NCBI GenBank assembly: GCA_938083505.1
Contig: CALKCF010000006.1
Span: forward strand, 119,047-183,046
DNA from: an uncultured archaeon
GTDB lineage: Archaea; Thermoproteota; Nitrososphaeria_A; Caldarchaeales; Wolframiiraptoraceae
DNA: 64,000 nt
Reading direction: 5' to 3'
In this document: in pieces, positions 1 to 64,000 of the stretch
Numbering within the stretch: position 1 is the stretch's first letter
Layout: the number at the start of each line of letters is the position of its first letter
Translations under genes and position numbers: made by a program
Notes under the pieces: model-generated
What the model was told of the DNA's origin: nothing
What the model saw: the letters and a program-made list of their open reading frames with translations, nothing else
Databases searched by the model: none

Positions 1-792
1 CCGTATCAAGTAATCTTACAGTCGATCAACTTTAGTGAGGCAAAGTTGGAGCGAAGCTTGAAAAAGCTTCATGAACTAAGACTCATCTGGAGTCCGAGAG
101 GCAAGAAGATAGCATACGTGTTAAACTACCTTGGTTTGGATGCTCTCGCCCTAAGAACGCTTTCACTAAAGGGAATAGTATCCGGACTGGGCATGTCCAT
201 AGGTGTGGGAAAAGAGGCTGACGTTTACGACGCGATAACCCGCGAAGGTAAGAGAGTTGCGGTGAAGTTCTTCAGGATCGGAAGGCCGAGCTTTAAAAAG
301 TACGAAAGGGTCAGAGAATCCTTGGTTAGGGTTCATAACTACCTAGAAGCGTCGATCAGGGCAGCTTACATGGAATTTAAAGCCCTGTTGATGCTTAAAG
401 GAAAGGTACCGGTTCCTTCACCACTCTATAGGACGAGGCACGTCGTAGTAACCGAGCTGTTTGAAGGGGTCGAGCTCGCTTTGCTTTCTAAACTCGAGAA
501 CGCCGAAGAGGTCTTGTTAAAGATAATCGACGCCATAAAGTCCGCTTACGAAGCTGGCGTAGTCCATAGGGACCTTAGCGCCTATAACGTCTTGGTTAAA
601 GCCGACGGGGGCATAATATTGATAGACTGGCCTCAATGGGTTGAAAAGAACCATCCACAAGCACCCCTTTACTTGGAAAGGGATGTTAAGAACATACTGA
701 GTTTTTTTGCCAGAAAATGGAATATTTGGAACATACCTCCGGAATATGAAAAGATTATTGACGAGCTCCTTGGAAAAAGTATTAATATATAA
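1..792 (+). CDS. RIO-type (Rio2-like) serine/threonine kinase, 5' truncated by window edge
   Basis: Frame is open to base 1; 'GVGKEADVYDA', 'VHRDLSAYNVLV', 'IIDWPQ' RIO kinase motifs. Confidence 0.88.
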   Translation, partial: PYQVILQSINFSEAKLERSLKKLHELRLIWSPRGKKIAYVLNYLGLDALALRTLSLKGIVSGLGMSIGVGKEADVYDAITREGKRVAVKFFRIGRPSFKKYERVRESLVRVHNYLEASIRAAYMEFKALLMLKGKVPVPSPLYRTRHVVVTELFEGVELALLSKLENAEEVLLKIIDAIKSAYEAGVVHRDLSAYNVLVKADGGIILIDWPQWVEKNHPQAPLYLERDVKNILSFFARKWNIWNIPPEYEKIIDELLGKSINI

Positions 793-825
793 ATAACAAA
801 ACAACAGTGGTAGGGTCAAGGCGAT

Positions 826-1509
826 ATGGGTTTTTACCGATCACCTATAATATTATGTATTGTTGGCATAGCGATTGCACTCATACCAACGGTCTTTTAT
901 ATCGCGTACTCTCAAGAAGTTAGTTTTTTAAAAACGTTAGAAATTGAGATTATGAGCGGCGTACCAGCATACTTAGGGCTTTCGTTCGCAGGCCTCATAG
1001 TAACGCTCTTAGGATTGATAACTTTTGTAAGATCCATTAGGCGTGTAGAAGGACCCAGTATATTATACAGTGGAAGACTTTCGACGTCTAGGATTGCAAT
1101 ACCGACTCAAGTAAGAAGACCTACAGTCCAGCAACCACCAGTAAAGCTTATCGAAGAGGTTGTTGAATCTATAAATAAAGAGTTAGAAGATGCCATGAAG
1201 AGAATAACCATGAAGCAACCTACACCCCACTCGACACCACAGCAAGAAGCTCCACAGAAGATTTCCATAAAAGTGATTACGGCTGGTATGGATGAAGTAT
1301 GCCCATCTTGCGGAGCTATAAACCCTTTGGGTCAGAAGGTATGCACTGAGTGCGGAGCAGACATTTATATTGAAGACCCCAACTTTCCGAGCTGTCCGGT
1401 ATGCGGCGCTCCTTTAAAGGACCCACAAAAGGTAGACGATAAAATATGTGTTTGTAAGGTGTGCTTCAGTGAGTTAGAGATTCCAAAGAAGCTTTCGAAA
1501 AAGCTTTAA
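826..1509 (+). CDS. Membrane protein with C-terminal double zinc ribbon
   Basis: Two N-terminal TM segments; CPSCGAINPLGQKVCTECG and CPVCG...CVCKVC. Confidence 0.6.
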   Translation: MGFYRSPIILCIVGIAIALIPTVFYIAYSQEVSFLKTLEIEIMSGVPAYLGLSFAGLIVTLLGLITFVRSIRRVEGPSILYSGRLSTSRIAIPTQVRRPTVQQPPVKLIEEVVESINKELEDAMKRITMKQPTPHSTPQQEAPQKISIKVITAGMDEVCPSCGAINPLGQKVCTECGADIYIEDPNFPSCPVCGAPLKDPQKVDDKICVCKVCFSELEIPKKLSKKL

Positions 1510-1540
1510 GTATGATAAAAATATGTAAAACTAAGAATGC

Positions 1541-1792
1541 GTGATCTATATGCCAACGATTGAAAGACCTTTGACACTTATTGCTAAATACCTCAATAAA
1601 CCAATTAAAGTTGTCTTAAAGAATGACTTAGTTTATGGCGGGATGATGGTAGAGTGCGACAGTTATATGAACCTTGTGATAGAGAAGGCTGCTGAGTATC
1701 AAGGGAACGGAAAGAAGGTACAGTACTCAAAGGTCCTGATACGCGGAAACAATATAATCTACATCCAGTTAACTCCCGTTTTAGAGGATTAA
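1541..1792 (+). CDS. Sm-like (LSm) RNA-binding protein
   Basis: Sm1/Sm2 motifs 'LVYGGMMVECDSYMNLVIE' and 'KVLIRGNNIIYIQL'. Confidence 0.9.
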   Translation: MIYMPTIERPLTLIAKYLNKPIKVVLKNDLVYGGMMVECDSYMNLVIEKAAEYQGNGKKVQYSKVLIRGNNIIYIQLTPVLED

Positions 1793-1847
1793 TAGTGAGC
1801 ATTAGATTTATACTATAGACGTTACGTCTAACGTCAGCGGAGTTGAC

Positions 1848-3077
1848 ATGAACAGCAACATAATCATAGAATCGTTAAAGCACAAACCCGTTAGTGAACA
1901 TGTCTGCGAATTCGTCGAGCGAAAAGGTTTAGGTCACCCAGATTACATAATAGACTCTGCATGTGAAGCTGCAAGCGTAGCACTCTCGAAGTACTATCTG
2001 CAAAATTTTGGGAAAATCCTGCATCATAACGTCGACAAGGGCCTGCTAGTCGGAGGAAGAGCGACTCCGAGGTTTGGTGGCGGTACTGTTGATGTACCGA
2101 TTTACATACTGGTAGCAGGTCGTGCAACTGTAGAGGTGAATAGCCTAACTGGTAAGACAAGGATTCCGGTAGAGGAGATAATGAGAGAGGCAGTCAAAGA
2201 GTTCATTAGGAAAAACTTCAGGTTTCTTGATGCTGATAAGCATGTAGTGATAGACTTTAAGGTAAGACAAGGCTCGGCTGATCTAAAAGCGATCGTAGAG
2301 GCATCCGATGAGGTGCCGTTGGCAAACGATACATCATTCGGTGTAGGTTATGCTCCCATGACTCAACTGGAAAAGCTTGTCTATGAGTGTGAAAGAATGA
2401 TAAATTCAAAGGATTTCAAAAAGGAAATCCCCGCTAGCGGAGAAGATTGCAAAGTTATGGGCTTACGAATAGACAAGAAGATACACCTAACAGTTGCGGA
2501 CGGTATAGTTAGTAGTCTTACATATAATGTAGATGAATATAAGGCGACGAAGGAAGCAATAAAGGACAAAGTTTTGGACCTAACCTCAAAGTATGCTAGC
2601 GATTTTGATGTTAAAGTTTACGTGAATACAGCTGATATATTCGGTAAGCACCCAGATGAGAATGTCATATACCTAACGGTCACTGGAACTTCTGCAGAAG
2701 CTGGCGACGATGGTAACACAGGTAGAGGCAACAGGGTTAACGGTCTCATAACACCGAACAGACAAATGTCATTAGAGGCGATCGCTGGGAAGAACCCCGT
2801 ATCGCATGTCGGGAAGATATACAACGTTGCTGCCAAGCTGATGGCAGAGAAAATATACGAGGAGACGAAGGGTGTCGAAGAGGTTTACGTAAAGATTCTC
2901 AGCCAGATAGGTAAGCCAATAGACAAGCCGCAGGTCGTCTCGGTTGAGTACATACCCTCAAATGGGTGCAGCGAAAATAGCCTAAACTATGAAATTACGG
3001 AAATAGTGAATGAAGAGCTGAGGAACATCAGGGACATAACAAGGATAGTCTTAGAAGGCAAGATCACGTTATTCTAA
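1848..3077 (+). CDS. mat: Archaeal-type S-adenosylmethionine synthetase
   Basis: 'CEFVERKGLGHPDYIID', 'GNRVNGLITPNRQMSLEA' archaeal AdoMet synthetase motifs. Confidence 0.93.
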   Translation: MNSNIIIESLKHKPVSEHVCEFVERKGLGHPDYIIDSACEAASVALSKYYLQNFGKILHHNVDKGLLVGGRATPRFGGGTVDVPIYILVAGRATVEVNSLTGKTRIPVEEIMREAVKEFIRKNFRFLDADKHVVIDFKVRQGSADLKAIVEASDEVPLANDTSFGVGYAPMTQLEKLVYECERMINSKDFKKEIPASGEDCKVMGLRIDKKIHLTVADGIVSSLTYNVDEYKATKEAIKDKVLDLTSKYASDFDVKVYVNTADIFGKHPDENVIYLTVTGTSAEAGDDGNTGRGNRVNGLITPNRQMSLEAIAGKNPVSHVGKIYNVAAKLMAEKIYEETKGVEEVYVKILSQIGKPIDKPQVVSVEYIPSNGCSENSLNYEITEIVNEELRNIRDITRIVLEGKITLF

Positions 3078-3135
3078 AAAGACTATCATTTAATACTTGC
3101 TTGTAACTTATACTTATTATTTTTCGACAAAACCA

Positions 3136-4461
3136 TCACGTTGGTAGATTCAGTAACCTCAATATCGTTATGTAAACCTCGTTCTTTACTGGGAACCATA
3201 TAAAAAACCAAACGAGCTGGGCAGACATTATAGCTGTTAGCAAAATTGTAGTCCAATCACCCCATTCCTTAAGTCGGCTCACACCCATCGCAAGTGCCGG
3301 CACTGTTGCATAAAAGTAAAATGGAAATACCCAACGTTCTAAGATATGCGCTATCGGGAAGTATGGTAAGTAAGTAAACATCGCCCAGCCTAAGATTAGA
3401 ACTTCACTAAAGGTGGCTTGGCCCCTCTTGATGTTGATTACCAGCTTATAGATGTAGATAGGGACGAGAAACCATATTGACCACCATAGCGGACTATAAA
3501 TTCCCCAGTAAGCAACAGGATGGTAAACGGCAGAATCTGACCTAACAGTCTCTACATAATAAGGTGCAGGCCTGAAAGGGTTTATGGGATTTATCCACGA
3601 TAGAGGCATATCAACGTTGGACGGGTCTGTATACTTGAGTATAGTGTGATAGTTTAGCATGAATTTGATATGCTCAAAGGGTGTTTGAAAGGCGCCGTAC
3701 ACGTAGTCATAGAGCCACAGTCCTAAGAGGAAGGTGGCAGCTGCTGGTAGGAATACCTTACCAAGATTTCTAAGTATGAACGAAAGCCTGTCCAACTTAC
3801 GCGTCTCTACTCTAAGACTTTGCGCGATAACGATTATTAATATCGGACCAACCACGCTCAGGAAGCTGAGCTTACAAAGCAATGATAGACCCATGAACAC
3901 ACTTGCCATAACGTATACCTTTTTGAGGGCGAGGTAAATCGCAATAAGTGAGAAACTCATAGCAGGTGCGTCAAGCATAGCTATCGAGCTTAAGTTAAAC
4001 GACATGACATCGGTAGCGAATAGTAGGGATGCGATGCAACCTGCCGACCTTCTGTTAAAAAGTTCTTGGGCTATTAGGCCAACGAGCATTACGGATATTG
4101 CACCAGAAACCGCTATGAAGACCCTCCATCCGGCAGCGTTGCCTATGCCGTCACCGAGGAGCAGCATACCTGCCATGATGATGAATTTGGAGAGGGGAGG
4201 GTGCTCATTGTTTGCCGCCTCATGTTTCATGAGCTTTCTTACTGCTGGAATGTAGTGAGCCTCATCGAAGATGAAGGCACAACTTTCGCCCCTTATCTCC
4301 ATACACGCTTCAGGTGGTGCAGAAGGGTTTGGAATGTTTACTATAAGCAATTTGATAACTAGAATCGTGGCTGTTAATATTATAATGAAGCGCTTTTGAA
4401 AAAATTCGTACATCCTATTAAGATGTATCATCATTAAAGGAGGGGGTTTAAAGTGTATCAT
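3136..4461 (-). CDS. GT39/ArnT-like membrane glycosyltransferase
   Basis: Multi-TM; 'FDEAHYIPAVRKLM...NNEHPPLSKFII' PMT-like motif. Confidence 0.75.
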   Translation of the reverse strand: MIHFKPPPLMMIHLNRMYEFFQKRFIIILTATILVIKLLIVNIPNPSAPPEACMEIRGESCAFIFDEAHYIPAVRKLMKHEAANNEHPPLSKFIIMAGMLLLGDGIGNAAGWRVFIAVSGAISVMLVGLIAQELFNRRSAGCIASLLFATDVMSFNLSSIAMLDAPAMSFSLIAIYLALKKVYVMASVFMGLSLLCKLSFLSVVGPILIIVIAQSLRVETRKLDRLSFILRNLGKVFLPAAATFLLGLWLYDYVYGAFQTPFEHIKFMLNYHTILKYTDPSNVDMPLSWINPINPFRPAPYYVETVRSDSAVYHPVAYWGIYSPLWWSIWFLVPIYIYKLVINIKRGQATFSEVLILGWAMFTYLPYFPIAHILERWVFPFYFYATVPALAMGVSRLKEWGDWTTILLTAIMSAQLVWFFIWFPVKNEVYITILRLLNLPT

Positions 4462-4472
4462 TTATCCAACCT

Positions 4473-6068
4473 TCAGCGGAGTATTTTCGTGACATACGGG
4501 CCTTCCTTTGCATACCCATGTTTGTAGTAGTATTCCCTGACACCCACACCACTTATAACGGCAACCTTTCTACATCTTTCTTCGTTTGCGATATTTTCCG
4601 CCTCAGACAGTAATCTCAAACCGAGGCCCCTATGCTGCCAACTCATGTCCGACGGTTTAACACCCACCGGCGTCATTTGACCATACACGTGCAACTCTCT
4701 CACTAAGGCCGCATTCTTCAGCTCAGGTCTCAAAACTTCTGATGGTATCCTCAATCTGGTGAACCCAAGAAGTACGTCGTTCTTCACATCTTCGTACGAA
4801 ATAAAGTACTCTAAGCCGTTCGACGCTTCATATTTTATGGTCTTTAGTTCTATGTAGTTTGCATCTGGGTAGATTCCTTCCTTTAGGGCCCTATGGCCGA
4901 TTTCACGACACCTTATACACCTGCAAGGTCTGTTCATGTTCTTTAATCTTCTTTCGATTACTTCCCTTAAGTTGTATAGTTTGTTCCCTGCAACCACCAA
5001 CCGCAACGGTATTTCTCTCTGAACCCTAATTATCCTAACGTAATGAGGCACCATATTGAACCATTCATAGAGAACGTCAACAAGCTTCTCGTCGTCATAA
5101 GGCTTATACTTACCCTCCCGCCACATCTCGTAAAGCTCAGTACCCGGAAGAACTAGCGTAGGGTATATCTTCAACATGTCTGGCCTAAAGTTGGGATTGT
5201 TAAATATCTCCTTAAACATCTCCAAATCCTTCTCGTAACTGGATCCTGGTAGATTAGGCATGAGATGGTAGCAAACTTTGAATGCTAAATCCTTCAGTAT
5301 CCTTGTAGATGTAATAACGTCAGCGACTGTGTGACCCCTCTTGCAAATCTCGTAGATTTCATCGTCGAGTGCTTGAACACCCAACTCCACCCTAGTCACG
5401 CCCATCTCGAGAAGGGCATTTGCCTGTCCTAGCGAAACATGATCCGGTCTTGTCTCCACGGTGATTCCGGATATCCTCCTACTGCTGGATTCTGCCTTAG
5501 CTAAAGCCTCCTCGAATGATGCGGCCTCCAGCTCGGCTATCGCTTCCACACAACGTTTCAGAAAGTGACGCTGGAAATCCTCAGGAAAAGCCGTGAAGGT
5601 ACCACCTATTACTATGAGCTCGACCTTATCAACCTCGTGACCCATAGAGCGCAAAATCTCGATTTTTTTCCTCACTTGGAGATACGGGTCATAGGAGCTT
5701 ATGCTAGCTAATTTGACTGCTGCTTCCTCGCCAGTATAGCTCTGGGGCGTACCGTGCTCAACGCCACCCGGACAGTAAACGCACCTACCATGCGGACACT
5801 TACTTGGAGGTGTAACAACTGTAATCACGGATACACCAGAGAGTGTTCTGACAGGTTTTACCCTTAATATGCGGGCGAGCTCTTTTCTCTCATCTTCATC
5901 CTCGACTGTACTCAAAATCTCTAAGTTTGACGGGACGTAACTGAGGTTCAGCTCTTTAGCAATAGATATCTTAAGCCTTGAAACGTTACCGTCAGCACTT
6001 CTATGATACTTCTCTATAAAGGCTTTCACGAAGTCTTTCATCAAAGCTTCTTTCGTCATCATTTCCAT
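4473..6068 (-). CDS. elp3: tRNA U34 carboxymethyltransferase Elp3 (radical SAM + GNAT)
   Basis: 'CPHGRCVYCPGG' radical SAM motif; C-terminal GNAT 'WQHRGLGLRLLSEAE'. Confidence 0.93.
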   Translation of the reverse strand: MEMMTKEALMKDFVKAFIEKYHRSADGNVSRLKISIAKELNLSYVPSNLEILSTVEDEDERKELARILRVKPVRTLSGVSVITVVTPPSKCPHGRCVYCPGGVEHGTPQSYTGEEAAVKLASISSYDPYLQVRKKIEILRSMGHEVDKVELIVIGGTFTAFPEDFQRHFLKRCVEAIAELEAASFEEALAKAESSSRRISGITVETRPDHVSLGQANALLEMGVTRVELGVQALDDEIYEICKRGHTVADVITSTRILKDLAFKVCYHLMPNLPGSSYEKDLEMFKEIFNNPNFRPDMLKIYPTLVLPGTELYEMWREGKYKPYDDEKLVDVLYEWFNMVPHYVRIIRVQREIPLRLVVAGNKLYNLREVIERRLKNMNRPCRCIRCREIGHRALKEGIYPDANYIELKTIKYEASNGLEYFISYEDVKNDVLLGFTRLRIPSEVLRPELKNAALVRELHVYGQMTPVGVKPSDMSWQHRGLGLRLLSEAENIANEERCRKVAVISGVGVREYYYKHGYAKEGPYVTKILR

Positions 6069-6094
6069 AATCTTACAGACAAAAGGTCTTGCTT

Positions 6095-7108
6095 TTAATC
6101 CTCTTCGTTCTTTAATATTGACAATACCTCAGTATTCAGAAGTGCTATAGCCTTTTGCGGGTTAGGCCCTATTGGTGAGCCGATGACTATGTGTTCGTAG
6201 CCCAGGGACTGTATGGTGAGAAGCTTTTCAGTTACCTGCTTAGGTGTTCCATAAATCGTGAAGTTATCAACCTCATCCTCAACGAGAGACTTGGCTTCTT
6301 GGAGATCCATACGCATAAGTGCCAACCTAACCTTCGATGCTTTTTCTGCGCTTACACCTAACCGTTCGAGGACTGTATCGTTCGAGCCTGCAAGTATGTA
6401 TGCGGCATATGGCAATGCCGCCTTTTTCGCAAGCAAAACGTCGTCCGATATTGAGACAGGAGTATGGGCTACTATGTCAATATTCGATGGGTTTCTTCCA
6501 ACGTTCATGCTTGTATGGTATATTAAATTATACGCATATCTTAACATATCCTCGTCGGAGAAGTTTACAAGTATACCGTCGGCAAAACGTGTCGCCATCT
6601 TGAGCATGTTGTCACCTTGGGCACCAACATAGACGGGGATGTTGTTCTGATCTCCGAAGTTTAGTTTCGCATTTATTAATTTAAACGCAGTGCCGGAAAG
6701 ATTAACGAATTCCCCCCTTAGTAGTCCCTTGATGGAAAGTAACGCATCCCTTACCACACTCACTGGATTGTACCTCTCAAAACCTAGTTGCATAAGGCTC
6801 AGAAAGTCGCCCGCTCCTATGCCGCACACAACCCTACCCTTTGCCAAATCCGTTAGGGTTAAGATGCTCTGGGCTATGTATGCCGGATGATGTATATATG
6901 GGCTTAACACACCAGGACCTATTTTGGTATGCTGAGTAGCTGATGCGATAAAAGCCAAGGCGATGAATACATTTTTGTTATGATAGTGGTCGCTGACCCA
7001 TATCGTATCGAAACAAAGCCCATCGATCACTTTGGCTAACTCTCTAAGGATTGTGAGATGCCATTTTGGTGTAAGTTCTACAGAAAGTTTAAAGGTCAAC
7101 GAGTCCAC
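6095..7108 (-). CDS. LLM-class F420-dependent oxidoreductase (Mer-like)
   Basis: Luciferase-like TIM barrel motifs 'FDTIWVSDHY', 'GIGAGDF', 'VYVGAQGDNMLKMATRFADGILVNF'. Confidence 0.85.
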   Translation of the reverse strand: MDSLTFKLSVELTPKWHLTILRELAKVIDGLCFDTIWVSDHYHNKNVFIALAFIASATQHTKIGPGVLSPYIHHPAYIAQSILTLTDLAKGRVVCGIGAGDFLSLMQLGFERYNPVSVVRDALLSIKGLLRGEFVNLSGTAFKLINAKLNFGDQNNIPVYVGAQGDNMLKMATRFADGILVNFSDEDMLRYAYNLIYHTSMNVGRNPSNIDIVAHTPVSISDDVLLAKKAALPYAAYILAGSNDTVLERLGVSAEKASKVRLALMRMDLQEAKSLVEDEVDNFTIYGTPKQVTEKLLTIQSLGYEHIVIGSPIGPNPQKAIALLNTEVLSILKNEED

Positions 7109-7214
7109 CGTTTACCATATATGCATTATTTAGTATGCAAAATACTTTAAAATTATGTTTAGAGATCCATTAGGATTGGAAACGGTTATATTTTCATGGG
7201 TTTCCTAAAAACAC

Positions 7215-7949
7215 ATGTTGATCTCAAAAAGGGCGACCATGAAGGGGTATGTATCTCACGGCTGCTACGTGTTTGGTAATAGTTACATTGGCAAAGGCAC
7301 ATTCATCGATACTAATGTTGTGCTAGGTTATCCTTCCAGAAGCAAGCTTTTACAAGTAAAATTCGAAGGTCAGCAAGTGCTTGAAGTTTTAGATAGTTTA
7401 AGCAACGGCACCAGGGTAGGCGATAATTGTATCATAAGGTGCGGTACCGTGATATATGAAGACGTGAATATAGGAAACTGCGTAGAAACTGGCCATAATG
7501 TTCTGATAAGGTCTGGCTCACAAATAGGCGATAATTGTATTATAGGCACAGGAACCCAACTTGACGGTTCTGTAAAAATTGGCAACAATGTCAAAGTGGA
7601 ATCAATGGTATACTTACCTCATTTAACTGAAATCGGCGACAATGTATTTTTGGGACCAGGAGTGAGGGTGACGAACGACCTGTATCCGCCAAGTAAAAGG
7701 CTAGTTGGGGTGCGCATAGAGAACGGTGCCTCTATAGGTTGCGGAGCGATCCTTTTAGCCGGCATAACGATTGGAAAAGGAGCGGTTGTCGCTGCTGGCG
7801 CCGTTGTCACAAGAGACGTCCCGTCTAACGTTGTCGTTAAAGGCATACCCGCCAGATTGCATGCAAGCAAAAACGACTTCTTAAAGAAAAAATCCGATTA
7901 TGAGGCAGGAGCCCATGGTGCAGTATATAAACCATCTACTCATAAATGA
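7215..7949 (+). CDS. Left-handed beta-helix (hexapeptide) acyltransferase
   Basis: Repeated hexapeptides (IGDNCIIGTGTQLDGSVKIGNNVKV), C-terminal 'AAGAVVTRDVPSNVVVKGIPAR'. Confidence 0.85.
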   Translation: MLISKRATMKGYVSHGCYVFGNSYIGKGTFIDTNVVLGYPSRSKLLQVKFEGQQVLEVLDSLSNGTRVGDNCIIRCGTVIYEDVNIGNCVETGHNVLIRSGSQIGDNCIIGTGTQLDGSVKIGNNVKVESMVYLPHLTEIGDNVFLGPGVRVTNDLYPPSKRLVGVRIENGASIGCGAILLAGITIGKGAVVAAGAVVTRDVPSNVVVKGIPARLHASKNDFLKKKSDYEAGAHGAVYKPSTHK

Positions 7950-8027
7950 GAGGGTTCTATAATGAATTTTAAGATTAAGTTTAAATTCACAAAATTTATA
8001 TTGACATTCTGCTAAGGAGAGTATGTA

Positions 8028-8336
8028 ATGCCGGATATCTGTCCGCGCTGTGGGTTGCCAACATCGATATGTGCCTGCGGGACCATAAGTCGTGAGCAAC
8101 AGCGTGTTAGAGTGAAGTTAGAGCTTAGGAAATGGGGCAAAGTATCTACCATCGTAGAAGGGCTGGACGGTAGCAAGAAAGATCTGATGGAGATAGCTTC
8201 AAAGCTAAAATCGGTGTGCGCATGCGGCGGCGCTCTCAAAAATGGTGTAATAATACTTCAAGGCGACCATAAAGAGAAGGTAAAAGAGGTTTTAATAAGC
8301 ATAGGTATACAGCCTGAAAATATTGATGTGATATAG
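8028..8336 (+). CDS. Translation initiation factor SUI1/eIF1 family
   Basis: 'RKWGKVSTIVEGLD...LKSVCACGGALKNGVIILQGDHKEKV'; ends in TAG. Confidence 0.92.
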   Translation: MPDICPRCGLPTSICACGTISREQQRVRVKLELRKWGKVSTIVEGLDGSKKDLMEIASKLKSVCACGGALKNGVIILQGDHKEKVKEVLISIGIQPENIDVI

Positions 8337-8349
8337 GGTTAAAATGTGC

Positions 8350-9318
8350 CTAACTGGTGGAACTGACGGCGGAAGGTTGTGTAGACGTCATACCTTCTAG
8401 AACGTCCTTTAGACCTTTGAACCTGTTGCGGACCGTTACCTCTGTTACACCAGCAGCCCTTGCTATGTCTTTCTGTGTTACATTCTGACCAGTCTCTTGA
8501 CATGCCATGTAAAGTGCTGCTGCTGCCATACCTACAGGGTCCTTTCCTACGGTCGCACCTCTTGATGAAGCTAATGTTAGCACCTTAATGGCCTCTTGGA
8601 CAACTTTTTCTTCCAAGTTTAGCTTTGACGCTATCTTGTAGAGATAGATTTTGGGATCGGAAACAGGTACCTTAAGGTTTAAGTGCTTCAAGAGCAAGCG
8701 GTAGCCCTGAGCTATTGTCTTTCTCTTCACCACAGGATATGCCTTCTCGAACTCCCTTAAGTCCCTCGGTGTGTCCATCATCCTGCATGCCGCATAAGTT
8801 GCTGCTGCCATTATGGACCTTATTGACCTTCCTCGAACGAGACCGGCTTTCAGTGCATTCCTGTATATCAGCATAGCCCTCTCTGCAACCGCCTTCGATA
8901 GATGTAGCTTGTCAACATATATTTCAAGAATGTTCACCGCTTGCTGGAGATTTCTAGTCTCAGACGTGTTAACTTGTGATATCGCATCAAGCTTCTTGAG
9001 CCTGAGCATCTTCTCTTTAACTTCTTTGGGAAGCTTCCTACCTGCCGCATCCTTATCCACTTTTTCAATAACTGTCGATAGTCCATGGTCTCTATACATT
9101 ATAGAGAGTGGCGCGCCAACCCTACTACGGCTCTCGTCTTCTTCATCTACGTTCCTCCACTCAGGACCCCAGTCGACGTCCCTCTCAAGGATGACGTAGC
9201 CGCAGACAGGGCAGCTCACTTCACCGGTCTTAGCATCGGTTATCAGGGCTGTGTTTCCACATTCTGGACAGATCATGTCGTCCTTCAAGCCTCTTATTTT
9301 TGGCATACGCTTTCTCAC
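8350..9318 (-). CDS. tfb: Transcription initiation factor IIB (TFB)
   Basis: N-terminal zinc ribbon CPECGN...CPVCG, two cyclin repeats; ends in TAG. Confidence 0.95.
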   Translation of the reverse strand: MRKRMPKIRGLKDDMICPECGNTALITDAKTGEVSCPVCGYVILERDVDWGPEWRNVDEEDESRSRVGAPLSIMYRDHGLSTVIEKVDKDAAGRKLPKEVKEKMLRLKKLDAISQVNTSETRNLQQAVNILEIYVDKLHLSKAVAERAMLIYRNALKAGLVRGRSIRSIMAAATYAACRMMDTPRDLREFEKAYPVVKRKTIAQGYRLLLKHLNLKVPVSDPKIYLYKIASKLNLEEKVVQEAIKVLTLASSRGATVGKDPVGMAAAALYMACQETGQNVTQKDIARAAGVTEVTVRNRFKGLKDVLEGMTSTQPSAVSSTS

Positions 9319-9508
9319 CTAATTTTTATATAAAGGTTACGAAATCTATAACTAAATTTGCACACTTAGTATATAAGCTTTTTGCTTTTACGGTAAGACG
9401 ATATAACGCATAGACCCTTCTGGTTAGAAGCCGATCTTATACCTTTCGTTACAAATAAGGTAAAGATATTAATAACTATAATATAAGATATTAAGAGAGC
9501 TTCGAAAA

Positions 9509-10951
9509 ATGAGGATAAAGGTTTATAACACCCTTACCAAGCGGTTGGAAGATTTCGAACCTTTCGAAGGCAATTTTGTTAAGATGTATGTATGTGGACC
9601 GACTGTCCAAGATGTGGCACATCTGGGTCATGCAAGAACCTATATAGCTTTTGACGCCATAATAAGATTTCTTGAATACCGGGGGTACAGGGTGTTTTAT
9701 GTTAGGAACATCACGGATGTCGGACACATAAGGGAGGAGTCTGGAAGGGATAGAATACTTGAGGGAGCTGATAGGGAAAAGCTTGAACCAATGGAGCTCG
9801 TGGATAAGTACATGTTGATGTTTTTTGAGGATATGGATGCATTAAAGCTCAGAAGACCGAACATACAACCTAGGGCAACGATGCACATACTGGATATGAT
9901 CGAGGTTATTAAGTCGTTAATAGAAAAAGGCTATGCATATGAGGTAAATGGTAACGTATACTTTGATGTCTCAAAATTCCCAGATTATGGCAAGTTATCC
10001 GGAATCAAGTACGAAGAACTCATTAAGCATAGAATAGAGCCTGACCCAAGGAAGAGGAATCCGGCCGACTTCGCACTTTGGAAGAAAGCTGAAAAGGGGT
10101 ATCTTCTAAAGTGGCCTAGCATATGGGGTGAGGGGTTTCCTGGATGGCATATAGAATGCTCGGTCATGAGCATGAAATACTTGGGACCGCAGATAGATAT
10201 TCATGGTGGTGGGCAAGAGCTCATACTACCCCATCACGAGAACGAGATAGCCCAGTCAGAAGCGCATACAGGTAAGAAACCTTTTGTTAAGTATTGGTTA
10301 CACACTGGCTACTTAACAATAGCTGGTGAAAAGATGTCAAAATCCTTAGGAAACTTTGTGACGATAAGAGAGACGTTGAAAAAGTACGATGCTGACACTA
10401 TAAGGTTTTTCGTACTTTCCTCACACTACAGAAGTAACATAGATTATAACGAAGAAACCATGAGGAGAGCGGCGGACGCTATCGATAGAATTAAGTCTAC
10501 ACTAAGAGATCTATATTATGAAAAAGAGGATGCCCGTTTAGGAGATGATGAAACAGTATCGAAGGTTTGCGCAGAAATGAGGAGGAGATTTATAGAAGCC
10601 ATGGAGATGGATTTCAACACACCCGAAGCCCTCTCTGTAATTCATGAATTGACACGTAAAGCGAACGCGTACCTCTCGTCAAAGGCTGTAACAAAAACAG
10701 GAATCGATACTTACTACAATACGATACTAGAGCTTTGTAACTCCGTAGGTCTTCTGCAAAACTTTAAACCGAATATAGAAATGGATAATTTTATGGTTTC
10801 AGGAATTTTAAGGATACTGCTTAATCTTAGGGAAGAATTAAGGAAAAGGGGCATATACGATTTAAGCGACCGTATTAGAGAAGACCTCAAAGAAATTGGG
10901 ATGTTTATCGAAGATACGAAGGAAGGGCAAAGGATAAGGTTGAAGAAGTAA
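9509..10951 (+). CDS. cysS: Cysteinyl-tRNA synthetase
   Basis: 'MYVCGPTVQDVAHLGHARTYIAFD', 'GGGQELILPHHENEIAQSEA', 'KMSKSLGN'. Confidence 0.96.
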   Translation: MRIKVYNTLTKRLEDFEPFEGNFVKMYVCGPTVQDVAHLGHARTYIAFDAIIRFLEYRGYRVFYVRNITDVGHIREESGRDRILEGADREKLEPMELVDKYMLMFFEDMDALKLRRPNIQPRATMHILDMIEVIKSLIEKGYAYEVNGNVYFDVSKFPDYGKLSGIKYEELIKHRIEPDPRKRNPADFALWKKAEKGYLLKWPSIWGEGFPGWHIECSVMSMKYLGPQIDIHGGGQELILPHHENEIAQSEAHTGKKPFVKYWLHTGYLTIAGEKMSKSLGNFVTIRETLKKYDADTIRFFVLSSHYRSNIDYNEETMRRAADAIDRIKSTLRDLYYEKEDARLGDDETVSKVCAEMRRRFIEAMEMDFNTPEALSVIHELTRKANAYLSSKAVTKTGIDTYYNTILELCNSVGLLQNFKPNIEMDNFMVSGILRILLNLREELRKRGIYDLSDRIREDLKEIGMFIEDTKEGQRIRLKK

Positions 10952-11006
10952 CGTCTAACTAGTTTTATATACCTTAGCGCTTTATGAACAAGTAGGGTGT
11001 TGTAAA

Positions 11007-11708
11007 CTGAAAGCAGTAATTCTCGCAGGAGGTTATGGGAAAAGGCTCAGACCCCTGACTGAGAACGTTCCAAAACCACTACTCAACGTTTTAGGAAAAC
11101 CGATACTCTGCTGGCAATTTGAGTGGTTAAAGGCTCATAACATCACCGAGATAATAATATGCACCGGTCATTTAAAAGAAAAGATCATAGGCGACGTTGG
11201 TAGCGGCCAGAAGTTCGGCGTGAAGGTGGGTTATCTTGTGGAAGATGAGCCGTTAGGGACCGGTGGGGCTCTTAACAATGCAGCACACCTTCTTAGCAAA
11301 GATAAGTCATTTATTGTAATTAATGGTGACGTATTAACAAACCTGAATCCAATAGAGTTAGTCGAAGCGCTTCGGGATGATATTATTGGGGCCATAGCTG
11401 TGATTCCTTTACCATCACCTTACGGTGTAGTGACTTTCGATAATACTACGTTTAAGATAATCGAGTTTAAGGAGAAGCCCAGGCTTTCAGATTATTGGAT
11501 AAATGCTGGCATCTATGCCTTTACCCCTAAGGTCTTCGATCACTTACCACGGCAGGGCGATTTGGAGAAGACTACTTTCCCAGAGTTGGCGAGTCGGGGG
11601 TTGCTTAAAGCTGTGCCGTTTAAAGAATGTGAGTGGATAAGTATAGACACTTATAAAGATCTTGAAGATGCGGCAAAACTCTTAAAGAGCTTAAGCTTTA
11701 ATCATTAA
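11007..11708 (+). CDS. Sugar-1-phosphate nucleotidyltransferase; probable CTG start
   Basis: The track ORF begins at 11220, but 'LKAVILAGGYGKRLRPLTENVPKPLLNVLGKP' is in frame from CTG 11007; in-frame TAA at 10956 and no ATG/GTG/TTG between. Confidence 0.82.
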   Translation: MKAVILAGGYGKRLRPLTENVPKPLLNVLGKPILCWQFEWLKAHNITEIIICTGHLKEKIIGDVGSGQKFGVKVGYLVEDEPLGTGGALNNAAHLLSKDKSFIVINGDVLTNLNPIELVEALRDDIIGAIAVIPLPSPYGVVTFDNTTFKIIEFKEKPRLSDYWINAGIYAFTPKVFDHLPRQGDLEKTTFPELASRGLLKAVPFKECEWISIDTYKDLEDAAKLLKSLSFNH

Positions 11709-11714
11709 GCGACG

Positions 11715-12221
11715 TTATAGCTTTTTCGCCATGACGTATGCATCTTCACCATCCATATAATAATGTGCCAGCACCTCTACTTTCTGGAAGCCAAGTTTCT
11801 CATACATTACAATAGCTGGTTTATTGGAGACCCTTACTTCTAGATAAACTTCGTAGCAGTTATAATCGTGCTTCAGAGCTTCCATCGCACATTTCATCAG
11901 GGCCGTACCTATGTGCATCCGTCTGTAATTTGGAAGAACTGCTATGGATACTATGTGACCTACCTTCTTCAGCTTAAGCCTTTCTATCTTCGAAAATGTC
12001 CGTTCTACCCTACACATAACATAGCCTACTATCTTCCTGTCACATTCTGCGACAAAGAAAGCTTTCGGAGCATCCCTATAGAGCGTTTCGAAGAAAGAGA
12101 ACGTATAATTTTCCGGGAGACATAATCTGTTAATATGCATTACTTGAAGTAAATCGTTCGGATTTACATTCCTTATAACAATGTTTGGTGGGGTTTCGAT
12201 ATATCTCGAAAGACCTTCCAC
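11715..12221 (-). CDS. rimI: RimI-like N-terminal acetyltransferase (GNAT)
   Basis: 'VSIAVLPNYRRMHIGTALM', 'YLEVRVSNKPAIVMYEKLGF'. Confidence 0.88.
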   Translation of the reverse strand: MEGLSRYIETPPNIVIRNVNPNDLLQVMHINRLCLPENYTFSFFETLYRDAPKAFFVAECDRKIVGYVMCRVERTFSKIERLKLKKVGHIVSIAVLPNYRRMHIGTALMKCAMEALKHDYNCYEVYLEVRVSNKPAIVMYEKLGFQKVEVLAHYYMDGEDAYVMAKKL

Positions 12222-12292
12222 GCACGGTCACCAACACATATCTTCATTCTAAGGATTAGATAAAGATATTTATTGAGGTTTTGACGTAAAGA

Positions 12293-13411
12293 TTGTTGCG
12301 AGAGTATTTGTCAGAATTCGGGTACGGCCTAGCCGAGTTAGAGAACATAAAGACTTTTATTACAAAAAGATTTACCGTCGAGGATGTGTTTTTTGAGGAA
12401 AATATTCTTTCCTTTATTATAAAGGAACGTTACATTAAAGAACCATTCAAAGAGTTGGTTTTTGACCTAAGAAGCATCGGATATGTTCCAATAGCAGTTC
12501 AGGAAGGTGACAGGATACTTATAAGAGTGTTTCCCTACAGAAAAGTCGTCGAGAAAACGAGCAGGATACCTTTGATATTGTTCTTCGTTACACTCGGCAC
12601 AGTATCTATCGATGGTTATTTACGTTCTCTATCGTATGCCGACATATTTTCTAGAACATTCGGCCAGTTTAATGTTATAGAGGTTTTATTAAACACATTG
12701 CTTTTCTCCGTCGCTCTAATGTCTATAATAGGTCTGCATGAATTTGGTCACCTCCTTTCGGCTAAGGCTAGCGGCATGGATGCAACACCTCCATACTTCA
12801 TACCAGGAGTGCCAGGCCTTATGCCGACGTTCGGAGCGGTCATATTCCAAAAAGACCCCGCGATTAACAAAGACAGCCTATTCGACAGCGGCATAAGCGG
12901 TCCTGTCATGGGGTTCATCGCAAGCATGTTTGTAGCGATAGCCGCCTTCTTGACAGCTAACTGGCTGAGCGTATCAGAATACGAATTTGTCCAGACATTA
13001 ATAGCAAGGGAGGGGGGCGTGTTTCTACCTTCGCCGCTCGCATTCTATTTGCTCAGACCTATTTTTGGTAAACCGGATATGGTACCCTTCTTTTCCACAT
13101 TAGGTTTCGCAGCATGGCTTGGTATGGTTGTGACTGCGATAAATTTATTCCCTGCATGGCAGCTGGACGGTGGTAGAATCTTCAGACCCATACTATCGAG
13201 AAAGCAGTACATCATAGCTTCGTACGTTTCGGCACTTGCCTTAATAATAATGGGATATTTTTTGTTAGGCATCTTAATCTTACTCATATCTTCCCGAACA
13301 CCTGATATAGTGCCGCTCGACCAGGTCTCACCACTTTCGAAGAAAAGGAAGTTAGCCCTTTTGGGAGTTGTTGGAATTCTCGTTCTGACCTTTGTCCCTC
13401 TCTCCTTCTAA
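12293..13411 (+). CDS. Site-2-protease-family (M50) membrane metalloprotease
   Basis: 'LHEFGHLLSAKASG' HExxH plus 'NLFPAWQLDGGRI'. Confidence 0.88.
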   Translation: MLREYLSEFGYGLAELENIKTFITKRFTVEDVFFEENILSFIIKERYIKEPFKELVFDLRSIGYVPIAVQEGDRILIRVFPYRKVVEKTSRIPLILFFVTLGTVSIDGYLRSLSYADIFSRTFGQFNVIEVLLNTLLFSVALMSIIGLHEFGHLLSAKASGMDATPPYFIPGVPGLMPTFGAVIFQKDPAINKDSLFDSGISGPVMGFIASMFVAIAAFLTANWLSVSEYEFVQTLIAREGGVFLPSPLAFYLLRPIFGKPDMVPFFSTLGFAAWLGMVVTAINLFPAWQLDGGRIFRPILSRKQYIIASYVSALALIIMGYFLLGILILLISSRTPDIVPLDQVSPLSKKRKLALLGVVGILVLTFVPLSF

Positions 13412-14599
13412 AGATACCGAAATTCTTGAACCATCCGGGACAAACGTTACGTTACATTCTTTTCCTTTTATCCTTAAGGCATAGGAGAGTGCATCCGATA
13501 ATGTGTCAAATGCTTTTGCTCCCAACAACCTTTCTACGTAGGTCTTAGGCAGAGTCGAGACCAGAACTATCTTGTACTTTCTATACAAGAGTTTAAACTT
13601 ATTGATGAGTACCGCTTCATGATGGATTATGCTTGACGGACGATAATCATCTTTCTCTAATACGTACCTGCTAAGCTCTGTTACAAATTCAGGACTGCCT
13701 AATCCATTAGTACACTCGCTTACTAGTATTAGGACGCCGTCATTCTTTATTATGTGTTCAAAGTTTCCTAAAGTTTGGAGTGTGTTCATCAATGTCGAAT
13801 CGTAAGGCGTACCTCCTGGGCTTACTATGAGTATGTCTGTTTTATCCTTTAACCTTACCGTTAGGACGTTATGTGCTAAATTGGACGCGGAGGCCGCAAC
13901 ACTTTCCGGCTGTCCCGCGAAAACTTTCACAAGCCCTTTTTTATCTGAGTGGACTGTTTGTAAGGCAATGCTGGGTTTAAGATTGTTAGCAAGCTCCCAC
14001 AGACTTTCTATACTCTTTGCACGTTTCGGTCTTGATTTTGTGTGCGTCGCCCCCATAATGATTGTGTGTCTGTAATCAAGTAGACCGTAAGTACCATGGT
14101 GCTCTGTAGGCAGGAGCACGATTTTAAGGTCGCTATTCAAGTAGTCTCGATGAACCTGGAGACCGCTAACATCCTCTAAAACCCATCCAGAAGATTCTGA
14201 GTAACGGTCCACAATGGCTACGTTAATATTAGTGACATCGACACCTTCAATGTTTGTGAAATTTTCAATCCCCACTTTACCGTATCTCCAAGGTGAAAGC
14301 AGCACGTGTAAAGATGCCCCATCGCTCTTGTGCTGAACAATAAAATCAATTACTTTTCTGTATACGCGTAAGAAACTTTCGGTCGGTAATTGGGTATCGA
14401 CCAAAAGCGAAATTTTCTTAGGCGGTCGTATTAACCTTTCGAACTCCCCATGCCCTAAACTCTCAATAGCTGACTCTGCCTCTGCTTCAACATTATTGAC
14501 CTCGACTGACCTACTCGGCTCTGCTACAACGCACTGTATTTCTGATGGTACGTCAACAAATATCTCCGTTTTGCCATACTTTAGCCAAATCTCGACCAA
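13352..14599 (-). CDS. LarA / DUF2088-like protein (nickel-dependent lactate racemase family)
   Basis: LarA-like organisation with 'HRDYLNSDLKIVLLPTEHHGTYG...IMGATHTKSRPKRAKSIESLWE'. Confidence 0.55.
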   Translation of the reverse strand: MVEIWLKYGKTEIFVDVPSEIQCVVAEPSRSVEVNNVEAEAESAIESLGHGEFERLIRPPKKISLLVDTQLPTESFLRVYRKVIDFIVQHKSDGASLHVLLSPWRYGKVGIENFTNIEGVDVTNINVAIVDRYSESSGWVLEDVSGLQVHRDYLNSDLKIVLLPTEHHGTYGLLDYRHTIIMGATHTKSRPKRAKSIESLWELANNLKPSIALQTVHSDKKGLVKVFAGQPESVAASASNLAHNVLTVRLKDKTDILIVSPGGTPYDSTLMNTLQTLGNFEHIIKNDGVLILVSECTNGLGSPEFVTELSRYVLEKDDYRPSSIIHHEAVLINKFKLLYRKYKIVLVSTLPKTYVERLLGAKAFDTLSDALSYALRIKGKECNVTFVPDGSRISVSLEGERDKGQNENSNNSQKG

Positions 14600-14667
14600 A
14601 TCTTTCCGACCTTCCCATAGTAAGCTGATAAGATTGATATAAGTGATTATACGTATGTAACATCGCT

Positions 14668-15291
14668 ATGGAACCTCAAGAAATCCTTTCGTTTATATCT
14701 TCAAGGGCAAGCGCAAAGGTTCCGGGCGATGGTGATGTATCATTTGACGAGGTTATAAGAGCATTGGAGGTTGCAATCTCCGCACCGTCAGCGCACAATG
14801 CTCAACCCTGGAGATTCGTCATTGTCAAGGATTCAAAAGTGAAGGAAAAGCTGATCGAGGAAATGGCAGTCTCGTGGCGTGAAGATTTAAGGAGAGATGG
14901 GCTGGATGAGAAGATTATAGACGAAATCATAAGAACATCAACAGAGAGAAGCATGAATGCCTCAGCCATCATCGTAGTATGTCTTACGATGGAGAACATG
15001 CATAAGTACCCTGACGATAGGCGGAACAAATGCGAGTACATAATGGCAGTCCAATCAGTAGCCGCAGCAATAGAGAATATGCTTTTGGCATTCCATGCGA
15101 TGGGCATATCAGCCTGCTGGAGGTGCGGTGCATTATTTGCTCCGGAGGTTGTAAGGAAGGTTTTAAGACTTCCAAATACTTTCGAGCCGCAAGCGATCGT
15201 AGAGGTCTCACGTGGCGGCATCTCATCAAAACCTCCTAGGAAACCATTAAATGAGGTTGCGTGTCTGAACTTTTGGGGAAATTATATATGA
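14668..15291 (+). CDS. Nitroreductase-family FMN protein, FbiB C-terminal-domain-like
   Basis: 'AISAPSAHNAQPWRFVIV', adjacent to cofD. Confidence 0.75.
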   Translation: MEPQEILSFISSRASAKVPGDGDVSFDEVIRALEVAISAPSAHNAQPWRFVIVKDSKVKEKLIEEMAVSWREDLRRDGLDEKIIDEIIRTSTERSMNASAIIVVCLTMENMHKYPDDRRNKCEYIMAVQSVAAAIENMLLAFHAMGISACWRCGALFAPEVVRKVLRLPNTFEPQAIVEVSRGGISSKPPRKPLNEVACLNFWGNYI

Positions 15292-16214
15292 TAACAGCTC
15301 TTGCTGGTGGTGTCGGAGCCGCCAAGCTTATTGATGGGCTCTCTTCGATAGTTCCACCTGAGAAGCTGACGATAATAGTGAATACGGGAGACGACTGCGA
15401 GTTTTACGGCCTACATATCTCGCCCGATGTCGACATAATCACCTATACTTTGGCAGGGCTGGTCGATGAGGAAAAAGGATGGGGTATAAAGAACGATACA
15501 TTTAACTGTCTTGATATGCTAAGGCTTTATGGTTATGATACGTGGTTCAAGCTCGGAGACAAAGATCTAGCAACCCATATCCATAGAACTATGATGTTGA
15601 AGTCTGGTTACAAGCTCTCCGAAGTAACGAGAGACATATGTGCTAAGCTCCGTATCAAGCAAAAGATCATACCAATGACCGATGACTACTTCGCGACGAA
15701 AATAAAGACTGATAGGGATACTCTGCATTTTCAAGAATATTTGGTGAAAAGGGGCTCTGTTGATGTCGTTCGCGATATTATATACGACGGTGCTGAGGTT
15801 GCAAAGCCGGCACCAGGTGTTATAGAGTCGATAATGGATGCTGAGATCATCATAATATGTCCGAGCAACCCTTTAGTGAGTATAGGCACGATACTTGCCA
15901 TTAAGGGCGTGCGTCAAGCCCTGAAGGGGGCCAAAGCCAAGAAGGTTGCGGTTTCACCTATAATTGGCGGTACCGTAGTCAAGGGACCTGCAGACAAAAT
16001 GATGAAGTACTTAGGCATGGAAGTCTCCGCTCTAGGTGTAGCCAAACTTTATTCCGACTTCTTAGACATATTCGTAATAGACGAGGTTGACGCTCCACTT
16101 GCGCATGAGGTTGAAAAGCTGGGCATAAAGGCTGTTATAACCAACACGCTGATGAGGACCAGAGAAGATAGGATCAGGTTAGCGAAGTTCGTCTTAGATA
16201 TTGCTTCTACATAA
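15288..16214 (+). CDS. cofD: 2-phospho-L-lactate transferase (F420 biosynthesis)
   Basis: 'MITALAGGVGAAKLIDGL', 'IVNTGDDCEFYGLHISPDVDII'; ATG overlaps the upstream TGA (ATGA); the track start at 15261 is upstream of this. Confidence 0.94.
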   Translation: MITALAGGVGAAKLIDGLSSIVPPEKLTIIVNTGDDCEFYGLHISPDVDIITYTLAGLVDEEKGWGIKNDTFNCLDMLRLYGYDTWFKLGDKDLATHIHRTMMLKSGYKLSEVTRDICAKLRIKQKIIPMTDDYFATKIKTDRDTLHFQEYLVKRGSVDVVRDIIYDGAEVAKPAPGVIESIMDAEIIIICPSNPLVSIGTILAIKGVRQALKGAKAKKVAVSPIIGGTVVKGPADKMMKYLGMEVSALGVAKLYSDFLDIFVIDEVDAPLAHEVEKLGIKAVITNTLMRTREDRIRLAKFVLDIAST

Positions 16215-16222
16215 AGAAAAGC

Positions 16223-17236
16223 TTAAGGTACCAAGACGGCTCTTGTCCTGACCTCACTCCTTTTCAGCTTTTTGAGGACCTCGTTCACTTTTTCTAAGGG
16301 ATATTTCTCGCAGACGGGTTTTATCTTTCCGGCACGTGCCAACTCTATCACGTCCCTCATCATCCATCTGGAGCCGATCACTGAGCCGACTATCCTTTTC
16401 TCCTCATGGAAGAAGAATTCGCCAAGTTTGATGTGAACACCAATGACAACAGTTCCGGACGGTTTTGTGATCCTTATCGCTTGCTCAGCAACAACATCCG
16501 AGGGGGCAAAGACTATACTGGAATCGACCCCACCCAGTTTTTTTATCTCCTCCACCGGGTCGCTGGTTGATGAATTTATTATTACATCGGCCCCCAGCTC
16601 CTTTGCCACCTCCAAATGCTCTCTGCTCCTGCTGACCGCTATGATCTCAGCACCATAAAGTTTAGCAATTTGGACGACCATGTGACCTACTCCGCCTATA
16701 CCGAAGACTGCCACTCTCTTCCCTGGCTTTAGCTCCGCCTTAAGTACTGCACCATATGCTGTTATACCAGGACAAAACAGCGGAGCAGCTTCAATTGGGT
16801 CTAGGTTATCAGGTATTGGATAGACGTACCGCCAGTCGGCAAGAACGTACTCGGCGTATCCGCCATCAACGGTCTCACCAGTTATCTTCTTACCAGGGCA
16901 AAGGTGCTCAAGTCCCTTTAGACAGTATTCACACTTACCGCAGGCAGTCCAGAGCGGTTGAATACCCACCCTCTGTCCAATACTCAAACCCTCCACACCT
17001 CGACCTAATTCGTGTATCGTACCTACTATTTCATGTCCGGGTATTATCGGTGACTTTGACGGCAAACCATACTTGACCCAATCCCCCTCGATCATGTGTA
17101 GGTTTGACCTGCATACGCCGCATGCTTCTACTTTAACTATAATCTGTCCATCTTTTGGTTCAGGTATGGGTACATCCTCAACAACAATCGGATCATTCTC
17201 GACGGGTGCCGGCTTATAGAGAAGTGCTGCTTTCAT
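16223..17236 (-). CDS. Zinc-dependent alcohol dehydrogenase (MDR family)
   Basis: 'PGHEIVGTIHELG', structural-zinc Cys cluster CGKCEYCLKGLEHLCPG, 'GIGGVGHMVVQIAK'. Confidence 0.9.
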   Translation of the reverse strand: MKAALLYKPAPVENDPIVVEDVPIPEPKDGQIIVKVEACGVCRSNLHMIEGDWVKYGLPSKSPIIPGHEIVGTIHELGRGVEGLSIGQRVGIQPLWTACGKCEYCLKGLEHLCPGKKITGETVDGGYAEYVLADWRYVYPIPDNLDPIEAAPLFCPGITAYGAVLKAELKPGKRVAVFGIGGVGHMVVQIAKLYGAEIIAVSRSREHLEVAKELGADVIINSSTSDPVEEIKKLGGVDSSIVFAPSDVVAEQAIRITKPSGTVVIGVHIKLGEFFFHEEKRIVGSVIGSRWMMRDVIELARAGKIKPVCEKYPLEKVNEVLKKLKRSEVRTRAVLVP

Positions 17237-17321
17237 GTTTAGCAGATTCTAAATTATTTCTTATAAAATTAACTCTTTGCTATCGTGTAGGTGCATGAAA
17301 TTTTCGTAGCGGGATGTATTT

Positions 17322-20300
17322 TTAGCTTATCTTTTTGATCTCCTCGTAGACATCTTTTAGCATATCCTCATAGTTGGTCGCCCTTCTTTCAACATCATCC
17401 ATCATCTTAAGCAGAAGCCTAGTCCTCTCTTCAGAGACAAAACTACCATAATTCTTCTCTAAAAATTCAAAGACCTTGCGTCCAACAATTGTTGGAAGCA
17501 GCAGGCGCTTCTTTTCTATAACGTACTTCCTCCGAAAAAGTTTATCAATTATGGTTGCGTACGTGGAGGGCCTACCGATTGCTTTCTCCTTCATGAGCCT
17601 TATTATATCGGCCTGCGTGTATGGGTAAGCGAAAGGTACTACCCGGTATTCTAACTCAACATCGTGGACACCTTCCGGAAGTTCCTTTTCAATAACTATA
17701 CTTCTATAGAGCTCTAAAGCCCTTCCTTTTGCTTCGACTATCCTCTCAACTACCTTTTCCTTATCCAAGAACTTCACTAAGTATTTTTTGACCTTGACTT
17801 CAAACTCACGGCATTGACTTGCCATGAAACGCCTGAAGATTAGGTCATAAAGAGCGAAATGATCAGCCATCATTCCCTCAGCCGGTATGACTTCTTCATA
17901 GATCATCCTTTGGAGTGTAAACCTGTCCCAATGTCTCGTTGGCCTTATGCATTCATGGGCGCCCATAGCCATGGACGGACGCCTGCCTACAAAATCCTTA
18001 CCGAGAAATTCCTTTGCAATCCTTAACCCGACATCACTTACGTATGTTGAATCCGTTCTATGATAAGTGATCATACCGTTCTCGAAAAGGTCCTGGGCCA
18101 ATTTCATTGCAACATCAGAGCTCAGATGCAATATACGGTTAACATCCTTCAACATCTCATCCGTTGTATAGGGCGGGGGTGGTAAGCGCTTTTCCCACTT
18201 CTCTTCTATCAGCGAAATTTCTACACGTAGCCGTTTCTGTTCACTTTCCAGCTCTTCAAAGGTTAAGCCTAATTGCTGAGCGTAAGCAACCTTCTTTTTC
18301 TTCTTAAATTCATCCATGCGCTGGATAACCCACCCCAGAACAGGTGTCTGAACCCTGCCTGCGGATAAGTTATAATCCCCAAAATGTTTCCAGAGAATCT
18401 GTGAAAGGACGAACCCTATCCATCTGTCCTCTATCCTTCGAAGTATTTGGGCCTTCACCAGATCCTCGTTAACATCCCTTAAGTTTGAAAGGGCTCTCAT
18501 TATCGTCATAGGTGTTACTTCATGGAACTCGATACGCTTTAACTCAGCTAACCCACTCAATATGTTTTTCAGGTCCCAAGCGATCTTCTCACCTTCAGCA
18601 TCCGGGTCTGTACCTATAATGACGAGCCCTGTTTGGTAAGCAAGGTTTCTGATACTCTCTATCCTTCCTGCCGAATCATCTATATCGTCATATCCACACG
18701 TCGGACACCTATCCTGTTTGTTGGTAAATTGGTAGCCGCACCGTCTACACCGCTTTATTGTTGCGTATATTGGTATAAAGTTGTCGTTAACCTGAACCCC
18801 ATGAAAACCTCTATTTGTAACTAAATCGACCATGTGACCTAAGCATGCGGTTATGGATAGCACGTAATTTTGGGTTGCAACCTCATATACAACTAAATTA
18901 TCAATAACTCTGATACTTGGACGTCCAAAAAACCTGGAGATTATTCTCGCTTTTGTCGGGCTTTCAACAATGAACAATGCAGGTTTTATCGTTTCAACAG
19001 CACGATTCCCAGGCATTCTTGTCTTGTCGATCTCTTTCTTTAGCGATTCAAAGTCGGATTCGTTAAAAGCCTTAAACACTATATCATAATATTTTGCTCT
19101 TTTGATGAATGCGTTAAGTATTTCTTCGTCTTTTTCTAATAAAAACGATGCACCTTTTGTCAGACCGTTAATGGTCAGCCTTGATGACCTTCCAGAACCT
19201 TGGATGTAAGTTTTAACATCCGGAAGCACTATCTCATTTTCTTTTACGACGAAGTCCTCAGGTTTTCTCCTTTGTAAAATTTCGTTTATCAGCTTTTTTA
19301 TTTCTTCTAATTTTTCCGGATGTCTATCCAAACTAAGTATCAACGGAAGGTTTCTCCGTATGGACTCCTCCTGCAAACTTAAGGCCAGCGCCTTTATCAG
19401 CTTAGGTGTTAGAGTTTCATATCTAAATCTTAAGACAGGGGCACCTATGAAGATAACATACCTTATTTTCTGGGGAAGGTCCAACCCCCTAACAAGCAGG
19501 CCATAATAATACGATGTTCCAATCAAATGGTCAACCTTACCCTCACAAAAAAGCTCATAGTCCTCCTTTCTTCCAGCCAATACAAGCCCGATCCTAAATT
19601 CATTCTTCAATACTTTATAATACCTTTCAGCTTCCTCGCTATTTCGGGTATAAATTATGCACCCCTTACCCATTATTCTTAGAATCTCCTTTACTTTTTC
19701 CAACCCCTCCGATTTTGAGTAAAAATCCTCAATGTTTCTAACCGTGAAGAAAGATGAGCCGACATCGAAATTTAATAGTTTTCTAAACAATATCGTAGCC
19801 TTGCCTTTACTCGTGGTCGCCGTAGAGACCAGCAAAACACCTTTCGGTTTGCCGGTCCATTCTCCATCAACCTTACTAAAACCTAGAAGATGCAATACCC
19901 TCTCCACGTTTTTGGAAGTTTTTAGGATTGCGTCTACATCGTCAACAAATATTAATTCGAAATGAAAATTTTTAAGTTTCTCAAACCTCTTGGAAAGAAA
20001 AGCCGCAGTCGTTATGAGTACATTAAAGTCACCGTTCTTAAGAACTTCTTCAAACTTCTCCTTTTCTTTTTTCTTAATTTTCTCGTGATAAAAAGCTAAG
20101 GTTATGTCTCCCTTCTCATTCATGCCCGCATTTTTACCTATCCTTGAGCAAAAGTTTCTTAATTCGTCAACGCACTGCTCGACCAAAATTGTCGTGGGGA
20201 CTATAATGTAGCTTTTCTTTCCCTTTAATGCTAAGAATAGCGAAGCGATCAATCCAAAGGTAGTTTTTCCAATTCCTGTAGGAGCTACAACAGTAAAGCT

Positions 20301-20516
20301 CTCATCCCTGACGAGCCTTTTTATCCAAAGCTTCTGCACTTCTCTAGGTTCACCCAGTATTTCTCTGAACAAGTTTTCAAGTTCTGTTTCTTCCGTGACA
20401 CGCATCGCTAAGCTGAAGGGAACATTTTTAATGTTACACTTTGTTTCGGAAATCTCTTCCGCGGATACATCTTTTTTGCATACGATGCACAAGTCTTCGT
20501 ATATTACTGGTATCAC
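17322..20516 (-). CDS. rgy: Reverse gyrase
   Basis: SF2 helicase part 'VAPTGIGKTTFGL' fused to a type IA topoisomerase with 'GMITYHRTDSTYVSD' and zinc finger 'CRRCGYQFTNKQDRCPTCG'. Confidence 0.96.
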   Translation of the reverse strand: MIPVIYEDLCIVCKKDVSAEEISETKCNIKNVPFSLAMRVTEETELENLFREILGEPREVQKLWIKRLVRDESFTVVAPTGIGKTTFGLIASLFLALKGKKSYIIVPTTILVEQCVDELRNFCSRIGKNAGMNEKGDITLAFYHEKIKKKEKEKFEEVLKNGDFNVLITTAAFLSKRFEKLKNFHFELIFVDDVDAILKTSKNVERVLHLLGFSKVDGEWTGKPKGVLLVSTATTSKGKATILFRKLLNFDVGSSFFTVRNIEDFYSKSEGLEKVKEILRIMGKGCIIYTRNSEEAERYYKVLKNEFRIGLVLAGRKEDYELFCEGKVDHLIGTSYYYGLLVRGLDLPQKIRYVIFIGAPVLRFRYETLTPKLIKALALSLQEESIRRNLPLILSLDRHPEKLEEIKKLINEILQRRKPEDFVVKENEIVLPDVKTYIQGSGRSSRLTINGLTKGASFLLEKDEEILNAFIKRAKYYDIVFKAFNESDFESLKKEIDKTRMPGNRAVETIKPALFIVESPTKARIISRFFGRPSIRVIDNLVVYEVATQNYVLSITACLGHMVDLVTNRGFHGVQVNDNFIPIYATIKRCRRCGYQFTNKQDRCPTCGYDDIDDSAGRIESIRNLAYQTGLVIIGTDPDAEGEKIAWDLKNILSGLAELKRIEFHEVTPMTIMRALSNLRDVNEDLVKAQILRRIEDRWIGFVLSQILWKHFGDYNLSAGRVQTPVLGWVIQRMDEFKKKKKVAYAQQLGLTFEELESEQKRLRVEISLIEEKWEKRLPPPPYTTDEMLKDVNRILHLSSDVAMKLAQDLFENGMITYHRTDSTYVSDVGLRIAKEFLGKDFVGRRPSMAMGAHECIRPTRHWDRFTLQRMIYEEVIPAEGMMADHFALYDLIFRRFMASQCREFEVKVKKYLVKFLDKEKVVERIVEAKGRALELYRSIVIEKELPEGVHDVELEYRVVPFAYPYTQADIIRLMKEKAIGRPSTYATIIDKLFRRKYVIEKKRLLLPTIVGRKVFEFLEKNYGSFVSEERTRLLLKMMDDVERRATNYEDMLKDVYEEIKKIS

Positions 20517-20649
20517 TCTTTATCCCCACAAAAATCCTCCTTATGGTAATCAATCTCACCTAAATTTTTACTTTTGGTTTATTGCTTAGCGTAAAAAATT
20601 AAAGAAATTTAATATTTAACAAGATTTAAAGATTAAACTTAGACACGTC

Positions 20650-21291
20650 TTGCTTGAATTTGTAATAATTCCGGTTAAAAAATTAGCAGATGGAAAATCA
20701 AGACTTAAAAGCCTACTCACCCAAGAGCAACGTAAACATCTTATTCTCAAGATGCTTGAGTCGGTCGTTGACGCTTGTATCGAGGCTGGTTTAGATAAGG
20801 CATATGTGATTGGAAGCGATCCTGAGGTGGAGGAGCTGACTAAGCAGAGGGGGTTGTCTTTCATACCTGACGTATGGTGTGAACTTAACAAATCCCTTGA
20901 AGGTGTTGTTAGCATACTTTGTCCAAAGCACAAAGGAGGCTTTGTCATACTTCCATGCGACCTTCCGTTGCTCTTACCCGAAGATGTGAAAATTATAGGA
21001 AGACTATTGGAGTACAACGACGTCGTAATTTCTCCTGCCTTTGGATTGAGAGGTACAAATGCCCTAGCGATGAAAGAGGCGCACATTGTTAAAACACAGT
21101 TCGGGGCTTCGAGCTTCCCTAAACACGTATCGTCAGCAAGAGCATGCGGTAAGAGAGTGGCAATATATGCGTCGCTAGGAGTATGCCTTGACATTGACTT
21201 ACCTAAAGACCTAAAAATGCTTACCAAGCTACTAAGATCAGGCCATAAAGGCATCGAGAGGTTAAAAAGTTTAGATTATTTGCGCTTATAA
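20650..21291 (+). CDS. cofC: 2-phospho-L-lactate guanylyltransferase (F420 biosynthesis)
   Basis: 'VIIPVKKLADGKSRL', 'ILPCDLPLLLPEDV', 'ISPAFGLRGTNALAMK'. Confidence 0.9.
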   Translation: MLEFVIIPVKKLADGKSRLKSLLTQEQRKHLILKMLESVVDACIEAGLDKAYVIGSDPEVEELTKQRGLSFIPDVWCELNKSLEGVVSILCPKHKGGFVILPCDLPLLLPEDVKIIGRLLEYNDVVISPAFGLRGTNALAMKEAHIVKTQFGASSFPKHVSSARACGKRVAIYASLGVCLDIDLPKDLKMLTKLLRSGHKGIERLKSLDYLRL

Positions 21292-22655
21292 GGTTTTTTT
21301 CTCCTCTTGAGAAGATAAAAAACTGCAAGCACCACCGGTATAAGTAGCAACAATTCTGAGATAAGTATGTAGGTCTCTAAACCGACTTTCTGTGCTTCAC
21401 CTTTTTCTAGCTCGATATTAGTTATGATGTAGTCCTTTATTGTTATGTTTCCGACACGAAAGTAAACAACATTACCTACCTCGTCGGACGCAGCAACCTT
21501 TACTCTAGCTACTCCGTCCTTGATTTTTATGCTTTCATCGACAGCGTACCTATTACCTTGGAGTGGTCTGATCTCTGAGGTGGAATTCAGTAAGAGTTTT
21601 CCGTCCATGTAGTACTCCACGATCGCGACGACGTATCTTAGATCACCCTCTCTATCCTCAACTTCAGCAAAAATTCTAAAATCTTTATTGCTTAATTTCT
21701 CGAGCCATGCTGTTCCTATCGTTGGTGGTCTAGAAATTGTTATAACACCTATAGTGTTTCTCGTAATATCAATAAACCAAAATGTGTTTTCTGGACCTTT
21801 CGTAGGATGCCATGGTGAGGTAAGACCTAAACTTATTTCATCCACCTTTCCGTCAAAAACTTCACCCACTGAGTTTCTTGGTCTGGAGAAATAAACGACG
21901 GAGCCATAATCAGTTGAAAGGAGGGGTGGAGCTACAACCGTACCAACAGGCAGAGCTATCTTCTCGGCCAGCCTTAGGTCCCTTGTTATACGGATTAAAT
22001 AACCTTCGACAGTTACTGCCCAGACACCACCATTCTTCGCTGGCGCCACAAGGTAAGTTTGGTTCCCAACCTCGTACGTTTTAACAGAGCCTGATACTGT
22101 GTCAACAAGTAGTAATTTCCTGTAGGAATCATCTATAACCCATAGCCCTGTATCAGATTCAGCAATGACACCTTCGCCCATGGCAACGTTCAAGTTAAAC
22201 TCTTTTAACACCTTCATCTCAAATGGTGAGAAAAGCACGACTTGAGAAATGCTAGGAAGGGTGAGCCATATGCCCTTTTTTGTTTGGTACATGTCCACAA
22301 TGTCCGCCTTAAACTCAAACGTCTTTAACTCAAACGTCTTTGAATCTATTATGGCAACAGACTTTGCACCGCTAAGGGCCACGATGACTACATCTTCGTA
22401 ATACAAAATCTTAGACGGTAGAGCCGAAAGATTCACCACTATAATTTCGCCGCTCTTCGGCATTAACATAACAACCCCCATCCTCGACGGTAGTGACAGC
22501 CAGATTCTTTCCTGACTTTCGACCGCCATATGTGTAGGTAGATCCCCTCTAAGGGGAAAAACGTAGTAGTCTAAAACCTTGATTGACATCGCTGGCTGAA
22601 CCGTTAAAAGAAGTAAAAGGGCCAAAACGGTTATTAACGCTACTTTTACTTTCAT
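21276..22655 (-). CDS. Secreted, membrane-anchored beta-propeller (Vgb/streptogramin-lyase-like) protein
   Basis: Signal peptide, repeated propeller blades ('RIWLSLPS', 'GIWLTLPSISQVVLFSP'), C-terminal TM plus basic tail. Confidence 0.55.
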   Translation of the reverse strand: MKVKVALITVLALLLLLTVQPAMSIKVLDYYVFPLRGDLPTHMAVESQERIWLSLPSRMGVVMLMPKSGEIIVVNLSALPSKILYYEDVVIVALSGAKSVAIIDSKTFELKTFEFKADIVDMYQTKKGIWLTLPSISQVVLFSPFEMKVLKEFNLNVAMGEGVIAESDTGLWVIDDSYRKLLLVDTVSGSVKTYEVGNQTYLVAPAKNGGVWAVTVEGYLIRITRDLRLAEKIALPVGTVVAPPLLSTDYGSVVYFSRPRNSVGEVFDGKVDEISLGLTSPWHPTKGPENTFWFIDITRNTIGVITISRPPTIGTAWLEKLSNKDFRIFAEVEDREGDLRYVVAIVEYYMDGKLLLNSTSEIRPLQGNRYAVDESIKIKDGVARVKVAASDEVGNVVYFRVGNITIKDYIITNIELEKGEAQKVGLETYILISELLLLIPVVLAVFYLLKRRKKPYKRK

Positions 22656-22740
22656 CGCACAACCTACTATCCGTGTACACTTATACTTATATCATAATTA
22701 ATAAAATATTAATCTTCGTGTTAATGCTTTTCTTTATAAT

Positions 22741-24123
22741 ATGATGGGAGAGTTCATAAAGAACTTTGAGGAGCTACTCGTAGACTATTCGGAGCCTGAA
22801 AGGAAGCTCAGAGAAGATATGCTTAGCTCTGCAGAGGAAGCAATACGCGCCGTACAGCCCGGTGAGCTTCTGCGCAGGAAGCTCAAATTAAGGGGAAAGA
22901 TTTTAACAGTTGGCGATATAAAGGTCAGACTTGCAGATTTTGATGAGGTTGTCATCCTAGGAGCCGGTAAGGCCGTTCACACTATGTGTCGTTACGTCGA
23001 GCAGCTCTTAGGCGATAAGATAACGAGGGGGATTATAATAGTTCCACATAACGTCGCAAACGTTTACACAACTTCCTCTAAAATAAAGGTTAGGGGTGGC
23101 GGACACCCTGTCCCAGACAGAGAAGGGTATGAGGCTGCCAAAGAGCTTGTTGAGGTCGCGCAAAGCACTGGACCAAAGAGTTTAGCACTAGTGCTCATTT
23201 CAGGTGGTGGTTCAGCTCTTATGCCTTTACCGGCGGAGCCTGTAACCTTGGAAGATAAAATAGAGATTACGAGGATGCTTCTGAAGTCTGGTGCGACGAT
23301 CGAGGAGATGAATGTTGTTAGGAAACACCTTTCCATGGTAAAGGGCGGATGGCTTGCACGATATCTTTCGAAGGCAAAAACTATATCGCTTATACTATCC
23401 GATGTTGTTGGGGACAAGTTGGAGATAATTGCTTCAGGACCTACATCGCCAGACCCGAGTACATATGCCGATGCTATATCAATTTTGAAAAAGTACGGTA
23501 TTTGGGATTCTTCACCATCGAGTGTAAGGACCAGATTAGAACGTGGTATGAACGGCGAGGTGCCTGAAACACCAAAGCCGAACGATGCGGCGTTTCTAAA
23601 CGTACACAACGTAATTATAGGCGGTTGCTCAGATGCATGTAATGCAGCCTTTTATAAGCTAATGAAGTTAGGTTATAACGCGATTTACTTAACGCACAGA
23701 CTCGAAGGTGAGGCCCGTTACGTCGGCCAAATGTTAGCTAGGTTCATAGCCGATATGAGGTACAAAAAGACAAAGAGACCAATCTTACTAGTGTTAGGTG
23801 GTGAAACTACAGTAACTGTGAAAGGAAAAGGGGTCGGTGGTAGAAATCAGGAGTTAGCGCTATCTGTAGCCATCGAGTTGGATAATTTAAAAGGTTGGGC
23901 ATGTCTAGCCATAGGGACGGATGGGCTTGATGGGCCAACTGATGCTGCTGGTGCCATAACCGACTGCTGGACGTGCGACAAAGGTAGGAAGGCTGGGTAC
24001 GATGCAAAAGCATTTCTAGAAGACAATGATTCATACACGTTCTTGAAGAAGGTATCATCCTTAATCTTTACCGGCCCTACGGGCACTAACGTCGGTGATC
24101 TCATCATTCTAGGAAAGCTATGA
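22741..24123 (+). CDS. Glycerate 2-kinase (DUF4147/MOFRL family)
   Basis: 'GGGHPVPDREGYEAA', 'ISGGGSALM', 'GGETTVTVKGKGVGGRNQELAL', 'GTDGLDGPTDAAGA'. Confidence 0.92.
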   Translation: MMGEFIKNFEELLVDYSEPERKLREDMLSSAEEAIRAVQPGELLRRKLKLRGKILTVGDIKVRLADFDEVVILGAGKAVHTMCRYVEQLLGDKITRGIIIVPHNVANVYTTSSKIKVRGGGHPVPDREGYEAAKELVEVAQSTGPKSLALVLISGGGSALMPLPAEPVTLEDKIEITRMLLKSGATIEEMNVVRKHLSMVKGGWLARYLSKAKTISLILSDVVGDKLEIIASGPTSPDPSTYADAISILKKYGIWDSSPSSVRTRLERGMNGEVPETPKPNDAAFLNVHNVIIGGCSDACNAAFYKLMKLGYNAIYLTHRLEGEARYVGQMLARFIADMRYKKTKRPILLVLGGETTVTVKGKGVGGRNQELALSVAIELDNLKGWACLAIGTDGLDGPTDAAGAITDCWTCDKGRKAGYDAKAFLEDNDSYTFLKKVSSLIFTGPTGTNVGDLIILGKL

Positions 24124-24267
24124 TGGATTAAGAATCCGAGATATCCGCATATTTTTAAAGAAATACGCAAAAAATGCCGTTCAGACTTCGCAATAACACT
24201 TTTTAATACCCTAGCTCTATTTAAATTATGGAAAATCAAATACCTTGCAAGAATTAAAAACGCAGAG

Positions 24268-24873
24268 ATGGGGAACATGCCATCACCTGTTAGAATGCTG
24301 AGTGCGATGTTTGTGGCGTTTGTGGTCATAGCACTGATGTCATTCGTTGAAAGCTTTTACAGTAGTGGTAGGGCTTATGAGTTGATTGCGATATTTAGCG
24401 TTGCAGTTTCAGCACTTTTAGTCAGCTTGATAGCACGATCTTTGATTATTAGTATGCTTAGTATGTGCATTGGCGGAGTTGCAGCCGTACTCTTCACGTC
24501 TTTAAATCAATATATTTTCGGTATTCAGCTCCAGCTTTGGAATCCGCTCGTAATGTTTGGAGTTTCGGATATAGTCGGGAGGTTATTACTAATCATCGTA
24601 GCGGTCGGCATTTCGGCTGGCATCACAAGCATCATAGGAGCCCCTATGCGTCCAAAAGAAGAGGCAAGGGTTCCTGTTGAGAAACTGGTGAAAGAGTTCA
24701 TCGATGTTGAAAAAAAGCCTGAAGTTACAGCCATATATTTACAGACAACAGAGGTTCTCAAGAAAGATAAAGAGACACTCATGGAGGTGGTACCATGTCC
24801 ACACTGCGGAAACGACATACCATCAGATGCTATTTTCTGTCCTTTATGTGGAAAAAAAGTTAAAGAGAGTTGA
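24268..24873 (+). CDS. Multi-TM protein with C-terminal zinc ribbon
   Basis: TM helices then 'CPHCGNDIPSDAIFCPLCGKK'. Confidence 0.6.
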   Translation: MGNMPSPVRMLSAMFVAFVVIALMSFVESFYSSGRAYELIAIFSVAVSALLVSLIARSLIISMLSMCIGGVAAVLFTSLNQYIFGIQLQLWNPLVMFGVSDIVGRLLLIIVAVGISAGITSIIGAPMRPKEEARVPVEKLVKEFIDVEKKPEVTAIYLQTTEVLKKDKETLMEVVPCPHCGNDIPSDAIFCPLCGKKVKES

Positions 24874-24904
24874 AAACTACACCATTAATTACGGCGAGCT
24901 CTCC

Positions 24905-25816
24905 ATGATGATAAGGTTAGTGGCTGCTGACAGCATTGGAACGAGAAGCATGTGTACGTTTGTTGATACCGGAGACGTAAGCTTAGTGATAGATCCAGGA
25001 GCGGCACTCGGTCCTTGGAGGTACGGCCTCAGACCACACCCAAAGGAAGTCAAAAGGTTAGAAGAACATAAAGCTAAGATTGCTAGTTTAACATCAAAGG
25101 TCGACCTGGTGATAGTTACGCACTATCACTATGACCACATACCTAGACCTTATGAGGATATCTCATGGCTCAAGGGGAAAACGGTCGTAGTAAAAGACCC
25201 GGAGAACAACATAAACTTCAGCCAAAGGACAAGAGCCCATCTTTTTGTGGAACAGCTGCGTAAGGTCGGTTGCAAGATACTGGTTGCTGATAGAGGAAGT
25301 ATCAGAATCGGCACCACGTCGATAAAATTTTCAAAAGCAGTTCAGCACGGGAATTCTCCAAAGCTTGGGTATGTTATAGAAGTTTGCATAAGCACGGGTA
25401 GTGAGCGTTTGGTCCACACGTCCGACGTTGAAGGCCTGGTAGACGAGCAGCAACTTGACTTTATCATACAGAATAAGCCCGACATTGTAATATGCGACGG
25501 GCCCATGACATACATGCTCGGTAACAGGTTTACGGAGAATGATTTGGAAAAATCGATAAATAACCTAATGAGAATTATAGCTTCGTGTCGTCCAACCTTT
25601 TTAGTGCTCGACCACCATCTCATTAGAGACCTAAATTGGAGGGACAAGGTAAACAAACTTATCACATATGCTGATAGTTTCGGTACGTGTGTCTGTACCG
25701 CTGCGGCATTCTCTGGGTTAAGCTATGAGCCCTTGGAGGCTATGCGAAGAGAATTATATGAGTCTTTTCCTGTAAGTGCGGGCAGAAATTTTAAAACAGA
25801 CGAAGATTATGTTTAA
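24905..25816 (+). CDS. Metallo-beta-lactamase-fold hydrolase (UPF0282-like)
   Basis: 'VTHYHYDHIPRPYE', 'HTSDVEG', 'CDGPMTYM', 'LDHHLIRD'; the track ORF start at 24704 overlaps the previous CDS, so ATG 24905 is preferred. Confidence 0.8.
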   Translation: MMIRLVAADSIGTRSMCTFVDTGDVSLVIDPGAALGPWRYGLRPHPKEVKRLEEHKAKIASLTSKVDLVIVTHYHYDHIPRPYEDISWLKGKTVVVKDPENNINFSQRTRAHLFVEQLRKVGCKILVADRGSIRIGTTSIKFSKAVQHGNSPKLGYVIEVCISTGSERLVHTSDVEGLVDEQQLDFIIQNKPDIVICDGPMTYMLGNRFTENDLEKSINNLMRIIASCRPTFLVLDHHLIRDLNWRDKVNKLITYADSFGTCVCTAAAFSGLSYEPLEAMRRELYESFPVSAGRNFKTDEDYV

Positions 25817-25896
25817 CATCATGGCTTTTAGGGCAACAACTTCACTTTACCCTAGTAAAACATCAGTTTATAAGCGATAAGAGGCGGTTAAGGAGC

Positions 25897-26151
25897 TTAT
25901 TCCTTTTTCTCCTCTTCTGTTTTCGTCTTCGCAGTCAACTCCGGCAGGGGCTCAGGGACCGATGTGGTCGCAAGTGTATAACCTATCCACGCTAATATTA
26001 TAAGGATTATACCCACACCGAGAAAAGCCGTTATTTGTAGCGTCAAGAGCTGCCACGCTGGCGGCGACAGAAAGACAAGCCAGAAGTATAATATTAATAT
26101 TGCGATACTCATCACAAGTACGCAAACGCCTATTGCTCGGTCCTTGTTCAT
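25897..26151 (-). CDS. Small two-TM membrane protein
   Basis: Two hydrophobic helices and charged tail; fills the gap between flanking genes. Confidence 0.4.
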   Translation of the reverse strand: MNKDRAIGVCVLVMSIAILILYFWLVFLSPPAWQLLTLQITAFLGVGIILIILAWIGYTLATTSVPEPLPELTAKTKTEEEKKE

Positions 26152-26222
26152 ACAGCACCAATTTTACGGGAGTGGATTTAAATTTATCGGTAGAGGAGGT
26201 CATAATAAGAGGGGTAGAGTAA

Positions 26223-29084
26223 GTGGGTGAGCTGACAAGCGAGAATGTATTGGAACTGTTGGCAAAGCCCGTCAGAGTAGCTTTTATCGAAAGGTTCAGA
26301 GAGCTGACCCCACCTCAGATCGAAAGCATACCAAAGATACTGGCGGGTAAAAACCTATTATTAATGGCGCCAACTGGTACTGGAAAGACTGAGGCTGCCC
26401 TTTTACCCATACTTAGTAACCTACTACAAAACCCTGGACTTCCAGGAATAAAGGCACTTTACATAACTCCGCTTCGTGCACTCAACCGGGACCTGTTGGA
26501 AAGGTTTGACTGGTGGGCCAAGAAGTTAGACATCAAAGTTTCTGTCAGGCATGGAGACACTGCGGTCGCGGAGAGAAGGACGCAAACACTTATCCCCCCA
26601 GACATACTGATAACGACCCCTGAGACGCTCCAAGCAATTCTGTGCGGAAAGGTCCTCAGGAAGCATTTGAAGGGAGTAAAGTGGGTCATCGTTGATGAGG
26701 TTCACGAGCTTGCTACAGATAAGAGAGGTGCACAACTTTCTATAGCGCTTGAGAGATTATTAGAAATAGTCGGTTCAGAGTTTCAGAGGATTGGCCTCTC
26801 AGCTACAATCGGCAGCCCGGAGATCGTAGCCAAATTCTTAGTTGGGCCCGGAAGGGGGTGCGAGATCGTAATGGTTCCAGTGGCTAAGGGTATGAAGATA
26901 GACGTCCTTTACCCTGTACCGGATGATGAGGATGTCATGCTGGCTGAGGAGCTTGCGATCTTGCCAGACGTGGCGTCAAGGCTTAGGACTATAAGGAGGC
27001 TTGTGGAGTTGCATGGTTCAACGCTGATATTCACGAATACGAGACCTTTGGCCGAGGTCTTGACTAACAGATTTAGGGCATGGGACGAGAGTTTCAGTGT
27101 GGGCATACATCATGGCTCACTGGCGAAGTCCGCAAGGATATCGACGGAGCAAGGCCTAAAGACCGGTGCGTTACTCGGAATAGTCTGCACATCGTCTCTA
27201 GAGCTCGGTATAGATGTAGGCAGGATAGACCTCTGCATACAGTACAACTCGCCTAGGGAAGTAACAAGACTCATACAGAGGGTCGGTAGGAGTGGCCACA
27301 GAATAGGAAAGATCGCGAAGGGTGTCATACTGGTTATGGACTCAGACGATGCTCTTGAGTCTATAGTTATAGCCAGAAGGGCGCTCATGGAAAAACTGGA
27401 GGAAGTCAGGATACCTACGAATTGTCTCGACGTACTAATGCATCAACTGGCTGGGCTCCTAATAGAGTACGGTCGTGTTAATGTAGAAGATGCTTTAAGG
27501 ATATTCAGTCGAGCATATGGTTTCTCAGAACTCGACAAGCATAAGCTCCTAAAGGTCCTTGAGCATATGAAGGGGTTAAATATTTGCGTGCTTACCGACG
27601 ACGGCTACTTTTGGAAACCTATAAACTCTAAACCCCTTTATGATTACTATTTCGGAAACCTTTCCATGATACCTGAAGAGAAACAGTACTTAGTCATTCA
27701 GGAGAACACGGGAGAGCCCGTAGGTATACTTGATGAGGAATTCGTCGCAGAGTATGGTGAGCCAGGAACGAGGTTCATATTAATTGGCAAAGTATGGGAG
27801 ATTCTCAGCACGCTTGGTGAAAAGATCTATGTCAGAAAGCTGGACGAGTATGAAGGTGCGGTGCCTTCATGGGTGGGCGACGAGATACCAGTACCTTACG
27901 AGGTGGCAGAAGAAGTTGGCATTATAAGAGCAGAGTACGAGGAGCGCCTTCGCAAAGGTGAGTCGCATGACACTATCTGTGCTCATATAGCAAAGAGGTA
28001 CGGTGTGTCGGAAGAGCTAATTTCGAGAAGTACATCCGAGATCAGGGCACATATTGACTCAGGGATACCCGTACCCACGAACAGGAGGATACTCGTGGAA
28101 AAGTCAGGAGAATACACCATAATACACATACATGGAGGGCTTAGGATAAACAGGACTTTAGCTAAAGCCATTTCGTTCTTAGTATCCGAGAGAATCGGGA
28201 TGCCACTCGCCGTCCAGCAAGACCCCTACAGAATCGTCATAAGATCGAAACACGTTAACCCAGAGCACATCGTTAATGCTTTAAAGAATTTATCTGAGGG
28301 GAGTTTCGGAGAAATATTAAGGAAAGCTATTGAGGGCTCAACGCTGTTCAGGAGAAGGTTAGTCCATGTTGTAAGGAAGATGGGTGTTGTCAGCAAAGAG
28401 GCAAGCATAGTCGACGTTAACCTTTCAAAAATAGTTGAAGTGTTAAAAGGCACGGTAGTTTACGATGAAGCAATGTCATATTGTTTGTTCCAAGATTTTG
28501 ATGAGCGTGGCGCATACGAACTTCTCCGCTCTATTCTTATGGGAAAATACGAGCTCGTAACATATTCATCACTCGATGCCGCGAGCCCATCGCCCTTGGC
28601 TTTACTCACGCTTAGGCGTTACCAGGAGGCCTATGAAGCAGTATCTTCGGACGGGATTGAAAGGCTAGTTTTGATGGCAGTAAGGGCCAGGCTTATGAAT
28701 GAAACGGGCGTCCTCATCTGTTCTGAGTGTTATCAGTACTTCGATAAGGTGACGGTCAAGGACGTTGACGAAAGACCCTCATGCCCTGTATGCGGCTCGA
28801 GAAAACTTGGTTTCCTAAAGAACGAGGTTGAGGATGTTTATGGCCTGATATCCAGAAAGGGCAAACCAATGAGTAGAAAGGAGAAAGAGTTGTTAAAAGA
28901 AATAGAAAGAAGTTCGGATTTGGTGGAGAAGTACGGGAAGACCGCCCTCGTGGCCCTATCAGGAAAGGGATTTACCGTGAATGATGCTGTCAAGATTCTG
29001 GAGAAAGAAGGGAGTTTAACGAATAGATTAATACAACACATAATAGAGGAGGAGAAGAAGAAATTGATTGCAACATTCAAATAG
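26223..29084 (+). CDS. Lhr-like DEAD/DEAH helicase
   Basis: 'MAPTGTGKTEAALLPIL', 'VDEVHEL', 'QRVGRSGHR', C-terminal Cys cluster; ends in TAG. Confidence 0.9.
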   Translation: MGELTSENVLELLAKPVRVAFIERFRELTPPQIESIPKILAGKNLLLMAPTGTGKTEAALLPILSNLLQNPGLPGIKALYITPLRALNRDLLERFDWWAKKLDIKVSVRHGDTAVAERRTQTLIPPDILITTPETLQAILCGKVLRKHLKGVKWVIVDEVHELATDKRGAQLSIALERLLEIVGSEFQRIGLSATIGSPEIVAKFLVGPGRGCEIVMVPVAKGMKIDVLYPVPDDEDVMLAEELAILPDVASRLRTIRRLVELHGSTLIFTNTRPLAEVLTNRFRAWDESFSVGIHHGSLAKSARISTEQGLKTGALLGIVCTSSLELGIDVGRIDLCIQYNSPREVTRLIQRVGRSGHRIGKIAKGVILVMDSDDALESIVIARRALMEKLEEVRIPTNCLDVLMHQLAGLLIEYGRVNVEDALRIFSRAYGFSELDKHKLLKVLEHMKGLNICVLTDDGYFWKPINSKPLYDYYFGNLSMIPEEKQYLVIQENTGEPVGILDEEFVAEYGEPGTRFILIGKVWEILSTLGEKIYVRKLDEYEGAVPSWVGDEIPVPYEVAEEVGIIRAEYEERLRKGESHDTICAHIAKRYGVSEELISRSTSEIRAHIDSGIPVPTNRRILVEKSGEYTIIHIHGGLRINRTLAKAISFLVSERIGMPLAVQQDPYRIVIRSKHVNPEHIVNALKNLSEGSFGEILRKAIEGSTLFRRRLVHVVRKMGVVSKEASIVDVNLSKIVEVLKGTVVYDEAMSYCLFQDFDERGAYELLRSILMGKYELVTYSSLDAASPSPLALLTLRRYQEAYEAVSSDGIERLVLMAVRARLMNETGVLICSECYQYFDKVTVKDVDERPSCPVCGSRKLGFLKNEVEDVYGLISRKGKPMSRKEKELLKEIERSSDLVEKYGKTALVALSGKGFTVNDAVKILEKEGSLTNRLIQHIIEEEKKKLIATFK

Positions 29085-29101
29085 CATGTTGAGGTGTTTT
29101 T

Positions 29102-29536
29102 ATGGGTAAGGAATATCCAAAGATGCCGGTTGTCGCCGTAGGTGCCTTAATACTTCAAGACCGCAACATACTTCTCGTTAGAAGGACGAACGAGCCCGGC
29201 AAGGGAAAGTGGTCGATCCCGGGCGGCACTGTCGAACTCGGAGAATCGTTGAAGGATGCTGTAGCCAGGGAAGTTTATGAGGAAACAGGTCTTGTGGTTG
29301 AGGTGTCCGAGTTGCTAGACATAATCGAAGTTATCAGGAGAGACGACGCTGGTAAAATAGTCTTCCATTATGTAATTCTCGATTACCTGGCTAAACCTGT
29401 TGGCGGTACGCTTAGGGCTGCATCCGACGCTTCTGACGTCATATGGGCATCTGTGGACGAGATCATGAATATGGAGATTACGGATAGCCTAAGAAAGATG
29501 CTTCGTAAGCTGAAAGAAAAAGGATTCTTTAGCTAG
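29102..29536 (+). CDS. NUDIX hydrolase
   Basis: Nudix box 'GGTVELGESLKDAVAREVYEETGL'; ends in TAG. Confidence 0.92.
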   Translation: MGKEYPKMPVVAVGALILQDRNILLVRRTNEPGKGKWSIPGGTVELGESLKDAVAREVYEETGLVVEVSELLDIIEVIRRDDAGKIVFHYVILDYLAKPVGGTLRAASDASDVIWASVDEIMNMEITDSLRKMLRKLKEKGFFS

Positions 29537-30162
29537 GCTTCCTCTTTTGTATTGTCCCTCCGTTGGTTTTGTTGGGGCGAGGCGATCTCCGTTATTGCCT
29601 TAAGTAACTCTTTTTCATCAACTTCTGCCAACGTCCTCCACCCGACTTTTATCATGTCATCCTCAAATTTCGTAAGGTATCCTTTCTTAGTAAATCGCTC
29701 TATAACAGCCTCTACCCTCTGTCTTGGAAACTTTATCTCCAGGAGCTCCACCAGCTCCTTCTCGGAAGCCTTACCACCCTTCGTGAATATGTAGGAGAAT
29801 ACTGCAGCTAAGATTGCGACGTCCTCTATGTTCCAACCTGCGGCCACTATATCAGCGACAGAGAGCGGTTCGGAGAGTGTGACGAAAAACCTAGCCTTAT
29901 CAAAGTCATCTCGAGCCGGGCTATCACTCGACAGTTGATCGAATACTATCTTTACTCTAAGACCTATGCTATTCAATCTATTGTTCAACGCATCGATTAT
30001 CTTGAGGTAATTCTTACCCAACCTCCTACGTAGTTCCCAACCCCTGACACCTGGAAGCTTATGACTTGAGAAGAGAAGCATGCTGGTGGCTATCATTAAC
30101 TTCTTAGCTGTTCGTTCGGTCTCACTTTTTCTGTCTTCCAAGATCCTTTGACACCTCCCCAC
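29533..30162 (-). CDS. Putative Nse3/MAGE-like KITE (tandem winged-helix) subunit of an SMC complex
   Basis: 'ILAAVFSYIFTKGGKASEKELVELL' and 'KKGYLTKFEDDMIKVGWRTLAEVDEKELLKAITEI' resemble MAGE WH-B; operon with an SMC ATPase. Confidence 0.55.
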   Translation of the reverse strand: MGRCQRILEDRKSETERTAKKLMIATSMLLFSSHKLPGVRGWELRRRLGKNYLKIIDALNNRLNSIGLRVKIVFDQLSSDSPARDDFDKARFFVTLSEPLSVADIVAAGWNIEDVAILAAVFSYIFTKGGKASEKELVELLEIKFPRQRVEAVIERFTKKGYLTKFEDDMIKVGWRTLAEVDEKELLKAITEIASPQQNQRRDNTKEEA

Positions 30163-30913
30163 CTCTTAATGAGACCACGAATGCTGCTACCTTCTCTCTC
30201 TTACGTTTTGAGAGAAACGGTATCACTTTTATCTCCCCAGTAAGGGGGTTCTTCTTTATCTCCGCTAAACCTTCACTGACGACGAAGCTGAGTACATAGG
30301 CTCTCCATACTGTCTCCTCAAAGGTGTCAGCCTTCACTATGGACCAATAATCTACTTCACCATCGCTTCCTGCCATCATGAGACAACTTTCGTGCATTCT
30401 CCTCACTTCCTCTTCTAACGTTACATCCTTCGCGTAACCAACCCCCTTTAAGATATGCAATGCATCCTCCTGAGTTGCCGGAAGTTTCTCATAAGCCCTA
30501 TCCTTAGGCGGCAACATTAAGAAATACTCTATCCCCTGCCTTAGCCTGTAAAGTGTAAGCTGTTCGGCTCTGACGATTGGTCTCCAGCTCCTAGCGAGTG
30601 CCGCAGCCAACTGCTTCGGTTCGGCAGAGGTTATCTTGAGCGACACCAATTGACTGTCTATGAAGAGCGACGAGGTCCTTTCCTTCAACCACTTTTGTTG
30701 TAGCGATATCAAAACGGCTATCTTATAAAGCGTCTCAGCATCGAGGATTATAATGTCCAAATCCTTATACTCTTCCAATATGCGTCTTAGCTTCATTAGG
30801 AGCTCCTTCACATTGACGGAGAATGGGTCCAGACCTTTATTCTCGATAGACTCGCAAAGCGCTATTATCCTCTCCAGCTCCTCTCTACTTATTGCCTTTT
30901 TTTCACGAGACAT
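30122..30913 (-). CDS. Putative Nse4-like kleisin
   Basis: C-terminal 'DTFEETVWRAYVLSFVVSEGLAEIKKNPLTGEIKVIPFL' resembles the Nse4 C-terminal domain; 41-bp overlap with the KITE gene. Confidence 0.5.
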   Translation of the reverse strand: MSREKKAISREELERIIALCESIENKGLDPFSVNVKELLMKLRRILEEYKDLDIIILDAETLYKIAVLISLQQKWLKERTSSLFIDSQLVSLKITSAEPKQLAAALARSWRPIVRAEQLTLYRLRQGIEYFLMLPPKDRAYEKLPATQEDALHILKGVGYAKDVTLEEEVRRMHESCLMMAGSDGEVDYWSIVKADTFEETVWRAYVLSFVVSEGLAEIKKNPLTGEIKVIPFLSKRKREKVAAFVVSLRGGEVSKDLGRQKK

Positions 30914-30919
30914 ACTGCA

Positions 30920-32707
30920 TTACCTTTCTACCACACCAACTGACGACTTTCCGCTGACGTTTTGGACGAGTATAACATTTGTATCATCGTCCACGTTTAT
31001 GTAACCGGGCGTTATTATTATGTACTGAACGTACGGATCGGCCTTGGCGGTTGCCGTCAACATCTTTATCATTCTTTCCCGATTAAGCGGATCTAAGTGG
31101 ACATCGAACTCATCGACAGCCCTGAACGGCGACTTAACGTACTTTTGCAGTGCAAGAAGGAAGGCGAGCGTCGCCACTATCCTCTCACCACCGCTTTGCG
31201 TATGGGAGTCTAAGAGTACGGGTTCGACGCCCCTGAAACCAACATAAAGGTCAAGAGATGCCTTCTCGATATCCTCTAAGTTACGTAGGGATATCTTACC
31301 ATTCGCATCAACAAACTTTAGTATTTGGATATAAGCCGGTTCGACCTCATCCACGAGCTCCCTTAGGAACCTCCTCCAAACTTCCTTTCTACGCTCAACT
31401 TCTTCCTTTGTCTTCTGTATGTTCTCAGATAACTGCTTGGCCTTCATCTCGACCTCGCTGTACTTAGCATCCGCTAAGATGTACATTTCTTCGGCGTTGG
31501 GTGTCACATTACCCAGGGAGCTTATTTGGATCTCTAGGATCTTCAAGTCCTCCTGGATTTCCGTCGGTTTTCTGCTGGTCTCGATTCGAGGCCCTTTCAG
31601 CTCAGCCTCAGACATCTGGGATGCGAGCTTAGTCTTCAGCTCGCTTAACTGGGACTTTAGTTTTCTCACCTCAGATTCCGTTAGATGTATCTTGAACCCT
31701 GCGACTCCTTCCTGTACCTTCTCCTTGATGAGTTCATCCATCAACCCATCTATCTTTTTTTCCAAATCGTCTAAAACTTCATACGTTTGAGATGTCGTCT
31801 CCCTTAATTGGCGCACTGTTTCACGAATCTTCTCGCGTAAAGCCCTGGCCCTTAACTCGCACTCCCTAGCCTCTTTGTCCAAACCCTCAATCTCTAAAAC
31901 AAGTGAAGCGATTTTATCCTCAACCCTCTTTACATCGTTCTCTAGTGCTATAACTTGAGACCATGCAAGCTCTCTTTCGAGTTCAAATCTATGCTCCTCA
32001 AACCTCCTGAGCTTTATCAGCTTCTCGTACTCTTCTTTCCAGTATTCAACGGTTGCCCTGGCTTCTTCTAGCGTCTTCTTGAAGTTCACTTCCTCTGTTA
32101 GTAACATGTTCAGCTTAGCCTCGGCATCCAATATCCTTTCCCTAAGTCTCGATGCGCCTACGGCATCCTCGACCATCTGGAGCTTCTCAATACTGCTTTT
32201 GGTGACGAACTGCTCTATCATGTTCTGGTGCATTATGATGAGCATATTATTGGGGTTAATGCCCACCTGCTTAAGCAAATGATCGACCTCGGCCTTTGTC
32301 ATGAATCTGTTGTTCACATAGTGCCAGTAGTCCCCATTCCTCTTCAGGTATCTTGCGACGGATACTGTGTCTGTATTTATCGTTTTGAATGCTCTTTTGC
32401 CGTTGTGAGCGCTATTGTCAAACACTACGGTGACCCTAGCAACATCCTTTCCGCGACGTATTAGGTCGCTTAGCCGCTCGCCCCTCTCTGTGTAAGTCTG
32501 ACCAAGGGCAACGGATATTCCAAGGAGTATTGAGGACTTTCCAGCACCGTTGGGTCCCATTATAACATTAAGGCCTGGTCTCAGCGGTATCCTGGAGTAT
32601 TCGTGGGACATGAAGTTCTCCAGGATTACCTCCTTTATGTGTGGTACAGACTTAGCCCTTTGCTTTAACTCGAGCCTTTCCGCAGACCGTTCGTCCGTAT
32701 CTTCCAC
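30920..32707 (-). CDS. Short SMC5/6-like ATPase without a recognisable hinge
   Basis: Walker A 'MGPNGAGKSS', signature 'THTQSGGERIVATLAFLLALQ'-type motif (read as DSHTQSGGERIVATLAFLLALQ), Walker B 'SPFRAVDEFDVHLD'. Confidence 0.75.
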   Translation of the reverse strand: MEDTDERSAERLELKQRAKSVPHIKEVILENFMSHEYSRIPLRPGLNVIMGPNGAGKSSILLGISVALGQTYTERGERLSDLIRRGKDVARVTVVFDNSAHNGKRAFKTINTDTVSVARYLKRNGDYWHYVNNRFMTKAEVDHLLKQVGINPNNMLIIMHQNMIEQFVTKSSIEKLQMVEDAVGASRLRERILDAEAKLNMLLTEEVNFKKTLEEARATVEYWKEEYEKLIKLRRFEEHRFELERELAWSQVIALENDVKRVEDKIASLVLEIEGLDKEARECELRARALREKIRETVRQLRETTSQTYEVLDDLEKKIDGLMDELIKEKVQEGVAGFKIHLTESEVRKLKSQLSELKTKLASQMSEAELKGPRIETSRKPTEIQEDLKILEIQISSLGNVTPNAEEMYILADAKYSEVEMKAKQLSENIQKTKEEVERRKEVWRRFLRELVDEVEPAYIQILKFVDANGKISLRNLEDIEKASLDLYVGFRGVEPVLLDSHTQSGGERIVATLAFLLALQKYVKSPFRAVDEFDVHLDPLNRERMIKMLTATAKADPYVQYIIITPGYINVDDDTNVILVQNVSGKSSVGVVER

Positions 32708-32885
32708 TTTGGGAGTTCTCCTCCTTTTGTCCTTGATTCTAACTGCAGTATATTTAGTTTACCGGAAAGCTGATTGAGTTCGGAATGCCTTAAATTCTAA
32801 GGACCTCAATACTGCATGTTTGGCCATGATTTAGTAATTTTTATAATATTTTTGACGAAAACCTGCGACACTTGTCAAAAACATG

Positions 32886-33107
32886 CTAACCCTTCCAGAA
32901 GTGCGGCATGCTAGGCCCTACCACCGGTGATGAAAGCCTGCGTCTTCTCTTGCTGTGGTTATTGTACCTAGCCTTACGGCGCCTCTTTATAAATTCCTTA
33001 ACGAATGCTGAGAGCTTAGGAAGTAATCTTTCGGCGCTCATCCATAAAACTATAAGTATGATCGAGAAGACAACAGACTCTATTATTATGCTCGATAGGT
33101 TCAGCAT
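32886..33107 (-). CDS. Small single-TM protein with basic tail
   Basis: Hydrophobic N-terminal half then 'RRRKARYNNHSKRRRR'. Confidence 0.3.
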   Translation of the reverse strand: MLNLSSIIIESVVFSIILIVLWMSAERLLPKLSAFVKEFIKRRRKARYNNHSKRRRRLSSPVVGPSMPHFWKG

Positions 33108-33355
33108 AGAGGATCACCCAGAGGTTCCAATACCACTTGGACGCTTTAACGTTTTTGTTCCATGAATTTCGTTTTACATGGCTTATTTTCAGCAAAAAAG
33201 CGTCATATAATCCCTATTTTTCCATAAAACCATTTTATTTTTGAATTGGCGCGCGAAGGCCGTTATAATGGCAAAATTCTATAAACAGAGAACATAGGAC
33301 ACTATTTTGTTTATAGAGGTAGTGTATAGTGTCGCTTAGCACCTTTATCCGTGCA

Positions 33356-33434
33356 TACTGGTCGAGTGACGATTTTAAAGGCCTGGCCGAAAACTTGCCA
33401 GGCTAGCCCATGAAAGTTTAATGAGGTACCAGTA
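33356..33434 (+). ncRNA. Candidate structured leader or small RNA upstream of 33471
   Basis: Outer pairing TACTGGT(33356-33362)/ACCAGTA(33428-33434) encloses hairpin GCCTGGC(33381-33387)/GCCAGGC(33397-33403). Confidence 0.3.
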
Positions 33435-33470
33435 AACGACAATTTATAAGAAAAGAAAGGGAGTCTACTT

Positions 33471-33890
33471 ATGACAAAGATCGAAACGAAGACTACGCTT
33501 GAGAAGTTCAGGAAGTTCGTGATAAGCAACTGCTGTGCGTCTTTCATCCCCAAAGAGTACATGGAGGATCCCACAGTTTTCCCGGAAAGGGACCCACCAG
33601 ATGGTACGATTCATGTGGAGGCAGTATCTAAGGTCCCCCTCAATCAGATCAGGAACGTGAGGTTCGTGAAGGTTGCTGAGGTTCTCGGTGTTCTATATTC
33701 CTCCAAGAGCGGCAACACGAATCTGAAGTGGAGGCAGATTAAGGGTAATATCGGCAAGCTCAGCGGTTATGCTTCTCCTAACTCCATAGTGAACCTATTG
33801 CATGTAGGTATACTAACACCCAGCCAGATACAGCAAATACTTTCCGCTTCAAAAGCGTCCCAGCAGGGCATGGAGGACAAAGAGGAATAA
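33471..33890 (+). CDS. Uncharacterised protein
   Basis: 139-aa ORF of coding-like composition; family not recognised. Confidence 0.6.
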   Translation: MTKIETKTTLEKFRKFVISNCCASFIPKEYMEDPTVFPERDPPDGTIHVEAVSKVPLNQIRNVRFVKVAEVLGVLYSSKSGNTNLKWRQIKGNIGKLSGYASPNSIVNLLHVGILTPSQIQQILSASKASQQGMEDKEE

Positions 33891-33984
33891 CCAGAACACT
33901 ACAGTGACGTGGGTCGATGGTACTGTGCTGTTTTAGTTCAGCTCCGCCGAAATTTTTTCTACGTAGCTGAACTAATTCCGCGAC

Positions 33985-35268
33985 CTACTCAGCCAGTTGT
34001 GCAACATCCTTATAGTCCTCGATGTACTTGTTGGTGTACTTCGTTCCTGGTGGTATTGTCAGGTACGGGTTTACCCTCGTCCCGATAAGCTTGCAACCCT
34101 CTCTTATTCTTACTGCGTTACCTATGACTGAGTATTCGCCAATGTATGTTGAATTATTCTTAGAGGATTCTATGACTGACTTCCTACCGATGATGCTATC
34201 CACTATGTAGGCGTTATCACCAATCTTCACACCATCCATTATCGCAGACCTTTCAATCCTGACGTTTTCTCCTATTATACAATAATTGTCTATACAAGAG
34301 TCCCGTATTACCGTGCGCTCACCTATTCTCGTGTGTTTGCCTATTAAGGCCGCACCCTCGATGATTATCTTGCCATCCCTGTACTTTCTCAGCATATCAT
34401 CTCTAATCCTGTTAGACTCATTACCATAATCCTGTATCCATACATTCCTGTCCAGCTGAACGACGTCTCTTAGTATTCCGACGACGATTGAGCCCCTGAG
34501 TATCTCAACCATAGCCCTTAAGTATTCTTTTGGGTTGCCAACATCGTACCAAATGGATATCTCGTAGCCGTATACTGGGAAACCCCTGTCCACGAAGTAT
34601 GGTATCAAGTCATATCCGAAATCTAACCTTCTTCTTTCCTCTAAAATTTTCTTTATTTCATCGCCCTTGACGATCTCCCTCAATTCAGGTGATAGCAAGT
34701 ATATTCCAGCGTTTATCAAGTTGCTTGTTGCCTTTTCAGGTGCCGGCTTCTCTACGAATTTTTTTATCCTCATCTCACTATCAATATCAACCACACCATA
34801 TTCCTCTAGATTTTTCGCTCTAAAGAGGGCGATGGTCATCAATGCACTCTTCTTCTCGTGCCACCTAATGAAGTCCTCGAGGTTCATATCAAAGATGTTA
34901 TCACCTTGGACAACTATCACGGGTCCTTTTATGTCATAGTACTCAACGTTTATCCTATAGGAGTCGGCACTTCCCATATCGTCTACATTCGGCTGGTGCA
35001 TTATGTGTATTCCTGGCTTTATGGCATACTTTGCAGAAAACCCGGCACCGTCATCAAATCGGTCAAAAAGGTCCGTATAATTTGTGTAACCCTGCTCACC
35101 TAATATAAAATTTCTTACACCTTGTCTTGCTAACGTAAGCATTGGAAACTCTATCAGTGCACGGTTCATGAACCTTACGCATGGTTTAGAAATATCGTAC
35201 GTTAATGGTCTTAACCTTTTTGCCACACCACCGACAGGTATGAAGCACGTTAGGTCCTCAGCTTTCAT
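33985..35268 (-). CDS. NDP-sugar pyrophosphorylase with C-terminal beta-helix
   Basis: 'GGVAKRLRPLTYDISKPCVRFMNRALIEFPM', 'VVQGDNIFDMNL', hexapeptide repeats. Confidence 0.88.
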   Translation of the reverse strand: MKAEDLTCFIPVGGVAKRLRPLTYDISKPCVRFMNRALIEFPMLTLARQGVRNFILGEQGYTNYTDLFDRFDDGAGFSAKYAIKPGIHIMHQPNVDDMGSADSYRINVEYYDIKGPVIVVQGDNIFDMNLEDFIRWHEKKSALMTIALFRAKNLEEYGVVDIDSEMRIKKFVEKPAPEKATSNLINAGIYLLSPELREIVKGDEIKKILEERRRLDFGYDLIPYFVDRGFPVYGYEISIWYDVGNPKEYLRAMVEILRGSIVVGILRDVVQLDRNVWIQDYGNESNRIRDDMLRKYRDGKIIIEGAALIGKHTRIGERTVIRDSCIDNYCIIGENVRIERSAIMDGVKIGDNAYIVDSIIGRKSVIESSKNNSTYIGEYSVIGNAVRIREGCKLIGTRVNPYLTIPPGTKYTNKYIEDYKDVAQLAE

Positions 35269-35301
35269 AAGTAAGAATAATTTTGTAGAGATGTATATAT
35301 G

Positions 35302-35814
35302 TTATCTAAGCTTGCTTATGCAACGTTCGCATGGTATGTAACCCTTAACATCCGTATCGTGTATCCAATTACTGAAGTACATTACACACTTTATGTTGCT
35401 ACAGTGCTGGAGCCCGAGTAGGTGCCCAACCTCGTGACATATCTCCTTAATCATCCTCTCATGGTAAAGCGATTCGTTGTAGGGCAAACCATAGAACCTT
35501 GGGTCAAGCCTGTACGTCGAAACGACAGCGACACCTTTCAAAGCTATGCCAAAGCAATAATTCAACCCAGGTGCGTAAATGTCTACGTCGATTAAGAAGA
35601 GTAAGAGCTCGTCGGCCCCCTTCATTCTCAAAAGCATTTCAGCGATGGTAACTGCATTATGTTGTCTTCGCAAAGCATTAAAGCTGTGAAACGTAACGTT
35701 GAGTGTTTTTTCATCTACCGTAACATCAAGCCCATAAATTTCCTTTAGACGTTCCGCGACGACTTCAACAATTCTTCCGAAATGTGTTGACTGAGTCATT
35801 CTAAGCCTTTGCAT
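35302..35814 (-). CDS. amzA: Archaemetzincin
   Basis: 'CHEVGHLLGLQHCSNIKCVMYFSN...YIPCERC'. Confidence 0.93.
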   Translation of the reverse strand: MQRLRMTQSTHFGRIVEVVAERLKEIYGLDVTVDEKTLNVTFHSFNALRRQHNAVTIAEMLLRMKGADELLLFLIDVDIYAPGLNYCFGIALKGVAVVSTYRLDPRFYGLPYNESLYHERMIKEICHEVGHLLGLQHCSNIKCVMYFSNWIHDTDVKGYIPCERCISKLR

Positions 35815-35870
35815 TATGATTAAATAAAGACCTAATGTTTTATTAAGCTTAAATCATTGCGTGGGATAGG

Positions 35871-36458
35871 TTGGCGGAACTCTACATAATAGCCGGCGTT
35901 CCCGGCGTAGGTAAAACAACGATAGGCTCTTTGGCGGCGAAGTTGATGCGTACGAGGTTTATTGACCTGTCAGAATTTGTGAAATCTGATAGGCTTTATA
36001 CAACATACGATAGTAGAAGTAGGTCTTACGTTGTAGACCTCAGAACACTTTCGGCAGCTCTTAGTTCAGTAATAAAGGAGGAGGGCAGACCACCGATCGT
36101 TGCTACCCATATAGCGTTTAAGCCCAGAGGTTGCAAGGTGTTAAGGGTATTAGTGCTCAGGAAGAACCCACTGAGTCTGCTCACTGTGCTACGCTCCCGC
36201 GGATATCCTATCCGAAAGGTTGCTGAGAACGTTGCAGCAGAGCTTATGGATGAGCAATATGTTGAATTCGTTCACAAGTTCGGCCGCTCAAAGGTTGTCC
36301 AATTGGACATTACACATTTAAAGTGTCACGATGCTGCAAGAAAAGCGGTAAAGCTTTTATCTAAAGGAGGTAAGGGCGACGTTATCAACTGGATCTCTTT
36401 ACTGGAAAAAAATAGCAAGATAAATAGATTATTGTCATTTATCTCAACGTACTGCTGA
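35871..36458 (+). CDS. Adenylate kinase/Fap7-like P-loop NTPase
   Basis: 'GVPGVGKTTIGSLAAKLM', 'ATHIAFKPRGCKVLRVLVLRKNP'. Confidence 0.75.
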   Translation: MAELYIIAGVPGVGKTTIGSLAAKLMRTRFIDLSEFVKSDRLYTTYDSRSRSYVVDLRTLSAALSSVIKEEGRPPIVATHIAFKPRGCKVLRVLVLRKNPLSLLTVLRSRGYPIRKVAENVAAELMDEQYVEFVHKFGRSKVVQLDITHLKCHDAARKAVKLLSKGGKGDVINWISLLEKNSKINRLLSFISTYC

Positions 36459-36469
36459 CGTTTAGTTGG

Positions 36470-37498
36470 CTACTTCTTCAGCAGAGTTTTTGCTTTTTCA
36501 GCTATCGCCTCTGCCATCTCGAACGTCGTGGCTGTACCGCCTAAGTCGTATGTGACTTTCTTTCTCTCAGCTATAACAGCTTCCGTGGCCTCAAATATCG
36601 CCTTTGCTATCTCAGCTTCACCTAAATATTCTAGCATCCACGCACCGGACAGTATCATTGCGGTTGGGTTCACCTTGTTCATGCCCTTGTACTTCGGTGC
36701 GCTTCCATGCGCCGGCTCGAACATCGCATAATTGTCGCCGAAATTTCCGGAATATATACAACCTATGCTGGCAACAAGTCCGGAAGCCTCCTCGGACAGT
36801 ATGTCCATGAACATGTTGGTTCCAAGTATAACGTTCTTGTTGAACCTTTCTGGATTTTTCACGAGCTGCTGTGCCATATTGTCTACAAAATACTCTTCAT
36901 AAGATATACCAGGATACTCTTTAGCAACTCTTTCCACAGATTCCCAGAACATTCCATCAGCTTCCTTCATTATGTTCCTCTTTGTGATGACTATCACCTT
37001 ATTCCAGCCCCTTGACTTAGCTATCTCGAATGCCTTCCTAGCTACCCTCTCAGACTGTTTCCTAGAAACCTTCCTGATAGCTATTGCGCAATCGTCAGAA
37101 AGCCTGACGTCGATTCCTGTGTAAAGGTCTTCTGTCCCCTCCCTAACGCATATGAAGTCAAGCTCGCCGAATCGTTCCTGCAAACCCTTGAAAGTCTTGA
37201 TCGGCCTTATGTTAGCATATAGATCAAATCTCTGCCTGATGCTTACTGCGACGCTCCTAGGCATGCCCCTTTCCCAGGGCGTTGTAGTCGGAGCCTTCAA
37301 ACACGCATCAGACTTCTCCAAAATTTCCCAGGTCTCAGGAGGTATTAGGGATGGGCCTCCATGCGCTTGCCACCACTCGAAACCAGCTTCTGACGGGATT
37401 ATCTTGACGTTGGGTTTAACTGCCTCAAAGACCCTTAGAAAGGCCTCAGAGAGCTCTGGCCCGACACCATCACCCTTTATTAAGGCGACCGTTTTCAT
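36470..37498 (-). CDS. Isocitrate/isopropylmalate dehydrogenase family
   Basis: 'LIKGDGVGPEL', 'REGTEDLYTGI', 'NFGDNYAMFEPAHGSAP'. Confidence 0.92.
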   Translation of the reverse strand: MKTVALIKGDGVGPELSEAFLRVFEAVKPNVKIIPSEAGFEWWQAHGGPSLIPPETWEILEKSDACLKAPTTTPWERGMPRSVAVSIRQRFDLYANIRPIKTFKGLQERFGELDFICVREGTEDLYTGIDVRLSDDCAIAIRKVSRKQSERVARKAFEIAKSRGWNKVIVITKRNIMKEADGMFWESVERVAKEYPGISYEEYFVDNMAQQLVKNPERFNKNVILGTNMFMDILSEEASGLVASIGCIYSGNFGDNYAMFEPAHGSAPKYKGMNKVNPTAMILSGAWMLEYLGEAEIAKAIFEATEAVIAERKKVTYDLGGTATTFEMAEAIAEKAKTLLKK

Positions 37499-37564
37499 AA
37501 ACTTTTCACTAAAAAATAATTATCGATATAAACTGTTTAAATCTTTTTTGGTCGTAAAGCGGCT

Positions 37565-38065
37565 TTATTGTTTTGCTGGCCTTCGCTTTAGCTCAGCACC
37601 GCACTTCGCGCAGACGTTTAGGCTGCTAACACCGTACTCGCTCCTACAAACGGGACAGTAAGCTAGCCAGATTATTTGCTTCCTAATTCCGGGATAAAGA
37701 ACGCCGACGACTTTTATCGCCATACGCTTCGCAAGATTTTGTATACTGTAGTCGTCGCTCATTATGACGACTTCAATTCCTGCCTTGCTTTTATCTAGAG
37801 CTAGGGCCAAGACTTCTATGTCCGTTCGGGACAGCTTGATCATATCACCAGTCGAGATCGCGATTCTTTCCACCTCTTTGATGCTATATTCTGACGGTTT
37901 AGAAACCTCCAGCTGGCCGGAATAAACGGCGACCTCCACGACATTCTTTACGGATTCGTCGTGCATGACTTCCGAGATGACGGAAGGCGTAGTCGCGAAC
38001 TCCTTCTTTGAAAAGTCCGTCTGGCCGGATATAAGAGCCGTTGAGTCAAGAATGTATAGCCTCAA
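37565..38065 (-). CDS. nob1: Nob1-like PIN-domain rRNA endonuclease with zinc ribbon
   Basis: 'LYILDSTALISG', 'MSDDYSIQNLA', CPVCRSEYG...CAKCGAEL. In-frame TTG at 38065 preferred over the track start (38137), which overlaps the NAD kinase gene. Confidence 0.82.
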   Translation of the reverse strand: MRLYILDSTALISGQTDFSKKEFATTPSVISEVMHDESVKNVVEVAVYSGQLEVSKPSEYSIKEVERIAISTGDMIKLSRTDIEVLALALDKSKAGIEVVIMSDDYSIQNLAKRMAIKVVGVLYPGIRKQIIWLAYCPVCRSEYGVSSLNVCAKCGAELKRRPAKQ

Positions 38066-38078
38066 TTTTTTATGGTCT

Positions 38079-38879
38079 TTAGCGGAGGCGCTTCCTAAGT
38101 CTCCTTGCAAAACTGTACTCCCTCTTAACACGAACAAAACGAACGGTCTGTTCGGATTTGCTTATGATGAGTTTTTCTCTATCTAAAACTTCCCCAATTT
38201 GGCCATCAATCAGTACATGGAACTTCGGAGTTTTCAGGCGGAGGGTTATAAAGCTGTCAAGAGGTAGCACGAGCGGGCTCATCCTCGTAAGCGGACACAC
38301 AGGCACGATGACTACGACATCAAGTTTATGGTCAACAGCCGGACCTCCTGCGGACATGGCATAAGCGGTCGAGCCCAGCGGCGTCGAGATTATAACACCA
38401 TCAGCAACACCGTCGAGCAAAGCATAACCATCGCGCACGACTTCGAACTCAACGACCTTGCCGATGCGTTCACCTGAGATGTAAACTTCATTGACCACAT
38501 CTCCTAACTTCCTATTTTCAGTATAAACTGAGAGTTTTAGCGTCTCTTCAACCTCAAAATTCTCTTTGAGTATACTGTCTAGGACAACAGGCACCTCTTC
38601 TGGGTCGAGCTCAGAGAGATAGCCACCCCTGCCGAAGTTCACACCTAATATGGGCGTCCTGTAATCAGCCAAGGAATGTATGCTCCTCAGAATCGTACCA
38701 TCGCCACCAAGGGTTATGACGAGGTTCGCGATTATCTTCTTCCTTGTTTCCATGAGGCACTCGGAGTCTAAAACTTCGTTCTCAATCCCCATGGAGCTTA
38801 AGTGCTTAGAGAGCTCGCTGGCCATCTCCACAGCTTTGGCTTTTATCGATGCGTATACTATAGCTACCTTCTTGATCAA
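38079..38879 (-). CDS. nadK: NAD kinase
   Basis: 'LVITLGGDGTILRSIH', 'VNFGRGGYLSEL', 'STPLGSTAYAMSAGGP'. Confidence 0.93.
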   Translation of the reverse strand: MIKKVAIVYASIKAKAVEMASELSKHLSSMGIENEVLDSECLMETRKKIIANLVITLGGDGTILRSIHSLADYRTPILGVNFGRGGYLSELDPEEVPVVLDSILKENFEVEETLKLSVYTENRKLGDVVNEVYISGERIGKVVEFEVVRDGYALLDGVADGVIISTPLGSTAYAMSAGGPAVDHKLDVVVIVPVCPLTRMSPLVLPLDSFITLRLKTPKFHVLIDGQIGEVLDREKLIISKSEQTVRFVRVKREYSFARRLRKRLR

Positions 38880-38930
38880 CGTTCTTTTACTCTCCCTAAC
38901 TTGCTCCCATTTCGTTAACTATAAATATTC

Positions 38931-40217
38931 TTAGGAGGTTCCCAGGTCTTCAAAGAGTAACGGTTTTGATAGATGCCTCCGCGCAGAAGGAGGGACGGTA
39001 TAAACACCGGGTGTTAGGGTCCTTTGCTCCTCTACGAAGACTTTCGAGCTTTCTGACAGTCTATTCCCGCATTTCGGGCACCTATAGCCCTTGTTCCGAC
39101 CTAAAGACTTCATTTTCTTTCCGCAAATACTGCAGAATGGTGTTAGCGCATGGAAAGATTTTGCAAGCTCTATCACCCTTATCTTTTCTAAATTTATCGT
39201 TAAGGACAACCCGGGCTTGGACTTCACACCGCCGTAAACTATTACCCTATCACCGGGTCTGAGGGCGCGCACCACGTTTCTGAAAGACTTCGTGGGTTCA
39301 AAGGCGGCGCACTGTATCGTTCCCGTTTCGTCCTTCAGCGTGAAGAACACGTGACCGCCGGGCATAACCCTAGGTAAATCCGCAACGCTCCCTTCAACGG
39401 ATACCGACGTTTCGCCCTCTATCTCTGCAATCTTTACCTTCTGTATGTGCAGGTCCGTCGCCTGGTTCGTCTCGAAGAGCAGCACCCTCTCTACTGGTTC
39501 CAGTATCCTCAGAATTGAGAAGGCATAGAATGCCATGTCCGAGTCAAGAGATCTAATACCCAAAAGAACGGGGCACGGCGTGTGCGGCGTTATCCTAGAT
39601 TCATTCGTTTCATAGTCAAAGTTGTCGAAGGTCCAAGGGTTTGTCATCGAATCCATTTTAATAACGGAATTGTCGTCAACTCTCCTGAATGTACCCCAGT
39701 TCTGCTTAGCCCTGTATGCTATAAGCTCATAAGTTTTTTTGGGGATCCTGTCCATTCCCACGGCAGCCAACGCACCGACGACCCCCTTACTTCCTTTCAA
39801 CGCATAAAGCTCGGCTCCGACGTCTGAAGCAACGGCAAAAGCATCCCCTACACTCACCATTCGCCTAACGACGCTCATGGAGAAGCTTCTCAGCCTCTCC
39901 GGCATCTCCTCACCCACGTAGAACGCAACGCCTGGCTCTGTGCCGTCGCATTCCAGCTCGGCCAACTCACGCACTCTATTCAAGACCACTTCCTTGACTT
40001 TTTTCAACTTTCCCGAATCGGCCGAAAACCTCAGGGCAACGGCGGCGTTACCCCTCGTCTTGTAGGGGCAGTTCGGGTTGAGGCGGATGAGTTGAGGCCT
40101 CATTATGGGAGTTAAGCCCATCTTTAGCAAATCCTCGAATATTATGGCTGCTACGTAAGTCGTGCACATTGCCTTCCTAGAATCGGTATCGTCAATGCCG
40201 ATATGTAGCTTTACCAA
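38931..40217 (-). CDS. tiaS: tRNA(Ile2) agmatinylcytidine synthetase
   Basis: 'HIGIDDTDSRKAMCTTYVA', OB-fold and C-terminal zinc ribbon. Confidence 0.93.
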   Translation of the reverse strand: MVKLHIGIDDTDSRKAMCTTYVAAIIFEDLLKMGLTPIMRPQLIRLNPNCPYKTRGNAAVALRFSADSGKLKKVKEVVLNRVRELAELECDGTEPGVAFYVGEEMPERLRSFSMSVVRRMVSVGDAFAVASDVGAELYALKGSKGVVGALAAVGMDRIPKKTYELIAYRAKQNWGTFRRVDDNSVIKMDSMTNPWTFDNFDYETNESRITPHTPCPVLLGIRSLDSDMAFYAFSILRILEPVERVLLFETNQATDLHIQKVKIAEIEGETSVSVEGSVADLPRVMPGGHVFFTLKDETGTIQCAAFEPTKSFRNVVRALRPGDRVIVYGGVKSKPGLSLTINLEKIRVIELAKSFHALTPFCSICGKKMKSLGRNKGYRCPKCGNRLSESSKVFVEEQRTLTPGVYTVPPSARRHLSKPLLFEDLGTS

Positions 40218-40261
40218 CCTGGCCTTGGATTTATCTTCCTCTACCGTGAATTTAAGTCTAA

Positions 40262-40978
40262 CTACGACAGATCTAAGAATGACATGACCTTACACTTCAA
40301 CCCCAACCTCTTCTTTAGCTCCTCCACGCAGTTCTTGACGGAGAATAACGTAAATATGCCCACGGTTTTTGCTTTTGACCTCTCAACGAGCCTTACCATT
40401 GCCTCGAGCGTTGCGCCAGTTCTCATTATGTCATCAACTATGAGGACGTTCTCGTCCTTCTTGAGGGAGCCCTTAGGTATGTAGAAGGTCTTGAAGAGAA
40501 CTGGTGAGAAAATTGCCTTCTCTTCGAGGAACTCCTCCACACCAACCTCCTTAGTTCCTTTTGCCACGACAACCGACTTGACACCAAGCTCATTCCCGAG
40601 CTGTATCGCTATCGGAATCCCATCAACTGCGGCTGTTAAAATCTTGTCCACCTTGACGAGCTCGAACTCGCTGGCCACACTTTTCGCGATGAGCTGTTGA
40701 AGCCCTGCGTCGTAGCAAACGGAGGTAAGGTCATAAGCGCCATCCCTCTCAAAGACCTTTGACCTAAGTATGTCGCGAATGTAGTTTTCCTTAACGGCCT
40801 CTATTATCATCTCAGCTTTTTCGGCGCTCGGTATTACGTGACCGTTTATGTACCTGCTCAAAACGCTCGGTGGCAAATTTATAATCCTGGATATCTCCCT
40901 GTACGTGTAGTTCCTTTTCAAAACTCTCAGTATCTCAACAGCAAAAAGTTTTTTCTTAACTGAGACCAGCTTATTCAC
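40262..40978 (-). CDS. HTH plus phosphoribosyltransferase regulator (GfcR-like)
   Basis: N-terminal HTH 'TYREISRIINLPPSVLSRYINGH', PRPP loop 'VLIVDDIMRTGATLEAMV'. Confidence 0.85.
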   Translation of the reverse strand: MNKLVSVKKKLFAVEILRVLKRNYTYREISRIINLPPSVLSRYINGHVIPSAEKAEMIIEAVKENYIRDILRSKVFERDGAYDLTSVCYDAGLQQLIAKSVASEFELVKVDKILTAAVDGIPIAIQLGNELGVKSVVVAKGTKEVGVEEFLEEKAIFSPVLFKTFYIPKGSLKKDENVLIVDDIMRTGATLEAMVRLVERSKAKTVGIFTLFSVKNCVEELKKRLGLKCKVMSFLDLS

Positions 40979-41100
40979 AAATATGTTAAATCTTAAACGT
41001 ATTATTTATTTATATTTACTAAACAGCACGTAACAAAATGGTAATCGAATAACCCTCATACCCAAGCTTTATCTTAAGCCGCGTTCAGTCTTAATATTAA

Positions 41101-41982
41101 ATGACTCTGAAGCAGCTTTTCGAATGCGCGAAGTCGCTTAGGGATAAGTTGCAGAAAGATGAGAGTAGCGAGAAATATAGGGAGTGGTTGAATAGGGCAA
41201 AGGATATCTGGAGGCCTTATAAACCTAAAAAGCTTGAGTTGGAGGTTGCTGCTGTTGATAGCGGATGGAACTACAGAACGTACTGTGGCTTTTATCTATA
41301 TGCCATCAGGGCAATGGCCGTCAAGCAATCATCAGAAATAGTCACAGAATCAATAGTCGATGTTGGGATATTGCCTATGGAAAGTAAGGGGGCCGGTATA
41401 AGCCCTGAGTTGTACATGCAAGGAATTGCGGAGTGTTACGAGCACGATTTGGCATCAAGGGTGTCAAAGTTTTTAGATATTGTGTTGGTTGATGGGTCCA
41501 TTTTAGCTAGGCTGAATATGATGTATAACCTCAAGAAGGTCAGACTCTTTAGGGAGTATGTCGTTTACGTCAGGCCGTTAAGAAATGCTAAGAACATACT
41601 GTTCATCTCGAAGTATTCCCAAGACAGGAGCACTATACGAGGAGCGCTCGGAGACGTTTACTACATTAACAAGGCAACAAGAGACGTTGGGTATACGGAG
41701 CCTATAATGCATGAAAAGGGGGGAATGCTTGCATCGGTCTTCTATGTAAGGTTATCAGAAAATTCTGATGCACTGCATGTGGAGGTTCCTGCAGAAATTA
41801 ATTCCGAATATGTTGAATCTGTGATTGATGTATTACGTAGTATGGCGGTCAAGGGATACCCGTACGCCCTTATGGTCGCGCACGAAATGGCCTCAATATC
41901 TAACGAGCTTATAGACATGCTCAGCGAAGTAGCTGGGCTTTCTGTTCTCCCGACGGCCAGGGAGGTGCTCAAGGTTGAGTGA
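41101..41982 (+). CDS. nurA: NurA 5'-3' nuclease
   Basis: 'AAVDSGWNYRTYCGFYLYAIRAMA', 'LVDGSILARL'; next to herA-mre11-rad50. Confidence 0.85.
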   Translation: MTLKQLFECAKSLRDKLQKDESSEKYREWLNRAKDIWRPYKPKKLELEVAAVDSGWNYRTYCGFYLYAIRAMAVKQSSEIVTESIVDVGILPMESKGAGISPELYMQGIAECYEHDLASRVSKFLDIVLVDGSILARLNMMYNLKKVRLFREYVVYVRPLRNAKNILFISKYSQDRSTIRGALGDVYYINKATRDVGYTEPIMHEKGGMLASVFYVRLSENSDALHVEVPAEINSEYVESVIDVLRSMAVKGYPYALMVAHEMASISNELIDMLSEVAGLSVLPTAREVLKVE

Positions 41983-43485
41983 GGTCGGAATCGTTGTCGG
42001 TGAGGCGCGACCAGAGCGAATACAATTTCTCGCCAAAGACGTAGTTAGGGTTGGGGAATTTGTCACGGTAGATACTATAGACGGACGGGTCTTATACTTA
42101 GTGGAGTCCTCTATATTGGAAAGCAAACTCCTATCAAAAGTAGAGGATTATATAACTGCGATGGAGGCAAAGGAGGGCGAGTAAGGTCAATCCTAGAGAT
42201 ACTTGTAGGCGTTGTGTTGCACGAGCCGTTGGATTGGTCAAAGAGATCTCAAAGGGCATGTGCGTTTATCCTACGCTACCACCCGATCCAGGCTCGTTCG
42301 TATTTCTTGCCGAGGATGTGTTGCTGAAAGAAATATTTCATAAAAGTTCAGAGGAGTTTGTCGAAGTTGGAAGGTTATTGAGGAGGAGCGGTGTCAAAGT
42401 TTCTGTTAACTTAAATAAGGTTGCCTCCAGACATCTTGCGATATTGGCAACCACGGGCAAAGGAAAAGTCAAATCTTTTGGCACTAATAGCAAAAAGAAT
42501 AGCGGATAAGAACGGGACTATGATAATATTGGACTATCACGCAGAGTACTATGGCCTGAAGATCGAGAGGAAAGTAAAGCACGTGGCTCCGAAGATTAAC
42601 CCAAGATATCTGGATTCCGAGGAGCTGGCAGGGATGCTCGATATAAGGGGTGACGCCACAAGACAAAGGGACATACTCAGAAGGGCGTACACTGAAAATG
42701 TGGCAAGGTCGTCGACCTTCTGGGATGATTTGAAGAAGAACCTTAGAGACATGGCAGAAAACGAAAAAGACTTCCATATAAGGACTACGGCCAGTAGGGT
42801 CTTAGAGATTGTCGAGAGAAACCTCGCGATAAAAGGCAACATATTCGACACAGAAATAGATAGTCCGCTCAACGTTATAGATCCTAACAAGATAAACGTG
42901 CTAGACATTTCGAGTCTAACAGAAGAGCAAGCCCAGATAGTTGTGGCGCATTACCTTACAGAAATCCTGAACGATAGGAAAAACGCCACATTTGGAAGAA
43001 GCTCAAGATTCAGATCACCCGTAGTTGTAGCGGTTGAAGAGGCCCATACCTTCATACCATCAGACAAAAACGGCAGAAGTTCTAGGTGCGCCAGCGTGCT
43101 GGCAAGAATAGCAAGAGAAGGAAGAAAGTTCGGGGTCTCACTGATTTTGGTTTCACAGAGACCATCTAAGCTGAATGCGAATGTGGTGAGCCAAATGGGT
43201 AGCTTCGCCATATCCGGATTAACTCATCCGAGAGACCAGAGTTTCGTTATGGAAGTTACGGATGAGGTACCGAACGAGCTGAGCGCATCCTTACCGAGCC
43301 TCAACACTGGCGAGATGATACTAGCTGGCCAATGGGTAACCGTGCCAGCACTTGTTAAAGTGGACTTAGTCGAAGAAAAGCACATAGGTATGGACTTAGA
43401 TACTGTAAAGTTATGGAAGGAAACGTCTAGAGAGGCTGACGTGAAACATAAAAGGATATCAACGGAGGAACTCATCAAACTATGA
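41975..43485 (+). pseudogene. herA: HerA bipolar DNA helicase, interrupted by two apparent +1 frameshifts (near 42175 and 42462)
   Basis: Three overlapping ORFs reconstruct HerA: HAS barrel (41975), middle (42234), ATPase core (42421). Frame switches fall at GAGGGCGAGTAAG and within Walker A 'ATTGKGKSNL'. Confidence 0.85.
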
Positions 43486-44597
43486 TTATTGGGCACCTAT
43501 CCGACACACATCTCGGAGCTTATGCAGGAGAGGATGAGGAAAGGGAACAGGACTATTACGAGGCCTTCCGTGAAGCTATTGAGATTTTCGCAAAGGAACG
43601 CGTTGAGTTTGTCATACACTCAGGCGATATATTGCATTCTTTTAAACCGTACGGAACTGCCATGAGAGCCCTTGCGGAGGGTGTTAAAATGTTGAACGAA
43701 AAAGGCATAAGGTTCATCTATACCTTGGGTGATCATGACATACCTAAGGTTCCCAGCACACCTCATCCCTGCATCCTCGATATCTTGGGGCTTGCTAACT
43801 ATGTTGGAAGAGGGAGGCCGATAGTCGTAAGAGATATCATCGTGGTAGGTCTCTATAAGCATAAGAGAATTGAGAAGGAAAATTTGTGCAAGAAGCTCAA
43901 AGACATCGCTGAGGGAATAAAGCAGATTGACGGAAAGAGGAAGGTTCTTGTACTGCACCAAGGGATTACCGAGTTACACAGATCCGCGGGCGAGATATCT
44001 AAATACGATATTCCAACAGATTTTGATTATTACGCAATGGGACACTTTCACATGCCCTGCGAGTTTAGGCACGGCAACGGTTTAGGTTCATATCCAGGAA
44101 CGACGCACTGGGTAGACTGGAACGACCCAGAGTTCTCTTCCGTTAACTTAGTCGACCTTTCTGCCGATGAGCCGAAAATAAACAGAGTTAGGCTGGAGTC
44201 CGTGAGGCCAAGGATCGAGAGGCGCGTAAGACTAGAAGAGCTGGGAGCTCTTGTGCAGATGTTAGCGTCGCCTACGCATAAGCGCCATAAGAGGCCGTGT
44301 CTATTAATAACGGTGGAGGCTAGTAGACCTTTTGACCCTAAACCGTTTGAGGATTTACTGAGCCCGTCCTATATAGTCGCAATCGAACAAGTTCTGAGGG
44401 AAGTAGGTAGCGAAGTTATGAGAGAAGCTCCTGACATAGATGCTGAGCTTATGAGGTTGGCGGAGGTTGTGTTAGGAAGTAAGGAAAGGGCTGAGTTTGC
44501 ACTATCCGAGCTACTCGAGGCCCTTAACAGCGAAGATTGGAGGGGGAGTGTACTTGAGGTCGTCTGGAAGGTATTTAAGGATGGTAGGTTCAAATGA
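43482..44597 (+). CDS. mre11: Mre11 nuclease
   Basis: 'HLSDTHLG', 'HSGDILH', 'GDHD', 'MGHFHMP'. Confidence 0.93.
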   Translation: MIIGHLSDTHLGAYAGEDEEREQDYYEAFREAIEIFAKERVEFVIHSGDILHSFKPYGTAMRALAEGVKMLNEKGIRFIYTLGDHDIPKVPSTPHPCILDILGLANYVGRGRPIVVRDIIVVGLYKHKRIEKENLCKKLKDIAEGIKQIDGKRKVLVLHQGITELHRSAGEISKYDIPTDFDYYAMGHFHMPCEFRHGNGLGSYPGTTHWVDWNDPEFSSVNLVDLSADEPKINRVRLESVRPRIERRVRLEELGALVQMLASPTHKRHKRPCLLITVEASRPFDPKPFEDLLSPSYIVAIEQVLREVGSEVMREAPDIDAELMRLAEVVLGSKERAEFALSELLEALNSEDWRGSVLEVVWKVFKDGRFK

Positions 44598-46867
44598 TCA
44601 CCAAAGTTCTTCTCAAGAACTTTACGTCGCATAAGGATACGTTATTAGAGTTAGGACCCGGTCTTAACGTATTCGTAGGCAGAAACGGTTCTGGGAAGAC
44701 TTCCGTCTTAGATGGGATAACATACACACTCTTCGGCAAACATAGAAGGGGAAGCAATGTCAACATAGTCATGGACGGGGCACTAGCAGGTCACGTAGAA
44801 GTTGAGTTCACACTAGACGGTAAGAAGTACACGGTCGGCAGGACTTTCGACGTTCAGGGCAGGTTAGAGGATGCCTACTTAAGAGTTGATGGAAAACCTT
44901 TGGTTAGCGGTGAGAGAAAGAAGGATGACGCTGTAAGCAAGAGGATTGAGAAGATCCTACGTATGGGATATGAGAGGCTAAGAAGTGCCGTAATCATCCA
45001 GCAAGGAGAGATCGATAGGATACTTTCTTGGGAACCTAAGGAGATAAAGGAACTATTCGATGACCTATTAGGCCTCGACATTATGGAGAGTGCCTATGAA
45101 AGGATGAAGAGTGTGAGTAAAGATTTTGACGAGAGGATAAGGAAAGAGACGGGATATTCTGTCAACGACGTTGGTAACCTTAGCAAAAGAATCTCCGAAG
45201 ATGAGGCCGCTATAAGCAAGCTTAACGAAGAGCTGAGAGAGAATGAACGACAGCTTAATGAACTAAAGGAAGAGTACGAAGCGATAAAGGCTGAGTTAGA
45301 AAAGATGGAACGGTTCAGAAACACATACTATAATGTTTTATCTCAAATCAGCTTTATTAAGGGCATTGTTAAGAATTGGATAGCGAGGGAGAAAGAAGAG
45401 CTTGATAGATGTAAGTCAGCTTTAGAGCGGATAAAGATAAAGGATGATGTTGATGAGATAGTTGACCTGAAAGAGAAACTGAAAGAGGAAATCGTGAAGC
45501 TGGAGAAGGATATCGAACACTTGAGGAGAGAAATAGACAGTGTTAAGAAAGAAGGGGAGGAAGTGGATGAAAAACTGAAAGCGTTAGGCGAAGAAAGCTT
45601 TGAGGGAAGAGAGTTTTCTGAAATCAAGAAGGAGGTCGATCGAAGGACCATTGAACTTATTGATATGGCCGTGGAGCTTGGCAAATCGTTAACGAGTAGA
45701 GACGGAAGGGAAACTTCTCTGAGGGGAGCTATAGAGGGAAAGAAGAAGGAAATACTGGAGCTTTTTGATGAGTCCTACAGATCCGGGATCAGGAAGTACC
45801 TCGAAGACCTAAAGAACAGGAAGATTGGCATGAACGAAAGGTTGGAGAGGGCATTATCAAAGCTTGAATCATTAATGAGAGATTTGAATAATAAGAGGGG
45901 TGAATTGCAGCGAATCTTCAAATTGTATGGTAAGGATTTTGAGGATTTGCAAGAAGAAATTAGAGAGGCTCAAGGCATCCTGAAAGCTGCCAGCATCGAT
46001 AATATAAAGAAGTTTGACTCTAGGAAGGAAAGGCTAGAAAAGATTGAGAAAGCGCTTGTGTCAATATCAGAAGATGATCTTCCAGAACCTGAGTTGCTCT
46101 ACAACATAGCTGTGACAGATGACGTTATCCAAAAGATAAAGAGCGTTGAAGTTATGATGCCAGATGCCAAGAGCTTCAATAAGGAGCGGTACGAAAACAT
46201 AGCGAGGCGTCACGAGGAACTTCAGAGGAAGATCGGCGAGCTAGAGGGCAGTATCGAGAGGATAAGAAAAGACATCAAGGAGAGAGAGGATGAGCTTTTT
46301 AAGCTAAAAAGCATAATCAGCGTACTAGAGGATGCCAAGAAGTTCCGGGACTTCCTCGATGATATTAGGAATAAGGTATACTATAGAGATGGCCCTGTGC
46401 TCAAATCCCTAAGATCGTGGACTATCAGAGAAGTATCGAGGTTTGCCACAGAACATCTGGAATCGTTCAACATCAATGTAGACGGAATAAAGCTCGAGGA
46501 GGTTAGCGACGAGGTCGAGATCAAGTGCTACCAAAGAGGGAGGGAGGTTGATAGTGATAGGCTTAGCGGTGGTGAGAAGGTTGCTGTAGCCCTCGCCCTT
46601 AGGCTTGCTATCGGCGACATACTTGGCGCGAGAAGGTTAGGCTTTTTTATACTCGATGAGCCGACCGTGCACCTTGACTTCGAGAATAAAAGGAGGATTG
46701 CAAAAGTCTTTTCGGCGCTGAGCAAAGAGGTTAGGCAAGTAATAGTAATCACGCACGACGAAGAAGTTTTTGAGGAGGCAGAGGCTACGCTTTACAAGTT
46801 TGAAAGGAGGCCTGGAATGGGAGGGTACACCAAGGTTAATCTGGTAGGAAGGCCAGCGTGGGCATGA
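44594..46867 (+). CDS. rad50: Rad50 ATPase without a CXXC zinc hook
   Basis: 'VGRNGSGKTSVLDGI', 'DRLSGGEKVAVALALRLAI', 'FFILDEPTVHLD'; only two cysteines, no CXXC. Confidence 0.93.
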   Translation: MITKVLLKNFTSHKDTLLELGPGLNVFVGRNGSGKTSVLDGITYTLFGKHRRGSNVNIVMDGALAGHVEVEFTLDGKKYTVGRTFDVQGRLEDAYLRVDGKPLVSGERKKDDAVSKRIEKILRMGYERLRSAVIIQQGEIDRILSWEPKEIKELFDDLLGLDIMESAYERMKSVSKDFDERIRKETGYSVNDVGNLSKRISEDEAAISKLNEELRENERQLNELKEEYEAIKAELEKMERFRNTYYNVLSQISFIKGIVKNWIAREKEELDRCKSALERIKIKDDVDEIVDLKEKLKEEIVKLEKDIEHLRREIDSVKKEGEEVDEKLKALGEESFEGREFSEIKKEVDRRTIELIDMAVELGKSLTSRDGRETSLRGAIEGKKKEILELFDESYRSGIRKYLEDLKNRKIGMNERLERALSKLESLMRDLNNKRGELQRIFKLYGKDFEDLQEEIREAQGILKAASIDNIKKFDSRKERLEKIEKALVSISEDDLPEPELLYNIAVTDDVIQKIKSVEVMMPDAKSFNKERYENIARRHEELQRKIGELEGSIERIRKDIKEREDELFKLKSIISVLEDAKKFRDFLDDIRNKVYYRDGPVLKSLRSWTIREVSRFATEHLESFNINVDGIKLEEVSDEVEIKCYQRGREVDSDRLSGGEKVAVALALRLAIGDILGARRLGFFILDEPTVHLDFENKRRIAKVFSALSKEVRQVIVITHDEEVFEEAEATLYKFERRPGMGGYTKVNLVGRPAWA

Positions 46868-46872
46868 TGAGG

Positions 46873-47602
46873 TCAGGAGCTGCTATCCAACCCGAAATAG
46901 AGTGTTAAGAGCTGTGGGTGTGCTAGTAGCTCGTCATATCCTCCCTCGAACGAAATTCTTTCACCAACTAGCAGATAAGCCCTATCACCTATCTCTAGGG
47001 CTTTCCTGGCATTCTGTTTCACAAGTATTATGGTAATCTTCATAGTATCTCTAAGCTCAATTATTTTTTCGAATACGCTGTTAGCTATTTTTGGTGCGGA
47101 GTTCGCTCGTTGGTTCGTCGAACATCATAACCTTAGTCCTTCTTAAGAGTGCCATAACCATCGCGATCATCTGCCTCTCACCACTGCTAAGTAAGCCGGC
47201 TTTAGTCTGCCAGTACTTCTTCACGACTGGGAAAATTTCGCAAACTTCTTTTAACTTTTCAGCTCTCTCAGATTTATCGAGTATGTAGCCTGCCATTATC
47301 ATGTTCTCCTCAACGCTAAGGTTCTCGAAGATTTTACCAAGCTGAGGCAGGTAAGCTATGCCAAGCTTGGCTATTTCATGTGGTGGTTTACCGACGAGCT
47401 CTATACCCTCGAACTTTACTGACCCAGAATAAATCGTGGTCAGCCCGAATATTGATTTCAGCAAAGTGCTCTTACCGCTCCCATTGGGTCCAACTATCGT
47501 GTTTATCTTTCCGGGTTGAAAGTTAGCTGATACGTCGAAAAGTACATGAAGCTTGCGATAGCCGGAGTTTAAGGCCTCGATAACTTTTCTATCAGAGATC
47601 AC
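46873..47602 (-). pseudogene. livF-type branched-chain amino-acid ABC ATPase, frameshifted
   Basis: ORF 47081-47602 ends 'FDEPTSELRTKNS*'; removing one base restores 'ELAPKIANSVFEKIIELRDTMKITIILVKQNARKALEIGDRAYLLVGERISFEGGYDELL...'. Confidence 0.85.
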
Positions 47603-47887
47603 TTATTCTGGCTTTCCGGATGTTATTATAGAGCCTGCCGCTATTACGTAAACATAGTCGACATAGCGGAGAGCGATGTCAAGCCTATGCTTTACCATGA
47701 GGATCGTTAAGTTCTTTTCATCTTTAAGCCTCCTGAGAGTCTTGAATATTTCATGCGCGAGTGTAGGGTTTACACCGGCTATCGGCTCATCCATTATCAG
47801 CAGATTCGCACCAACGATAAGTGCCCTCCCGATCTCCAGGAGCTTCAACTGTCCTCCGCCCGGCTTTTCAGCTTCCTGATTCCACAT
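47603..47887 (-). pseudogene. livG-type ABC ATPase fragment (C-terminal half only)
   Basis: 'GGGQLKLLEIGRALIVGANLLIMDEPIAGVNPTLAHEIF'; no Walker A half. Confidence 0.85.
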
Positions 47888-47894
47888 ATGGTCT

Positions 47895-48841
47895 ATGAGT
47901 TTAAATCTTAAGTTTGGTTATGCGGGAATACCGAACTTTGGTAAGCTTTTAGCCGTTGCAGGGGGCGCTTTCTTCATCGGAACGATTCCAGGTAGGTTTC
48001 TCGCGTACTTATTCAACGTACCTATAGAGTTAGACTTTATCAAAAACAACTTGGAGGTTGTCTCCTTACTTAACCAAGTTTTAGTTTCCGAGTCCATAAT
48101 CTTGATCTGCTATCTTTTGGTATCGTTGATAGGTGCTGCACTTGCCGGAGCAGCTTTAGGATACGTTGCCTCCTATCCTGGAGTAAGGCTTATGGGTGAT
48201 TACTTAACCATGACTCTTCTGACCATGGCCGAGATATTGAGGATTGTAGGAGATAACTGGGAACCACTCATCGGAGGTAGCTTAGGCGTACGCATACCTG
48301 ACACGTTTAGGTGGATTAGTGGAGAGTACAGACAGATTTATGTGAACTTAACGATAATCGTTGCGACCGTGGTTATATTTATCTATTTAGAGCTCATTAG
48401 CAGGTCGCCTCTTGGTGGAACACTCAGAGCTGTAAGGTATGAAGAACTTTCAGCCAGAGTTTATGGTAAAGACGTAGATAAGTTAAGAATCAAAACGCTG
48501 ATCGTTGTATGCGCGATAGCTGCAATCGACGGGGCGTTGTATTCATTCCTCACGGCGAGCATATCGGCCCGTGATTTTTAATAGGATCACGCATACTTTC
48601 TGGCCATGGGTGATGGTAATCGTTGGAGGAGCTGGTAACAATATCGGAGCCCTTTGTAGGAGCAGGCATATTTGTGACACTTCGGAGGCTTATAATGTTC
48701 TACAAGAGTTATTTCGAGGTAATCGTTCCGTTCGATGTGGTCTGGCTCGAGTATATGCTGCTTGGATTTGCGCTCATTCTTGTACTGCTTTACAGACCTG
48801 AGAGGCTAGTGCCTGAGAAACCAACAAAAACAAAACCTTAA
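47895..48841 (+). pseudogene. livM-type permease, 5'-truncated with two frameshifts
   Basis: 'LNLKFGYAGIPNFGK'; joins ...SISARDF|NRITHTFWPWVMVIVGGAGNNIGAL|VGAGIFVTLRRLIMFYKSYFEV across three frames. Confidence 0.85.
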
Positions 48842-48926
48842 AGTATGAACACATCATCAGTAAAGCGATACTGCAAAATAAACATAAAGAAGGGGCACGA
48901 AGCTTATTATAACTTCACAGGCTCTA

Positions 48927-50021
48927 TTAACCACTTACTATCTTTCCGATTTCGCTCGTTATTCTATAACCTTTCATCCGCTTTATAGTTTGAACGAATT
49001 CCCTAGATCTCAGAAGAGAGAGCAACTCTCTCATAATACTCTTTCTCATGGCTTCTTTCAGGACCACTAGATCATACCATTCCCAGACGAGTCTCATGAA
49101 TTGTAAGCCGTAAAGCTCTGCGGCATACCTAATGGTTATACCTACATCAGCAGCCCCAGTCGCTATCTCCCTAGCTACTTCAACGTGTGTCTTGACTTCC
49201 CTATCATAGTTTCTGATGAGTCGTGGCACGTAGGCCGGGTTTATGCCTTTGTCGAGCGCTGCCTGCTTGAGTAAGTGATCCAATAAAGCCCTCGTGCCTG
49301 AGCCTGGATTTCTGTTCACGAGTCTGAGCTTATGATTCAACAAGTCCGAGATTCCGTTAATTTTCGTGTCGGGCCTAAATGCTAAGCCGAGTTCGCGCTG
49401 ATAGCCCCTGACAATTACAGCCTTGTCCTCAAGCCAATACCGGCTTAAGAATGGTACATTGTATTTACCCGTTGCAGGGTCTAGGAGATGAACTCCTGCT
49501 ATGTGAGCATCCCCCCTCATTAGCGTAGCTAAACCACCCGCTGAGCCGAGCCAAGAGACTTCAACATCCAAGTCATGCTTTCTTGCTTTGAGAATTCCGA
49601 TGAGGACCTCCAGCGCCGGGTCGTTGCTTCCAGCTACGGCGAGGTCAGGTACGCTAAACATGACCTTACTTTCAGGCACATTTCTGAGCGGGTCACTAAG
49701 CTTAGCCTCGGCATTAAGGTAAAGCTTAAGGAGCTCTTTGCCAAGCTTCGTGAGCCTTGCGCCTCCGCCCCCTAGGCCGCCACGCCTAGCTTCGATCAGT
49801 TTCTCGTTAAACAGCTCCTCGATCCTTGTCAGCCTTTCCCAAGTCCTCGCGTATGGTACGCCGACTGTCCTACATGCTGTCAGCAGAGAACCTCTTTGCT
49901 CGATTTCACGAAGCACTTTAGCCAACTTTGAGTCGAGGATTACCTCACCTTTCCATTCTAAGAATATCTCGGCCCTGACCGTCAGACCCTCTGGGTGCAT
50001 TCCTCTCAATGTCATGTACAA
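48927..50021 (-). CDS. ModE-like winged HTH fused to a periplasmic-binding-protein-like domain; candidate tungstate/molybdate regulator
   Basis: ModE-type HTH 'GSLLTACRTVGVPYARTWERLTRIEELF...GGLGGGGARLTKLG', then 'NRNPGSGTRALLD' binding-protein domain. Confidence 0.8.
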   Translation of the reverse strand: MYMTLRGMHPEGLTVRAEIFLEWKGEVILDSKLAKVLREIEQRGSLLTACRTVGVPYARTWERLTRIEELFNEKLIEARRGGLGGGGARLTKLGKELLKLYLNAEAKLSDPLRNVPESKVMFSVPDLAVAGSNDPALEVLIGILKARKHDLDVEVSWLGSAGGLATLMRGDAHIAGVHLLDPATGKYNVPFLSRYWLEDKAVIVRGYQRELGLAFRPDTKINGISDLLNHKLRLVNRNPGSGTRALLDHLLKQAALDKGINPAYVPRLIRNYDREVKTHVEVAREIATGAADVGITIRYAAELYGLQFMRLVWEWYDLVVLKEAMRKSIMRELLSLLRSREFVQTIKRMKGYRITSEIGKIVSG

Positions 50022-50056
50022 TCGTTATCTTTTTTTATAAAAACATTTAAAAATAT

Positions 50057-50079
50057 CGTTATACCAAAAAGGAATAACG
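50057..50079. promoter_or_regulatory. ModE-type palindromic operator
   Basis: CGTTAT-N11-ATAACG between the divergent regulator and tupA; an extra CGTTAT half-site at 50023-50028. Confidence 0.55.
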
Positions 50080-50081
50080 TG

Positions 50082-50987
50082 ATGTGTATGAAAAATAGGT
50101 GGATAACCATAGCGCTCATTGTTATACTCACAGTTTCTGTTTTGTTCATTTCCATTTACCAAACAAGACAATATGAGAACGTCATACGTGTTACCACGGC
50201 AACGAGCCTGTACGCCACTGGTCTACTTGATAAATTAGCTGAGGAATTTAAGCGAAGGTACCCGGAAGTTTCGATTCATTTCATCGCAGTCGGTAGCGGC
50301 GAAGCTTTGCGAAGGGCTGTACGTGGCGATGCTGATATGGTTTTATCGCACGCACCGAACCTCGAGAGGCAGTACCTCAACGACGGGGTACTGAAATCCG
50401 GCGGGATATTCGCATATAACTACTTAATCATAGTCGGGCCTAGCGAAGACCCTGCCAACATAGCTGGCATGGACCCCGTTAGGGCCATGACCGCCATCTA
50501 CGTTGCGGGTGAAGAGGGCAAGGCAAAATTCGTATCCAGAGCGGACAAATCGGGGACGCATGCTAGAGAGTTAATGTTGTGGTCGTTGGCTGGTGTTAAC
50601 CCATTAAATAAGCAGTGGTACTTGGAGCTTGGAGCGGACATGGTTCAAACATTGATGGTGGCCAACGAGAAGGGAGCTTATACGCTCAGCGACGTCAGCA
50701 CTTATCTTAAATTCAGCAAAAGGCTGGGCGGGCTAAAAACGCTTATCGAGAAAGGGGATGCGTTGCTCAATGTCTACTCCGTCTACGTTGTTAACTCGGC
50801 AAAGGTCCCCGGCGTGAACGAAAAGCTGGCTGAGGCTTTCATGAAGTTCATACTCTCAGAGGAGGGACAAAAGATAATTGAAGGCTACGGCATCGTCGAG
50901 TTCGGCAGACCTCTGTTCAACGCGGCAAATGGTGACCCAAAGGGGGAACTTAAGAATGCTTGGGAGGACATTGCTAAGCTTGGATGA
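50082..50987 (+). CDS. tupA: Tungstate ABC transporter substrate-binding protein
   Basis: 'VTTATSLYATGLLDKLAEEFKRRYPEVSIHFIAVGSGEALRRAVRGDADMVLSHAP', 'FVSRADKSGTHARE'. Confidence 0.88.
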   Translation: MCMKNRWITIALIVILTVSVLFISIYQTRQYENVIRVTTATSLYATGLLDKLAEEFKRRYPEVSIHFIAVGSGEALRRAVRGDADMVLSHAPNLERQYLNDGVLKSGGIFAYNYLIIVGPSEDPANIAGMDPVRAMTAIYVAGEEGKAKFVSRADKSGTHARELMLWSLAGVNPLNKQWYLELGADMVQTLMVANEKGAYTLSDVSTYLKFSKRLGGLKTLIEKGDALLNVYSVYVVNSAKVPGVNEKLAEAFMKFILSEEGQKIIEGYGIVEFGRPLFNAANGDPKGELKNAWEDIAKLG

Positions 50988-51020
50988 GTCCTGTATATGT
51001 TTTGAGCGAGGTCTGCAACT

Positions 51021-51659
51021 ATGTGGCAAGAGTTAACCGATATTGTCGTAAGGTCCTTACTCATTTCTGGAATGGCCACGGTACTCGCTACATCTTGGGG
51101 TATACCCATCACCATGATTCTGACGGTCAAGGAATCCAAATTTAGGAGGGCTTTACTCGATGTTGCAAATACGCTTGTTGCTATCCCGACGGTCTTAATA
51201 GGCCTCCTACTCTACCTTTTATTCTCTCGTTCGGGTCCCTTGGGTTTCTTTGGTATACTCTACACGCCCACCTCAATCGCCCTCGGTGAGGCTATTCTGA
51301 TTACACCTCTCATAATTTCACTCAGTGCATCCGTACTTCGCGAGACGAAGACAGATATTTGGGAGATGGCCATCTCGATAGGCGCAACCGAAAGACAGGC
51401 ATTGGTCGTAATGGTGACAGAGTCGCTTCCGAAGTTACTGACGGCTGTTTTACTAGGTTTCAATAGAGCCATAGGTGAACTCGGTGTAGCTCTTATACTT
51501 GGAGGCAACATCAAAGGACTCACGCGTGTTATGACAACAGCAATAGCCCTAGAGGTCTCTAAGGGTGAGTTTGAGCTTGCCCTAACACTTGGAGGAATTT
51601 TGCTTTTCGTTACGTTCTTAGTAACGGTAATAGTCAGGAAGGTGGGTAGGGACTTATGA
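51021..51659 (+). CDS. tupB: Tungstate ABC transporter permease
   Basis: Permease loop 'EMAISIGATERQALVVMVTESLPKLLTAVLLGFNRAIGELGVALILGGNI'. Confidence 0.88.
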   Translation: MWQELTDIVVRSLLISGMATVLATSWGIPITMILTVKESKFRRALLDVANTLVAIPTVLIGLLLYLLFSRSGPLGFFGILYTPTSIALGEAILITPLIISLSASVLRETKTDIWEMAISIGATERQALVVMVTESLPKLLTAVLLGFNRAIGELGVALILGGNIKGLTRVMTTAIALEVSKGEFELALTLGGILLFVTFLVTVIVRKVGRDL

Positions 51660-52330
51660 TAGAGCTGAAAGGTGTTTCGTTTGCATATGTAAAAGAAGAT
51701 GTCATTAAGGACGTAAACCTCTTGCTAGGTCCAGGCGTAACCGCAATCATAGGACCAAACGGTTCGGGAAAGACGACCTTGCTAAAGCTGGCAGCCGGCA
51801 TATATAGGCCACGAGTGGGCGAAGTCCTGATAGACGGGATCAATCCATGGTCCGTGCCGGAGACCGTTAAGACATCAATAAGACGGAATGTTGTCTATAT
51901 ACATGAGGAGCCTATAATGCTCAGAGGTAGCGTCGCCGATAACGTCGCTTATGGTTTAAGAATTAGGAAATTGCCTGCTGATGAAGTCGTCATTAGGACC
52001 GAGGAGGTGTTAGAGGTACTTGGCATTAAACATCTGGCACATGAAAAAGCTCAAACACTCTCAGCTGGACAGAAACAAAGGGTGGCCCTAGCCAGGGCCT
52101 TGGCCGTTAGACCGAAGAACCTGCTACTTGATGAGCCTACGGCAAACTTGGACAGGTGTGGCCGGGAAACATTAATGGAGTTGGTAAAAGATTTGGTAAG
52201 AAAGGGTGTTTGTATCGCAATAGCGACGCATGATAGACTTCTTGCCTTTAAGCTGACGGATAGAGTCGTTTTCGTAGAGAATAAGACAGCAATTTTCGTT
52301 GAGGGATCAGGAGGACGCTGGTTGATTTAA
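51656..52330 (+). CDS. tupC: Tungstate ABC transporter ATP-binding protein
   Basis: 'IGPNGSGKTTLLKLAAG', 'LSAGQKQRVALARALAVRPKNLLLDEPTANLD'. Confidence 0.88.
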   Translation: MIELKGVSFAYVKEDVIKDVNLLLGPGVTAIIGPNGSGKTTLLKLAAGIYRPRVGEVLIDGINPWSVPETVKTSIRRNVVYIHEEPIMLRGSVADNVAYGLRIRKLPADEVVIRTEEVLEVLGIKHLAHEKAQTLSAGQKQRVALARALAVRPKNLLLDEPTANLDRCGRETLMELVKDLVRKGVCIAIATHDRLLAFKLTDRVVFVENKTAIFVEGSGGRWLI

Positions 52331-52740
52331 TCGACGTACTTCGCACACTTGTAGCAATAGTACTTTTTATACTGAGGTATGTACGTTGCTTTTTCACCAC
52401 AAGTAGGACATATTACGTTGCTAGACCTAACAAGAGACTTCAAAGACTCGCCTATCCCACTCAGCTTTTCAATCATCGTTTGGGAAGTCGGTTTAGGTGT
52501 CTCTAATAGCGGTGTTTGTGGAGCTTGTATCTCAATCTTCTCCTTCAGCAGAACGATGTCGCCGACGGCATTCACCTTTGTCCATGGCACATACTCCGTG
52601 GTTCTATACTTAGTCTGTACCTGAAGGGTTATCTCGTTCTTGTCTATTATTAGCTTAACGTCGTTTATCGTCCCTATCAAAGTTCCATCTGGGTTGTAAA
52701 CCTGTTTACCTATAAGCTGACTTCTGGTTATGCCCGACAT
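52327..52740 (-). CDS. PRC-barrel domain protein with C-terminal zinc ribbon
   Basis: 'IGKQVYNPDGTLIGTINDVKLII', CPTCGEKATYIPQYKKYYCYKC. Confidence 0.75.
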   Translation of the reverse strand: MSGITRSQLIGKQVYNPDGTLIGTINDVKLIIDKNEITLQVQTKYRTTEYVPWTKVNAVGDIVLLKEKIEIQAPQTPLLETPKPTSQTMIEKLSGIGESLKSLVRSSNVICPTCGEKATYIPQYKKYYCYKCAKYVD

Positions 52741-53495
52741 ACGTCCAGCCTGCCACGTAGATATTTATAAATATATATTACGGTACTGTATCAAGAAGTG
52801 TCACCATAAAGTGTTAATGCTTTTTAAGGCCCTATCGACAATGTAGTTTTTTAGTCCGTAAAGAACAAATTATACACCTAAAGTCCGCTCTGAAAGTTGC
52901 TTGATCGCATCCTTGTCCGGCAGATTCCTAAACCCGCGTTCTCTTCCACCTTCCTTAAAAAATCCTTACACTAATCCGTCGCCAACCATTTTCAGAAGAA
53001 AATTATCAATGTTGGTTACAGCATGACTGTTCAACACAAATATCACTCTCATCACGAGAAATGTTGCTTTCTCGACTCCAGCATATCTCCTCCTATCCTC
53101 GACCATTTTCTTTAGTTTTTGACTAGTTATTTTCGCGAGGTTAGTGCATTGTTCGATAAATTCTTCCCACGTTATTTCTCGCATTTTGTTATCTACAAAG
53201 GAGAGGCTTATACCTTCTTAGAAATGTGGCCAGATAACATCATACCATAAAACAGCGTAATTAAATTGTTTAGTAACGTAGATGTCGGTATTTTGTCTTG
53301 TAATTAACTCTTCACGATAACGGTCACTACCTTATAGATATCCTTTACGACGGTTTTAGATGTTACCCTTCTAAAAAACGGCGTAATTATCCCATTACGT
53401 CCGGAGAGGTTAGAGTTTGTAGAAAAGACGGCAATCATGGAGCCCACTTCCTATATTATGATAGCGCTGGACATCTATAACTTTGGCTGAGGGCC

Positions 53496-53531
53496 ATGAT
53501 TCTATGTTCATTACATGCAACATAGAATCAT
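53496..53531. repeat. Perfect 13-bp inverted repeat
   Basis: ATGATTCTATGTT-cattacatgc-AACATAGAATCAT. Confidence 0.9.
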
Positions 53532-53579
53532 AGCTCATAATCAAACCTATATACTCGACAGTAGTCGGAATACTTTAAA

Positions 53580-54790
53580 ATGCAAGGCTGGAAGCACCAC
53601 CATACTGTATGGCTGGTGATGATACTCGGATGGATATCGATATATATGATAAGGATGGCACCTTCATCTTCCTTGATAAGCATAAAGCATGAGTTTAACC
53701 TTTCATATACAGAGGTAGGGCTTCTTGTTACTGCATATTTCTACGCTTACTTTCCTGCGCAGTTTCCTTCTGGATGGATAGGTGATAGATTCGGTCGAAG
53801 GCGTGTGCTGAGCCTCTCCAGCATGCTGTGGGGCATATTCTCCATCTTCACCGCAATCGCGAACAACTTTCATCAGTTCCTAGCGGCAAGGATTGCAACA
53901 GGCATTGCCCAGGGATTGTACTTCGGTAACGACCGGCCCACAGTTGCGGCATATGCACCAAAAGGTAGCGCAGGAATAAGCCAAGCCATATCATTCATAG
54001 GCATAGGCCTTGGAACGGTCCTCGGCATGTACCTAGGTGGTCTGATAACGTCGTCGATGGGATGGATGTGGACGTTCGTAATTTTCGCTATACCTTCTTT
54101 TGTAGTTTCGATTACAATGTTTGCACTACTTAAGAACATACCTTCGAATGAAACCAATAGCTTAAGATCTTTTTCAGAGCTACTTAGAAATAGAGACTTC
54201 TTACTTATGTGTCTCGCCGGTATACCATGCATATATGCTTTCTGGGTCCTGGCCACATGGGCTCCGATGATGTTCATAGAGATAGGCATAGAGGATATTA
54301 CTACGTCGTCGCTATTGGCATCCATCATAGGGATGGCGGCAGTTCCAAGTCTGATATCCATGGGCTACCTGAGCGATGCTCTAAAAAAGAAGGGCTTGAA
54401 GAGGAAGCTGATAATCTTCTTGGATACAACCCTCATGTCAGTCTTCTTATTTCTGTTCGGTTACTTTCTGTCTATGAACTTGAGTCCGATCTTGTTGATA
54501 GTTTTTATGCAACGATCAGTCTACTTTACTGGGGTTTTGTAGCCCCGCTTTATGCTATGCTGCAAGAGATGATTTCCAGCAGACTTCACGGAACGGCCTT
54601 CGGTCTGATGAATGGTATACACTTTACCGGATCGCTGATATCCCCCTGGCTTACGGGCCTACTGAGGGACTTGACTGGCAACTTCGTCTGGAGTATTTAC
54701 ATACCCGCCACGATGTTATTGTTCAGCTCCTTGACCATAGCTTTAGTATCGCCGGCTTTTAGCTTCAGGTATAAGACAGTAAAACTTTAG
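53580..54790 (+). pseudogene. MFS transporter, single frameshift near 54530
   Basis: 12-TM MFS motif 'GWIGDRFGRRRVL'; continues in another frame 'LLYWGFVAPLYAMLQEMISSRLHGTAFGLMNGIHFTGS'. Confidence 0.85.
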
Positions 54791-54806
54791 CACCTAAAGA
54801 TTTAAG

Positions 54807-56272
54807 ATGAACATTATGTCGGCCGAAGCGAATTACCTCCTTTTAATGCCGGAGCATAAATATCCCAGATGTTTTTGCACGGAAGAAGAAATCATAATGG
54901 CTAAAAGGATACGCAAGTTCGTTGACAAGGAAGTCTTGCCCAACAGGTAGAATTTAGAAGGTAGATGGCACCGTAATGGAGAATTAGCATATAAGACATT
55001 ATTCGATCTATACTACAAGTGTCATCAGCTAGGGTTAACAATATCAAACTTGCCAAGCGAATATGGCGGTCTAGCTTTATCACCGATAGTCAGATACATG
55101 ATAAAACGAAGAACTGTCCCGAGGCGATGTTGGGTTAGCAACTTTGGTGGGCAAAACACATTGGATAGTGTCGTTCATGTACAACAGAGTGCAAGTGAGA
55201 GAGGACTTGCTCTGAGGAGTTTGCGCCTAAATTGACGGGCAATGTTCCATACATTTAATGCATAAACATAAGCGAGCTAGAAGGTGGTGCGAACATAGAA
55301 GATCCGACCTTAAAATTGAGAACTTTGAACGCTGTAATCGTTAAAAAGGAAGGGATTTCTGGGCGTTAAATGGACACAAGATTTGGCCCAGACCAGCCGC
55401 TGACCCCTCATATTGGGATAACTGGCATAAAAATGGTCAGACAAGTTTACCGGACACCTTGGATACCGGATCGTTGTGACAGAGGATCCGAGCAGAGGTG
55501 AAGATGCCGCAGGCATGGTGTATCATCCGTACAATGCCGAGGATATTAAGTTTGGGCTACCATATAAAAAGTGCTGGCTATGTTGGACTGACGAAAATGT
55601 TAAGGTTCCAGCAAAGTATAGGGTCGATGTTAAACCAGGAAATGGTGCCAAAGATAATTCACGGATATGTTATTGGAGCTGGTAGACTGGCTGCAGCGGC
55701 AAGGCCCACAGGAATTGCGACGGCATGTTTGGAGATTGCTCTTGAGTGGACAAAGAGCAGACAAATTGCAGGAAAATCCGTAAAGGGAGAGGTCCTATTT
55801 CGCGTCAATTCTAGCTGACATGTATAGAATGGTCGACTTAGCCAGGCAGTACTATCTCTCGGTCACTTGGCAGGGCATGCATCCCGGCATATATGGTGAG
55901 ATTTGGGAGCCTCACATGCTAGCAAAGTTTTCTACAGTGCGCTCTTTCGCCGGTGAGGCTGCCATGTTCTATGCCAACAAAGTCATGGAACTCATGGGCT
56001 CGTAAGGTTATGTATTTGAGATGAACCTCGAGAAATATTACAGAGACTTTAAGATCGTGTAGATGTGACTTAGAGGTGCCCAGAGGGATAGGCTGAATAT
56101 TGCACAAGGTCTGTATGGGCCGTTTAAGTGGGCTGGTTATAAAGAGTGGTTGAAGGTGAGGTGGCCGAAAAAGTTTGCCAGTTCTAAGAATTCAATTGAA
56201 AAGGAGATAAATAAAACACTTAACAGAGCATCAGAAAGTGAAATGGAAGCTGAGAAGATAAAAAAGAGTTAA
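54807..56272 (+). pseudogene. Acyl-CoA dehydrogenase, multiply frameshifted with internal stops
   Basis: Ordered fragments: 'ANLP'-like 'SNLPSEYGGLALSPIV', 'EEFAPKLTGNVPYI', 'EGGANIEDPTLKLRTL', 'GAGRLAAAAR', 'ASILADMYRMVDLARQYYLSVTWQGMHPGIYG', 'FAGEAAMFYANKVMELMGS'. Confidence 0.88.
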
Positions 56273-56328
56273 GCAAAGATATGGAGTATGATATGGACGA
56301 AGCGACGAAAAATTAACTTCAAGCGCAC

Positions 56329-56934
56329 TTAACCACAACCATATTTCCTTGCCCACCACTCAGTCCTAAACTCGCTTTTTGAACAGTAGGACGTAAGAAT
56401 CTTGGCAAACCCGTTTTCTAATAATTCCGCATTCAAGTTAACCCCTTCGCAAATTATTTTTGCGACAACTCTGTTGTATCTATCATAAGGTTGACCATCA
56501 TCTTGGTCCGCTATTGCGGAAACTCCGACAGCGCACACCTTTTTTGTGAACTCTTTAGCCTCATTGTATCCCGGTTCGCCCTTTTCGGGCGTATTCACCA
56601 ATGCTAGCCTTATCCTTATGCCATTAATCTCTAATGTATCACCATTTATAACTGCTGTAACCCTACCTACGATGCAAAGAGCTTTTCCAGAACACATGCT
56701 GGTTTGAGGCTTAGGTGTTGTATGCTCTGTAGGCTTCCATTTTGGTGCGCTAGAAATAGCAAACATTATAAGGTATATCGAGCAGGCTAGGATAATAAGA
56801 ATCGATATCAACTTTACGAGCTTCAAAATACTTAACACCCCCTGCGTAAGAGGTTCAGGGAACTCATAAAAAATCGGGCTTTTCCGTATATAATATTTTG
56901 GCTTCGCTTTGAACAGTGTGATCGCCTCGGCCAA
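56329..56934 (-). CDS. Membrane-anchored thermonuclease (SNase family)
   Basis: 'TAVINGDTLEINGIRIRLALVNTPEKGEPGYNEAKEF', 'DRYNRVVAKIICEGVNLNAELLENGFAKI'; N-terminal TM. Confidence 0.85.
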   Translation of the reverse strand: MAEAITLFKAKPKYYIRKSPIFYEFPEPLTQGVLSILKLVKLISILIILACSIYLIMFAISSAPKWKPTEHTTPKPQTSMCSGKALCIVGRVTAVINGDTLEINGIRIRLALVNTPEKGEPGYNEAKEFTKKVCAVGVSAIADQDDGQPYDRYNRVVAKIICEGVNLNAELLENGFAKILTSYCSKSEFRTEWWARKYGCG

Positions 56935-57830
56935 ATCTTCTAGCGAAAAATTTCCTGAGCTTATTTTTTAAGCAAACCCGACCTACTGAACTTTTCGTTC
57001 AAAATCTTTTGAAGATGTCTTGCAACCTCTTTTATTTGCTTTCTCTTCAACTTTTTCTGGTTTGCCTAATTTTTGAGTGATTATTTCAAGTTTCAATGTG
57101 TCGCTTTTGGAGAGTGTTATGAGCAATCTTCAATCAGCATGTTTTGTAATACCTCCGGCCGCTTGGCTTTCAGGCGAGAGCGCAAGCATGTAGAAAACAT
57201 CGGATATGCCAAAATTCCTCAGCACCTTAAACTCAAGAACCTTTACGCGTTTCGTCATCTAAACTACCTTAAGCAGCTCAATTGTTGGATTGCCTGAAAT
57301 GATGCTTTTTCACGTATATATCAGAGACGCTGGCCTTCACCGTTTCGGTTTCGCTCTCATTTGCGAAGATACTGCCCGAATCGTCATTAATCATGAATGC
57401 CGAGCCGGCGGTAACGTGTATCCAACCAAGTAGAGCTCACTCGCGCCGAAATCTTTTGATGCTATCTCTTTCTTTCCGAAGAACGAATAGTGTTGAATCG
57501 TGTATCCATATAGAAGACCTGAAAGAAACCGAATTTGATACGTTACGTTCTCCGTTTGTTCTGGTATGTCTGTGTTTTCCGAGAAAACAACCAAATCAAC
57601 TGGTGTGGTGCTCGTTGTTTCGGCAAAACCTACGGCCGAGTCAACAATACAATAAACTCTAAGGGTTGTGCTTAGATTGGCTCTGCCCCTTACTTTTTAC
57701 ACGTACTTCCCCAGTTGCCGGAGCTTTTTTCCCTATTTCTGCTAGATTTACCGAGCCAGAGTAAGCACTAACTGGAATATCGCCATAAAGCCCATAAACC
57801 ATCACCTTGATGTTGACATGCGAGGTCCAT

Positions 57831-58080
57831 GTAGCACCTTCGTCTTCTACCACATATGGAGCATGGGCTGAGGTATGCTTTGCGTTGACATACTTAACTG
57901 GTAGACTGTTTAGTTTAGTCTTATACTCGATGTAGGATTGTAGCTTTCTAAAGTTCCATGAGTGTAGTCTATGGTTTAGCATTTTGCCGTAGTGGATGTT
58001 TCCTTACCCACTTTAAGTCCTCAATTATTATTATGTCCATGTCATGTTGTCTTACAAACTCATCATCTTCTTGGATATCT
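57831..58080 (-). pseudogene. tnpB (IS200/IS605-type) relic, central/RuvC region
   Basis: 'IIIEDLKW' ... 'LHSWNFRKLQSYIEYKTKLNSLPVKYVNAKHTS' then, after a frameshift, 'SPCSICG'. Confidence 0.75.
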
Positions 58081-58218
58081 TATGACATTTATCCATAATT
58101 ATCCTCCAGAGTGTTTCTTAAGAAGTTTTTACAATATATAATCTTGAAGACTGTGAAGAACATAGAAAATTGGCGGCTGGAATAACATTAATAAACAACA
58201 TAATACTCAAAAACAATA

Positions 58219-59322
58219 ATGATATATTATAATTTAGTAGGGATCATTATGGAACCTCCTTATCTAGTTTCATACGCGATTACAAGGAAATGTAACCTCA
58301 AATGCAAACATTGTTATAGTGATGCTATTGATAAACCAGCGCCTGACGAGCTTTTAACAAGAGAGGCAAAAAAACTCTTAGATGACATTGCGAGTTGGGG
58401 TGTGAGACTTTTAATCATGGATGGTGGCGAACCTCTTTGTAGAGACGACTTCTTCGAGATTGCTGGCTACGCTTCAGATATAGGCTTGAAGGTTGTATTA
58501 GGAAGCAATGGAACTTTCATCGATGTAGAAACTGCTAGAAGGATAAAGGAAGTTGGAATCAAAGCAGTACAGATCTCCATTGATGGAGCTAGGGCGGAAA
58601 CACATGATTTATTTCGAGGCGAAAACGGTGCTTTCTATAAAGCTATGCAAGGAGTTAAAGCATGTAAAGAGGTGGGCTTATCATTCCAATTCGGCATGGT
58701 TATTAGAAAGCAAACTCTTAATGAAATCCCAGATATGCTAAGATTAGCTGTTAAAAACGGAGCGATCGCTGCAGAATTCTTCGACCTCGTCGCCGTTTCA
58801 AGAGTTAAACGAGAATGTCCTGAAGAAGTTTTGACTAGAGGCGAAAGGAAGAAGATTATGGAATGGTTAACCGAGGCTCAGAGAAATTGCCTGATAATAA
58901 TCAGGGTGCCAGGTTGCCCAATGTATCCTTTAATCCTTAAAGAGAAGAATATCAAACCAAAGTATTTCTCAACTGATACATTACAAAGAATTCCGTACTA
59001 TGATCGTGGATGTGCTGCCGGGATGCCAAATGGTTATATCACTATACTTCCAAACGGCGATGTGATACCATGTATGCTTCTACAAGTAAGGCTAGGCAAT
59101 ATTAGAAAAGATAGTATCGTGAAGATCTGGAATGAATCACCGATCCTATTAAAACTCCGATCAAGAAATCTTCTTAAGGGTGAATGTGGAAGATGTTCTT
59201 ACAGAGATATTTGCGCTGGATGCAGAGGCAGAGCTTACGAAGAGACAGGAAACATGCTAGCCTCAGATCCAGGATGCTGGCTACCCACTGCACTTGGACA
59301 TTACAATACTTACGAAAGGTAA
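58219..59322 (+). CDS. Radical SAM/SPASM protein (AhbC/D- or Cmo-like)
   Basis: 'TRKCNLKCKHCYSDA', 'MDGGEPLCRDDFFEI', SPASM 'CGRCSYRDICAGCRGRAYEETGNMLASDPGC'. Confidence 0.88.
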   Translation: MIYYNLVGIIMEPPYLVSYAITRKCNLKCKHCYSDAIDKPAPDELLTREAKKLLDDIASWGVRLLIMDGGEPLCRDDFFEIAGYASDIGLKVVLGSNGTFIDVETARRIKEVGIKAVQISIDGARAETHDLFRGENGAFYKAMQGVKACKEVGLSFQFGMVIRKQTLNEIPDMLRLAVKNGAIAAEFFDLVAVSRVKRECPEEVLTRGERKKIMEWLTEAQRNCLIIIRVPGCPMYPLILKEKNIKPKYFSTDTLQRIPYYDRGCAAGMPNGYITILPNGDVIPCMLLQVRLGNIRKDSIVKIWNESPILLKLRSRNLLKGECGRCSYRDICAGCRGRAYEETGNMLASDPGCWLPTALGHYNTYER

Positions 59323-59673
59323 GCTCATATCTAGGCAATAAACACTACCCTAAATTAATTTAATTTTTTAAGGAGTATGTCCAGGAATTCATTTGTAAAG
59401 TTATCTTGTTATGAGCTTTAGGCAGTAGACTATAAGTCTTAGGAGTGTTCTCGTCTTGCCCGACCCCCTCCATCCTCGTCTTCATTCTATCTCCAAATTC
59501 GATGGTTAGAGCTTCAAAGAAATTCCCTCCTATACTTCTAAAACCTATGGATTCAAGGATTCCCTAAGAGAGGCTCAAAAAAAATCTAGGACTTACCTTC
59601 ATGAGGGAGCATGAATTCATATTAGCTGACGGAACAATATCAAGCGTAAGATCTCTGAGGGTTATATCTCCAT

Positions 59674-59711
59674 CACCTTAAGGTGAGGGACACACCCAGT
59701 CGTTCTGGGTG
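59674..59711. repeat. Two adjacent hairpins: palindrome CACCTTAAGGTG and CACCCAG-tcgtt-CTGGGTG
   Basis: Directly seen complementarity at 59674-59685 and 59693-59711. Confidence 0.7.
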
Positions 59712-60091
59712 AGGCGTAGGAGCATACACTGCTCGGTGTTATGACGCTAAAAATCTTAGGCTTGGTCTTCAACCCCTTAACCTTCATGAAAAGACTAAGG
59801 ACTGTGATTAAATATATAGTTGTATGATGTTCATCAAACCCGCGTTAAGGCTTTAGAATCCATTAAATAAAAACAATGTTTAAAGAATAAGGGGATCATT
59901 ATAAATACGTTATAACAGTATGGAATCAATTGCATAAATCATAATGATGGAAGGCTAATGGTTGCTGAGAAGATTATGGGTGGGGCTTCCCATCTCTTTT
60001 GATGTGGCAACCTCGCCACGGTTCTCTCCGCCGTCTGCGCTGATACTGAGAATCATAACTAAGTAAGACTTCAAAACTGTTGTCAGATAGT

Positions 60092-60300
60092 TAACATTTT
60101 ATGAGTACCTGTTCCCTCTCAGCTGTAACCTCATTGAGGGCATTCAGGGGCGACGGAGCTCTCCTCGTCCTGAGGAGATTCAAGTATACGGTTGCATCTC
60201 TATCATTTACATATCCCCATTCTGCACTTTAATAACCTATGCCTTTCAGTGCTAATCTTAACCTTTTCTTAGACTTTTCTTGAAAATAAATGTGGTTTAA
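60092..60300 (-). pseudogene. tnpB relic, C-terminal end
   Basis: Reverse strand reads 'SKKRLRLALKGIGY*SAEWGYVNDRDATVYLNLLRTRRAPSPLNALNEVTAEREQVLIKC*'. Confidence 0.8.
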
Positions 60301-60362
60301 AAGCTTTTCGGATACCACCTACCGCGATCGTGTTTTCCGCGTTTTTTACGAGTTTTCACCGG

Positions 60363-60384
60363 GCCACGTCTCCTGAGACGTGGC
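60363..60384. repeat. Inverted repeat GCCACGTCTC-ct-GAGACGTGGC
   Basis: Perfect 10-bp complementarity. Confidence 0.85.
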
Positions 60385-60433
60385 TGTGATCATCCGCTAG
60401 TAACCAAATAGCCCGAAGTCTCAGAGTGGCCGT

Positions 60434-60455
60434 AACTCAAATAACAATTTGAGTT
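60434..60455. repeat. Inverted repeat AACTCAAAT-aaca-ATTTGAGTT
   Basis: Perfect 9-bp complementarity. Confidence 0.85.
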
Positions 60456-60735
60456 ATCATCGAGATAATCGGCTTGACGCAAAACTATAGCCAGTTTCAT
60501 CTGTGCTGTGATTAAAATAATCTTATCTAGTGCTTTCGTATGTCTAGCCACAGTAGTGCCAATTTCTGACCGTTCCCATGACACCGAAGCTAAAACTTTT
60601 GACCCGGGAGATTATTTACCACATCTCTTATTTCTGCAATAAGTTTCCCAGGTTGAGGTGCCAGTTTTCGCAACACTAACCATAACGTCTCTTATAACAC
60701 TGGATTGCCTCCACTTGGCCTTATCATAACAATTT

Positions 60736-61104
60736 GTGTGGCAAATGTTTGCACAGGTCGAGGGCTGGCTAGAGCATGAGGTCATAGCTAGGGAGCTTGC
60801 GGATGAGTGTTACCGTATGGCGAAGCGTTGCTTTGAGGATGGTGATATTAAGAACGGCCAGAAGGCAAGGTTCGAGGTAGTGGCAGAAAAGGCGCAGAAA
60901 GCCCTCGCAGAGATGGCAAAAAGGGTGACAGTGCATCCTTTCTGCACTCCGAAGGGTGTGAAGAAGGATGGGTGGAAGTTCCACGGTCTTTATGACGACA
61001 ATCTTCCCGCTGAAGAGGATGGACAATCAGGATGTCATTTTAGGTGCTTTGTTGTGGATGGATGCTTTGATGATGTTGTTTTGATTGTGGCCACTTCGAT
61101 ATAG
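60736..61104 (+). CDS. Hypothetical provirus-associated protein
   Basis: 122-aa helical ORF upstream of the terminase; ends in TAG. Confidence 0.4.
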   Translation: MWQMFAQVEGWLEHEVIARELADECYRMAKRCFEDGDIKNGQKARFEVVAEKAQKALAEMAKRVTVHPFCTPKGVKKDGWKFHGLYDDNLPAEEDGQSGCHFRCFVVDGCFDDVVLIVATSI

Positions 61105-61249
61105 GACGGTACCCCACAAAAGTCTACAACCGTTGTCAAACTTGTAACTTAAAAAACTAGGCCGAATAGTGTGGATCATGTGGCAGGTACAACCCAGAAG
61201 TTGGAGGAAATGGTGGTAGATACTAACCAGTATAAAGCAGCAGGAAGTC

Positions 61250-61456
61250 GTGGAGAGGTATAGATCGACCATCGAGTATGTCGCTAAAACGCTCGCAAGT
61301 ATAGCCGGTATACCTCAGAGAACCGCCAGCATACTCTGGAGGATAGTGCCGAAGGGCCAAACTGAACTTATGACATTCAGTACATTATATCAGCGAATTA
61401 AGGACTACACAATTAATGAACTGAAAAGCCCTGACGTTTTTGCAAAGTGTTCTTAA
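61250..61456 (+). CDS. Small ORF directly upstream of the terminase
   Basis: 'VERYRSTIEYVAKTLASIAGIPQRTASILWRIV'; its stop overlaps the terminase GTG start. Confidence 0.4.
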   Translation: MERYRSTIEYVAKTLASIAGIPQRTASILWRIVPKGQTELMTFSTLYQRIKDYTINELKSPDVFAKCS

Positions 61457-62772
61457 AGTTTGAACCAACATCGTAGCAGCTTAAGCTCATAGTAGACCAA
61501 GCGAAAAGAATCGCGGTTATGGGCTACTGTCAATCTGGAAAATCCTACGCACTCACAGCTAAAACCATCTTGTTCTGCATAACGCACCCAGGCTTAAGGG
61601 TTATCTATTGCGCTCCAAGCTTTAGACAGTCGAAGACATATTTCTGCAAAATCAAGGAACATTTAACGATGTAGCCGGCTGTACGGATAGCTTAGATTCT
61701 TGAGGAATTGAAGACAAAAATCAAGTTTACAAATGGTAGCTAGGTTGAGGCATTTCCGTACGCACCCGAGCGCCTAAGGGGCGATACCTGCGACTTCATA
61801 CTCGCCGATGAAGCGGCATTCATTCCTGATGATGAATTCTTTGAAGATGTACTGAAACCCATGCTAGCTACGCGTTGGGAGAAGGGTGCCCAGCTGATAG
61901 TCTGCTCCACGCCTTGGGACACGAACAACTATTTTTGTAGAACCTTCAAAGACCTACATATAGTATCTGAGTGGGGCCATCAAGTGTGGACTTGGTGTGA
62001 GGCCGTGGCTGATGGCGTCATACCTATGAACTTCATCGAAAGTGAGATGTAGATAAAGGATATGAGCTTCTTTAAGCGTGAATACGAAGCCGAGTTCGTC
62101 TCAGATGAAGACAGCTGGCTGACGCTGGATTTGATAAACCGCTGTTTGGACGCTGATGAACGTTTCTGGGATTTTGAGGAATATCATGTGAGCGAATTTT
62201 ATATAGGCCTCGACTTGGGTAAGAAAGTTGATTATTCAGTGTTAACGGCTATCGAGAAGGTAGGCGATGAGCTTTACGTAAGACATGTAAAAGTTTGGCC
62301 ACTCGAAACTCCCTACTCAGCCATCGTAGGTTACGTGAAGGTTCTTTCAGAAAGATGGCGCCTGTCCTATAAGATTCTTGTAGACCAGACAGGTGTCGGT
62401 GAATACGTAGCAGAAGATATGTTAAATGTTCAAATACCGAACTTAGAAGGTGTAATCTTAACGGCCCCGAAGAAAGTCGAGATTGCTAACTACCTCAAGC
62501 AGAAGATGCAGGAGGGCTGTAAGCAAGACAGCAAAGGAAAGTGGTCCGGAACATCTAGGTTACACATCCCATATTCGGAGGACAGCGAGCTCATCAGGAG
62601 GATCGTTGCGGAGCTAAATACAGAAAAATATATGTTGACGAAGGATGGGAGCATAAAGTTCTACCATCCGGATAACACATATGACGATATTTTCTGGAAT
62701 CTCGCTTTGGCCGTGTACGCAATTAGAAGTACTTATGATGTGAACATAACACCACTCTTTACTATACGATAA
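61447..62772 (+). pseudogene. Viral terminase large subunit (TerL) with five in-frame TAG codons; pseudogene or amber-recoded gene
   Basis: Single frame: 'FEPTS-TAG-QLKLIVDQAKRIAVMGYCQSGKSYALTAKT', Walker B 'DFILADEAAFIP', 'LIVCSTPWD', 'FFKREYEAEFVSDEDSWL', nuclease 'FYIGLDLGKKVDYSVLTAIE'. TAG at 61474, 61672, 61693, 61741, 62050; ends TAA 62770. Confidence 0.85.
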
Positions 62773-62843
62773 ATTTTGAATTAAACGAGTTAGCAAGAAA
62801 TCACAAGAGGGTGATTGTAGAAGACGTGTGAATATTAAAATTC

Positions 62844-63995
62844 TTACATCAAACCGATTTGCTCTGCTACTAGCTGAGAAAGGTCGATAACTCTCTTACG
62901 ATTCTGTTGTGAAGATGCGGCCTGCAACAAGTTTTGGACACATGTCGGACACGCTGTCGTTATCACTTCTGCATTTGTGGATGCAAGCATCTCGTACCTC
63001 TTTTTGGATAAATACTCCGCTATTGATGGATAATTGGCCTTCAGTAAGCCTCCCCCGCCGCAACAACAAGAGTGCGCGCCGTTGTATTTCGGATACACAA
63101 CATTTGCTATACTGCTTAGCACGTTTATGGGTTCTTTTATAATCCCGCACACTCTTGAAAGCTCACAAGGTTCATGATATGTTATTAGCACATCAAGTTT
63201 CGGTATTTTTAATTTACTTTTCTTAACGTAGTTGTTAAGAAATTCCGTGAAGTGAATGACTTCAAAGTTAGGTTTAATTCCCAACAACTTTGGATACTCA
63301 TACTTTAAAGCCAAGTAGCATCCTGGACATCCAGTAATCACCTTCTTGGAATCCACGGAAGATATTTCTCTGATGTTATGCTCTGCGATCGTTCTCGCTT
63401 CATTTAACGCTCCCGCTAGGACGAGTGGGTGCCCGCAACACCATTCATCCTTTAATATTGTCCAATCTTCATTTAAATAATTCAATATGCTTGTTATAGC
63501 CTGTGCTATCGTCTGTACCATCCCTGAGAACGATGCGACACATCCTACAAAATATACAATGTCTGCAGAATCTTTGATCTTAACATCAGCATCTGTATAC
63601 ATTATCCAATCATTCCTAGAAGTGTTGTCCATCATGTAAACATTCTTGAATTCAATTATGGTGTTGGAAAGTCTTTTTACAGTATCGGGAACTATGCCAA
63701 GCTCAAAGAGCTTTTGTCTTGCCAGCAAAGATACCTCTCCTATATTTATACCTTGAGGACATTTGTATGCGCAAGAGTAGCATGTAGAACATTTGTAGAA
63801 TTTTTCAGATAACTTAATCGTTGGTTGTAATTCTCCTCTTATAAAGGCTAAGAAAAGTGTTTTACGTCCACGCGGACTAAATGATTCCTCATAGTTTTCT
63901 GCTTCCACAATTGGACATGTGGAGCGACAAAAACCGCAATGTTCGCAAAAGTTAAGCTTTTTGAGCACGTCCTCCACAACAATTTCAAATGACAA
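62844..63995 (-). CDS. (Fe-S)-binding oxidoreductase with two CCG domains (HdrD/GlpC-like)
   Basis: Two 4Fe-4S motifs 'CEHCGFCRSTCP', 'CSTCYSCAYKCP'; CCG domains 'CCGHPL', 'CCCGGGG'. Confidence 0.88.
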   Translation of the reverse strand: MSFEIVVEDVLKKLNFCEHCGFCRSTCPIVEAENYEESFSPRGRKTLFLAFIRGELQPTIKLSEKFYKCSTCYSCAYKCPQGINIGEVSLLARQKLFELGIVPDTVKRLSNTIIEFKNVYMMDNTSRNDWIMYTDADVKIKDSADIVYFVGCVASFSGMVQTIAQAITSILNYLNEDWTILKDEWCCGHPLVLAGALNEARTIAEHNIREISSVDSKKVITGCPGCYLALKYEYPKLLGIKPNFEVIHFTEFLNNYVKKSKLKIPKLDVLITYHEPCELSRVCGIIKEPINVLSSIANVVYPKYNGAHSCCCGGGGLLKANYPSIAEYLSKKRYEMLASTNAEVITTACPTCVQNLLQAASSQQNRKRVIDLSQLVAEQIGLM

Positions 63996-64000
63996 TCCTT

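Follow-up and report, generated by a model that had tools for sequence, protein, structure and literature searches.

A hingeless archaeal SMC ATPase encoded beside Nse4-like kleisin and KITE partners, predicted to act as an Smc5/6-type DNA clamp

SMC proteins are commonly defined by their hinge, which is regarded as necessary for joining two SMCs and closing the ring that entraps DNA. A 64,000-nucleotide stretch of DNA from an uncultured Wolframiiraptoraceae archaeon, analysed here as a whole and called the window, encodes an SMC-like ATPase of only 595 aa, in which a preliminary description had recognised short coiled-coil arms and neither a normal hinge nor a CXXC hook. We asked whether this protein truly lacks a hinge and, if so, how it might act on DNA. 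The open reading frame is present as described (Table 1), and all ATPase motifs are intact. The protein matches Pfam SMC_N (E 7e-39) and carries a Walker A motif (GPNGAGKS, residue 51), a Q-loop (HQN, 160), a signature motif (QSGGER, 504) and a Walker B motif (SPFRAVDEFDVHLDP) with the catalytic glutamate at E533. We propose, with a probability of roughly 70%, that it is the motor subunit of an Smc5/6-type archaeal complex in which a hingeless SMC works with an Nse4-like kleisin and an Nse1/Nse3-like KITE protein, and which is predicted to act as an ATP-driven DNA clamp.

Table 1. Coordinates of the features discussed (nucleotide positions in the window unless a locus or residues are given)
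Feature	Position	Strand	Remarks
Hingeless SMC ATPase	30920..32707	minus	595 aa; GTG start
Nse4-like kleisin	30122..30913	minus	263 aa; starts 6 bases past the SMC stop
KITE (tandem winged-helix)	29533..30162	minus	209 aa; overlaps the kleisin gene by 41 bases
NUDIX gene	29102-29536		between the Lhr-type helicase and the operon
Lhr-type helicase	26223..29084	plus	Pfam DEAD, DEAD_assoc, WH_Lhr; convergent to the operon
Mre11	43482-44597		adjoins Rad50
Rad50	44594-46867	plus	757 aa
X226, window genome	L137:4230-4922	plus	away from the operon
X226, relative	L043:7827-8507
Asgard short-armed hinged SMC-kleisin-KITE operon	L126:3292-6935
Asgard short-armed hinged SMC-kleisin-KITE operon	L127:2451-6091
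Asgard short-armed hinged SMC-kleisin-KITE operon	L128:2615-6261
Asgard short-armed hinged SMC-kleisin-KITE operon	L129:1-3410
Hingeless SMC, head N-lobe	residues about 22-185		AlphaFold
Hingeless SMC, N-arm helix	residues 186-306		AlphaFold
Hingeless SMC, tip turn	residues 307-308		AlphaFold
Hingeless SMC, C-arm helix	residues 309-371		AlphaFold
Hingeless SMC, joint-like break	residues 372-404		AlphaFold
Hingeless SMC, helix after break	residues 405-464		AlphaFold
Hingeless SMC, head C-lobe	up to about residue 592		AlphaFold

At 595 aa the protein is roughly half as long as a canonical SMC, as would be expected if an assembly gap, a frameshift or gene decay had removed the middle of a normal one. 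We give this explanation practically no chance. Orthologues in five genomes of the same genus are each 595 aa long, 83-90% identical and share the same catalytic motifs, about 150 other genomes carry the gene with its operon intact, and the window genome encodes a separate canonical SMC of 1,161 aa. The missing segment or frameshift against which the preliminary description had cautioned is thus excluded, and an assembly error or pseudogene is ruled out by the orthologues. In a phylum-wide sample, 157 of 398 genomes, from 77 of the 163 genera covered, encode an orthologue of the hingeless SMC, and a further 21 of 28 Hadarchaeota genomes encode one; carriers among the matches listed include Calditenuaceae, Bathyarchaeota, Thermofilales, Methanomethylicota, Methanodesulfokora and Hadesarchaea. 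The gene is near-fixed within orders, and the order SMC-kleisin-KITE is kept in nearly every complete locus. Orthologue lengths range from about 555 to 760 aa, with the arms accounting for the variation. A genome search of the window genome returned only three SMC-type proteins over the cut-off, namely the 595-aa SMC, the canonical SMC and Rad50. In four genomes (G057, G058, G067 and G095) only about 10-15 kb separate the canonical SMC gene from the hingeless operon.

We next examined the absence of the hinge directly. Among 19 family members Pfam recognised SMC_N in all 19 and SMC_hinge in none; since the SMC_hinge model also fails to detect the canonical SMC encoded in the window genome, we did not take its silence alone as proof and built two hinge profiles of our own. 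The first, built from 13 canonical archaeal SMCs, recovered 13 of 13 with scores of 141-244 bits and gave 27 bits for a Lokiarchaeal SMC kept out of its training; about 66 short orthologues were compared with it, and none exceeded 6.4 bits. The second, trained on Asgard hinges, detected at E<0.02 most of the canonical SMCs that had been held out, and none of the short SMCs matched it at E<0.05. Neither profile searches nor Pfam revealed a hinge hidden in the longer orthologues (up to 756 aa). A hinge supplied in trans was likewise rejected: across the window genome and 24 relatives the hinge profile matched only canonical SMCs, save for one borderline match in a relative (E 0.0096) that is likely due to chance, and in the window genome only the canonical SMC bears a hinge. 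As to a hook, the 595-aa protein has a single cysteine and no CxxC, and none of the orthologues tested has a CxxC hook.

The predicted structure agrees with these searches. An AlphaFold model of the SMC alone, based on 19 sequences (mean pLDDT 87), consists of a head and a single coiled-coil hairpin, with no folded hinge or other folded domain at the arm tip. The arms, short as the preliminary description had it, span about 120 residues, or about 18 nm at 0.15 nm per residue, and their lowest pLDDT, about 59, falls at the tip. One detail of that description did not hold: the segment 'EGVAGFKIHLTESEVRKL', taken for the linker between the arms, comprises residues 333-350 and sits inside the C-arm helix of the model. 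The break in the second arm strand reads to us as an SMC joint, and the best Foldseek match of the model was an Smc head with joint (5xei), followed by cohesin and Smc5/6 heads. Two hinge profiles, Pfam and AlphaFold all agree, then, that the normal hinge is missing.

We then analysed the kleisin and KITE proteins that had been named as partners. A profile of the kleisin family matched yeast Nse4 (E 8e-5) and the human Nse4-type protein EID3 (E 3e-4) in the PDB ahead of ScpA (0.036); Pfam Nse4_C matched 14 of the 21 family members, with 8.6e-8 as the best value, and the kleisin gave no Pfam match to ScpA. The AlphaFold model of the KITE protein (pLDDT 84) has two winged-helix units, for which Foldseek ranked MAGE-G1/Nse3, MAGE-A4 and Nse1 best, followed by JetB and MukE. 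Weak Pfam matches pointed the same way, with MAGE at 2.8e-4 in the 209-aa protein itself and Nse1 at 1.2e-4 in other family members. The partners thus resemble Nse4 and Nse3/Nse1, respectively. Each of the Nse4 and KITE matches is modest taken singly; that SMC, kleisin and KITE all point to one complex is stronger evidence.

By sequence comparison, the SMC itself groups with Smc5/6 rather than with canonical SMCs. Against the PDB, the hingeless family profile scored highest with Smc6 (232 bits) and Smc5 (227), followed by prokaryotic Smc (181), Smc2 (149) and Smc3 (128), whereas the canonical SMCs of these genomes gave the reverse order (prokaryotic Smc 585, Smc2 425, Smc3 394, Smc5 110 and Smc6 108.5 bits). 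The C-terminal head of the 595-aa protein, searched as a single sequence, gave an E value of 8e-20 for human Smc5, compared with 3e-10 for the best match among prokaryotic Smc proteins. In a head-domain tree of 41 sequences and 344 columns, from which true ASRPs were left out as they failed the motif cut, the hingeless family was split from all others with support of 98.5/95, and the hingeless family, Smc5/6 and hinged Asgard SMCs together were split from canonical SMCs and Rad50 with support of 93/95; the exact position of yeast Smc5 and Smc6 was weakly placed (8/41).

A survey of 119 Asgard genomes yielded four loci for the hinged SMC, one of them truncated at a contig end. The SMCs, of about 831-840 aa, bear a hinge (Pfam E 2.8e-13, and hinge profiles) and are followed by kleisin and KITE genes akin to the partners in the hingeless operon (hhalign E 8.5e-10 and 4.9e-13). 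Searched alone against the PDB, the Asgard SMC scores higher with prokaryotic Smc than with Smc5/6. Since canonical SMCs, Smc5/6 and the Asgard relative are all hinged, the most parsimonious account is a hinged ancestor, and the hingeless lineage has probably lost the domain. Together with the hingeless operon, its hinged Asgard counterpart makes a ready pair for separating ring-dependent from clamped-head functions.

Among the neighbouring genes, a conserved protein of about 230 aa, X226, divergently adjoins the hingeless SMC gene in about 18 loci and matched nothing in Pfam or the PDB, nor the hinge profile. Of 101 genomes, 70 encode the hingeless SMC, and 67 of these also have X226; among the other 31, X226 occurs in 5, all of them incomplete genomes (72-85%). 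Genome relatedness inflates this association. X226 is a candidate extra component of the complex. In 14 loci, the window included, the Lhr-type helicase gene and the operon are transcribed towards each other, and the two may be functionally linked. In five loci (L043, L044, L045, L070 and L080) a eukaryote-like topoisomerase IB gene lies divergently upstream of the hingeless SMC gene. Elsewhere in the window, Rad50 has two cysteines, at 273 and 645, and no CxxC zinc hook; being short as well, the Rad50 of this genome may likewise be without the device by which Rad50 usually dimerises.

How could an SMC without a hinge act? With the hinge missing and no folded mini-hinge at the tip, the heads, kleisin and KITE are the best remaining route to dimerisation. 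Two SMC copies would associate as a homodimer by ATP-dependent head engagement, the kleisin would link the two copies by binding one at its neck and its partner at the cap, and the KITE protein would bind both kleisin and DNA. Because the compartment between the SMC arms cannot close as it does in canonical complexes, the likely output is DNA clamping, and the outcome would be an ATP-driven clamp gripping DNA on top of the heads instead of a hinge-closed ring. Smc5/6 functions in repair and recombination. By homology and from the helicase neighbour, the archaeal complex may likewise clamp DNA in repair or recombination, while the canonical SMC of the same genome would organise the chromosome. 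A conserved natural SMC complex without a hinge separates functions that require a ring from those of clamped heads.

Two other readings were weighed against this clamp. The hairpin tips could themselves form a minimal hinge, so that two SMCs pair via their coiled-coil ends and the ring still closes; pairing of this kind has been proposed for RecN. The arms do end in a hairpin whose tip is the part of the arm modelled with the lowest confidence in the monomer, and orthologues with longer or shorter arms have no hinge at the tip either, both of which are compatible with tip pairing; yet the alignments show no evident conserved tip sequence and no member tested has a CxxC hook, and we regard this reading as unlikely. 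Still more improbable, in our judgement, is that the protein is a short-armed SMC-like defence ATPase akin to Lamassu LmuB or Wadjet. The PADLOC LmuB model does match the SMC (E 5e-22), its length is similar to that of LmuB, and Smc5/6 and Wadjet both target extrachromosomal DNA (PMC10586767). However, the operon encodes a kleisin and a KITE protein instead of Lamassu partners, and neither has a PADLOC match, as the JetA and JetB partners of Wadjet would; the conserved neighbours identified include no JetD-like gene, as Wadjet (JetABCD) would have, and no nuclease or Toprim gene; and near-fixed presence within orders resembles that of a housekeeping gene.

Beyond the predicted clamp, we tentatively advance, at somewhat below even odds, a broader scenario. 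A complete and working SMC-kleisin-KITE machine of Smc5/6 ancestry would act on DNA without an SMC ring, its hinge having disappeared in a single event in the common ancestor of a wide range of archaea; Asgard archaea would have kept a hinged version from or near which eukaryotic Smc5/6 arose, and X226 would be a fourth component.

Yoshinaga and Inagaki (2021) are reportedly the source of an 'SMC5/6-related' clade of archaeal SMCs. Yoshinaga et al. (2022; PMC9389158) use this clade, a review (PMC10003631) also covers archaeal SMCs of this type, and the clade probably includes the hingeless family; where the 2022 paper treats it, no mention is made of a lost hinge or of an operon with kleisin and KITE genes. 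A literature search, with the 2021 source and preprints outside its scope, returned no report of archaeal SMCs that lack the hinge, of the operon with Nse4-like and KITE partners, of its hinged Asgard counterpart or of X226, and priority is therefore uncertain.

Among known systems, ASRPs (coalescin, Sph) are also archaeal SMC-like proteins of about 600 aa, most of which, according to the same 2022 paper, bear a zinc hook (PMC9389158). The 595-aa SMC is ruled out as an ASRP or coalescin by its score of 73 bits against the ASRP model (cut-off 300) and by its missing CxxC hook. Many relatives encode proteins of roughly 690-720 aa (L102-L111) that match the ASRP model well below the cut-off, and the one from L107 groups with Rad50 in the head-domain tree. 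SMCL-1 of C. elegans is SMC-derived and has no hinge (PMC5373644), but it also lacks the coils and the catalytic glutamate, both of which the hingeless archaeal SMC keeps. Canonical archaeal Smc-ScpA, reported without a KITE protein (PMC7055376), shares an SMC head and a kleisin with the hingeless complex, whereas the hinge, long arms and ScpA kleisin of canonical Smc-ScpA(B) have no counterpart in it. The closest likeness is to eukaryotic Smc5/6: the archaeal heads are nearest Smc6 and Smc5, the kleisin resembles Nse4, and the KITE fold resembles Nse3/MAGE and Nse1. The archaeal complex differs in having one SMC gene in place of a heterodimer, one KITE gene in place of two, and an SMC with short arms and no hinge. 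Its operon nevertheless encodes all three core subunits of an Smc5/6-type complex, and so bears on the origin of eukaryotic Smc5/6 and its Nse1/3/4 module.
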